Shown piece after piece: positions 1 through 64,000 of a stretch of DNA of 64,000 nucleotides; position 1 is the stretch's first letter; each line of letters opens with the position of its first letter. The notes under the pieces were generated by a model. That model did not search any database. It worked only from the letters and a program-made list of their open reading frames with translations, and was not told the origin of the DNA. Made by a program: the position numbers and the translations under genes. This stretch comes from Heliocybe sulcata (taxonomy: Eukaryota; Basidiomycota; Agaricomycetes; Gloeophyllales; Gloeophyllaceae), in assembly GCA_004369045.1 (NCBI GenBank), contig ML213505.1, forward strand, positions 1,299,849 through 1,363,848, given 5' to 3'.

Positions 1-120
1 ATCGTAGTGTCGAGTCCCAGCGACCTTGACACGCTTCGTCAACAGGGTCTCAAAGTGGCTAACTGGGAATGGGTGAAAGATTGCCTCATTGCAGGAAGAT
101 TGCATAATCTGCCGGAATAG
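1..120 (+). CDS. BRCT-domain protein, C-terminal end (partial)
   Basis: Frame 1 is open from the window edge to a TAG at 118-120, giving 39 residues. They include ANWEWVKDCLIAGRL, which fits the last strand and helix of a BRCT domain: the conserved Trp, then the Cys and the hydrophobic residues of the final helix. BRCT domains bind phosphopeptides in DNA-damage and replication proteins. Which family member this is cannot be told because the rest lies upstream of the window. The stop follows the domain almost at once, so the BRCT is C-terminal. The gene converges on the PKA gene, with about 480 bp between the two stop codons. Confidence 0.7.
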   Translation: MVVSSPSDLDTLRQQGLKVANWEWVKDCLIAGRLHNLPE

Positions 121-601
121 TCGAGAGGTGACCAATTATTGTTATGTATATTATGCCATCTACCACGCACGACAATGCACGATCTTGTAAATACCCTATG
201 TTGAAGCATTGCACGGTGCTCGGTTACGATCCACCTGCATGAGGAAAATGAGACAAACAGTTGGGCGGCCGAAAAAGACAGTGAGAATGAAACATGGCAA
301 CTGCGAACAATAAAGCTAGGACGAATCATAGAACAGGAGCACTGTACTGAGAACCGAATGGGAGTATGATACAAGGCGGTGAAAATACACAAAATGAACA
401 CTAGCGTAAAGCATTATACTTATGACAACCTTGCTACCAAGAAAGAGAGTGCTACATCTTCAAGTTCTGTCCGATGAAAGCGGTCAGATAAGCGCACGTA
501 TTAGGGCAGACACGAAAGCCGGGAGGACGAAAAACAGCGTAAAGACCGTGAAGATGGATGATACAAGTGGTTGAGTCACTGAGGGAGCATCAGCAGAAGC
601 G

Positions 602-2095
602 TTAGAATTCAAGAAATTGGTACGCGATCGGGTCGAAGCGTTGATATAGCGGAGGTGGTCTTTCCTCTCTGAAAAGACCGGGTATCTCATCGAGGGGCGG
701 CAGGGGAAGATGGGAATAATGCCGGGTATCGTCATTGGCCGATATTTGAGGAATAATGGGTGCCTGGACGGCTGTCAGACGCTATCGACAAGACTGATCG
801 CACATACATACCCTAATCTCGCGGCGTTCTAAGGCATTCCAATCCACCCCTCGGAACCAGGGATGATCCAAGACATCCTGGGGCCCTCCAATAAGGTTGC
901 CTAACCTCTTACTCCTGTCCGGATGCAAGAATGCCTTGATCAATTCTCTTGAAAGGGGATCCATCTCCCTCGGCCAGTTAATCTTGCCTTGTAGAATCTT
1001 CTCGTATATGCCGTACGCGGTTTCATCAAAGAAGGGCGGGTACCCGACCATCATCTCATAGGCTAATATCCCACATGCCCACCAGTCCGCGGCTTTGCCG
1101 TGGCCGTCAGACTGGATGATCTCTGGGGCGAGATATTCCGGCGTGCCACAGAGTGTCCAGGTACGGTCGTCGACTGTCTTTGCGAAACCGAAATCTGTCA
1201 GACGCAAGTAGCCTCGGGTATCGAGCAGGAGGTTTTCGGGTTTGAGATCTCGATAGATGATATTAAATGAGTGAAGATGCTTCAGAGCTAGGACGATAGT
1301 TGCCAGATAAAAGCGAGTCACATCAGCGGTAAACCGGCCAGCGCGACGAAGGTGCGTGAAGAGTTCACCCCCGGGGACGTAGGATAGCAACATATAGATG
1401 TTAAGACTATCCTGGAATGTCGCGTAAAGATCAACAATGAATGGATGCCGAATACGCGAAAGGATGTAACGTTCCGCGTTAACATGTTCCACTTGACGGA
1501 GTCGAACAATCTCAGTCTTGCGCAGGATCTTCATTGCAAAGCAATTGTTTGTGCGTCCGGGTGAGTTCCTTAGTCTTACGAGGAGCACCCGACCGAAGGT
1601 GCCAGTCCCTGCCAATATTTCTATGAAGGAACGATCACCAAAACCTCGAACAAGATACGTACCTAGCGTGCCCTTCACCTCAAAATCGGTCAATTTCAAG
1701 TTGCCCGTGTTAACATGAGATGGCTCGTTCTCCAGCATCCGAAGCGGGGGTTCAGGGGGCGTCCTCGATCTAAGTGACTCGTCCTGGCTTGGCTTTTGCG
1801 ATGACAGAGTGTTCAGCTGCTGCTGGGAAACTAATGCAGACTGTGGATTTCCAGGATCCCTCTGGACCCCACTGTACCTAGGCTCCGTGTCCACTACGAT
1901 GGAGGCCTCCTGGTCGGCCTGGCTGTGAGGTGCTGGCGACATGGGTGGTGTGATAGGTCCATCGGTGACCATGGCTTCCGAATCGCGCCGGAGGGCTATG
2001 GGCTGATAAGGGATATTACTTGGCCGTACTTCAGAAGGGATAGGCAAGGACGCGGAGCGGGGAAATGGGAGGAGAGGACGGTCCATCTTTGGCAA
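602..2095 (-). CDS. cAMP-dependent protein kinase (PKA) catalytic subunit
   Basis: About 463 residues after splicing. A 140-residue Ser/Pro-rich N-terminus precedes an AGC kinase domain. Visible are the glycine loop GTGTFGRV, the ATP lysine in FAMKIL, the catalytic loop YRDLKPEN, the metal-binding TDFGFAK, the activation-loop threonine in TWTLCGTPEYLAPE, and a C-tail ending in FLEF, the free C-terminal FxxF motif typical of PKA. All catalytic residues are present, so it should be active. Intron 1609-1662 is 54 nt, in frame and without a stop; removing it restores the glycine loop. Intron 764-811 leads to a last exon (602-763) coding for APIIPQISANDDT and the tail. The ATG at 2095 is the most upstream in the frame; MVTDG further in is an alternative. 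It is the effector of the cAMP pathway controlling growth and morphogenesis. Confidence 0.93.
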
Positions 2096-3239
2096 CCAGT
2101 TTCGCGAACGTCGTGTAGCAGATGACCAAGAAATAGAAGAACAGAAGAGCGGAAGGGCTTAAACAACTGGAGCGCCTGTGTGATAATTAGGGAACCGATG
2201 TAAGAGGTGAACCAGAAGCACGTCGCAGTAGTCGCACCAATGCGGAGACAGATTAACAAGCCAACTCTGAGCTGCTGGTTTCTCTGGGTGCACAAGCTGT
2301 TGAAAGCGCTGGATCAAATCTGATGACAGGGATAGACAGATGCTTTCCACGCACAATGGATGGCCTGACCAGCAACTCTGTGCGTCCCGCGCTAGTGATT
2401 ATCCTGAGGGGTGTCCCAAGACTACCCTGCCGATGTCGTCCGGGCTAGGCAATTAGGTGCAAGATGTAGTAGTCAAGAGGGCAGCACTCGGACTATACAA
2501 GGGATTTTTGAGGGTAGCCGGGACAGCCTGGGAGGAGGACGGATGAGAGACTCGGCCAGATGACTGCTATGCGATACGGCCAAACAAGGTAATCTGCTCA
2601 GCATGCACGCGGTCATCGTGCACGACCTGCAAGAACCCATCGCGCCGTTTGTCCGCCTCCAGGGAATAGCGCGTACTGCTGTGTACCAGTGACAAAGAAG
2701 TTCTTCACTGAACAAGATCCACTGTGCGGGTAAGCAGCGCCGAGGCAGCTTTCGAGCTCAAGAAAGGAAGGTAGCATTGGCCTGTCAGTGTGAAACTGGT
2801 TCTTGCGCAAGGTATGGCCGAAAGTTAGATCGTCAGCTCCTCTATGGCCCTGCATTATATGAGGCAGAGAACAAGAGGAGTCTGGCGGTAATGGGTCCGC
2901 CGCAGCTCCGTGAAACAGTTCGACTTGGTACCTCGCTTGTCTGGTAAGCCTTGTAATATAGCTCTAATCAAGGACATGCTTTGTTCGCTGGCAAAGGTCA
3001 AACTTCGGAGTGTGCAAGGGGTGAAATACACATGCGGGTGTCTACGTACAATGCTACTAGAATACATTAGTTACAGGTTACGTGATGGCGATAGAGTTCG
3101 AAAGCAAGGGGATAGCAAGGGCGAACGAGAACCCATATACAAGTAGATAGCAAGTGCATAGACGACGAAACGTAAGTTGCAGGGAGGAAATCGCGAGTGT
3201 GGAATCGTGACGGTCATGAAAGCATCAAGTCCAGGTCAG
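2096..3239. other. Intergenic region between PKA gene and disordered-protein gene
   Basis: About 1.1 kb between two minus-strand genes. It should hold the PKA promoter and 5' leader and the 3' end of the upstream gene. The open frames here are short, overlap on both strands and match no family I know. No tRNA, repeat or other element was recognised. Confidence 0.5.
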
Positions 3240-6200
3240 TCAACCCCGCCGCCGAGGTGTCGAAGGATGCCTCGGGTTCGGGGCTCTTTCGGGCGGCGGA
3301 TCCTCATTTAAATCGAACGTCACTCCTGGCCGAAATCTCCTCTCCTTTCCGCGCTTGTTTTGTTGTACCTCGGCGTCCGCGCGCCAGTCCTGCGTCGCGG
3401 CCCAAGGGTCCCTGTACGGAATCATCGGCGGAGACGTACTCAAAGTAGACGCCGTAGGAGAGTTGAGGACGGTCGTCTGCGTCGTCAATTAGCACATGGT
3501 ATCTCAGAGATGAAGCAGAAAAGAACTCACGGCTGTCCCATCGTTGGCTTCAACGGAAGCCGACGACACCGTCCTATATCTCTTCTTTGGGGCCAGGATC
3601 TTGGCAAACAAACCATGCTTCGCAGCAGGGCTCTTCCTGCCCGAAGGTTGTACAGGAATCTGTAGAGCCACAGGTCGCTGTGCTTCCGCTCGAGTTGCCG
3701 CAGGAGGCACGACCTTGTTGCTCGGACGTGAGGACTTCGCAGACTGAGACGCAGGGTTTCGATCCACTGGATCTCGGTCAGGTCTGGACTGTAGGCGGGC
3801 AGCGTTGGGCCTGGACGGTTTCGACTGTGATGGGTGATCCCATATCTCCCGTGAGTCAACGTGGACACGGTCTGAGGGCCCGTTGGACTTTGTGCGGAAT
3901 AGGGTATTGAAAAACCCGCTCTTTTTCTTCGACGAGTCTTGAGATGGCGTAGCCGAGAGAGGAGGCGCCGGCGTAGTGCGAGCATCATTAGGGGTCAAGG
4001 AGGACGGAGTCTTCAAACCATCGGACTCTCGAGAACGGGATGTGTTAACAGGAGGCGGCGCCAATGACGCCGGATTCGGCTTTGAAGCGGATGTGGTGGC
4101 AGCGGAACGCTTTGAATGAGAGGGCTGAGCGCCAGATGATGCATGAACATTTGACTGGAGGATAGTATCTGTATTGCTTCTCACGGGAACTGGTGCAGGA
4201 GCGGAATTGGAGAGAGTTGGGACCGCAGGAGTTGATAATGATACAGTGGGATGAGGGACCGGAGGCTGAGAACGGACTGACTGGTGCGAGGGCTGGGAAG
4301 CTGGATAACTGGACTCAGAAGGTCTGGACGGAGCAAGCTGGGAAGGCACAGCACTAGCTGCTGGATGAGCAGGCGCGGTCTCTCGAATCCGGGCGTCGGA
4401 ACGTTTCTCGTCATTCGCTTGCCCAGCATGCCTTGCAAAGGTCTGTGTAGAACGATGCTCAGGCCGCTGCGGTGGACCATAGCCTGCAGGCAGGGGAGCG
4501 GGCGGTATGGAAGGAGGTACCGAGGTATCAGATTTGATGTTCTTCGCTGCCTCCGAAGATAAACCCCGACTGGCCAAATTAGGTGGGACATTGGCGGTGA
4601 CAGCATGGGCGTGCGAGTTCTGATTGCGTGCGGCATTGCTCGTAGACGTATTGGCCCTCAGTGACGGGGCTTGAGCGTGCTGAACAAGTTCTGGCTTCGG
4701 GATCGATTCAGGGTATACAGGATGGGCTTGACCCTGGTATACACTTGATGCGGGGTATTGTTGTGTTGCGTGGCGATCAGAAACGCGAGAGTCAGTGTGA
4801 GCGAGAAGATTATGAGTATTACTGTAAGGTGCATGCGCCATGGAGGTAGAGTGCGACGAGTCTACGTGTCGTTGAGAGGGTTGGTTTATCGGGATATCCT
4901 TCACCGAAGGAGGTCGGACGGGAGTCTGTCGAGGGGTAACCTACATAATAGTCAGTGCCAACCCTCCAAAACATCGTAGAAGGACACACGTCATAGTCTG
5001 CAGCACCGGTGGCAGAAATATTTCGTGAGTAAGGCATGGCTAAAGTGGCAGGCATATCTGGAGTAGGTAAAGGCAGATCATTCGTGTACAGATCCCGAGA
5101 GCTAGATGGCAACGCTGCGGCATTCACTGTTGTGCTAGTAAGGGGTGTGGGCCGACTATCCAACAAAATCTGTCGAAGACGGGGATCGTCGGCATGCCTT
5201 TGCACAGGTTGCCCATTTGTAGGAACTGATGAGTGGGAGGGCATTCTCTGCGTCTCTGCAGTTGCAGCCTGGACTGCTGCTGAATGCCGTTGCTGAGACA
5301 CAGGGATGGACTGCGTGACATGCTCGTTGAGGGCGTGGCCGCTAGGACCAGGCGAGTGCTTCACTGAGGAAAGAGCGGGCTGATACGCCGCATGGAGAGA
5401 CAGACTATCCAGGGAAGGATTTGGACGAACAGGGGGTCGTTTGTCATCAGTCCTTACCTCGGGCCTAGGAGAATCGGACTCGACATACGGTCGGCCAACG
5501 GGAGGAAAACCAGTAGACGAAGGGACCATGGGAGTCTCGGAAGGTCCAGCGTCACGCGCAATGTCTCGGAATGAATGTGAATTCTGCTCAGATACTGGCA
5601 CGAAGCTGTGGGTAACAGATGTCTTGTTGCCCGCCTCGTTTCTCTGAATTTTCGGGGACGCTTGTGGCTGCTCTGATACTATAGCAGACTGAGAAGAAGC
5701 GTGCTTCATAATTGTAGGTGCCGAGGCAGGCTGCTGAACCTGTTCTGGTGCATGTCTGGGAACAGCATGGGAGGCGGTAGAAAGAGACATCTCTCCGGTA
5801 TGGAAAGGAGCAGGTTGTGACTGCCCAAAGTGACCCGGACCAGAGTCTGGAACGTTTATGCGAGATACGTCTGAGACCTGAGGCTTGAGATGTTTCTCCT
5901 TCGACTTCTTCCTTGACGTTGGCCCGTTCCGCCGCGTTGTCACATTGCCAGATCCGCCAAAGGTTGCATCTGCAACTGCCGGAACGCTTGATGATTCTTC
6001 TGCATTATCCTTGGACCTAGGAGAGCGCCGCTCTGCTGACGTGGACGGACGAAAGGGATCCGACAGAATCTCGTTGAGTGAGGCAACAAGGTCTTGCACT
6101 TGCTCAGCTCCCTCGGGGCGCTCAGCCTTTTGTTGGTCTTGCCGCCGAGCAACCGACTCTTGATAAGACCCGCTGAGTATCACTTGCGGTGCATCCAATG

Positions 6201-9182
6201 GAGTGTGGTATGGAGTAGGGGCCTCGCCCCTTCCGCTAGGACTCGCAGAGTGAGCGTCAAACAGATACTGTGGGTTCAGGCCATAGCCTTGGCTACTCTG
6301 CTGTTGGGTCACAGTCGCTGTAACCGTAACCGGCGGAGCGTAGCTCTCTCGCACACGCAAGTCTGTTTCGCCTAGCTGCTGCGTGTGTTGACCATGTTCA
6401 TTCACGTCAGGAGGATCTCGGTCACTAGCACCCCTAAGCCTTCCGTTCCTGGTACCATCCACCCCGTGAATCCTAGCAGCCTGCGGTTGGACTTGGTTAC
6501 CGCCGAACAACGTCGAGTTCGGGATCGGGAGGTACAGGCTTTCGGGCGTAGGTATCGACTGGTTCCGAGGAAGGACACGATAACGTTCGTCTACTTGAGC
6601 AGGGGGAGGAATATGCGCGGCCGTCGCTGGGTCTCTGGGAGGGGTGCCTTCACCCCGTATTTCATCAGGCCCGGCAGTGGGCGCATGGCGAGCGGGGACG
6701 TCAGCCCTCATATTCCCATGGAACGGTGATTGATGTGCTATAGTCCGAGTATCGTATTGGGGAGCACTAGGCGTAGCTTTCGCTGGACTTGGCAAAGCAC
6801 TGTCCTGAACCTGTCTCGAAGACTGTCCGCTCGTCGGCGGCGGCGCGACACGGCTCGCGGAAGACACGACAGGGAATGGAGAGGAAGACGTCACCGGCAG
6901 GGTATTAGAGGGCACTCTTGTCACATCCGCAGCCCGTGTTGTTGTCCCAGATTCTGCCCTGTGCGTCTGCTGCGTCGCCTGCAGAGGGGTGCGAGGATGA
7001 GACGGCACTGTAGGAACGGATGGCGAAGCTGGCACAACCGTCGGAGTAGCAGGTACAGGAGGGTCTGCAGCTGAAGGCATGGCGGAGCCTCCGTTCCTCG
7101 ATGTATGAGCCGTATTCGCAGTCTCCGAGCTAGGGACAACCGCAGGAGTGGACATCAACACAGGAGCCTGACGTGATCGATCAACAGAAGGAAAGCTGGA
7201 CGGAGCTTCTTGGACGGCCCCTGCCCTGTTGGAACCTATGAGTCTGTCGATGGGTGGCGCTAGAGTGTCGACCGACCTCCCCTTAAGTGCTTCATCGGCT
7301 CCGCGAGCTTGCCCACTAACATTGCCAGAGGGAAGACCGGGGGGTGCGACCGGCACAGCATGAGAGCGTGCTGCAGGAACGTGCTCTTGTGCTGTCTGAT
7401 CATTATTGACTGGTTCTCGGGTAGAGTTAACGCTGACAGAAGCGGCAAGAGGACGAGCCGCTGGCTGGACGGGTTGGCTTGCTTCCGACGCGCGCGGCAC
7501 ATCGACGTTGTTGTTCTTCGAACTGACCTTAGTCGAGTCGCGTCGGAAAAGCCAATTACTCAATGATCCTTTTCTCTGCGAAGATACTGTTCAGCATGGA
7601 TCATACAACAACGGCCAGGACTTGGATACTCACTTGGTGTCCTGATGCCGCCTCCTGATTCCCATAGCCCGACTGCTGCTCCCTTGCAGTCGCAGTAGCC
7701 GAATCCCTGGCCTGACCCTGACTTGGCGGATTCGGCACCGCAGCTGGCGCAGCCTGGCTGTCGCGTCGCCCCTGGCCGCGCACTTCAGGCTGCGCAGCAG
7801 AATGCTGTTGATGATTGATCAGTATAGCACCGAGGAATGTAACTGCAGACGCACATGAGTCCGCCTAAGTTCCCTCTCCGAGTCGCTGCCGGGAGGTGCA
7901 GCCTCCCGGCTACGAGTTCGTTCCTTGTCTCGTTCTCTTTCGCGGTGAGAGCGGTGATTACTAGAATGACCTTGCTCCGGAGGCTGGGGCTCAGGTGGAA
8001 GGTGCCCAGAGACGCCACGGCCGCGTTGTTGAGTCGCTGAGCTCGGCTGAGGCGCGCTACCGAGGCCGGACGAGTACGTTATCGCACCACCCGGGCCTCC
8101 ATCATAGACAGCCGAAGACCGTACTCTCTGGTTCTGGTGGTAAGCGGTCGACTGCCGAACGACATTACTTTGTGCCTACACATCGAAAGCGTTAAGAAAA
8201 TTAACAGAAGCTTTTCGATAATACTCGCAGTAGAAGTGCCTGCCATCGCTTCAGGGTACCGTGCACCATGACTAGCCGTCATTCGCCTACGAGAGGCATC
8301 TGATTCGTCCGAATCTTTGAATCTTTCATCATATGTTCTCGTGGCATGCGTGGATTTTGCGAGTGTTCGAGAGTCAGTTTTGCTTGCCTCTTCTCTCTTT
8401 CTCTCCTCATTAGACGGGCGATGCCTGTCATCCTGTAATGCCCTCTCCGCGTACTGTTTCGCTCTCAGCTTGTCCTCCTCTCGTTGCCTGCGCCTCCTGG
8501 CTCTTTCTTCGTCTTCATACCGATCACGCTCGTCTCGAACTCCGCGAGATGGCTCCTTCCCTCGCGTCCTTTCTGATGTGGCGTCGTAAAAGTACGACTG
8601 TGGAGCTGGTGCTGCTGACGGCCCTGCACGACCTGCGGAAGCAGTCGCATACTCTTGCCGCGAGCGGTGCACACGGCGAGAATCTTCAGTTACCTGAACT
8701 TTCTCTGCTGGGGAATGCGGGCTAGGTTTATCCAACGGGCCCTGCTGGCGGTAGTGAGCGTGCGGATCAGAGCCTTCCTTCCGTTCCCTCCGTTTGGTTG
8801 TCTCGTCCATCCGGGAGTAGCTCTGCTGGGATGTTGGCATCTGGGGTCTAGATGTCGAGGTGGAGTACTTCTGCGGGTGCCCTGCATACTGCTGCTGCGT
8901 GCGACCAGAAGATCCTTTGCCTGATGAAGTCCCAGGTGCGGCTGGCTGGAAGGCAGAGGATTGATGAGCAGAAGCAGAGGGTCCATGAGAAGTATGGGCG
9001 CGATTGGAGGGATGATTTCTGCGAGAGGAATCAGCTGTGGTTCCATGGTCATAGCTCTGGTGTCGAGCGCTGGGAGGCCTTCTCTGCCCTTGCTCGACCG
9101 CAGATGGAGGGATCCACCGTTCATGGTTGTGATCTCTGCCAGTGCGTGAAGCATCGTTAGTGTCATAACGCCGACTGTTCAT
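3240..9182 (-). CDS. Very large Ser/Pro/Gln-rich disordered protein, function unknown
   Basis: At least six exons can be joined into a protein of about 1,900 residues. Exon blocks are about 8230-9182, 7855 to about 8175, 7634-7789, 4990-7575, 3531-4940 and 3240-3476. Introns 7790-7854, 7576-7633, 4941-4989 and 3477-3530 keep frame exactly; the one near 8176-8230 is not settled. The sequence is low complexity almost throughout, rich in S, P, A, Q, T and R. The N-terminus starts MNSRRYDTND and includes an Arg/Glu-rich block (DERDRYEDEERARRRRQ) likely to be helical. Short patches look ordered: SLSNWLFRRDS, KKSGFFNTLFRTKS and HGLFAKILAPKKR. No catalytic domain, signal peptide or membrane segment is visible. 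A scaffold role would be a guess, and I do not recognise the family. The conserved splicing across 6 kb shows it is a real gene. Confidence 0.75.
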
Positions 9183-9620
9183 CTAGTCATTCAGTTCAAG
9201 TGCCAACGGCGAGCGGGCAGTCACAGGAGAAGCGTCAAAGTAGTTTTATAGGAAAAGAAGGATACACTACAAAAACGAACGTGGAAGGAATAGGCAGGTG
9301 GCCGACATGAGGCATACAGTACCCGTGAGCAACCGGAACCAGATCAGTACCGTGGCCAAGTGTCGTATTTCGAGATCGATTTCAAGTCCATCTGAGGGCT
9401 CCGTCAAACATATGATGTATTTCCTATTTTCACTCCGAAGAGGATAGGGTAAAGTCAGTCCGGATCCACTTCACCTATATATGTAGTAGTCTTGCACCAT
9501 GCACCATGCGTAAAACATGATAGGATTTTTTACCGAAGGGCAATTAGTTTATGACCAGAGAAAAAGACCGGACGCTCAATTTTTCTTTGCGGATATGCTC
9601 TAACTCATTGTACAATACAA

Positions 9621-9766
9621 TAGAGTGTATTTGCACGGCCATGTTTCTTAGCTCTCGGAAACTGCCGAATACCTTAGTGTGTCATCATTTCCTGGTGGCC
9701 AAGCCGCATTCTTTCCTTAGTGACGTCACTAAAATACTTAGTGGGGCGCGCTGCAAATACACTCTA
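9621..9766. mobile_element. 146-bp inverted-repeat insertion, MITE-like
   Basis: The segment begins TAGAGTGTATTTGC (9621-9634) and ends with its exact reverse complement GCAAATACACTCTA (9753-9766). It lies inside repeat unit 1, where the aligned unit 3 has no such sequence, so an approximate empty site is present nearby. TA occurs at both outer ends, compatible with a TA target as used by Tc1/mariner-like elements and their MITEs. It contains no open frame and would be non-autonomous. The family is inferred only from size, inverted repeats and TA. Confidence 0.6.
9717..9732. other. 16-bp perfect palindrome with TGACGTCA core
   Basis: TTAGTGACGTCACTAA is its own reverse complement and contains a consensus CRE (TGACGTCA, bound by CREB/ATF-type bZIP proteins). 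It lies in the right half of the 146-bp inverted-repeat insertion. Whether it is a regulatory site or part of the element's structure cannot be told. Confidence 0.5.
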
Positions 9767-10158
9767 ATTAGCGACTCTTCTAAACCTCAGAGTAACATGC
9801 GAGAGACCTTTCTGTATGGCCGTTCGGTTACAAGCTTAAGGTCACCGGTCACAAACGACATATGTCCAATTGGTGAAGAAAAGACCGGACACTCATTCTT
9901 TCTTTGCAGATATGCTCTAAATCACTCTACCTATATATGATTCGTGCCCTTTGGCACCTTAGAATAACATGCGAGAGGTCTTTCTCTAAGGCCGAACGTT
10001 CGATCGCACGGTCACTGGTCACAACTGGAGGGCTGCCCAACTGGAGAACCTCGTTGACATAAGCCCAATTGGTTTATAACTAGAAGAAAAGATCGGACAC
10101 TCATGTGTTCTTCGCAGATATGCTATAACTCATTATACAATGCAATTGGCGGCACTTC

Positions 10159-10194
10159 CGAACCGTAGAACGAACCGTAGAACGAACCGTAGAA
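10159..10194. repeat. 12-bp minisatellite, three perfect copies
   Basis: CGAACCGTAGAA occurs three times head to tail in the third unit of the larger repeat. The corresponding place in the other units has a single related motif, so this is a local expansion. Confidence 0.85.
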
Positions 10195-10614
10195 TAACGT
10201 CCGAGACCCTTTCTGCATGGCCGAACACTCGGTCACATGGTCGCCAGTCACCAATTAAACAGGGGGGCCACATTTATGCGCACAGATAAATTCCAGTGAT
10301 CGGGCAGTTTTGAGCCCGTGGCGGCAACATCAGTCACAAAGGGTGCCAGGACCCCAGAGGTAGCGGTGCGGCCGATGGCATTATAGACCTGAGCCTCCGG
10401 GGCAACCGTACACGGCTCTCGAGCACGATACTGTAAGTGCATTCCACCTCTTCTCGTAGCCGTGATGTCATGCAGGCATGGTCGTGTAATTCGCACGCCA
10501 ATGCTCTGGCAATTACCTCGTGTACTGCAAGAATATCGACTAGCTTGAAACTTAGCACAATGGGATCATTAGACAGGAAGCGACAGCGCAAGGATATACA
10601 CAATGGCATTCAAA

Positions 10615-11079
10615 TTAGCCTGTTATAGCAGCAAGTATATCTGTGTAAGCTTCTGGGAGAGTACTGGGAGAAACTGATCTTCGATAGACATTACCTGAGG
10701 ACTGTGTGTATTTGTACGCCGCAAGACGGAGGTCCAGATCGTCAACGTGCCCAGCTGGGACAGGCGATCTTGACCACGTCGATGGCTGAACCCACGAGAA
10801 GAAGGACTGACTATGATTCAATACGAACCAGTCGCCAGACTCTTCCCTAGGATCGCTCTTACACGATATTGACTCATTACCGACAGTAGACAGCGGAAAA
10901 GCTGTTGAAGGCAGAAAGCCCTCCTGTCGACATAATTTAAGGAATCGTGTGATGTGAAAGCCGCGTATTTGGGTGAATACGATGCCGCCAGAATCGAGAG
11001 CAAACAAAAACAGATCACAGCTTAGATTGCAAGTATACCAGACTCGATGATTGTGGTCGAGAGTAAAGCCTAGGGACAA
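10615..11079 (-). pseudogene. Possible hypothetical ORF or degraded gene fragment (154 codons)
   Basis: An uninterrupted 154-codon frame in the 2.2-kb space between two divergent genes. The stretch VWYTCNLSCDLFLFALDSG followed by GGIVFTQIRGFHITRFLKL faintly resembles the region before the kinase core in fungal FunK1-type proteins, but no kinase motif (HRD, DFG) is present. It could be a remnant of such a gene or a chance frame. The flanking sequence shows no clear continuation by splicing. Confidence 0.2.
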
Positions 11080-11384
11080 GGAAAAGATTTTCTCTTATAC
11101 AGGCACCGTGTGGCGAGAGCGGATTACCAATCTTGGGGCGGGTCCGTCCGGACTCTGTGCGCAGACTTGACTTCACAGCTACCTGAATACCCCCGTCATC
11201 CTCAGCACCCTCGTCATCCGGCCTTCCCTTTATTGCTGTGACTGCTGTACAGGAGCCTCAGACCTGGGGATCACGAAGAAACACGCGCTATACTCGAGGC
11301 CGAGTCGCTTGGTAATGAGATCTGCCACTATTATCATGACCTCGGCGTAGGAATAACAAGTCGCTCTTCTTTTCAGATGAGACT

Positions 11385-15685
<4,301 letters not shown>

Positions 15686-15910
15686 GCTGTGTCGCGCGTT
15701 AGCCATATACAGCCCAGAGAGGGTGGACAAGTTTGGCTCTCGTTGTATGCTAATCGGGAGTGGTTACCTCGGATTGCTGTAGTGTTACTGTCAACTGTAT
15801 TATTTCTTCCTCAATCTTATGACTCTCGATATTCAGCTCGAGTGCAAGCAATATGCCATTGCACTGGTGTGTAATAGGGGGAGGCAATGGATAAGACTGA
15901 GGGTCGGTAG

Positions 15911-16813
15911 TTACTTCCGCTTCTTGCCTTTCTTGCCAGACTAAGGGAGAGTTGAGTAAGAGGGCGTCCTTCGAGAGAAAGCTGACTCACGGATTTTAAC
16001 GAAGTAGGTGAAGCTGGCCTGGATGCAGGTGATCCCGGTGTTGCGCTCTCGTTACCGTCAGCGCCTGCGCTGGACGGTGGTACAAGGCCATTGACACCTG
16101 CGGATAACGGGGTCGCTGGCTGAGTGGGTGATGTGGGTTTAGGTGATGTGGGGATCTCGGGTAACGCAGCGATCGCCTTCTTGGTATGATGCTTGCCATA
16201 CTTCGCCTCTGATGACATGTGAATTCGTGAACACGGGTCAAAAGGGTGCTGCGTCATGTCGAGACACACCTTTCGCAGCCCTTGACTTTGCCGATGCCTC
16301 AACTATAGCCCGCATCTTCTCATTCTGGATAATCTCGCTGGCACTCTGGAAGATGACCTGGCCCCATCCCTCCACGAAGGTATTTGCCTCGTTCACGACC
16401 TCGAGAATCTCGGCCTCCATCTCCTTCTCCGCGGCTAGCAGGCTATTCCACAGATCGTCGCCAACGGAACCCTTTTGCAGTAGCATTTGTAGTGCCGGCT
16501 TGTCCTCACGTATCCGGAGTATGCGCTGGACATCCGCGATTGCGCGACGTATCAGTGCGGCTTTAAGGAGCGTCTCATGTGGAGGGGGATCGGTCTGCTG
16601 CAGCAGGGTTACATATGCGTCGCGTTCAAAATGACGGGGGAAGTATGATTCGATTTGTCTCTCTAATGAGACGCGTCCGAGTTAATACATGGCGGCACGT
16701 AATGAGCGTAACGGACACGAACTGGCAGCACGTTTGCGGTAGAAATAACTGAAAATTCCGAGACTCCCAATGACCAGTACGAGATAGAGCACAGGGACGA
16801 ATACCGAAGCCAT
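15911..16813 (-). CDS. SEC66: Sec66/Sec71 subunit of the post-translational ER translocon
   Basis: A small protein with one N-terminal membrane segment (ASVFVPVLYLVLVIGSLGIF), a cytosolic domain and a Ser/Pro then Lys-rich tail ending SGKKGKKRK. Family features include YFPRHFERDAYVTLLQQ, MLLQKGSVGDDLWNSL and ANTFVEGWGQVIFQSASEI, characteristic of Sec66, which with Sec62, Sec63 and Sec72 drives post-translational import through Sec61. Introns lie near 16200-16262 (GTGTGT donor) and near 15942-15990. The first intron is uncertain: the clearest pairing gives only about 36 nt, while alternative upstream donors give 60-68 nt in the same phase. The start at 16813 gives the expected membrane anchor. 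It is transcribed away from citrate synthase from a shared 267-bp region. Confidence 0.88.
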
Positions 16814-17080
16814 TACTGGAGAGAAAGAGCGAAAACGAGAGAGGCGCTATGCGCTGGCACGGCGAGCAACGGCGAGCATGCAATGTCGACACCGGACACA
16901 CAGGTGGCAGGTGACCTCCGGCGCCGAATTTGGTTATTTGAGATTGTTTGTCCCGGTGGCAGGTTCTCGGACACAGGTCTTCCTAATCGCAATCTCAGGG
17001 CACGGCCGAGGTATTAAAGTAGTCGGTCATCATGCGGGGTAAGGTAAGCGTTCCCCGCATTTCCTCCTCCCTTGTCGCCG
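16814..17080. promoter_or_regulatory. Shared divergent promoter region of SEC66 and CIT1
   Basis: 267 bp separate the two start codons. GGTGGCAGGT occurs twice in the same orientation (16903-16912 and 16955-16964), each near a GGACACA motif. GCGAGCAACG also begins a short local duplication near 16863. These are visible repeats only; no known factor site is assigned. Confidence 0.45.
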
Positions 17081-19253
17081 ATGTTCATACAATCCAGCGC
17101 TGTCTCCAGGGCTCTCTTTAAGAGGACAGCCTCTGGTGTCGCCCAGCGAAGGCTCGCATCCACGAAGGTGAGCCCAAGATACGGTTTAGAGCGTAGCATA
17201 TACTGAAGGCTTCGTCGCTGTATAGTCCCTGAAGGAGACGCTGCAAGAGGTTATACCGCGTAAACAAGAGCAACTGAAGAAGCTTGTAGGTCCATATAAT
17301 AGCCCTGTGATGGAGCCCTCCTCTGATCCACCGCTATAGAAAGCCGAACATGCTCAAACAGTGCTGGGCGATGTCAAGGTACTGTCGACAAACTGCCTCA
17401 ACTCAGTCGGGGTACTGAGACACCACAGGTCGAGCACGTCGTTGGCGGTATGAGAGGTCTCAAAGCTATGCTTTGGGAAGCTTCAGTGCTCGATCCAAAC
17501 GAGGTGATAGTTATTCCTCCTTGGTCAGATCCAGTGGAACTCAGCGCCGCACATCCAGGGCATCCGCTTCCACGGTCTGACAATACCAGACTGCCAGAAA
17601 CAGCTCCCGGCAGCTCTTGGTGGTAAGGAGATCCTGCCCGAGAGTATGCTCTGGTTACTCCTCACGGGCCAAATTCCGTCGGAAAGCCAGGTCAGGGAAC
17701 TGTCTGCCGAGCTGGCTGCCAAAGGAGCATTGCCCTCCTACGTCGAGGACCTGCTAGATTCGTATGTTCTGTCATCCACTAACGTGCCTACGCTCGACTG
17801 AGAGCCTCAGATTACCACCTTCTCTTCATCCGATGACCCAGCTTGGTATGGGCGTTGCGGCGCTGAACAGAGAGAGCGTCTTCGCAGAGGCCTACGAAAA
17901 GGGTATCAAGAAGACCGAGTACTGGACATACACGCTCGAGGACTGCATCAACCTGATTGCTCGCCTACCAGCCCTGGCGGCGCGCATTTACCGCAATGTA
18001 TACAAGCCTGGTGCTGACCTCCCTGCGGTCGATAAGGACTTGGACCTCATCGGTTAGTGCATTGCTTTGGGCGCATACAGTCAGTTTGTCTGATATATCT
18101 TGTAGGTAACTATACACGGATGCTGGGATTCAAGAATGAGGACGTGACGGAGTACCTCCGGCTTTATATTGCTCTCCACGGCGACCACGAAGGCGGGAAT
18201 GCCTCTGCCCATACTGCTCGTGAGTCCGAAGTATGACATGAGTGCATCGGGGATTCATTCCAGGCCATTTTGGTTGAAGACCTCGTCGGTTCTACGCTGT
18301 CGGACCCCTACCTGTCCTATTCTGCTGCATTATATGCACTGGCTGGACCCTTGCATGGGTAAGCAAATAGTACCTTGTATATGTGCTCCTAGCTTGATGT
18401 GCTTCCCTTGCAAGGCTCGCAAACCAGGAAGTCCTCCGGTGGCAGCTTGCCATGCAGAAAGAGCTCGGTGACAACATCACCCACGACCAGATCAAGGAGT
18501 ACCTCTGGAAGACGCTCAAGAGTGGGCAAGTCGTGCCAGGGTATGTTCATGGACGTTGTTTGTTAGACAGCCTTTGTTAAAGTCGTGTTTGGACTAGCTA
18601 CGGACACGGCGTGTTGAGAAGCCCGGACCCACGGTTCATGGCTCTCCAGCAGTTCTGTAACTCCAGACCAGAGTTGCTGGAGAGCACGACTATTCAGATG
18701 GTCAAGAAGGCGAGTACGCTGTGATATGTTCAACGCACGACGTTCTGACAGAAAGTGCCCATGCGTAGACTTATGAAGTTGCTCCAGGTGTCCTCAAGGA
18801 GCACGGCAAGGTATGTATATGCGCATCTTCGTTCGAATCCAGCCTGACACGAAACGCACTGTACTAATAGACGAAGAACCCGTACCCCAACGTCGATGCG
18901 ACATCAGGCTGCGTCTTGTATCACTACGGCTTGACACAGTTCAAAGTGAGTCTGTTCGGCACAAATGGAGGATGCGGCTTAAGACTCATCCGATGATGCA
19001 GTATTACACCGTCATCTTTGGTGTTTCAAGAGGTGAGTTCGCGTGCATTCTGACTTCCCTTCCATTCTGATTCGTTTGCCTTAGCTCTGGGTGCCCTTAC
19101 TCAACTCGTATGGGCGCGAGCCTTGGGATTACCCATCGAGAGACCTAAATGTAGGCATGGCGCGCTCCGGGGTGAATCGCTAGCTGACATGCCTATGTCT
19201 TTCCAGCTCTCTCCATGGATGCCATCGAGAAGCAGATCAAGTCTTCTGCGTAA
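17081..19253 (+). CDS. CIT1: Citrate synthase, mitochondrial
   Basis: Condenses acetyl-CoA and oxaloacetate to citrate in the mitochondrial matrix. The N-terminus [15 protein letters not shown] is basic, hydroxylated and without acidic residues, as in a mitochondrial presequence. Mature homology starts at [14 protein letters not shown]. Catalytic residues are the His in GPLHGLANQE, the His in YGHGVLR and the Asp in PNVDATSG, all present. About 13 exons. The intron at 18710-18768 begins GCGAGT, a GC-AG intron: no GT donor nearby restores [18 protein letters not shown], while GC at 18710 does so exactly. The ATG at 17081 is the only one giving a presequence in frame. Divergent from SEC66 and convergent with the next gene. 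Confidence 0.95.
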
Positions 19254-19765
19254 GGCCTGCTACGAAGTGGATGGATGATATACTTGCAAGATGTTAGGGG
19301 ATGCGCAGAACGCGGATCTAGCGCTCGAGGAAGGAGAAGCGGAAACACCGTTGCAACATTATCATGTCATGGGAAAGCTGACTATCACCCTTTAATAATA
19401 TCACTACCTCGGAGTAACCACTCATCAATGTAGATTTCTGCTGTCATATCACCGAGCGTTTGTGTCGTCAGGGTTCCATGGGCGTTACAGATCGATGTAG
19501 ATTTGCATGAATACCCAGTAAACGTAAGAAACAGGGGAAACCAAACTATCGTGACATGCAACACCTGGTCCCAGGACTTGATGTACAAACATTGAATAAA
19601 AGTAGAAGAAACGAAGGAGGGAAAGAGTCTGGAACGGATTGCATGTCCAGGGACGCGTCAACCAGGCAAAGGATATCGAACTAAATCAGGAAGATGGGAA
19701 GTGCCGCTGCTGTACAATGAACAGGAGAAATATCCATGCAAGCTATCCCTTGAACACGAACGAGC

Positions 19766-21134
19766 TCAGAACCTCCTGCCCTGTCCAGGAACCGGCTGCG
19801 GCATCTGCTGAGGTGGCGGCGGTCGGCCGTAGCCCTGCGGCGGGAGCCCACCCGCACCAGGCATCGGCGCTGGCATGCCCATGGGGGCACCGGGCCTTTG
19901 CTGGCCAGGTCCGGGGGCGTACCCTTGGGGAGGCATACCGCCTGGTCCGGGAGGAGGCATGCCGTTAGGCCCTGGGGGCGGATAGCCTCTGCCGTAACCG
20001 TTGGGAGGAGGGGGGCCGCCTGGCCCGGGAGGACCAGGAGGACCGCGCATTCCTAGGCCAGGACCTGGAGGGCCTGGAGGTCCGCGTTGCTGCTGGGGAG
20101 GAGGGGTACCTTGGTTGGGAGGGGCTATGCCTTGGGGAGGACGCGAGCCGGGGTCACGCAGGGCTACAGGTTGGCGGCCGTGAAGCGTGGGCGTGGAGGC
20201 TGAAGGGGAGGGTGCACCAGGGTTCTTCTCTGCTGCTTTGATGATCTCGTCGCTATAGAAAGTGAAATTGCAGAGGTCGCGTCAATATTAGGGGCTTCGA
20301 CGAAATTCTGCGAGGACTCACTCGAGCAGGTTAAGAGCAGCGCATAGAACTACCCATTCCACGCAATCCTCGTTTCCTTCACCCAGCGTCTGCCACACTG
20401 CCTTCTCCTCCGGTGTCTTGCCGGTGATGCTGATGCGCGTCCCACCTCCATTAGGCCCCGGCGGGTTCTTCTGGATCTTGCCAAACTCAATGCGCTTCGG
20501 GGGTATATTGTGGCCAGCATACGCAAAATAGAACATACTCCAGAAGCCCGCGTTGGGGTTGGGCTTGCTGACCTGGAAGAGGGGCAGGTCGGGCGAGTCG
20601 GGGGAGGGGAGGGAGAGCTTGTAGATGGGCGAGATCACGCCGGTGTTGGCGATGGTCCATTTGAGGTTTCGGGACGCTTCGCAGCGCACGACGCGCGGTG
20701 ATGAGGCTGATCCATGGCCATGGGACGATGACGAGTGGCCGGGATCGGAGGCGGATGCTTTGGCGTTTGTCTGCGCGCCCGCGCGAGGAGGGAAGAGTTT
20801 GGCGACGCAGAGGTCGCCTTGGGGAGACGGGGTCAGCAGATAGTTTTCGGCGTTCTGTTGCCGTAGTGAGATGGGCGAATACCGCTCGCAGAGACGCTTT
20901 ACTCACGTAGTTGGTATGGAGGTAGGAGTACAGGATATTCTGGGGCTGGCCTAGCGGGTCATCAGCGCAAGAGAGCACCGTATCGCAGAGTAATACAGAC
21001 CATGGGGAGTGACTATCAAAGTAGGGAGGTGGTTGGGTATAGGCGGGTGGGTTGGAGACGTGTATACAGCGTAGATCGCTACCGATGGACTCAGCGACGG
21101 ACCAAACACCACAAACAGCGTACTCACCAGCCAT
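19766..21134 (-). CDS. Unknown protein with globular N-terminus and collagen-like Gly/Pro tail
   Basis: The N-terminal 200 residues look folded (NILYSYLHTNY, NLKWTIANTGVISPIYKL, GFWSMFYFAYAGHNIPPKR, DCVEWVVLCAALNLL). The last 150 are dominated by Pro, Gly, Gln and Met with GPPGPPGPG and PPPGPGGMPPQGY repeats, ending GRRF. There is no signal peptide, so a secreted collagen is unlikely; such tails occur in cytoplasmic and RNA-associated proteins. Two well-formed introns split the body (NY-NAENYLL junction, and after LNLL). At the 5' end two readings are possible: a 7-nt coding exon (21128-21134) plus a 12-nt exon (21001-21012), or an unspliced frame starting MAGEYAVCGVW. Both keep the same downstream frame. 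I do not recognise the family. Confidence 0.7.
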
Positions 21135-21486
21135 TCTGCAACGGACTACTTACAAGCACTATTCAAACAAGAAAAACAACAGGGCACGAGCAAGCGAGAG
21201 AGTAGTGGCGAGAGCAGTGGAGGCGGTACTTGCTGGTTGGGAAGAGACTCCTCTATCAAGCACACGCGTCCTATTTTTATCCGCTCTTACTCTTCAACGT
21301 CTTCGTCCTGACAACTCCCATTAGGCTTTGAATTTTCATCACACTAAGTTTAAGATGCAACGAAAACAGAAATGCGATTGCTTTTTAGTCAGTGCGTATT
21401 GTACATGCTGTCATTACTTGATCATGTCCCAGAAAACGTGAAACTACAATACAACATCTTCATTATGCACAACGGACGAAGAACCT

Positions 21487-23628
<2,142 letters not shown>

Positions 23629-23726
23629 TATTAGAGCGCGCGATAAATTCTAGTGTGCTTTTGTGAGAGGGGTATGCGAGTTGTAGAGAATTATCGAATT
23701 GCGAAACGCCCATCGCAGCGAGGCCA

Positions 23727-23735
23727 TATTTTATA
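23727..23735 (-). promoter_or_regulatory. TATA box of HSP70 gene
   Basis: TATAAAATA on the minus strand, about 100 nt before the HSP70 start codon and just downstream of the heat-shock element, the usual order for an inducible HSP70 promoter. Confidence 0.75.
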
Positions 23736-23747
23736 GACGTTGAGGAC

Positions 23748-23765
23748 GAATGTTCCAGGATGTTC
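23748..23765 (-). promoter_or_regulatory. Heat-shock element of HSP70 gene
   Basis: On the plus strand the motif reads GAAtgTTCcaGGAtgTTC: four alternating 5-bp units of the nGAAn type with one mismatch (GGA for GAA). It lies about 12 bp upstream of the TATA box in the direction of HSP70 transcription. This fits binding by an Hsf1 trimer. Confidence 0.8.
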
Positions 23766-23776
23766 TTCGCTTCTCC

Positions 23777-23781
23777 ATTGG
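23777..23781 (-). promoter_or_regulatory. CCAAT box of HSP70 gene
   Basis: CCAAT on the minus strand (ATTGG on plus), 12 bp upstream of the heat-shock element. The spacing fits a CCAAT-binding (HAP/NF-Y) site in the same promoter. Confidence 0.45.
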
Positions 23782-24290
23782 CTTACGTAACCGTACATTA
23801 AGACCGGCATCGCCCGTCTTCCGCGGTGGCTGGCAGATCTTCGAACCTCCTGGTACGTTCCTAGCTGTTGCGCGCAGCGGAATATTTTAGAAGGGGTCTG
23901 GGAGAAAAGGAGAGAACATTTGGGGTTGGTCTGGAAGAACCTCACTCATTTGTTCGATCGGAATAATTGCATGATGTTCACAGAGGCGGGGAAAGAAAAG
24001 AAATGGATATCGGATGTTAGCAGAGTATACAGTATGCGCTACACTGTGTATGCAATGGGTGGACCACAAACGAATGCAGAAAAAGATTCAATTCCAATGC
24101 AACGCGAAGGTAGTCGGTGATGGAATAAGAGCATAGTAGAACGAACCCATGAAATAATAAAGTGAACTAAGAGGGCCTGCCAGTCGGAGCAGAAATGTAT
24201 ATACTTATATCGCATGGGCGTAATGCAAATGACCACTGTCCGTCAAACAGCGTGTACAAAGGAGACAGAATAAACTCCGCAGAACACGCA

Positions 24291-26839
24291 TCAGTGCTCA
24301 GTCGATTGGGGACCCAACGAGTCGTCCAAACTGCGGTGATTCTGCAGATCACGTAGCACCGTTGGGTCAACTAGACAACAAAAGATGATCAGCGTCGTCG
24401 TTTTGCGAATTTTCCCCGAGGTAACGTACCTGGCAGCACGCTTTTACGACGGACATGAGGACTTTGAGATGCTGTTGGTGAGTGATCCATGCCTATTTCT
24501 GGGAATGATCGCTACGAAATACCGTTTAGGAGACGTGTGCGCATCCTCAGACCGTTCTACTCACGTCCACCCCAGGGTCGGCCATCGGTACCCTCTCGAT
24601 CCCGGTTTCATCCAGATCGTTGGGCATGTCTCCATCGATATTCACTGCATTCAACTCCATTGTTAGATGCATGATATCGGAGTCATCGATGGCTGGCGGT
24701 GGAGGCGGCGGCTCTGGCTCGTTCTCCTCGAACCCTTCAGGAAGCTTGCCGTTAGCGTTCTTGATCGCCTTTTCGCGAAGCTTCTTCCATCCCTCGTACT
24801 GCTCAACGGCATGCTGTCGCTCACTGTCATCCATAGGATCAGCCAAAGAAACATCAGATGAACGGAGGACCACCCACTCCATCTTCCGCTGTTTGTATTG
24901 GTGCATAGTCTCGTCAAAGAGCTCAGGGTTCACTTCCATGAAAAATTTCAACGCATTATACACCATCCCGTGTATTGTCCTTGTACTTTGGTTAGATAGG
25001 CTATAGATGATGCTCGACCAGTCTGCTCACCGGTTCCAGTGCGACTTGGAGTTCTGATATAAGGCAGGGAATACGATTGGCAATATCACCGACAGGTTAT
25101 CGCTCATGAGATTCACGATATACTCGTTATGCCAGTAAGACAACGCCCGCTCCGCCACCTGGAAATGCTGGCTATTGATGCACCTCGCGATCTGCGTGAA
25201 GAGCGGCACCATGACCTTCTGGAACTCAGCGGGGTCAATCACATCCAGGATCTCGTCCACTTCATTCAGGTACATCACCTCCTTTGGAGAGTTCACCTTC
25301 GGCCAGAACTTCAACAAGCCTAAGATGACGTCCTCCGCTAGAGATGAATCCTTTTCAAGGAATTGTACCACACAGTAGGCCAGCTGGGGGTGGTAGAGCG
25401 ACAGACTCTTCACTTTGTGCAGAGGAATGAGGACCCGAGTCAGGAACGTCTTGTGTTCGTCCTTAAGAGGCAATGCGAAGCCGTTGATGATGGAGCCCAA
25501 AATCTCCAGCAGCTCTGCGATGCCGTTGTGTCGCTCGGTCTCGTAGATGAAATGGAAGAAAACGTTGTTGATCGAACGCCGTATAAACGCTCGCAAGTTC
25601 AAGAACTTCCCGTAAATCCGATGCAGCGTCGTCTTGAGAAAGTCGCGCTCCCGAGGATCCTCTGAGTCGAAGAGCTCGAGAAGGTTCAGAACGAAGGACT
25701 GATCAATGTAGCGCTTGGCCAGGTTGGTGTTGAAGTCTGCGCTCTCCACAAAGCGCAGGAAGAATTCATAGACGAACTGGAGATGAGGCCAAGCAAGTTC
25801 CAGCACGGGTTCGTCCTCCTCGGGGTCGAAAGCATCTCCCGTCGGGTTTACAGGGGGTGGTATAGAACGGAAGAGGTTGGTAGCAAACTGCGTAAGCACT
25901 CGCGTGGTCAGGCCTGCAGCTTTCGAGTGTATGCGAGATATGCGTACCATATTAACAACCTCGGGGTATATGTTCTCAGTAATGACATTTCGCTGAGTCG
26001 TGATGTACTCCAGCATCTCATGTAGGGTTTGCGCCTTGATCTGTTTGCCTTTGAGCTCTGCGCTGGCGTCGTTGAAGTCGAATAGAACGTTGCACTGGTG
26101 AATCTTCTTTACGAACAGCTGTCCTCTTTCATTTGGTGCGATTTCTACATCAAGGAGATAGTTGAGGTTGAGCTTGCAACCCACGTCATGATGGAGGGAG
26201 ACGCACCTGAGAACGCAGGTAGTCTCTCAATTTCAACCTTCTCCGTCACCACGAAACGGCTACTCCTCTGCTTCCTGGGAGGCTTTCCTACGATTGGGAT
26301 GGTATCCTTTGGACCAGTGCGTAGCCGATTCAAAGTCCCAGCACGGGGCGGTGTCGCCCCACCAGGTCCAGTGAGGGGCTCCAGACCGGTAGAGCTCCTC
26401 TCGGGCGAACCATGGATTCCATTACGGGGCATCCCTTCGGGGTCGGAGCTGACAACAACTATAGGAGGGGCCGCCGGAGCCCTGTCAAGTGTAGCATATC
26501 TGCGGTCAGCGCCTATAGGAGCAGAAGTAACCGGAGATATTGACCGGCTGGATGAAGCACTCTGGGAGCCAGAGGACAAGTGGCTGTTGATACTGTTACT
26601 CGAGATGTTGTTGAGATTAGTGATGGCTGACGAGCCATTCGTTGCGGTAGGCTTGGGAGGGGGCGGAGGGGCTGCCGCCGCACTGCTACCCGACTTCCCA
26701 TCCTTGCTCTTTGACGAGGTAGTTGAGTCTTGAGAACTTTTCCTGTTGAGCTGTCATTGATCGACTGTAAGAAGAAGATCACTCGGGCAGCGTATCAGGG
26801 AACGCTCACTCCGCCGAACGTCTTCTTAAGGCCCTTCAT
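24291..26839 (-). CDS. RTS1: PP2A regulatory subunit B56/B' (Rts1-like)
   Basis: Starts [10 protein letters not shown], then a spliced Ser-rich N-terminal region, then the B56 alpha-helical repeat domain. Diagnostic stretches are [69 protein letters not shown] and [17 protein letters not shown]. The last includes residues of the groove that binds LxxIxE substrate motifs. It targets protein phosphatase 2A to substrates in stress response, septation and chromosome cohesion. After the domain comes [14 protein letters not shown] and a tail with six consecutive prolines. The 3' end is uncertain: a last exon reading [16 protein letters not shown] ends at 24291, while another phase runs on to 24167, and an unspliced end at 24547 is also open. 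The central domain is secure. Confidence 0.93.
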
Positions 26840-27430
26840 GGCGGATAGGCGTGAAGCGTAGTTCGCAGGACGGATCCAACCCTGCTCAGGATATCCAGAG
26901 GAGATACAGGACGAGAGAAGGGCGAGTCGTGATCGATGAGGAGTAAATGTATGACCGACTTACAACGGTAGTGTAGTACGGGAAAGTAACGTGAACCCGC
27001 CGTGACGGTTACGTGACATCTGGCGCAACGAGGCTCGTCCTCTTATAAAATCCATCCATCAAGCTTCCTATCCCACCTCAATCGTGTCGTATTCTAGGGT
27101 TGTTGCGGTGTCTACATCGCACCCATGCATGTCTTCACTTTGCGAAGTAATCAAGATTGGATATCTTTTGCCTCGAATTACGGCTAGCGACGCATCCGGC
27201 GGGTAGCCTGGTACAGAGCTGGACTGCGGATGATCCCATGCTATGCCCGGTGTCGCGCCCAGCGGTGGAAAGTTTTATGCGAAGCGAAATAATACGGGCG
27301 ACTCAACGTGATCCCCAGTCTCCGGCAGTAACCGTGACAAGCACTGTCTTTCATTCGTAAAGCAACCTAACATTTGTGACGGCCTTGTCGCACTTTTTCC
27401 GTGCCTTTCATGCTTCTGTCCTCCGCAGAC
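26840..27430. other. Intergenic region between RTS1 and phoD-like gene
   Basis: About 590 bp between two minus-strand genes, holding the RTS1 5' region and the phosphatase 3' flank. No convincing open frame, repeat or RNA gene is seen. Confidence 0.4.
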
Positions 27431-30400
27431 TTAGCCCTGGACTACACTTGACTTCAGAACACCAGCAGCCACAGTCCCTCCTGCTACAGGACGAGTCAAC
27501 TTGTTTGCGCCTAAGAAACACGCGTTAACTGCAGAAACGTAGCATAGCTGTCGGTACTGACCCCGGCGAACGTTGAACGTCGCGCTCGCGAATCCGTCGA
27601 GGTTGGCGGTTTCTGCGAATCGATTAAGCGGCAAGCTTGCTGGTAGCAATGCGAGGCTCTTACGGATATTTTCCATGGCATAGTAGGTGGCGTTGATTTC
27701 ATTGGTATCAATAGTCAACGTGAAGAACCCTCGGTATGAGCCCTCGCTCCACTGAAGGTCAGGGTTGTTGTCTCCGACAAGGACCTGCGATATCTTGTCT
27801 GCAGCTGCTGGACTGATGTTCGCTCCAAAGGTAGACGACGACGATACTGCCGTACCAGCAAACTCGACGCCAATAGCGCCATTGCCAGTGTTGGGGTTGT
27901 AACTATTCCTTGATTAGCAACATACGGTGATGCTGCCACAACGCGGGCTTACGTCGTCGTATCATTCGGGACTGCGAAATGCATCAGCTTTATCGGTCTA
28001 TGATGAAGATAGTACACTCACTGGCGAGATCCGAGACCCAGTTAGCATGACTGTCTCCCGAAAGTATGATTGTGTTTGTGATATGGTTGTCGTACAGGTA
28101 CTCCAAGACGCGCATGCGGTTAGCACGGTAACCGTCCCAGGCATCCTATATGATTGTTGATGTGATTTAGTGGCGGATAGTCACTCCGGCCATTCTTGCT
28201 TACCAAGTCATCTACATAACGTTGGAAGAACATCAGCGCCTATGGCATGTGGGGAAGAGCGTCTTCGACGTACAAGTATTGGATTCGTTCAGTTGACTGA
28301 AGACGATCTGCTGTCTGTCATGCACCATAATATAAAATCTCGAATATTATTTCGCAAGAATGCACGCACCCGACAATCCTCCACGTAGCACCTCTCGCTT
28401 GAGACTCTGAGAGCGAAGTGAGGAACCCTGGATGACAACACTAATAAGATTCGCCGTTAGGTCCAGAGAGCACTGTCTTACAGTTCTCTTGCTCGAAGCC
28501 CATGATGGAACGATTGGGGTACGCAGCAATCTCGTTCACATCTAGAGATAGAGAAAGCGCGTTCAATCAACTAACCGATACCGTTAGCGAGAGAGCACTT
28601 ACATTCTAGGTAATGGCCAACCAGAAATGCAGTTAACAGGATATCCAGGGTATATAGGTATTCTTACCGGTGTTGTAGTAAAGCTGGGCAAGTAAGCGAA
28701 TTTAACAATGTCACATAGAAGATGCCGGGAAATACTCACGTCGGTGATATCACGATCATACTGACCTGACTCAAACGGTCAGGATTCTTTCCCTCAGCAT
28801 AATAAACGTAGGAGCTCACGAGTGTCCAGCATGGTCAAGTCCTTCATAACTAAATATTAGTACAGCCTACACTTCATCCTCCGCAAAGCGCATACCAATA
28901 GTTTTCCCATTTGGAAGTTGCGCCAGATCCTTAGCTTGTCATCGGCAACGACTTGCCTAATCGCTATAGGTTGATGTGAATTAGCATCACCTCGTCCAGC
29001 CTGACTTAGAATGCGCGTTGTACGAACGGATCCATTCATGATAAGCCCGGACAGCTGCCAACTTCCTATCCGTGAAGCATGTACCCGAAGGTGAGAAGCT
29101 GCATCCCGCAGTCGTATCGTTAGAGTCGGCGGTGCCCGCCTTCCAGGATTGGTCTGCGACCTATTGGACCGAAAGTTCATAAGTCTCAGGGAACCCCTCA
29201 CCGAAAGGCATTACCTCATGATCATCCCATACGGTGATCCAAGGGGAGTATTGGTGGGCGTAAACGAGGCTACTATCAGTGCGGTACTGATTCAAGCGCT
29301 GTCGGTAGTCGAAGATTGTAGCCAGTTCACGACCCAGAGTTTCCCTTCCAATGGGTGCACTGCGATTACCTGTGTTAGCTCAATGCTCATACGGCCAACG
29401 CACACCCTAAATACCCGTTGCCCAGTGACTCGTAGATCTGCTCTGAGGTCAGCAACCGCCATATGGCGCAAGATCTGGACACTAACATAGTCACCAAGGT
29501 GGATGAAGATATCCGCGGAGGTGTTGTGAGCGGCGTAGCCGTATGCGTTGAAATAACCTTGCTGAGAGTCAGCATATTTAACCATAGGTTAAGTCTGTAA
29601 TGCTCACCATCCTGCCACCTCGAACAGGAGAAGACAGCCAAGGTCAAAGGCTTGCCACCGTTGACCTGCTCGGCAGGAGCTAGAGAAGTATATGAAGTAT
29701 CGGCGCTTCTCTCAGAGTACATATACTCACTGTTGGGATCCGGCAGTGTCCTGGTCGCACCGACTGGGCTGACCGTAACAGCATTGGTACAGTCGGCGAA
29801 TTGGTACCAGTAGCGGGTATCAGGCTTGAGGCCGATAGCTTCGACCTTGACAGTCCAGTCGACATCATATGTAGTGAAGGCCTCGCCGGAATTTAGCACG
29901 CTGCCAGAGAGCTGAGGGTTGTCGAAGACTTTGTACGATACGCAGATGGGGACGTCCTGATCAGGTAGGGCACCTGTTGAGGTTGCGATAGGTGCTGCGC
30001 GAGTCCACAGGAGGACGGAGGTATCCCAAGGATCGCCCTGTAAACAGCGAGTGTATGGCCACGATACTCAGTTCCTTAAGTACAAGGCACTTACGCTTGC
30101 AACTAGCATAGGCGGTTAGGTTCGATGCCTCGAATTAAGCTGCAAAGCGAACACATACCATTGTGAGTGAAGTTAACTCCGCCACTCCAGATGAAGACGG
30201 TCTGTTAAGGGAGTCATTTAGGGCGAGTTCTTCATGTAGGTGAAACACCAAGTTAGGGTACCGACATTGCTGAAATCGCTGCCATAGAAAGTAGTGTAGT
30301 GCTCATCCGCGAAGCCACTTGCACTCTCCAATTGCCTCTTCGCCCGGACATGACGAGCGTGTATTTCACGCGTATCCTGTCCAAACTGCAGACCTGAATT

Positions 30401-30548
30401 CAATCTATGAAGCATATCGATCTTTGATGAGCAGGCTCACCTGGGGGTGTTCGAAGAACGGAGAGCGGTATACCAAGTTGCGGTCCATCAGCTCAGTGGC
30501 TGCGACTGCGGATGCCACCAGGAGGGCCCCACTAAGAAGTAAACGCAT
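27431..30548 (-). CDS. phoD: Secreted PhoD-type alkaline phosphatase/phosphodiesterase
   Basis: Starts MRLLLSGALLVASAVAA, a classical signal peptide. PhoD motifs follow in order: NVASGDPWDTSVLLWTRAA, GLKPDTRYWYQFADC (Fn3-like N-terminal domain), LAVFSCSRWQDGYFNAY, HLGDYIYESLGNG (metal ligands), YSPWITVWDDHEVAD, AYHEWIPIRQ and ILSGDSHANWVSD (metal-binding GDxH). The C-terminus has GAIGVEFAGTAVSS, usual in the fungal family. It would release phosphate from phosphomonoesters or diesters outside the cell with a Ca/Fe-type centre. The gene is cut into at least 15 exons, including an 8-nt exon (30095-30102) coding the VAS of VASGDP. The frame can be kept through all conserved motifs, so it looks functional. 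No phosphate-response site was identified. Confidence 0.9.
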
Positions 30549-31795
30549 AATGATGGACTAGCAGATGAGTACTTGTTGTCCACTACATCTTGATGATCCT
30601 GCAGGGACGCCTTTTATAACACAACTGTATTCTTGGCATGAAGTACGGCACTCACTTGCACCAGGAGGTCATACGGAGCGCCACGCCTAACAATATCGGG
30701 AAAAGGTATGTTAACTCCATTGAACCTGCATATCGTAGAATGAGACGCCCTATCCACGCAAGCACGTTCGTAGAGCGAGGGAAAGAAGCCACCGGCACCG
30801 AAAGGCACCCTGGTATAGTTCATTCAGAATGTAGCTGATAATAACGGTGTCGGCGGAGACGCACTGGCTACACCCACGAGTAAGGCACAATCGATGGAAG
30901 AGCTCTGAATTGTGTCTTATCGCCTATACTGAACTCTGTACGCACAGACGGCACATAAGACGGCAAACGTTCTGCCAGCAAACGTTGCAAAGGCAGACGA
31001 TTGCCTCAGACTTCTGTCATATACACGGAAAAATGACACCTGTGACATGACCGATGTCAAACATACGCCTGCAGCGCATAGGCTTTGCCACAGAGAACAT
31101 GATGGGTGATCTGGCCACGGAGACAATTGTGCAGCCTCATACTGCCTTGTAGCACACGCCCGGATATACTCTCCATTTCTCTCCATTGTTAGACAGAAGT
31201 GTCGGCGGAGCAGCCAGGAAAGCGCTGGTACTGGCAGCGTCCCATCATCCAGGACGTCGTTGATCCTGTCAAACCTCATGTTACGAAGCATTTTAATGAA
31301 TTGCAGATGAAGACCAACCTACGCGTCCTTCTGACAGTTCTCCGTCCATTGAGCTGTCCGTGCCACGAAATCATACGTTTCTTACACGTCTCACAGCATC
31401 GCATAAGTACCGTATGATCTTTACGACGATCTTAATGTCCGTGCGTATTCCTTCGCCTCGACACCATTCAAGACAATGCTTCGATGATCACATTTTGTTT
31501 CCTCGTTTCCTGTGGTCTGGTTGTGGGTCAAAGGAGAGCGAGAAACTCAGTCTAAAGCAGTTCATATTATGACGAAAACCGAAGTCGGCAACGGAAGGGT
31601 TGCGGTACCGCCGCGCCGGTAATTGTTTGGCTGTGCCACGTGAGCATCGGGCTTCCTCTTGTCCTAACCGAGCGTTCCCTTGGTGTTCTTGCTTTGGAAG
31701 GTCAATAGGGAACACTGGCTGTGGGTTGATTGTATGCACTGGCTGGCTTGTCTCTTTCATAGGCTCCCTCTCCTCTCTCGGTGCTGCTCTCATTA
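30549..31795. other. Divergent intergenic region between phoD-like gene and SOG2
   Basis: About 1.25 kb holding both promoters. Only short overlapping frames are present, none with recognisable protein features. No repeat or RNA gene was recognised. Confidence 0.45.
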
Positions 31796-34700
31796 ATGTC
31801 GAGCATCTATGGGGACCGTTCTCCCGTTCGTCGTACGTCGCTCCATCCAACCAGGAGTGGCAGGTCCTCGCCGTGGCCCTCGACATCTCTCAGTGATGTC
31901 CACATCACGGACGCCCTGCTCAGGTCGCCCGACAAGGGCGTTACGTTGGATCTGTCCCATAAGGGCCTGACTGACATGGGGGAATCTGGTGTGGAACGAC
32001 TGGCGACGATAGGGAGGGAGGATCTCGTGGAGGACGAGAGCAGCGTAGAGAGGTACGTAGCATTGCCCCCACCGCGGCGCGGACGTGAAACTCAGCGCTC
32101 GGGTACCTGCGTGTAGAATCACTCTGGGTCACAATCATTTAACAACGCTTCCTATGGCATTTGCACTATTATCCCGGCTACGATACCTCAATCTCAAGTC
32201 TAATAACTTCATCGTTTTCCCTGATGTCGTACGTCCTCCTCTTCCTCCTGCTTCACCTGCAAAAAGATATAATGCCATGATCAGCTCACTGTAATGCCGT
32301 CCCTGGAAATTTTGGATATTGCCCGAAATAAGATCAAACGATTCCCTTCCCAGCCGGGTTCTCTAGTTAATTTGAAGGTCCGTCTCCCAGAAGCCTGCGC
32401 GGTCCGGTGAATTAGAGTGCCGATCCTGCATCCAACTAGGTCTTCTCCGTATCGAGGAACAAGCTTACTCGGCTGCCAGCCTACTTCGCTCAATTCCAAC
32501 GATTGACGCTATTCCAAGCCGACCACAATCCCCTTGAATGGCCTCCGAAGGAGGTGATGGAGAATGGCGGAGGTGATGAAGGCTCTGAAGTGATGAAGAG
32601 CTGGATTCATGCTATCCAAAAGTGGATTGAAGATAACGCCTCTGTTTATGAAGGGCGCAAGTTCAGCATCGACTCATATATCGATAGTCCAGCCCACGAA
32701 CCAAGGTAAAGTCATCTGACATTTCTACTATAGAGCGCGTAGTGACACTTCCCGCTTCTAGCAACGACGCATCGGAGAGTCGCTTCCGCTTCCCTGTCCC
32801 TGACCAAAGCTTTGACCCAGGCGTCACGCCACATGCTCGCTCCTTCTCCGTGGACTCTGATACGTCCGTCAACTCCGATATCAGTAGAATACAGAACGGC
32901 TTGCGCGCTTCGGACATACCCTCTCCGCTAGGCCCACCTCGCCTCTACGTTGATCCTCTCCGTTCACTTACCAATTCAAGCACCTCTCCATCGCCTGTAC
33001 CTTCGCCCTCACCTTCACGCTCGCCTGACAGGTACCTGCCGACACCAGAGGAGTCAATTGCTTCTGCAGATGAGGAGTTGACGCAAGTACCTCAGCAGCA
33101 CGCCCGTAATGCCTCCTATGCTAGCACGAGTACGCGCAAGCCCGCGCGTCCACTGCTGTTGACGAAGAAGAGCCTGCCTGATTTGCGGACGGCGAAGGTC
33201 CTGTTCCGACCTGAGAAGATGCCCAGTCCCCCGTCGCGAGAGGCGACAATCTTCATTACGCCAGAGCTGCCTAGGCCGTCGCCTATCTCTGCTCGTCAGG
33301 ATTCGAGCTCGTCGGAGGGTCATACTGCCAGAGGGCCGCCGGCGCGACCATTTGCTCCGGGCACGCCTATCACGTCTTCGCCGACAATGCTAGAACGACC
33401 GGTCCCGTCCATGGACATTGAGCGGAATTCGTATTTCCGGCGCTTCTCGACCCTGCCGACCTCGACTATCTCCAAAACTATCCCCGACTCTCTGCTTTCT
33501 CTCATTGATGCTATTCGGGGGATCTTGTTCGCCTTGTCCCAGGTGTATCAGACGTTGCAGCATTATACGGTGTACGCCATTGACGAGCGTTTGTCTTCTG
33601 TTCTCATGAAGGTCCTGGACCCGGCCAGTATGTACATGACGCAGCTCATCAACACGTTGGATCGGTTCGACTCTATGAGCCGGCGGACTTTGCCCCATCC
33701 TTATGTCTGCAGAGCAGTGATTGAAAGCTGCAAGGACAACGTGGCCGTCTTCGGTAAAGCGGTGGGCGTTTTGGCGCTGCAACTAAAGGTTCTGGCAACG
33801 AGGGACGACGTGCGGTATACGCGGCAGATGCTCCTTGTCCTATATGGAGCCACGGCTGAGATATCCAACGCTTGGCAGTCTATCCTGCCGCACATTGACG
33901 TTGTCGAGCCGATGCTGCGGGATCAGCGACCTCCGCGAGCGTCGACGCGGGCTGCTCAGCAGGTGGCGCCGAGTTGGGCTACTATGCCTCCGGTGTCTGA
34001 GATGCCCGAGGAAGGCCTGTCGGCGTCCCCGCGCGCGCCGCCGCTCATGCGCTCGCACTCTGCGCAGCCGCCGAGCAGTCGGGGGCTGGTTAACCGCCGG
34101 CATGCCGGGTCGTTTAGCTCGAAGGATGTGGAAGTCGGGAAGACGTTGCCGTCGTACATCGAGCCACTGCATCGGGCGACGGGGGTGATCAAAGGTGTAT
34201 CCGCCAGTTCGCCGGCTCTGCGGTCGGCGACGGCGTCGCCTGCGTTGGCGTCTCCACCTGCGCCTGCGTACCATCATCAGCCTATCGCGTCGTCGTCAAG
34301 GGTGGACCCGTACAGACGGGACGCGCATTCGAGGCAGACGTCCATGTCCTCCCTAAAGACGTCTTCGAATCAGCCATCTCCAATGAGTTCTAGACCACCG
34401 CTGGTGGAGATCCCGACGAACTCGACGACGCTTGTTGATAAGGAGGCGCTGGATGCTATGAATACTGCGGTCGGCGCTGCGCCGGTTGTGTGGACGATGG
34501 TTGACGAGATTTTGAATGACATTCAAGATGAACGAGAAGAGTTGCGGGAGAGTTTGGCCAAGGCGAAGGCTGTTACGGAGGACCTGAGCCAGAACATCCG
34601 GTTTGTGCTGGAGAAGGACCCTGCTGCTGATAGGAAGACGCTGCGAGAGGACGCACACGTGTTTGTGAAGGTATTTGATACGCTTCTCGGAGCGATGGAC

Positions 34701-35131
34701 GTGTTTGGTCTAACGCGCCTCGTGTACAGTCCGTCGTGCAGTTGTCAAGCGCTATTAAGAGCTATGGCGAGGATCACCAAGTGCCTCACAAGCTCCGCAG
34801 CAATATGGTGAAATTGACGAACGCGACAGAAGAGTTTGTGATGCTGCTGCACGTCTCCTCGTTCTCGCCGTCCGCGACGCCGAGGCCGTACTCTCCCATG
34901 GTGGCGAGCCAGCCGAACGGGATGATGCTCGCGCCGGAGGACGGCAGGCTGGGCGCCAGTTTGTCTAGGAGCCGGAGTGCGCTGCCTCCGAATAGTTCTA
35001 AGCTGGGACACCCGCTTCGGGATGGGCCGCGCAGTGCGCTGCCGCATCAACATGCGTTTAAGCTTCCCCCTCCCTCTCGGCCAGGGGCCGTGAGGGACTA
35101 CGACGACTCTGGTGCTCATGTGGGCTCATGA
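31796..35131 (+). CDS. SOG2: RAM signalling network protein Sog2 (leucine-rich repeat)
   Basis: A short basic N-terminus (MSSIYGDRSPVRR) precedes leucine-rich repeats: GVTLDLSHKGLTDMG, ITLGHNHLTTLPMAFALLS, LRYLNLKSNNFIVFPDV, LEILDIARNKIKRFPSQP and FSVSRNKLTRLP. They are followed by a long Ser/Pro-rich segment and a Sog2-specific helical region (SLLSLIDAIRGILFALSQVY, TLPHPYVCRAVIESCKDNV). Sog2 is a scaffold of the RAM pathway with the Cbk1/Mob2 kinase, controlling polarised growth, cell separation and wall integrity. Four to six introns. The last one, 59 nt starting GTATTTG near 34670, is preferred over a 29-nt reading because it joins HVFVK to SVVQLSSAIKSYG. The first ATG in the frame is at 31796. 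Confidence 0.88.
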
Positions 35132-35739
35132 TAGTAACTTATCCATCATAATACCTAATCCATCCTACTTCCGGCAGTCTATTCTGTGTGTCTAATAGGT
35201 CGGGTCTATAGTGCACGTCCCACATTTTGTACGGTGCACGCGGGTCATTCATTTTGCATATTTACCTAGTCTGCTATCGATCTTCACTCGCAATGTTATG
35301 GTCCCGTCGCCTCTGTTATGGCCTTAGCTGTTCACGTGATCGGCGTCTAACCATTGGTCGATCGAAGAATTCACCGGAATCGAGATCCTGCAGCGTTGCT
35401 TCCCCTGCAAGCTGCGAGCCCATTCAATATTTGGGACGTGTAGTGGGGAGATGTACTGTACATGGCAGACTTAATGGCGGCACGTTTGCGTCGCTACGAA
35501 CTTTTGTGACGCGCAAGACTTCGGCTTTGAAGACAAGGCACCGTCCGTAATTTGCCATAAAGGAGTCGCCTCACGGGAGGTCGCATAATTATACGGTTCC
35601 GATGGCAGGGCATCGGGTCCGACGCTGTCGCACAACGTACGTCCTGTCTGCATTTCTCCCCTCGACCACCACCATACCTCCACCATACCTCCTTGGTCAC
35701 AACTGACCGTTCATTCATTATTACCACATTCATTTAAAT
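35132..35739. other. Intergenic region upstream of GH16 gene
   Basis: About 600 bp. Close to the GH16 start it has repeated ACCATACCTCC motifs (near 35669-35692). No gene is recognised. Confidence 0.4.
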
Positions 35740-37255
35740 ATGCAGACCTTTATCACGGGTCTTCTGGCCGCTCAGGTCACATTCGCTTCTGCGTACCAGC
35801 TCGCTCACGAGTATTCCGGCAAGAGCTTCTTCGACGGCTGGAATTTCTTCGACGGTTATGATTATGACCAGTCTGGTAAGCTTTTGAAACTCTCCGTGCA
35901 TATATGCTCATCAAACCGGGATATAGGCGATGCCATGTACCTCGGCCAGTCGGCCGCTACCTCCGCCAATTTGGCGTATGTAGACAGTTCCAGCGGGCAC
36001 GCGATTGTCAAAGTCGACAATGCTACAGACGTGCCCTGGAACGACAAGCGGAACTCTGTAAGCCAAATTCGCTCTGTATTTCATGATGCGGCATTAACTC
36101 GCTTACCTATAGGTTGAAATATCCACCCAGGATTTCTATGGCGTTGGCTCGGTCTTCGTTGCCGACTTTGCCCACCTTCCCTATGGCTGTTCTGTAAGTC
36201 ATGTCCCCCTCAGCTTGACTTCCAGTCTCACAGGCAATCTCTCCCGATCTAGGTTTGGCCTGCCTTCTGGACCCGCGGCAAGGTCTGGCCCGACCAGGGA
36301 GAAATCGACATCATCGAGACGGTCAATCTGATGGGCTACAACCAAATGGCCCTGCACACCACGTCGGGCTGCTCACACACCACCCCCGCCAACCAAGTCG
36401 GTTCCTCCGGCGAGACGAACTGCAACGCCACCTCTGGCTCTGGGTGTACTGTCGCGGAGAAGAAGGCGAACAGCTTCGGAGCCGACTTTGCCACTGCCGG
36501 TGGAGGCGTGTTTGCGACTCAGTTTGACGAGTCGGGCATCTAGTCAGTGTAATCCTCCCATAGCACCCTCGCGAGCTCGTGCTGATTGGACTGTCTGATA
36601 GCATCTGGTTCTGGAGTGTAAGTTCATCGCAGGTAGTTATGGCTTTCCAGTTCACTCATCGTTCGCTTGTGGCATGAACAGCGCGCGGACGTGCCGTCCA
36701 CGATCAGCGCATCCAACACCACCATCGATCCCTCCACATGGGGCGCGCCCTCTGCAGCGTACCCATCTTCCAGCTGCGCGATCGACACCTACTTCGGCGC
36801 GCAGCAGCTCGTCCTCGACATCAACCTCTGCGGCCAATGGTCAGTCCACCCCACACCCTCTCCCCCACAACTAACAGACCTTCCCCTCAGGGCAAACTCC
36901 ACGTACTCCGAGACCTGCGGGTCCGGCGACTGCGTACGTCCTTCCTCCCATCACCCAGGTTCCACCTGACCCCAGCCAACTCTAGTACCTCAACAGCGTG
37001 ATCAACGCCGGGAGCCCGACCTACGACACCGCCTACTTCGAGATCGCCTACCTCCGCGTCTTCGCCGCTGACAACGCGACCGTCGTCTCGCCCTCAGGCA
37101 CCACCACTGGTTCTGGCACCAAGGCTTCTGGTGGCGCTTCCGCAACCGCCGCCTCGGGCAGCAGCTCTGGCGCCATGGCCCTTCTTGTGAACCCTGCAAC
37201 GCTGCTGTGGGGGTCGGCGGCAGCGCTGCTGTTGACATACTTGGCAGGCAATTAA
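35740..37255 (+). CDS. GH16 endo-1,3(4)-beta-glucanase, GPI-anchored
   Basis: Starts MQTFITGLLAAQVTFASA, a signal peptide. The mature protein begins YQLAHEYSGKSFFDGWNFF, the usual opening of the fungal laminarinase-like GH16 subfamily. The catalytic motif is GEIDIIE (ExDxxE, nucleophile and acid/base present), preceded by SVWPAFWTRGKVWPDQ. Later come LHTTSGCSH and IYIWFWSRADVPSTI. After a Ser/Thr/Gly-rich linker the last 25 residues are hydrophobic (MALLVNPATLLWGSAAALLL), fitting a GPI-attachment signal. It would hydrolyse or remodel mixed or beta-1,3-glucan at the cell surface. Six to seven exons with short introns. The start follows an A/T-rich leader directly. Confidence 0.92.
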
Positions 37256-37615
37256 CGCTTCGGAGGATTGATGAGAGACCATGTTTATTCAAAATTCACT
37301 GGGTTTTATAGGGATTCCGTCGGTCGATACTGTTGTTCTTATTAGTGAAACCCCTTGCCTACAGCGCATCTTCCAATGCATAACAAGGATCATGAGGTGC
37401 TTGGGCTTGACAGAAAGGTGACATCCCTCCCTACTAGACACTTCCACGACATGTGCGAGTTTCCTACTCCATCTTCCAAGGTACCATTATGCACGGGTTC
37501 CTGCTCTTCCTTCCTGTAGGAGGCCAAGGAAATCCATAGCATCCATAAAAACTCGGTGTCAGTCCAAGCCAATCATTACAACAAATGACAACAACTACAG
37601 AGCTCAAAGCAATGC

Positions 37616-39936
37616 TCAGACAGCTATGACAATATCTTCCACGCTCCCCTTCTTCGATGCGCAGCCCTTCTCATCCACCCCCTCCACCTCGCTCTTCTCA
37701 TAGTCGATGTCGATATTCCGGATCGGCCCTTGGAACCAGTGCACTCCCCCATAACGAGGGAAGTAGTAGTAAACAAGGCACAAGAACAGCGTCCCCCCCA
37801 GGACGACGATGCCGTAGTTCATGTCCTGGAAAGGCGGATTCGGGTCGGTGGGGAACATGAATATGACGAAGCAGAACGCCATCCATGAAACCGCTATGGT
37901 GGCCACTGGGCGACCCTAGGTAGACATCAGCAATATCCAGCCAGAAGAATTCAAGGTAATGGTTACAGCGAACACTTACCCAACGACCAAGGGAAAACGG
38001 GCCAGGCTTGAAGTTGTTCTCGAACACGAACCTCGAAGCGATGGGGATAGCGATTGCCAGATACTGTGCCGCAACACCAAAAGTGAACACCGCTCCTATC
38101 GCCGCGGATCCAGCGAACGACAGCAAGCCCAAAGGGAGAGCCGCGAGTGTAGCGCACCAAACGCAGTTGACTGGGGTACACGTATAGCCGTTGACGCGGT
38201 AGAGGAAACGAGAGAACGGGAGGGCACCGTCACGGGAGAATGCGAATATCTGGCGAGAGGCCACTGTAACCTGTTGGTAGTCGTAAGAACAGCGGCAAAC
38301 GCTATTGGTAAGTGTCGCCCACACAGCTGACTGCGGTTATGAACCTGCCAGAACGGTAAGAACGAACAGTCGCAGACGCATACACGGCTTACTGGAAAAT
38401 GATTACAATTGCCCATATCGCCAGGGTTCCTTTCTGCCCGAAGCTGTTGTAAAAGATCTGAATGTGGAATTGTCATTGTAAGTATCCAAGAAAGTGGGAT
38501 TGATGCTTCTATGACCACTGACCGCCGCTAGAGGCTGACCGATGGGACTCGTAAGGATACTTTCCACGTCCGTCCCCATACAGAACGCTAGCGCGATGAG
38601 CACACCTTTCGCGAACAGCGGAATAAATACGAATGCGACTGCATAGTGTAACGGAAAGACGTACCCCACCCAAGAACTCCCGATACCATATTCGCGGAAA
38701 TGATAGCCCACGGTAGGGCCACGCTGGCGTTTGAAGCTTCCTCACTTATATGCACGACGCAATCGAAGCAGCCTGGTCATTTCAGCACCCGGCCCTTGCT
38801 CACAGCGAGCATATGTACTCACTAATTGTCCAGAGAGGCGCCAGGAAACTGAGCGTGAATGCAAATCCCGCGGGCCATGCGGTGACTAACGAATGCCAAT
38901 CAATACAAAGACAACGGAATACAATTCCTAGACGGACGGTTCTGGAAATGGGCAAAGGTAAACTTTGCATTATTCATGAACTGCTTCGGAGTGGCGGAAG
39001 GCAAGGCAATGATTATGCACAAAATCATCCTGCATATACAATCAGAAATAAGGCCATAGTTTTGTCAGAACAGCCTACAGCATATTTGTGACGGCATATG
39101 GTTTTTGAAGCCGAGCAATCACTCGAGTCGCCGAACTGCAGAGGAGCGCTTGGGCGAGCAAGAGCGCGGCAAAGCAACCGCTGCGGGGGTAAGAACAAAC
39201 ACAATCAGTGCGTGGAGTGTGGTGCGTACAAGATATGTCCATTCGTTGGGATGAAAGCAAGGTTTGAGCCCATACTAGCCGCAGCCATTACTTGGATAGC
39301 TGCTCCCCATGTTGTCGAAGCCACGCCAGCAATGCTACTGATAGTGTTTGAATCTAGAGAAATGTTGAACCCGTCGGATAGGAGAAAGGAGTGATGTCCG
39401 TTAACTCACAACCGACTAGACCAAACATTCAGCACCAAGAGGTTAGCCGAGACGCCGAGTCACTCACCGATCCAGCAGAAAAGCTTGCGCCATCGCGGGG
39501 AAGCGTAAGAGAATGTCCAGTAGTATAATCCGCCTGCGGTTGGAGCTGCAGAACCTAGCTCGGCCATCGCCAGGGACATCATAAGAAGGAACACCATGCA
39601 TATAACCCACTGTTTTCGGATTCCTGCATCAGTGCACGTCCTCTCATAGTAGTGGAACGTAGACAACGATACGTACACCCCAAATCATTGCAAAAGAGCC
39701 GCCATTGGGTAAAGTGTAGACCAGAGTAGAGCTATGGCGAAATGTAAGCAATGCACCTATTGACAGGACTGTCCCGCATAGTACGCAATTGAGGACACAA
39801 CTCCAATCCAGCTGAATCCAGCGCCAAAGAGTTCCAGTGGGGTGAAGTCTCTCTTGAACTCTTGCTTGTACCCTAGACTCTGCAAAACGGCGTCCTCGTT
39901 TTCCTCCTCAGCGGTATGCCGCTGACGTGCTGCCAT
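37616..39936 (-). CDS. Amino-acid/choline-type permease A (APC superfamily)
   Basis: Starts MAARQRHTAEEENED, followed by VLQSLGYKQEFKRDFTPLE, the cytosolic entry motif of the fungal ACT family (Uga4, Hnm1 and Bio5 type). Membrane and loop motifs include AMAELGSAAPTAGGLYYWT, AAIQVMAAASMGSNLAF, HISEEASNASVALPWAI, LIALAFCMGTDVESIL, ASRQIFAFSRDGALP and YFPRYGGVHWF. About 12 membrane segments are expected. Substrate could be GABA, choline, polyamine or other amino acids; sequence alone does not decide. The exon at 39410-39415 is only 6 nt, between introns of 52 and 56 nt, and is matched in permease B. The frame also opens upstream to 40068, but the ATG at 39936 aligns better with B. Confidence 0.88.
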
Positions 39937-40660
39937 ACCGTTCTTCCTGAGAGCAACCAGCAAGACAACGCAGGGGCTATAAGATAGCTCGCAGAGCCGC
40001 TCTGGTGGGTTGATCCACTTTTCTGACTGGCAGGAGAAGCATGATGGCAAACTATATTCAACGTCCATGGCGAAGATAAGGCTCTTCTCCCAAAGATAGC
40101 ATTTCCACCAGTCATGAGGGATTTATATGAAAAGCAGAGGCGCCATCCTATCCATTGGCCACAGAGCTCCCGAATAGAAGGCCAACACAATGAGATAGAG
40201 AACAGGTGATGTTCTGGATGATATTGGGTACATCAGCTCCATTGATAGACATCTATCTTAAACCTCACTTACACCCTTGAGAATGTCCTGCAAAGAAGCA
40301 GTCGGACGCAGTCCCTGGCCTTCACTCTAACTCGCCGGTGAGAGCGGAGTAACGCAAGGAAGTCCGTGAACTTCAGCAGCGGTATCGCGAGTTTACTCGT
40401 CATTAAAGAGCATCACCTTCAAGACAGCACAGGCCAGCTCTACGATACCAGAACTAGAGACTGGCAGTCCTTTGGAATGACATGGTGGACTCTAAATTCT
40501 GGATGTGGCACTCGGTTGCGGTTGCAGAGTAAGTAGCCGGAAGCGCGGCCCGGCACTTCCTGACGTCATCCTCGTTTGTACCACATACTGGCGCCACAGG
40601 ACGTTCCATAGCAAATCTTGTATTCTTACCACAGCCCATTTATTTCTGAATCCAATAACC
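39937..40660. other. Divergent intergenic region between permease A and IF1-like gene
   Basis: About 720 bp. A good donor (A|GTAAGT at 40529) and acceptors near 40575 and 40634 suggest a spliced leader or an upstream exon of the IF1-like gene. No other gene is recognised. Confidence 0.35.
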
Positions 40661-40999
40661 ATGTCTGGAACAACAGCACAGGTCCGTGTACAAGCCTTCT
40701 TCCAGTCCAGAAGCACAAAACTAACATAATCTCGAAAGGACGGAGCTTGGAAGTCAAAGGAGCAAGGAGAAGAGGCTCGCTACATAAACGACAAGGTATG
40801 CACATCCTCAAACCATCACAAAACCAACCTGAACACCCACCCCGACGCACAGGAACGCTCCCAGCTCGAGGCAATCCGCAAAGACCTCCAAGCATCCCAA
40901 GACAGCGCGAGCAAGCAGCAGTCTCACGACTTCGAGGGCGGACACGGCGGTCAGGAAGATCTCGAGGACCGCTACGCTACAACAAGCGGGGAACACTGA
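40661..40999 (+). CDS. Small IF1-like mitochondrial ATPase inhibitor
   Basis: Three exons (40661-40681, 40739-40795, 40853-40999) join to 74 residues starting MSGTTAQDGAWKSKEQ and continuing GEEARYINDKERSQLEAIRK. The pattern DGAW-x-x-K/RE-x4-E-x-x-Y...KE-x-x-QLE-x-(I/L)RK is that of the IATP family: a short inhibitory segment followed by a charged helix. Family members bind F1-ATPase and block ATP hydrolysis when the membrane potential falls. The C-terminus is Gly/His/Asp-rich rather than a long coiled coil. At this ATG there is no obvious mitochondrial presequence. A spliced upstream exon might supply one, as the frame is open back to an acceptor at about 40634. Both introns have good donors, and intron 1 has a CTAAC branch site. 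Confidence 0.68.
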
Positions 41000-41392
41000 A
41001 CCAAGAAATCCAGCCGAGCCCCAATGCCCGAGTGTACCTAGGTCCTGTAATTAATAGCCAAGATCCATGCTGTACGTTAAGCGATAACGATGTTGCTCTA
41101 CCCACTAGTGATAATCACATATCATAATGAATGAGGGACGTGAACCATGAATAAGAAATGACTGCAAAGACTAATAATGACAGATCAAGAGTCGGTATAA
41201 CGATGCATGGGTAGGACGGTAGGGTAATAATACGGGCACAGTTCGTTTACAGATAAAAAGGTAGAAGTAGAAAAAGACAACCAATGTCCAGCATAAAAAC
41301 TGCACGAGCAGAGTCCAATTCCTTAAAGTAGGGGAACATAGCCACAAAAGCGCAGACCAGCATTACCCCGCCCACCTCCACGCCCCCCGAAT

Positions 41393-44252
41393 TCACGACG
41401 GCACCGCAGTAATGAGAGGCTCAGGCACACCCGCCCTCCTCGCCGCACCAGAACAAAGCGGCGACGGCGGCGCCGCATTCGGCCCAACCCACGGGTCCAA
41501 ATAACTGCACGTCGCAATCGCCACATACATACTCGCACTATCCCCCGAATTCGCCCACCCATTCCCCGCATCAACCGTCGCCGTCCCACTAGCCACACTA
41601 AACGTCGCCGCCGTCAACGTCGGCACACTCCCCGTCTGCGTATAACTCGGCAACAGCGTCACCGCGCCCGCATTACTAATCGTCGGCGGCGGCCACGCCA
41701 GACTGCTCGACACACTCGCCGGAACACTCCCCGCGCCCGACCCGCCAGTCTGACTAGGCGCAAGCGGCGGCTGCCACGGCGACGTATTGCCACACACACC
41801 CGCCGCGCTCCTCGGGTCCTTCGGCATCCACCCATTCTGCAACCCCAGCTGGTAACTCCAAGCCGGCGACTCCACCTTGCCGCTAACAGTCGAGTTCCCA
41901 ATCTTCCACGTCCAGAAGAACCAATTCTGCAGCGCGTCCATGCTCGCCAGGGCAAACTGCATAATCGCCTGCTTCATCGTATCGTCCCAAGCCGGCCAGT
42001 CCGTCCACGGATCACAACTCCCCTGCGACGGCCAGTTGCCCGCAAACGTCCCATCGTACCGCGCACCAAGGTTCACACCGTTCACCCACTTGCCGCAGTC
42101 CGTGACGGCGTTGCTGAACTCCCCGGCAGCGGTCAATCCGAAAGCGGACATGCTCTCGTTGAACGAGTTCGCCCAATTGGTGCAGGGACTCTTGGCGTAG
42201 GTCGACATCGCGGCATTCGACTGGCCGTTGAAGCAGATATAAGGATGAGAGTCGAGCGTGATACGATCCGCACCAGGGAGGAACCCAGCCCACTGGGCAC
42301 GGTCGACGAACCCATCATGGTAGGAGATCATCGGGCCCTTGCCCTCACCGACGCCACTCGCCTCGCGCACAATATTGTACGCCTGGAGATAGCTAAATCC
42401 AACTGTCAGCAACACCGCCTCTCGATCTTTTCCATACTCACTATCGACTCAGGACCTCCATCCCCATAACACTCTCCTGCGGCTCATTGGTAATCCCAAA
42501 CATAACCACCACATCCTTATACTGATCCTGACTGATAAACTCCGCCAGAATCCTAATATAATCCAAGCTCCTCTGCGCATTCGCATAGCCCATCGGCCCA
42601 TTAAGCACATTGATATCGCCGAGCTTGCCAGAGTGGTTCCACCCATTCTGTGAACCGGGCAGAGCATGCAGATCGAGATTGATGCGGATCCCGTACTTCC
42701 TAGCCCATTTGATGGCCTTGAGGAAGTAGGTCCAGCACGTCTTGGCGAGGAACGGCTCGTTGTGCCGCGTCTCGATCGCCCAGTAGGGCAGCGGTATGCG
42801 CACAAAGTTCAGGCCCGCACCGGCGATTTCGGCAAAGTCTTCCTCAGTCTGAAGGTTGGACAGTCATGACTACGTCGACTCGCCACGCGCGTAAAAGGTG
42901 GACACTCACGATGAAAGTCTTGTAGTGGTCCTCCAGCTGCTGCAATCCACCGCTCGAGGTGTCAGCAGCCATGTTCGTACTGAGCGTCCATTCGTCGACA
43001 GCCGGTGTCCTTGCATTGACGTACTTCTCATACAAAGCAGGGACACTGCACGTATCCGCATACAGTGAGTATATATAGAGGATATTAATAGACTGTATGC
43101 ACGTACATGAACTGTATAGGATTTGCGGATAACAAGAGATCAATGAGTGAAGCTCAACTTAGATCATAGATCAGGGGTGGGATAAGAAGAGAGAAGACGC
43201 ACAGGTTCGGTGTTTAACCATCCGCCAAGATTGACACTGGAGATTCACTTCCGTCAGCCATCCTGTGCAACGACTATTCGCTTCGCATATACTCACCCTC
43301 GTATCTTGTCAATGCCCCAGTTGAAGGTCTCGTTGAGAGCGGGACTCCACGACTGCGGCCGGGCGCCGTTGTTGAAAGGGTCGTTTTCATCCCAATACCA
43401 GTAGCCACCAAAGGAGTTCGAGTACGTGAACGTCGATCCGTCGTCCGTCGTCACTTTACTGCCATCGCCACCCGTGACGGCCAGGTTCTTTGACCCACTG
43501 CCTCCAGAGCTGCCAGTGCTGCTCGGATTAGCAGGATCGTTACCGCCACCTCTCGTCGCGGAGTCGCTATTCGACGACTTCTTATTGGCAGTGAGGGCAA
43601 CTGGTACGGCAACCGCGATGATCACAATGATCAATCCGGCAATGGAACCAAGAATTATCCATCTTCTGCGTTTGCTAGAACGTGGCGCATTGTATAGTGC
43701 GTGCTTTTCTTCGAGATATTTCGCTCCAGGCGTGCCTGCCTGGCTCATCGGGATATTTTGCTCAGAGCCGGGGTCATCGCGGTAGCTGTACAACTGGCTG
43801 GGCTCGCGTGCGCCGGAGACAGGGGTGCCCGCGTCCCTCGTGCCATCTGGGTTGAGCGCGTAGACGGAGGAATCATTGTCGTACCCGCCCGACCCCGCGT
43901 ACGAGGGCCCGGTGTTATGCGAGGATGCATAGGAGTTGCGGGGGTTGACGCCACCCTCGTCGGCGAGGGCTGGGCCGAGGAAGCGGGGGCGCGAGGGGTC
44001 CGGGAGGTCGGGGGTGGTGGATTCGGGGGAGTGGTAGGAAAGAGAACGGCCCTGCGGGAAGCGAGGGTCTTCGTCGTAGTTGACGTCGAGATGTGAGTCT
44101 GGGACGTTGGGGAGCGGGTCGTAGGCAACGTTTTGGCCGGGCCCGGCGCTGTGCGAGGACGCCATGCTTGTCCGGTTGTCCTCTGCGGGGGTTACGGTGA
44201 CTGTCGGGGGCGGAGACGAGGGGCTGGAAAGATCCTGTGATAGGCGCGACAT
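41393..44252 (-). CDS. Membrane-anchored GH5 exo-1,3-beta-glucanase
   Basis: A type II membrane protein: about 200 cytosolic Ser/Pro-rich residues, a basic stop-transfer (SSKRRRW) and membrane segment WIILGSIAGLIIVIIAVAV, a Ser/Gly linker, then the GH5 barrel. Family motifs are IRGVNLGGWLNTEPFIVPAL, EEDFAEIAGAGLNFVRIPL, NLDLHALPGSQNGWNHSG, the acid/base Glu in FGITNEPQ, and the nucleophile Glu in AAGEFSNAV. LQNWFFWTWKIG and QLGLQNGWMPKDPR close the domain. It matches fungal ExgD-type enzymes that trim beta-1,3-glucan at the plasma membrane. A Thr/Ser-rich tail of about 130 residues follows. The exon at 43107-43111 has only 5 nt; it is required to rebuild EPFIVP. The start at 44252 gives the full cytosolic region. 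Confidence 0.93.
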
Positions 44253-47200
44253 GATTTTTGTGGGTTAGTATGAGTGTAGAAAGAGGGGGGACACGGATCC
44301 ACCGCGCAAACGGTTGGATGGATGAGGAGATATAAGTGACAGAAAATACTTACGGCTGGAAGGAATGTCCGGCAAGTGAATGGAACGAAGCCTAAAGGGA
44401 TGGCAAACTGCCTGGGTGAAAGACAAGAGACCAGTGAAGAGCGTCTTTCTTTAGTCGGACATTGTGCACGGCCACCCCCTATTCGGCACTTCTCGGCACT
44501 CTCCAGTTTACGGTGCGTCTTCTGCCGCTTCCACCACCGCCTTCGCTGCATTGCCTATTGCCGATTATTCCTCTAAATACTACAGTAATTCTGCCGCCGT
44601 TTACGACACCCAGAAGGCTATTCCGTCGCCGTCTGCGAACCTCATGCTTGAATGAATCATCTGACCGATGCGCGCCAAAAGGCAGGTTGCTTGCTTACTG
44701 AACGTGTAGTCGCGATGGCGATCTCTGACCGCGTCATGTCTCTACGTTCCTGGCACCGCTTCGCTTAGCCGGATCTTTGAACTCGTACCGACACTAGTAC
44801 TCCCTGTTCCTCGCAGTAGGCGCTTCCGCTCTCTGTGCCTTCTGAACTCTGGCTTCAGCATCGCGAAATGACAAACGTCTCGTGTCGCACCTCTGCTAAT
44901 TCTCTAAAAGGACCCTCTGTGCCATGTAAACTCTGTTTATGGCACCGTAGATCCAAATGTCCCGCATATTCGACGCGTGCTTCCTAATACACCTTCTAGC
45001 GTCGTGTTCGGATAGACAGGGTGGTCGACATGTTTAATTGACAAAGTCCACGGGCCACTGCGATCTTGCCTATCATTGTTACCGGATACTGCGATCATCT
45101 TATGTACGCTAATATCGCGCTCACTAGCTCGGAGCGCCTATGCTCTTCCGCTTCCACGGCGATGACAACCAACATTAACCCAATCATCCCATGTACGTAC
45201 TCTCGCCCAGGCAAACACCGCTATTCGGAATGCTGATTTCCGACCATATCGTCGTTCATTCATAGGATAAACGCAGACTCAGAGCATCGATTGGAAGGCT
45301 TTGTCACAAGATCATTCCCTACATATCGCATACAATGTGCGGGTGACAACTGCGCGGAACAATTCGATGGACGCTCTGGACAACACCTGCATAAGCCGCG
45401 AGACAAGGCTAGAGGTGTTCATCGTCAAGCAAGGGTCACCCGTCTTAGTGCCAATTTCACAGTAGGCCATGACATTCCGCGTCCATCTGATCCAGGCCGC
45501 ACATCTCTACACTCCGGCGTTCCGACAGCATCGGACGTAACGGCCCACGTACCCACAATCCGACTAGTCGAATCCAGACCGAGGATTTTAAAGGACGAGC
45601 CAGGTATGTGGTTAGCCCCGGACATCCAGGGCCAACCTCACACTTCTGGGCCACGCTTGCAGATCACCATCATCATGTGCTATGTGCCACACATCAGTAG
45701 GCGCTCGCGCATCAAAATATGGGCGCTTGTGGTGAAGTCCGTATCTCCTGCTTGCGAGGCTGAAGAGGACCTGAAGGTTTAAACCTTTATACTCTAGATA
45801 TTCTCCGCGCGGGTTTCTGTGTTCTTTCAGTTTGCCAGCAGAGCATGCTCCGCAGATGCGCAGGCGCAAATGGCGCAAACTGTGTGATTTGCCACGTGCA
45901 TCTGTTGAGCATAGTCGCTGGTGTACCTCCACCTTGGGTCCAGGGCGCCCAGAAGTCGGGTCGCCATGTTGGACCTATTAACGAGGCGATCCGTTCTCTA
46001 ATTAGGCACCCGACTGGTCCATTCCCTATATTTCCCTGAACATAGTGAGCCTGTTTCCTCTTACCCTGCGGCATATACTATGCGGAGGTGTGGATATTCC
46101 GGGAGAGATTACTCCCGTAATGTTTACACCTCCATGGAGTGCGCTGCTGTGGGGCAGATAGTCGGCATGGAGCAGTCCAGGATTCGTGGGAGAGCCTATA
46201 ATCCATCTTCAAGTGATTATCCACTGCGAGTTTCGGGCTCTTCGTTTGAGGTGCAGGGACGTGCGGTGCGAAGGTGCGAGACTCTCTGGGATGTTGGGAT
46301 GTGTGTGTTCATACTTCGCAACATCCAAGAGAGTCTGCATGAACAGATAAAACATGTTGATCCATCTGCCGATGCGACCTCTTCGAGCGGGCTGCTCCCG
46401 GTGACACTCTCACTAATGTCTCGCTCCACACATATCATCTAAGCGCTTGCCATCCCCGTTTCTTCAAGAGCAACTGACACCGTCCATCTCCGTCCGGACG
46501 CACTCCTTCTGGGAGAAACCATATTTAGCTCCTCAGAAAAAGCAATCATCCATCGACACGGGCATATCTCGCAGACTGTTGCAGATAGTGGCGTCGCCAC
46601 TATGTTTAGCAACTGTCAGTGGACTCAGGACATGCGCCTCCATCAGAGCGAGGTCCTTATCGTAGTCTTTCCAGGTATGAAGATTGGCGCGCAATGTCGA
46701 GCTGCATCGTTCCACCGGAGCAGACGAGCGAGAGGGTTTGTTTGTGGGACTGCCGCAATAGGCCTAGGGACTCGGGACGGGTGGGTCCGTCCTCTTCCTT
46801 TCTTCCATTGCCCCGTTCGCCTTATCTCCTCTGTAAACGATGCACTTTGCAGGTCATTTTTGAGGCGCTAGAGCTTCTCACCGTATCACTCGGTGAACCG
46901 CCGTTGCGACGGGTATATAGGGCTTACACCGCCTACGATATCCTGAGGTCCCACCACCGCCTGCTCCTCGATGAATTCATCCAGCTTTCCAGGATGATAT
47001 TTGGACTCCGGACGCACTACCGTGCAATCCGGTACCGGACCGCAGGAAGAGAAGCCTGGTATTTAGAGTTCTGACTTCCAGAACCCGGTAGATGGCAGGG
47101 ATTCTATCCTTGCAATCAGTACGATTACGTCTCGGGCACCCGACGATGGCTACGCTGGCCCTGGGTTCAGGTGCTCGTATCGGGACCTTACTATCTCCTT

Positions 47201-47306
47201 TCTCATGGCAATTACGGGATACAGGATGTTAATATGCCTAGCTGCAACTCATATCTCGAGCAGAGATTGCAAACTCCCGCTATCTTGACCCTTCGATACT
47301 TCTTCT
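44253..47306. other. Gene-poor 3-kb stretch between GH5 and permease B
   Basis: Contains the GH5 and permease B promoters. Three plus-strand frames exist: 45291-45782 (163 codons), 46080-46871 (a long frame broken by one in-frame TAA at 46440, which a possible intron from 46402 to 46443 could remove only by changing frame), and 46619-47074 (151 codons). None has a family motif that I recognise. The region may hold one rapidly evolving or decayed gene. Confidence 0.3.
46080..47074 (+). pseudogene. Possible hypothetical or decayed gene
   Basis: The frame from 46080 reads 120 codons to a TAA and resumes in the same frame for about 140 more to 46871; a second frame covers 46619-47074. Stretches such as CETLWDVGMCVFILRNIQES and RSHHRLLLDEFIQLSRMIFG look protein-like and the latter is amphipathic. 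No domain is recognised. It may be a spliced gene with introns I could not place, or a remnant. Confidence 0.2.
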
Positions 47307-49650
47307 ATGAAGACTCCTGACGAGACGGTAACCGTCCAGCCTGTTACTTTGACAGAAAATGGACGCAAGAATGGTGACGACGCACTGCTTGAGAGCTTGG
47401 GGTACAAGCAGGAATTTAAGAGGGAATTCACGCCCTTGGAGCTCTTCGGTGTCGTGTTCAGCATTCTAGGCGTTGTTCCCTCTATTGCGTACGTCGCTAT
47501 CCACCAGGATTCTGAAGAACATGACTCACTTCAGGATCATTCAGCTCTGTCTTGGTGTATGCCATTCCCAACGGCGGCCCGGTGTCCATGATATGGGGTG
47601 TATGTCATTGCACTAAGCTCTGGCCTCTTCGTTATGGAACTGATGTGCACGTATCCAGTGGGCAGTCTGCACGTTTTTCCTGTTCATGATGGCCTTGGCA
47701 ATGGCCGAACTCGGATCCGCTGCGCCGACTTCAGGGGGCTTGTACTACTGGACGTTCAAGTTCTCGTCGCCCGGTTGGCGGCACCTTTTGTGTTGGATCG
47801 GTGAGTCCTAGGTGTATTATGGTATCGATACCTCATGTCTGATCCACGCGCTTTACAGTCGGTTGTAAGTCAAGACATACTATGTTAATTTTCTCAGTCT
47901 TTTGCCGACTGATCATTCCCTGCAGATGCGAACACAATCGGGAACATCGGCGCCGTCGCATCCGTCGCATGGGGATGTGCTGTCCAGATTATGGCCGCAG
48001 CTAGTATAGGATCCAACTTGAGATTTTCTCCTACCACGGGGCAGACTTAGTGAGCTGAACTCGTCCGATTGCCAAGAGCCTGGCATTTAACAAGAAAATA
48101 TCGCAGCGGCTGTTTCTGTGCGGTTGCCTTTGTCATGGCTGTTATTTGCAGTTCCGCAACAAAAGTCATCGCGCGGCTACAAACTCCGTATACTGTACTA
48201 AATGTCTTGTGAGTCTGATCATCATCATCCATGTCGAAGTCCCGGACTGATCTCACGGCATCCTAAGAGTTATATTGGGCATAGTCATCGCCCTTCCCGC
48301 TGCCACACCGTCAGAATTCATGAACAGTGCGGAGTATGTTTTCGGGAATTTCACGAATTGTGAGTATATGCGCCCCGTACAGTTAATAATCTCAAGCGTC
48401 CGTCAGTGACTACATGGCCTTCCGGGTTCGCATTTGTTCTCAGCTTCCTGGCTCCCTTATGGACAATCGGTGGGATCTCTGGCCAAGCCATCTGTCATAT
48501 TGCTAAGATATGCATGGCTGTCTAGGTGCTTTCGACTCCTGTGTGCACATCAGTGAAGAAGCCTCGAATGCAAGCGTTGCTGTGCCATGGGCCATCGTCC
48601 TTGCTAACATGATCGCTGCTGTGCTCGGATGGGGTAAAGCCTTCGCAATTCCGTGCTCGTTTAGATCCATAACCACATTGATACGCAGGCGTCACTGTGG
48701 CAATCGTTTTCTGCATGGGGACTGATCTGGAGACTATCGTCAGTAGTCCAATTGGCCAGCCATTGGCGACAGTCAGTCTCCTCAGATCTGGTTCCTTTGA
48801 CACTATTTTGACAGGTCACTGTCAGATTTTCTTCAATAGCTTCGGTAAGAAGGGAACTCTCGTGATATGGGCTATTATAGTTGCTCTTCAGTGAGTCGAA
48901 GCAGGTTCTTTTCAGAAGAGATTACTGATAGCTATCTTACAGGTTCCTTATGGGTACAAGCATCGTAAGCTGATTCGGTCGGCGTTTGACGCATACGACC
49001 GACCTCTTGTTCTCTCAGCTAACCGTGGCTTCGCGGCAAAGCTTCGCGTTCGCTCGAGACGGAGCACTGCCCCTCTCTCGAATCCTCTATCACATCAACC
49101 CGTACACCCTTACTCCAGTCAACTGTGTATGGTTTACGACTTCTGCGGCCCTTTTGCTCGGTCTACTAGCGTTCGCTGGGTCGGCAGCCATAGGCGCTGT
49201 CTTTACGCTCTGTGTCACTGCAAACTACCTCGCCTTTTGCATACCTATCACAGCTAGATTCGCGTTCCATAACGACTTCAAGCCAGGTCCGTTCACTTTG
49301 GGACGATGGGTATGTGGCTGTTCCTACGGCAATTATAAGACTCAGCCTTACCCCGTTCACAGGGACTACCCGTCGCTGCTATTGCTGTGTCGTGGATGTG
49401 CTTTTGCATGGTGATTTTCCAGTTCCCTACGGATCCTAATCCACCCGTGGCGGACATGAACTACACTGTTGTTGTCTTGGGCGGTGTGATGACCCTCTGC
49501 CTCGTTTACTATTATTTTCCGCGGTATGGCGGAGTCCATTGGTTTGAAGGTCCCGTATCCAATCTTGAATCAGATGCACGTGGAAAGCCGGATGAAACAT
49601 CGTCGCGCAGCAGCGGCGACAGCGGAGGACAAGAGGAGAAAGGCCAGTAG
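47307..49650 (+). CDS. Amino-acid/choline-type permease B (paralog of permease A)
   Basis: Starts MKTPDETVTVQPVTL, then ALLESLGYKQEFKREFTPLE as in permease A. Further shared motifs are AMAELGSAAPTSGGLYYWT, AVQIMAAASIGSN, ICSSATKVIARLQTPYTVLN, FDSCVHISEEASNASVAVP, VFCMGTDLETIVSSPIGQP, ASRQSFAFARDGALPLSRI and YFPRYGGVHWFEGPV. About 13 exons, and the frame can be followed to the end, so it looks functional. The exon at 47859-47864 is 6 nt (TCGGTT), flanked by introns of 58 and 61 nt, in the same place as in permease A. The C-terminus is hydrophilic (EEKGQ) and differs from A. Same family as Uga4/Hnm1 (ACT family); the substrate is not predictable. It converges with VID21, about 200 bp apart. Confidence 0.88.
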
Positions 49651-49853
49651 TACCAGTAGTAGATACCTCAGCAATGTTTATGTTGGGTAGGATAGCATTT
49701 GCAGCGCCGTGATGGCCTCGAGGTGTTTCCTCGCTCGTCACACATGTTCAGCATAGATAATAAGATCAAAACTAGCATACTACCACAGCCGCTCCCTCCG
49801 CCGGACCTTGAATAACTTAATCGTCGTGACGAACCTCACATGGCACAACACGG

Positions 49854-52800
49854 TCACTGCTGTGGGTACTGAGCAGGTTGGCCAGTCTGGGGCATAGCGC
49901 CTTGTCCGGCTGCTGGTTGGGCCTGTGCATTTTGCGCGTGCTGCGCTCGGACTTGATAAGCATGAGCATGCAGTGTCGCATACTACGGCGATCATTAGTG
50001 ATGAAAAAATCCAGAAAAGGTCGGCTCAGGGACGCACTTGCATATTCTGCAGACGTAGCGCCTCCTGCATTTGCTCAGGGCTCATACTAGCACCATGGAG
50101 CTGGTAGTAATGACCGATATTGGGAATAGGTCGCGGCATCGCGCCCTGCTGGACACCCTGCATCGCGGGCATCGTATTCTGATGAGATTGCGCAGAGGGC
50201 GGACGTGTAGGGTTGGGGGGATTAGTCGGCGTCGCTGTCGTGCGCGGTGGTGAAGCCTGCTACATGCGTATGGCAACCCATGCAGCATAGTAGGCGGAAT
50301 AGAAATAAGTGGCGGAAAAAAAGTTAGTGGAAAGGTCAAACTCGCCTGAACCGTGTTGCTCTGGATTTGCTCCGGCAGACGAGCAGTCTGACCGGCGTTA
50401 ATATTAGGCAAGCGTTGTTGGGATATATTCACTTGGCTACGAATCTGCGGAAGCGCTGACGAAGGGAGGGCCGTACCGGGAAGCCTAGACGCATTCTGCT
50501 GCTGCTGTAGCATTTGAGCTTGCTGAAGCTGCGCCTACGTACGTGCGAAACGGGGTTAAAGTCTGCACGTATGATTTACAATGGTACGTATTCACCAAGT
50601 TGGGAACCCCTTGAATGCCTTGCAGATGCCGTTGGTTCTGTAAGTGCTGCTGCCGCACCAATTCCTGGTCCCTTCGCATGGCCTCACTTTGCTTAGCGTC
50701 CTTTTCAGCCTTCTTGCGACTCAGCTCCAGGGGCGTGTGCTTAGGGAGGCTGTTATATTGACCATGCGTGTCATGAACAGCGGCCGGTTTCCGCTGACCC
50801 ACTGGACAAGATTGAAGACGGGATCCAATGGAACTTGTGAGATGCTCACCTGCAGATTTCTGGGCAGCTTCACGTCTCTTGGCAGCCTTCTTCATTGTCT
50901 CGCTCATTAATTGATGCCGACGACGCTTTCGGTTATCGGTATTGAGGACCAGTGGACCGGACAAAGCGGCTATGTTGGGATTAGGACTGGTTGGACTCTG
51001 CATAGCACTAGCAGAACGTTTAATCCCTCGAGTTGTCATCTGGCCCGGCGGTGGCGGCGGCGGCATGTCTCTATGCGACGTCTCCGATAACTCCCGCAAC
51101 GTCGAGCCGCTCCCCCACTTCGTACACCATCTCTCATAACAATCCCAGGGCATACGCTTATCGGGAGAATGAACGATCCAGGAAGAGTTGAAGCATTCGG
51201 CCACAAGTTGCCAGTTATTCGGAAACTTGTCAGCCAATGACTTCAGTAAAGAGTCCTCGTTTGCAGTCCAGGGATACTCCGTCACCCTTTTCTTTGCGTC
51301 TTTGGGTGCTGGAGGAGCCATATAATGTTCCCTACTCGGGCCCTCATTATTAGCCTTAGTGTGCCCAACGAATAAGCCTTCGCGATTTGGATGAGAACAT
51401 CTCTCAAATAAAGGACTGTTCTGACTTACCAGACTGAGGCAGCTTGTCTGGCTGAACACGGAAAGAGATATTATCAAAGTCCGTGAGGACCACCGGCTCC
51501 TGTGAAGGACACCACTTCCCATGTCTCCAGCGCTTCGACGGCTGTACAGACCCGATCAAAGTTGGCTTGACGTGCATGAACTGCGACACAGGGGTCAACT
51601 TTGTAAGGTTTGTTTCATCGACCCTCCTGTGAGGATCTTCCTTCTTGTCCCCCTTCTTCTTGCCTTCAATCACAGCAATAGCAGTCGCCGGGGGCTCCAG
51701 CAGCCCTAAAGGACGTAATTCGGGGAAGATTTCTGAGAGATCCGTGGGAGGATGCGGTGCCCGGAATGCATCCTCATCAGATGTGGTACTTGGCGGCCTC
51801 TTGTAGATGTCAAAATCGTCCAGGTCCAAGAACAGCGTGTCAGCATCCGAATACACGACATTGTCTCTTAGCCGCAGGTAAGTGATAGGACGTGAATGCG
51901 TCGACGAAGGACCCAAAATAGGATCCGATGCACCGGGCTTCATGGCCGACTCGACCACGGAAGTTCCATCCTTTCCCGTCTTGGCGGCTTCAAGTGCGTT
52001 GTCGTTGTCCGTCGCATTGCCGAGATCCACGGCACCGTTCTGGTCCGCAGGCACCGCATACTGCTCTTCGATATCTTCGACCTTGGGCTCCACACTTTCG
52101 ATATCCCTGTTCCGCTCAAGATCATTGAGCGCGTCACGGAACGTCGTGCCTGCATCAAGCGCATCAATGGCGTCGGTTTCTTGTGCCCCGTTCTCTTGCT
52201 CTTGGTCGTCTTCTGCTTCCGATGCTTCAGACGAAGGATAGTCGATCATTGACATCGGATTCTTGTCTTCACGGCTCGGGGCCCCTTCTAATTCTTCTTC
52301 CTCAAGCTCAGCCTCAATATCTTCCTCGCTCTGCGCCGGCTCCTGGGACGGCCTAGGGCATTTCCAAAAGACGCATATACCAAGTTTGTGCCTTTCCTCA
52401 GTTGTCCCTGCCGCGTGCCAGTCTACAGCTGCACAAGCTAAGTCGAAGGCTATAGCGAGCTTAAATTTACGTTCTTCACGGAAGTCGACACGCATCCATT
52501 TCTATAGACCCTGCGCATCAGCATTTGAATCCGTGCCTGATAGCTGCAAATCACACCATTTCCTCTAATAAATAGTCCCAGTGCGTTTTCATCGTGATCC
52601 CAACTGTTCTCTGTTTCTTCGGCTGCCGGAAGCTCCATTTGCCTTTGTCTTTCAACAGCTCGATACGGTCTAGGGCACGAACAAACCGCATTTCCGTATA
52701 TGCGATCTGAAACTCTGTCAGCAGGTAGACCGAAAAATTAAAAGTTTGAGACCTAACATTCCAATCTCGAGTACTGATGCACTTCTGGGCACGAGAAACT

Positions 52801-54614
52801 CTCTTCCAGACCGGATTTGCCCGTAGAGTGGCACCCCAGCGGTTTACACCCAACGGCGCGGAATCCTTGCCCTCAAGACGTTCCAATGCCTTATCACCCT
52901 TATCGCGATCTTTGTCCCGCTTCCGCTGCTTAGTAGGTTTCCCCTTGCGGTTGAAATCGGGAGGCAAGACCTTCAGTGGAGGCAATGTGTACGATTGCTT
53001 GACAGGAGGAACCGCACGCCCACTGGGCGCAGCCGGATGCCGTACAGATGCATCTTGCAGCTGTGCTAGTGGACTAAAATCGTAGCTGGGATAATCATGG
53101 ATTGGAGACGAAGGGACCGGGATGACATATTGAACTGGTTGAATCTGTGTATCGCCAGCTAGAGGTGTTGAGACACCAGAGCTCAGAGGAGAGAACTCTG
53201 ACTCTTCCGCCCCATGGTGTACCTCAACCGGACGTCTGATAGGCCTTTGGACCACAGCGCCCTCCTCGGTGACCGGGTCCGTTCGGAGAGTATCCTGTGA
53301 AGAGTCTTGTGAGCTCATTCCGACATGTAGCTGTACCTCGTCAGATTGGAAGCTCTGGAGTGCGATCGCTCCAGCCTGCGAACTCTCCGGACTTGACCTG
53401 GGTTCTATGGCGGCGTTCCCTTCGTTTGACTGGTCTTCTGGGACACTGATAGACCCTTCGACCAGTTCGGTCATAGCCACATCTTCTTCGCTGGTTGGAG
53501 CTTGTACAGCAGTCAATGACTGTTCGTTGACTCCATCTGAGCTCCGCTCGTCTTGCTCCGAGTATGTCCGTCCTTCGCTCACTCCTGGCTCTTCCGGTCC
53601 TTCAGAAGCCATATCGTAGTTCATAGTGTCATCCTCCTGGTCGGAACCGTCGGCCTTCACTGATATCTCGTGCAAGGGGTCCTCCTCAGGTTCTACGTCT
53701 TCCTCAATCTCAGCAGCTTGCTCAACTTCAGTCGTGGATTGAGCTGCTTCTGAGACATCCCGCGCTATGTCCTTCTCTTCCTCCTCCTCCTCCTCCTCCT
53801 CCTCCTCAGGGAATGCCGGAGGTGAACGGCGAGACTGAGAGACAGTGCCACCCTGATACGAGGCGGACGAACGGTTGCTGATGAGATCCAGTTCGTCTCT
53901 ATCCTCCTCCCCGTTGTCATCCTCTTCGGACAATGCAGGAGCAAGAGAAACCTCTCTTTCACTGGCGTCAAGTTCGTCACCGCCGTGTTCAGCCGCAGGA
54001 GACACAGCGCTATCTTCAGACCGTGACCTGTCCACCTGCACCGGGGCTCCTGACACATCAGGATACTGCAGGTCTTCCTCGATCTCAGGCGAGTCAGGGC
54101 CTCCTTCAGGGACAGATTCAGGTGAGGCCGGGGGTTCGGACATAGGAGAGTCGGAGCGGGCACCTAGGGTATTCTTGGCGGGGGAGCCACTGTGTTCGGA
54201 AGGTAGCTCCTCTGTAGCGAGTTCATTGTCTGAGGATGGAAGGGGAGATAGGCAAAGGTCGAGTTCCGCCAGATTCTCAATGTTCCCTGTGTCAGGACTA
54301 CGAGATGGAGTTAGTAACTCTGCCACAGAGTTTTGTAGTAGACGTACTGCTTGCGCAAGTCAAATCTATCCAAGAATGTCTCCAAGTCTGACCCGTCTTC
54401 TTCTTCCTCTGGATCTGGGAGCATTACACCAATATTCCGCCGCCTGTGAAGCAGATGATACATCTCCCGCAAGAGTTCATTGCGCCTTTGAGAAACTGCT
54501 CTGTGGGTAGGAATAAAGCGTTTAGGTCTCGTGTTACGCTGGGGAATTTACGTTTACACACTCTAACTGTGCCACACGTTCCTCAACCTGCGGGTCGACA
54601 GGTGGCGTCGACAT
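49854..54614 (-). CDS. VID21: Chromatin modification protein Vid21/Eaf1 (NuA4 scaffold)
   Basis: A long protein (roughly 1,300 residues or more). The N-terminus MSTPPVDPQVEERVAQ leads to RRNELLREMYHLLHRRRNI, usual for Vid21. A long acidic Ser/Glu-rich region includes an 11-Glu run. The HSA domain follows (THWDYLLEEMVWMRVDFREE, KLAIAFDLACAAVDWH), then a second acidic region, then a Myb/SANT domain (YPWTANEDSLLKSLADKFPN, NWQLVAECFNSS, CYERWCTKWG). The C-terminus is Gln/Pro/Ala-rich, ending AQYPQQ. HSA followed by SANT is diagnostic for the platform subunit that assembles the NuA4 H4/H2A acetyltransferase; the HSA binds actin-related proteins. Introns are short. The first junction near 54540-54600 is uncertain in phase. 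Confidence 0.92.
53781..53807. repeat. (CTC)9 trinucleotide repeat inside VID21
   Basis: Nine perfect CTC units on the plus strand, read as GAG codons on the minus strand. With adjacent GAA/GAG they give an 11-residue glutamate run in the acidic region of Vid21. Length variation between strains is plausible. Confidence 0.9.
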
Positions 54615-55189
54615 AACCGCCGATACTTTGAGCGTCCTTCACCAAAGGTCGTCTCGCTGATAGCTAACACTGCTCCAGTGTCTCGTCCGATGCGGCTGCA
54701 ATTATTCGGGATATTTGTGCAGCAGAGAGGAAGAGTCACGCTAGCTCGGAACGGTTCGTTCGTCGATCTTCTGGATCTGAACTAACTGCTTCCAAGAAAG
54801 GCAATGTCTCAGACATGTATGTTCTACAGGAGTGGCACGCCGCCACACGACTTATACCTTGTAATACACAGAACTCATGGCCGGTCGCTGCAGTATTGTT
54901 GATTAAGGATATATTGATCCAAGCGAACTGTACCGTATGGTGCCAAACGTAACGTCTACAGGCTATTCGACCAGCGCACCTTCATGTGACCCAGCATCAT
55001 GCAAAGTTGATAGTTACCGACAGCATTTAACCGTGATTATGGGTATAGAAGACGTGGGATGCAGATGATACATTGAAGAAACAAGGAACAAGGGAAAGGG
55101 CATGAAAAGAGTGACCAAGCCGGTGGGGGAGAGCATCTGATGTGCTAGTTGTCCAACGTCCGAATAGTCAAAACATGAAGTCCGCACCG
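54615..55189. other. Intergenic region between VID21 and SMI1
   Basis: About 575 bp upstream of VID21 and downstream of SMI1. Nothing recognisable is seen. Confidence 0.4.
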
Positions 55190-57347
55190 TTAGGCCGCGT
55201 CTTTGATACTGCTAGTCGAGTCCTTTTTCCGCTTTCCTCCATTTTGTCCAGTTTTCTTCGTCGACGAAACACTGCTATTCTTCTTTCCGTGACCCTTCTT
55301 GCGCGACGTGGTGGAGTCGTTTGAAGCAGGGGTCGCGGACGTCGAATCGACTGCCGCAGAATCACTATCAAGTTGCGTGTCTCCGTTCGCAGCCGAGGCT
55401 GGTAGTTCTTCCTCACTTGTTCCAGATACGCCGCCTCCTCCTAACCTGATTGTTGCAGTTTCATCCTTGTCATCGTTTTCAGCGGTCTCGAGCGCCTCCA
55501 GCGTATCGGGGAGAGGCGCGCTGACCGAAGCCTTGCTGGGGGAGGCGGTTGGTTCCAGCAGTTGAGCCTCCAGAGCAGGAGCAGGCTCTGTGAGCAAGTC
55601 CGTGATATCTGCCATTCCGGAGGACGGAGCAGGAGGGGTAGTCGCCGAGGAGCTGACGCCTGACGATGCAGACGGTGATGTAGGCAAAGGCACGAGAGTC
55701 GCCTCTAACGAGGCATTCACAGGATCATTCGCGGCAGCACTTGGTGAGGCCAGCTGTGATCGTGCAAGGGGCTGTCTCGGTGGAAGATCTGCCTCCTTCA
55801 TCATCATACCCTGACCGCTCTCTAAATCGTCGTTTAATGGTGATGAAGGGGTTGAATCGGGAGATGAAGGGGTCGACAAGTCATCTTGTGTCGGAAGGTC
55901 AACAGGTCGAGGCGCAGGGGGTTTGGTGACGGATATCGTGGGCACTACTCGTGGGACGGCAGGCTTATTCACGCTGACTTTTTCGACTCCATTCGGTGAA
56001 GGTCCAAGCTCCGGTTTCTCGTCAATATCAGCCAGCACAGGTATAGGGACCTCAGCGTCTGACTGTTTGGCGAGACCTCCTGCTAAGTCGATGACCGATT
56101 CCCGACGCTGACGACAATGCTTAATACACGAGTCATACTATAAAAGCTGACACCTACCTTGCCCTTCTCCGCAGACGGAAAGAGAGTTTCCTCAGTTACT
56201 TGGCCAGACTCTAGCCATTTCCTGACGCTTCTGTCCGCCCAAGCCTCCAAAACGTTCCATCCCCGGTATTCCCCAGTCAAACGCAGCCCTCCAGATCCGG
56301 CGTCTCCTCCTGCATCTCCTGAACCACGGCCACTACCGTCATAGAAGTAGCTTCCGTAGCCAACGTCGTCTTCACTACCTTCGCTGCCTTCATTCTGGTT
56401 GCCCAGCTCGAACCCTTCTCCACTCTCGAGTTCTTCTACGAAGCTAGCAAGCCACTTCGCCCAACCGCTGGGCCCTTCTCCTCGCCACATCACAACCTTT
56501 GTGTCAAAGTCCCGACCGAATATGATGACTTGCCCCGGGGCACCCCCTTCAGCAGGGTTAAGGTCGATGCCAAGATAGTTGCCAGCTTTATCGGCCACTA
56601 AAGGTATCCAACCCTTATTGGAGTACTCTCTCCGAACATAATCTGGGGGTACTGAATGCATCGATTCCCGTAGCTTTGGGTTCGCACCAGTGTTTGGGTC
56701 GTCATCAACGTCTCTCCAGAACCGCCACTCCTCCAGCACTTCCTCCAAAGGAAGTAGTGTCAAGCCAAAGAATAATCCCTCGGAGCAGCCTGCTGACGAT
56801 TCCGGCTCCTGCCCGTCACAGACAAGATACGACTCCCGGACGGGCGCTGGTAATTCAAAGCCGAATTGCATCTCAATCTGAGCTAGATCTTGGGGAAGGA
56901 TACCATAATTCAGCGTATCGCCCAGCTCCGGGTACTCCTTTGTTAGCCATGTCTGGAGACGCTGCCATGTTTGAGCCAATGGCGCATATGGTGGCAAAGG
57001 GGACAGGGGTTTGTTGTGGATAGGTAGAAGCGATGAAGGCCGTGAGCGTGAACCGCCAGCACTGTCGTATGTCAGTTAGTCTGTTGTCGTATCCATGCAT
57101 TCGGAAGTAGGACATACGACGTCGGTAGATAATCGTATATACTTCCTGCTGATGGCGGAGGGTACGTATAGGGACTTGAGGCGGTCTCCGGATCTGGGGT
57201 GTAGGGAGCGTCGGTTCTGAGGGGTTCCGAATGATTAGGGAAAACAGGTGAAGAGGTCGGAAGAGAGAAAGCCTCGTGAGTAGAGGACATGGCCTGGTTC
57301 TTCCGCCTGGAGCTGTCCGATGAGAAAAGAGATGTAAACCAACTCAT
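55190..57347 (-). CDS. SMI1: Cell wall assembly regulator Smi1/Knr4
   Basis: Three main exons. Exon 1 (start 57347) reads MSWFTSLFSSDSSRRKNQ, then a Pro/Tyr-rich linker to IYDYLPTS. A 51-nt intron joins to AGGSRSRPSSLLPIHNKPL. The SMI1/KNR4 domain follows: TWQRLQTWLTKEYPELGDTL, GFELPAPVRESYLVCDGQE, GLFFGLTLLPLEEVLEEW, WIPLVADKAGNYLGIDL, QVIIFGRDFDTKVV and WAKWLASFVEELE. The C-terminal 280 residues are disordered, Ser/Pro/Ala-rich and end in Lys-rich SSIKDAA. In yeast Knr4 links the wall-integrity MAPK Slt2 and calcineurin and controls beta-1,3-glucan and chitin genes. The trp-start order and domain length match fungal members. Confidence 0.93.
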
Positions 57348-57842
57348 GGTACTTGTATTTCGGCGAGCTCAGGGACGCGCCAGCAAGACACTCGGCAGAC
57401 GTCGCAACAATGAACGCGTGGTGGAGATCCACTCGGTAGCGCTGGCTGTGACGGCGAGAAAGCTGCAACTGCCCTTCTCGAGTGCTGCACTTCTTCGGCT
57501 GGGGCGGATATATATAGCCGCACCCTCCGACGGTCCTGTTGAAGAAAGCAGAATGAAGCTATGCCAGTATAGCCTACAGTAGAACAGAGGAATAGCCTAG
57601 CATGCGCCGTGTAAGTGTGTGCAGGTACTGTCAATGAACGGGATAACACAGTCCGTTGTAAACCGTGGTAACTTGCCATGCGGATGAAACACGATTGCCC
57701 GACGACGCGCTCATCACAACGGACCGCATGGAATTCACGCTATTACCAAAAGTACATCTTTTCATTACGGAGAGATAGTGCTAATAAATACACGTGTGAT
57801 GATACTCGATGACAATGATCCCAATGCACGTAATCTCCACAC
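57348..57842. other. Intergenic region between SMI1 and SCOT1
   Basis: About 495 bp with the SMI1 promoter and the 3' flank of SCOT1. No gene is recognised. Confidence 0.35.
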
Positions 57843-59983
57843 TCAGAATCTCCCAAGAGGCTCGCGAACAGTGAACTCAGCCTCTGTCTGCGCCTTGACG
57901 TCCTCCAGAGTGAGTTCCTCAGCGATCTCAATCAACTCCAAGGTGCCCTTCTGGCGATCTACGTTGAAGACAGCCTTGTCCGTGATAATTTGGCTGATAG
58001 CTCGAGCACCAGTGAGAGGTAGCGTGCACTCCTTGCGAACCTTCGGGGTACCGTCCTTCGCGGTATGCTGCAGCACGGCGATAACCTTGGTCTTATCAGG
58101 GTTCGAGACGAGGTCCATAGCTCCACCAATACCTGAAGGGTCCAAGATCAGTATTGACTCCGCTGCGCGTCTGCGCATGACGTACCCTTGACGAGTTTCC
58201 CTGGAATCATGAAGTTGGCAATGTCACCAGCCTGGGACACCTCCATAGCCTATTGAATATCGATATCAACGTCATATCAGACATAGAGTGTGTGGCGAAG
58301 ACGTACACCGAGGATCGAAACATCAACGTGGCCGCCACGAATCATCGCGAAAGACTCAGCCGAATCTGAGAGACAAAAGTAAGCGGCAAGAAAACGAAAG
58401 CGCATGATGATTCTCATACCGAAGACCGATGCACCGGGCAATAATGTGACAGTCTCCTTGCCAGCGTTGATAATGTCGCTTGAAATAGACCAGTAATAAG
58501 TAAGAGAGCGTCACTTCGCCGAGAAGATACTTACGCATCAAGCTGCTCCTTCGTAGGGAACGGACCCATACCGAGAATACCGTTCTCGCTCTGCAGCCAG
58601 AGGTTGACACCAGGTGGCATGTGCTCCGTGACCAGCGTAGGAACACCGACACCAAGGTTAACATAGAAGCCATCACCGAGTTCCTTAGCAGCCCGCCTCG
58701 CAATCTTGTGCCGCCATTCCTTGCTTGCCTTCGCGTCGTTGGCAGCAGAATCTTCATGCTGCGCAGATGGATCAGGCGCAAGTGTCAAAATCTCGATTTC
58801 CTTCTTTTCCGTGGCGGGGACAATCCGGTCGACATAGATACCAGGCAAATGGATGGCGTTCGGCGAGAGAGAACCGACGGGAACGATGTGCTCAGCCTGT
58901 GCAAAGATGGGGATTAGCACAGGGAGGCTCTATGGATCCCAAGGGTTGCATACCTCGACAATAGTCAACTTCGCATTCCGTGCCATGATCGCGTTGTAGT
59001 TGTTAGCGGCATATCTAGAAGGCAGGATTACTCTTTACTGATCTGGCACGACCCACAAGAAACTTGCCTGAAGACGCAGTTACCAACTTCATCAGCCTTC
59101 CAAGCGTGAACGAAAGCGACATCTCCCGCGATGGCAGGCTCCATGACGTATTTGCGACCATTAAAGACTCGGCTTTCTTTGCTGTTACCGTTGATCAGAA
59201 CACCGTTCTTCATTCCACCAGGCTTGAACCGTATAGGGATGGTACCGCTCTCGACCGGTGACGAGGCACCAGTGGGAGTGAAGAAGGCGGGAATGCCGGA
59301 GGCATGAGCACGCATACGCTCGACCAAAGTACCTTGAGGAACGAGCTCCAAAGAGAGCTCGCCGTTCAAGTATGCAGCCTCAATCGCTTTGTTACTGATT
59401 GGCTATCAATTCAGGGATCAAAAGTGGATTTGATTGATTCTACTTACGACCCGAGATAAGATATCATCAAACGGTCGAGCTGTCCACTGAGTAGTAGTTT
59501 CACTGCAGGATTGATTAGGACGAAATACATCTCCTTATGCTATGTAAGACGTACCCAAGCCATGTTCACCGAGACCAGCATTGTTCGAAACAGCCGTGAG
59601 GTCCTTGACCTCTTTCCGTTTTGACAGTGCAGCCAAGAGAGTTTCTAGACGGAGGTCGGCTTAGACCTCGACTCTCTGCGAGAGCAATGTTGAACAAACC
59701 TGGGATTCCACATAAACCGAACCCTAGACACCAAAACGGGTTTGTCAGATACAACTCGGTAGCGATGGCATTTGTGGAGTTAAGACATACCTCCGCTCAG
59801 AATCATGTCTCCGGACTTGACATCCTTGACTGCCTCGTCTGCAGAGTCCCAGACCTTTTTCTTCTTGGGCAGGGCGGCCTCGACAGGGGTACTATACCAC
59901 CTAATCCGCAAAGACGTGAGGCGCGACGCGCGCAGAGCGGGCAGCGGCCTACAAGTCGCCGCCTTCACAGCGAGCATGGCCAT
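57843..59983 (-). CDS. Succinyl-CoA:3-ketoacid CoA-transferase 1 (SCOT), mitochondrial
   Basis: Transfers CoA from succinyl-CoA to acetoacetate. The N-terminus [20 protein letters not shown] is a basic presequence followed by [17 protein letters not shown]. The A part has [48 protein letters not shown] and [14 protein letters not shown]. The B part has [18 protein letters not shown], the catalytic Glu in [15 protein letters not shown], and [18 protein letters not shown], ending EPLGRF. Alpha and beta parts are fused in one chain as in eukaryotic SCOT. The ATG at 59983 is chosen; the frame is open further up but without an ATG. Neighbour of a second SCOT 425 bp upstream on the same strand, so the pair is a tandem duplication. 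Confidence 0.95.
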
Positions 59984-60407
59984 GGTGGTGGTGGAGGGCA
60001 AGTGCGGGGTCGTGCGGGGTATCGGACGCCCGTCCTATTGGAAGTATGATGTCCGAAGAAGGCACCTTTTATAATACCCACCGAGTTCTTCGGTTTACAC
60101 GGTCCAGCCGAGGAGGATTGCTCGGGTCATGGATGAAGCAGAACGGCAGGGCGTGCAGTGAAGTGGGTGCATATCGGGGCAAAGTCGCGCCGCCATTGGC
60201 TGGGCAACTGCCCCGGTGTCACGTGGAGACGCGCCTCGCGCCGAATGTCCGCGACGCGTCCTATTAACCCCTATTAAACTCCGTAATACGACCGGAAAGC
60301 TGCAGTAGAACGGGCATAGTAACAAAACATGCTGCATGTATTCATAATAAAGAGACAACTGTGTGATGATACAGACTTCCATGATGTCTACTAGTACCTG
60401 GCCATTC

Positions 60408-62406
60408 TCAGAGCTTCCCCAGGTTGCTCCTGACCTTGAAATCACAGCCCGTCTTGGCCTTGACCTCCTCCAGCGTAACACCATCAGCAAGCTCAATTAG
60501 TTCGAGCTCACCCGCAGCTCTGTCCACTTCAAATACAGCCAGGTCGGTGATGATCATACTGACCGTCCTAGCACCTGTCAGTGGCAGCGCGCACTCCTTC
60601 AAGACCTTCGGGCTGCCATCCTTTGCACAGTGCTCCAGGACCGCGATCACCTTCGTCTTGTCGGGATTGGACACGAGATCCATCGCACCTCCAATACCTA
60701 CAAAGGATGTCAAAACGACGAAGGCACGGCCAGCACCGGCTGGTGTGGACGCACCTTTGACAAGTTTCCCAGGAATCATAAAGTTCGCAATGTCACCGAC
60801 TTGCGAGACTTGCATAGCGCCGAGGATGGCAACATCGATGTGGCCACCGCGGATCATGGCAAATGACTCGCTCGAGTCTGCACGAAACGATTAGTAAACG
60901 CCAAACGAGCCAACCTCACCGCACACGCACCGAATACCGACGCGCCAGGCAGGAGTGTAACCGTCTCCTTGCCAGCATTAATGATATCCGCGTCCAGCTC
61001 AGCCCTCGCCGGGTAGGGGCCCATTCCAAGTATACCGTTCTCGCTCTGCAACCAGACGTTCACGCCAGGCTCCAGATGCTCGGGCACAAGCGTGGGCATC
61101 CCAATACCCAAGTTCACATAGAACCCGTCCTTGATCTCCTTGGCTGCCCTGCGAGCAATCCGGTGGCGCATGTCCTTAGCAAGGTCTTTCGAAGAGGTCG
61201 TTTCTGACGGCTGCGTCCTGTCGACGGCGACGGTCTCGATCTCGATCTTCTTCGACGTGGTGGCGGGAACGATGCGGTCGACGTAGATGCCTGGTAGGTG
61301 GATCGCGTTGGGCGAGAGGGAACCGACCGGTACGATATTCTCTGCCTACTCAGCGATATCAGTAACCCCCAGCAGGAGTAAAAAGGAGCACTGACCTCTA
61401 CGATCGTCAACCTCGCATTCTTTGCCATAACAGTGCTAAAGTTGTTTGCCGTATACCTACCAAAATGCCCTCAACAATGCCGTTTCACATCCGGGACATG
61501 CAAACAGCACCCACCTGAACACGCAATTCCCCACCTCGTCCACCTTCCACGCCCTCACGAGCGCCACGTCCCCCTGGATCGCAGGCTCCAGCACATACCT
61601 CCTCCCGCCAAACTCCCGATGCTCCTTCTTATTCCCCTCCACTTTCACACCGGCCTTCATCCCACCCGATTCATACCGCTGCGGGATAGCGCCCTGCTCG
61701 ACGGCGGTGGACGCGCCTGTAGGGGTGTAGAACGCTGGGATACCCGCTGCGCCGGCGCGCATGCGTTCGGCCAGCGTACCCTGCGGGACGAGTTCAAGCG
61801 AGATTTTGCCGTTGAGGTACATGGATTCAAAGACTTTGTTTCTGTGGAGAGACAATGTGCTATGAGCATATACACTGGCAAAGCAACGATGAGGCGTACC
61901 CGCCGATGTAGGACGCGACCATCTTGTCAATCTGACCTGTCTGGAGGAGCTTGCCTGCACGCAGGGGGTATTTAATGATGGTACATTACTGTCACTAAGC
62001 AGATGGTGCACATACCGAGTCCCAGCTCCCCGCTTCCTGCATTATTCGAGACAGCGGTCAACATCTTCACCTCCGACCTCTTCGCCAATGCCTGAATCAA
62101 CGTGTCTATAGCATACCCGTTCAGCATTCAATTACACTTTCTCCTGTCACAAACGAACGCACCCGGTGTGCCGCATAACCCAAACCCTGCATACCCATGT
62201 CAATGTCAGGAATGAGTGAGAGTACAGATACACGCACCTCCACTAAGGATCATATCCCCCGCCTTCACATCCTTAACAGCCTCCTCCGCACTGTCCCATA
62301 CCTTCTTCTTCTTCGGCAGCGCCGCCTCCACAGACGAGGCATACCTCCTCCCAGCAACGGTCCGCGCAGCAGCACGTCTCCCCAGCATCACAGTAGTACT
62401 CAGCAT
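60408..62406 (-). CDS. Succinyl-CoA:3-ketoacid CoA-transferase 2 (SCOT), mitochondrial
   Basis: Same domain order as SCOT1. The presequence [20 protein letters not shown] leads to [18 protein letters not shown]. The A part shows [42 protein letters not shown] and [14 protein letters not shown]. The B part shows [18 protein letters not shown], catalytic Glu in [33 protein letters not shown] and the end RSNLGKL. All catalytic parts are intact. The presequence and the linker ([17 protein letters not shown]) differ most from SCOT1. An intron between LVKG and IGGAMD happens to be in frame and open. Fungi generally use SCOT/ACH1-type enzymes in acetate, ketone-body and propionate handling; two adjacent active-looking copies suggest different expression or acyl preference (inference). 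Confidence 0.95.
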
Positions 62407-62837
62407 CTTGGCCAGCGATGTCGAGAGGGCTGGCTTCAGCTATCGGAGTCCCGGGAAGGCGTGTTTATATTACAGCGAGACGCTGCATAATATGTTCAAG
62501 CCCCCCACTGGACAGGTGATGCCGTCCGAGTGACCGCCTTCGTGTAGTGGCCATGTCGGGATAAGGAAACTCGCTTTACGCTTTCGGGTGATGGGGCGGG
62601 GACGCTCGGGTTTCCTAACTTATCACAGACATAAGTTGCTAAAAAGAACAAATGCATCACACAAGCCAGGTAGTCGTCCTTGCCGACGTTCAATATTGAA
62701 AGCCGGTTCCAAAATTACGTCCAGACTCTGAACACATTTAGTATACCATTGCTAATGCGCGCCCAAGTTCCAAAATCCGAATGGAATGAAATACATTGAA
62801 TCCGGGCCTTTACTTGGCCCTTCCTCACCAGTCTCCC

Positions 62838-64000
62838 TCATCTCCTCCCACCAGGTCTCTTCGGCCTCGCAAACCCTCCCGCGCCCCCCTGCGGCTGAGC
62901 CTGCGTGCCCTCCTTCTTCTCCTCCCCTACCTCACTCCTCACCCACGCCTCGCTCACCTCCCCGGGCTCGCTCGTCTCCACCTTCCTCCCAGCCACATTT
63001 GGAATCAGCTGCTTTGCGGCGGTGTAGACGGATGAGGCACCGGAGGAGTAGAGCATGCGGTGTTTGACGGGAGAGGAGGAGGGGCAGGAGTAGATGAAAA
63101 CGGTCGGTGAGGGGAGGGCGAGGAGCGCATAGCCTAGAAGCAGGGGTTAGCAGAGAAGAGGAAAGCTGCAGATGCGGTGCTTACAGGGTTCTGAGGCGGG
63201 GAGGGCGGAGCTTAGATGGGAGAGGTCGATGTCGGACGAGCTCTTCAGGAGGAGGGTCTCAGTTGCCGGGTCGATCGTCTAAAGAACCAACAGGATATGA
63301 GCGGGATCCCGATTCTGAATGGTCCTCACACTTACCAGAATAACCAACCGACTCGTCTCCGCCCCCGCCAGTCCTTTCACAGCCTCCTCAACCTCGGGCC
63401 CCCAGTTAAAGCCCACACCCGTGCCAACGATACTCGTCCTGACCTGGCTGCCGCGGTAGGCCACCCCGCCCTCTCTCTCAGCAGCCTTGATGTCAGCCAT
63501 CTCCTTCTCCCTGGGACTCATCGGCTGCGGGGCGGCGAGGTGCCGCTTGTGCGCCAGGTAGGCTTCGGGGGTGACGTCGGATTTGGAGGTGGCGAAGAGG
63601 GAGTCGGTGAAGGAGGTTGAGCCAAGGGATTTGGTGAGGGAGTTGCGGGTGGAGGCGTACAGCATCTAAGTAGTCCATGAGGATATACTTCTCAGGGGAA
63701 TGGTCTATATCCTCACCTTGTCTCTCACTTTCGCGGAATCGGGGACGTAGAAGATAGCGAGCCACTCGGTTGCAGGATCGTCCAACCTTGCAAGGACGTA
63801 GGCAGGTGTGTTCTCATCCAATGCGTTCTGTAGGATAGACAGATCCTCTTCTAGCGAGCCTTGGACGACGTAGGAGGTATCATGCACAAGGGTCTCTGAT
63901 GAACGACATGAGAATCATTGTTGAATATAAGAGTTGAAGAGCGCGACCGTTCTGGATGGAGATCTTGATGAAGCGGACATTCCTAGAGTCGACGGCAGCA
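62838..64000 (-). CDS. TWF1: Twinfilin (5' end beyond window)
   Basis: Two ADF-homology domains joined by a linker. The first runs from the window edge: AAVDSRNVRFIKISIQNET, then VLARLDDPATEWLAIFYVP, DSAKVRDKMLYASTRNSL and LGSTSFTDSLFATS. The linker has RHLAAPQPMSPREKEMAD. The second domain has GGVAYRGSQVRTSIVGTGV, WGPEVEEAVKGL, PTVFIYSCPSSSPVKHRM and LYSSGASSVYTAAKQL. The end is GFARPKRPGGRR, a basic tail like the capping-protein/phosphoinositide-binding tail of twinfilins. The protein binds actin monomers and filament ends in cortical patches. Introns are near 63885-63940, 63667-63717, 63280-63330 and 63133-63182. Only the N-terminal 25 or so residues lie beyond 64000. Confidence 0.93.

Follow-up and report, generated by a model that had tools for sequence, protein, structure and literature searches.

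A probable six-nucleotide coding exon at a common position in two old paralogous permease genes of Heliocybe sulcata

Very short exons have been described in fungi before. In Phanerochaete chrysosporium, the cytochrome P450 genes have a shortest exon of 6 bp and microexons that encode 2-10 amino acids (PMC1184071). This white-rot basidiomycete resembles the case described here in its small introns, its exons of down to 6 bp and the setting in a duplicated gene family; it differs in that the genes are P450s and not transporters, and the portion of that report dealing with these exons does not trace one microexon between two old paralogs (PMC1184071). Very short exons, down to two nucleotides, are also described as typical of the genes of Phlebia radiata, another white-rot fungus, although the relevant passage is a general genome description without a permease (PMC6540522). 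In Fusarium, a one-nucleotide exon has been reported for CYP621A (PMC12940212). As in our case, a tiny exon completes a conserved motif, an overlong apparent intron serves as the clue, and the exon is kept across related genes; in contrast to our case, the exon is 1 nt long, the genes compared are orthologs and not paralogs, and sequence reads stand behind the exon (PMC12940212).

Two further systems bear on how such exons are kept and how they are missed. An RNA-seq-based study of land plants defined 45 conserved microexon clusters (PMC8831610). These share with the present exon a size and phase fixed over long times, and they are often missed by annotation, but they come from plants and were defined with RNA-seq (PMC8831610). 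The Trichoderma gene Xlr2 likewise has a fungal microexon, one that the gene model had missed; it differs in being 20 nt long, in lying in a transcription factor gene and in its condition-dependent inclusion (PMC11121469). The same paper describes microexon identification in fungi as relatively limited, and functional microexons in filamentous fungi as undescribed before Xlr2 (PMC11121469). Two other papers mention microexons, in the sections that use the word, only as a read-mapping setting (PMC3990503 and PMC4014442). Our literature search, with most subscription journals outside its coverage, found no earlier report of a fungal micro-exon in amino-acid permeases, and its listing held nothing relevant on the present transporter family in Laccaria. 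The exon described below is thus a tidy example of a known phenomenon and not a surprise.

We analyzed a stretch of 64,000 nucleotides (64 kb, hereafter the window) of contig ML213505.1 of Heliocybe sulcata, which contains two permease genes. Both genes were modeled by hand from mutual homology, reading frame and GT-AG boundaries. Permease A occupies 37616-39936 on the minus strand and permease B 47307-49650 on the plus strand; each has 14 exons running from start to stop with no internal stop, and they encode 534 and 540 amino acids, respectively. The genes are arranged head to head and separated by about 7.4 kb (39937-47306). A tblastn search of the window with both proteins (E up to 1e-3) found no third gene copy, only these two loci.

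The two gene structures match in their introns and internal exons. All 13 introns have a common position and phase, and all 12 internal exons are of equal length in A and B (55, 142, 6, 124, 102, 92, 63, 108, 83, 65, 22 and 291 nt for exons 2 to 13); exons 1 and 14 are not the same in the two genes. The modeling of each gene leaned on the other, which in part favors equal lengths, yet a separate GT and AG mark each boundary. The 6-nt exon 4 is therefore one part of a gene structure that has been conserved as a unit. A second small exon of conserved length, exon 12, has 22 nt in both genes (A, 38323-38344, minus strand; B, 48943-48964, plus strand), with the same phase and a different sequence. 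The least certain boundaries of the models include those of intron 1 of A (39732-39784, minus strand), with the unusual donor GTACTA; of intron 7 of A (38886-38937, minus strand), with the unusual donor GTCCGT; and of intron 10 of A (38458-38522, minus strand) and of B (48772-48825, plus strand), both with donor GTCAGT.

Profile comparison places both proteins among the AA_permease_2 permeases, with PF13520 scores of 205.6 bits (A) and 221.0 bits (B), which exceed the 27-bit gathering cut-off. The best NCBIfam match is TIGR00907, which aligns at full length with 407.5 bits (A) and 392.3 bits (B), below its curated cut-off of 598.3 bits. TIGR00907 is thus the nearest subfamily, and neither protein is a certified member, since both fall under that cut-off. 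We take NCBIfam TIGR00907 (subfamily 2A0304) to be what the first-pass annotation of this DNA called the 'ACT' family. With the microexon included, the TIGR00907 alignment of each gene covers 482 residues over 482 profile positions.

That annotation had proposed a 6-nt microexon, TCGGTT, in permease A with a 52-nt and a 56-nt intron beside it, and the same six bases at the matching place in permease B. Both proposals are borne out in position, strand and length. In A the hexamer lies at 39410-39415 on the minus strand, in the context tctag/TCGGTT/gtgagt; in B it lies at 47859-47864 on the plus strand, in the context ttacag/TCGGTT/gtaagt. In each gene it forms an internal exon, well within the 30-nt limit that defines a coding microexon, with AG before it, GT after it and GT-AG introns on both sides. 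It runs from phase 1 to phase 1; its first two bases complete a Val codon, the next three form a Gly codon and the last one opens a Tyr codon (I-V-G-Y). In the window, TCGGTTGTGAGT occurs once, and a search for YAGTCGGTTGTRNGT with up to two mismatches allowed returned two sites, 39404-39418 (minus strand) and 47856-47870 (plus strand), both free of mismatches; the mean expectation at this tolerance was 1.06 sites in shuffles.

The flanking introns are short, and three of the four carry a YTRAY branch-like site at a plausible distance. Intron 3 of A (52 nt, 39416-39467, minus strand) runs GTGAGT..TGGTCTAG with a CTAAC site 27 nt before its 3' end. Intron 4 of A (56 nt, 39354-39409, minus strand) runs GTGAGT..TTCTCTAG and has no usable site, its sole YTRAY match overlapping the donor. 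In B, intron 3 (58 nt, 47801-47858, plus strand) runs GTGAGT..CTTTACAG and intron 4 (61 nt, 47865-47925, plus strand) runs GTAAGT..CCCTGCAG, with CTGAT sites 16 and 13 nt before their respective 3' ends. The first-pass description of these introns as completely different between the genes holds for intron 3, whose alignment was no better than that of shuffled sequences (55 of 100 scored as high); for intron 4 the result was marginal (4 of 100).

Six bases between an AG and a GT could be a chance match; a single longer intron would then separate exons 3 and 5, and V-G would be missing from the protein. The reading frame survives both inclusion and skipping, which leaves room for this explanation. 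We weighed it by two measures: (i) 20,000 dinucleotide shuffles per gene of the gap between exons 3 and 5, and (ii) the length of the implied intron. Stop-free in-frame hexamer exons of any kind arose in 4.6% (A) and 12.9% (B) of shuffles, and 20% and 51% held some in-frame exon of at most 30 nt. A bare AG-6-GT therefore means little. An in-frame AG-hexamer-GT that codes for xG[YWF] and leaves 40 nt or more on either side was found in only 20 (A) and 33 (B) of the 20,000 shuffles, and chance would have to produce it in both genes; treated as independent, the two together have a probability of the order of 10^-6. The exact hexamer TCGGTT appeared in 0 (A) and 5 (B) of 20,000 shuffles, and an xG[YWF] hexamer with a GTRAGT donor in none for either gene. 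Skipping also implies a single merged intron, 114 nt long in A and 125 nt long in B, whereas the other 22 introns measure 47-67 nt.

Family profiles bear on whether the exon is coding. Inclusion gives the product C-W-I-V-G-Y-(A/S)-N-T-I and skipping gives C-W-I-D-(A/S)-N-T-I. Keeping intron 3 in the transcript brings in stops, whether or not intron 4 is kept as well. Scored against TIGR00907, the B fragment with the microexon reached 86.1 bits, the top of eight variants, and the skipped form 72.6 bits, the bottom. Between them came Ala-Ala in place of Val-Gly (81.6 bits), removal of two upstream residues (77.7), Asp-Leu-Asp (76.3), a 3-nt exon (74.4), a 9-nt alternative (74.0) and removal of four upstream residues (73.2). 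The A fragment gave the same ranking over seven variants, from 92.1 bits on inclusion to 78.7 on skipping. At full length, skipping cost 13.5 (A) and 13.9 (B) bits against TIGR00907, a loss of about 13.5 bits in both genes that argues against a chance match. Inclusion thus supplies residues of the protein family, as judged by the best TIGR00907 score in both genes. Smaller losses on skipping were seen with TIGR03428 (3.2 bits in A, 4.2 in B) and PF13520 (3.9 in A, 4.9 in B). Other, distant families gave a mixed picture: the skipped form scored better in both genes against TIGR00911 and in B against PF00324, and TIGR00909 listed full-length B only when skipped, though it scored inclusion higher in A and in the two fragments. 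As a separate observation, the four residues before C-W-I are RKLF in A (39478-39489, minus strand) and RHLL in B (47779-47790, plus strand), and TIGR00907 scores drop when they are removed.

The same scores bear on whether another small exon fills the gap. Candidate exons of at most 60 nt (flanks of at least 40 nt) common to both genes were those of 3 nt, 6 nt and 10 nt, the last out of frame. The 3-nt candidate, TCG, uses the same acceptor in both genes, but its donor, GTTGTR, is off consensus and it falls under the 6-nt version against TIGR00907 by 10.7 (A) and 11.7 (B) bits. The in-frame 9-nt alternative is available in B only and lies 12.1 bits under the 6-nt version. We consider it scarcely credible that TCG or any other small exon in this gap is the true one.

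Bacterial relatives offered a more distant comparison. Our tblastn search found relatives in 35 plasmid records, all under 60% identity and the best at about 30%, and a prokaryote genome scan found three distant bacterial relatives. We aligned sequences from 14 of the 35 plasmid records together with the three prokaryote genome loci, 17 intronless sequences in all. Their Val column holds T in 13, A in two, V in one and M in one; the Gly column holds G in 13, A in three and S in one; and the Tyr column holds W in all 17; these columns fit the residues that the microexon encodes. The RKLF/RHLL residues are absent from all 17 as aligned. A profile of the 17 sequences favored inclusion over skipping by 2.6 bits in A and 0.1 in B, and a profile of the 14 plasmid sequences gave differences of 0.0 and -2.0 bits, so that the two forms scored about equally overall, with skipping ahead by 2 bits in one of the four runs. 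Across these runs, 32, 32, 16 and 1,168 of 3,904 stop-free hexamers matched or exceeded the score of TCGGTT. In a control with two residues deleted elsewhere in the protein, the loss equaled or exceeded that from skipping at 347, 414, 427 and 450 of 470 positions, which makes skipping a mild change by this profile and speaks for a chance match. We regard the bacterial comparison as neutral to weak support for inclusion; since this profile hardly separates the two forms, the case for inclusion rests on TIGR00907. Taking the intron lengths, the shuffles and the TIGR00907 losses together with this result, we judge a chance match very improbable. Viral contigs held no relative in a protein scan with B, a scan with the A/B alignment or a search for the donor-microexon-donor DNA pattern. 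Among solved structures there was one weak match (7ccs_B, E 2.1e-6), which was not applied to the microexon.

We next consider the age of the exon. The A and B proteins are 68.5% identical over 425 aligned codons, and fourfold-degenerate sites are identical at 38 of 147, close to the random level, which indicates that the duplication is old. Since all 13 introns are common to both genes, inheritance is likelier than independent gain in each, and on these grounds the microexon predates the A/B duplication. The first-pass annotation had reached the same date from the identity of the six bases beside dissimilar introns. The date is supported by the common position, phase and length and by the other introns, but the six-letter identity is weak evidence: fourfold degeneracy applies to two of the six positions, and among 141 windows of the same phase whose three residues are conserved, 21 are likewise identical at all six bases. 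The telling evidence is the common position, phase and length, along with those of the other introns, rather than the six letters.

How might six bases be spliced as an exon? The donors flanking the microexon are GTRAGT in four of four cases over the two genes, compared with five of 22 elsewhere in these genes (one-sided Fisher P 0.008, for a post hoc contrast in paralogs that are not independent). With such donors on both sides in both genes, no signal inside the microexon would be needed. Both short flanking introns are probably recognized independently, each across itself (intron definition), and they are likely removed stepwise, one and then the other, because two spliceosomes would hardly fit six bases apart. 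It is possible that the strong donors compensate for the tiny exon. They are no general rule for small exons here, as the donors beside the 22-nt exon are perfect in only one of four cases. Work in worms showed that microexons no longer depend on PRP-40 once the exon is lengthened or given an unusually short flanking intron, and its authors put forward, as a speculative model, PRP-40 acting as an intron bridge where exon definition is impossible (PMC8378409). A review agrees with this view (PMC8624252). We infer, by analogy with worms, that a similar picture could hold in H. sulcata.

A length divisible by three, with both forms in frame, would also suit a regulated cassette that switches between a working V-G-Y permease and an Asp form, and Trichoderma offers a precedent in its glucose-dependent 20-nt microexon switch (PMC11121469). 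Several points speak against such regulation: each of the four donors is of the best type, the skipped form has the lowest TIGR00907 score among the variants tried, and skipping puts a charged residue into a hydrophobic stretch. Nothing among the features examined here pointed to regulation. We consider alternative splicing of this kind improbable. The microexon is probably always included, and our reading of the sequence is that TCGGTT is very probably a genuine 6-nt coding exon in two old paralogous amino-acid permease genes, constitutively spliced in by intron definition. Its persistence could have two causes: (i) exact loss of either flanking intron would be rare, and (ii) skipping would swap V-G-Y for a single Asp in what is probably a membrane helix.

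We tentatively extend this reading, with more doubt than confidence, to a 6-nt microexon that sits at one position in this permease subfamily across the Agaricomycetes, arose before the paralogs split and is held in place by strong donors on both sides, with many database models of the family lacking the Val-Gly of a conserved motif. The first-pass annotation likewise considered automatic gene models of this family likely to be wrong. A and B together allow a modest test of the idea that exons with no room for internal signals depend on strong flanking donors. If the exon is kept across relatives, it would serve as a dated structural marker for the permease family. Annotation could take a warning from it as well: gene finders that impose a minimum exon length would lose two residues here with the frame intact, and no frameshift would reveal the error.
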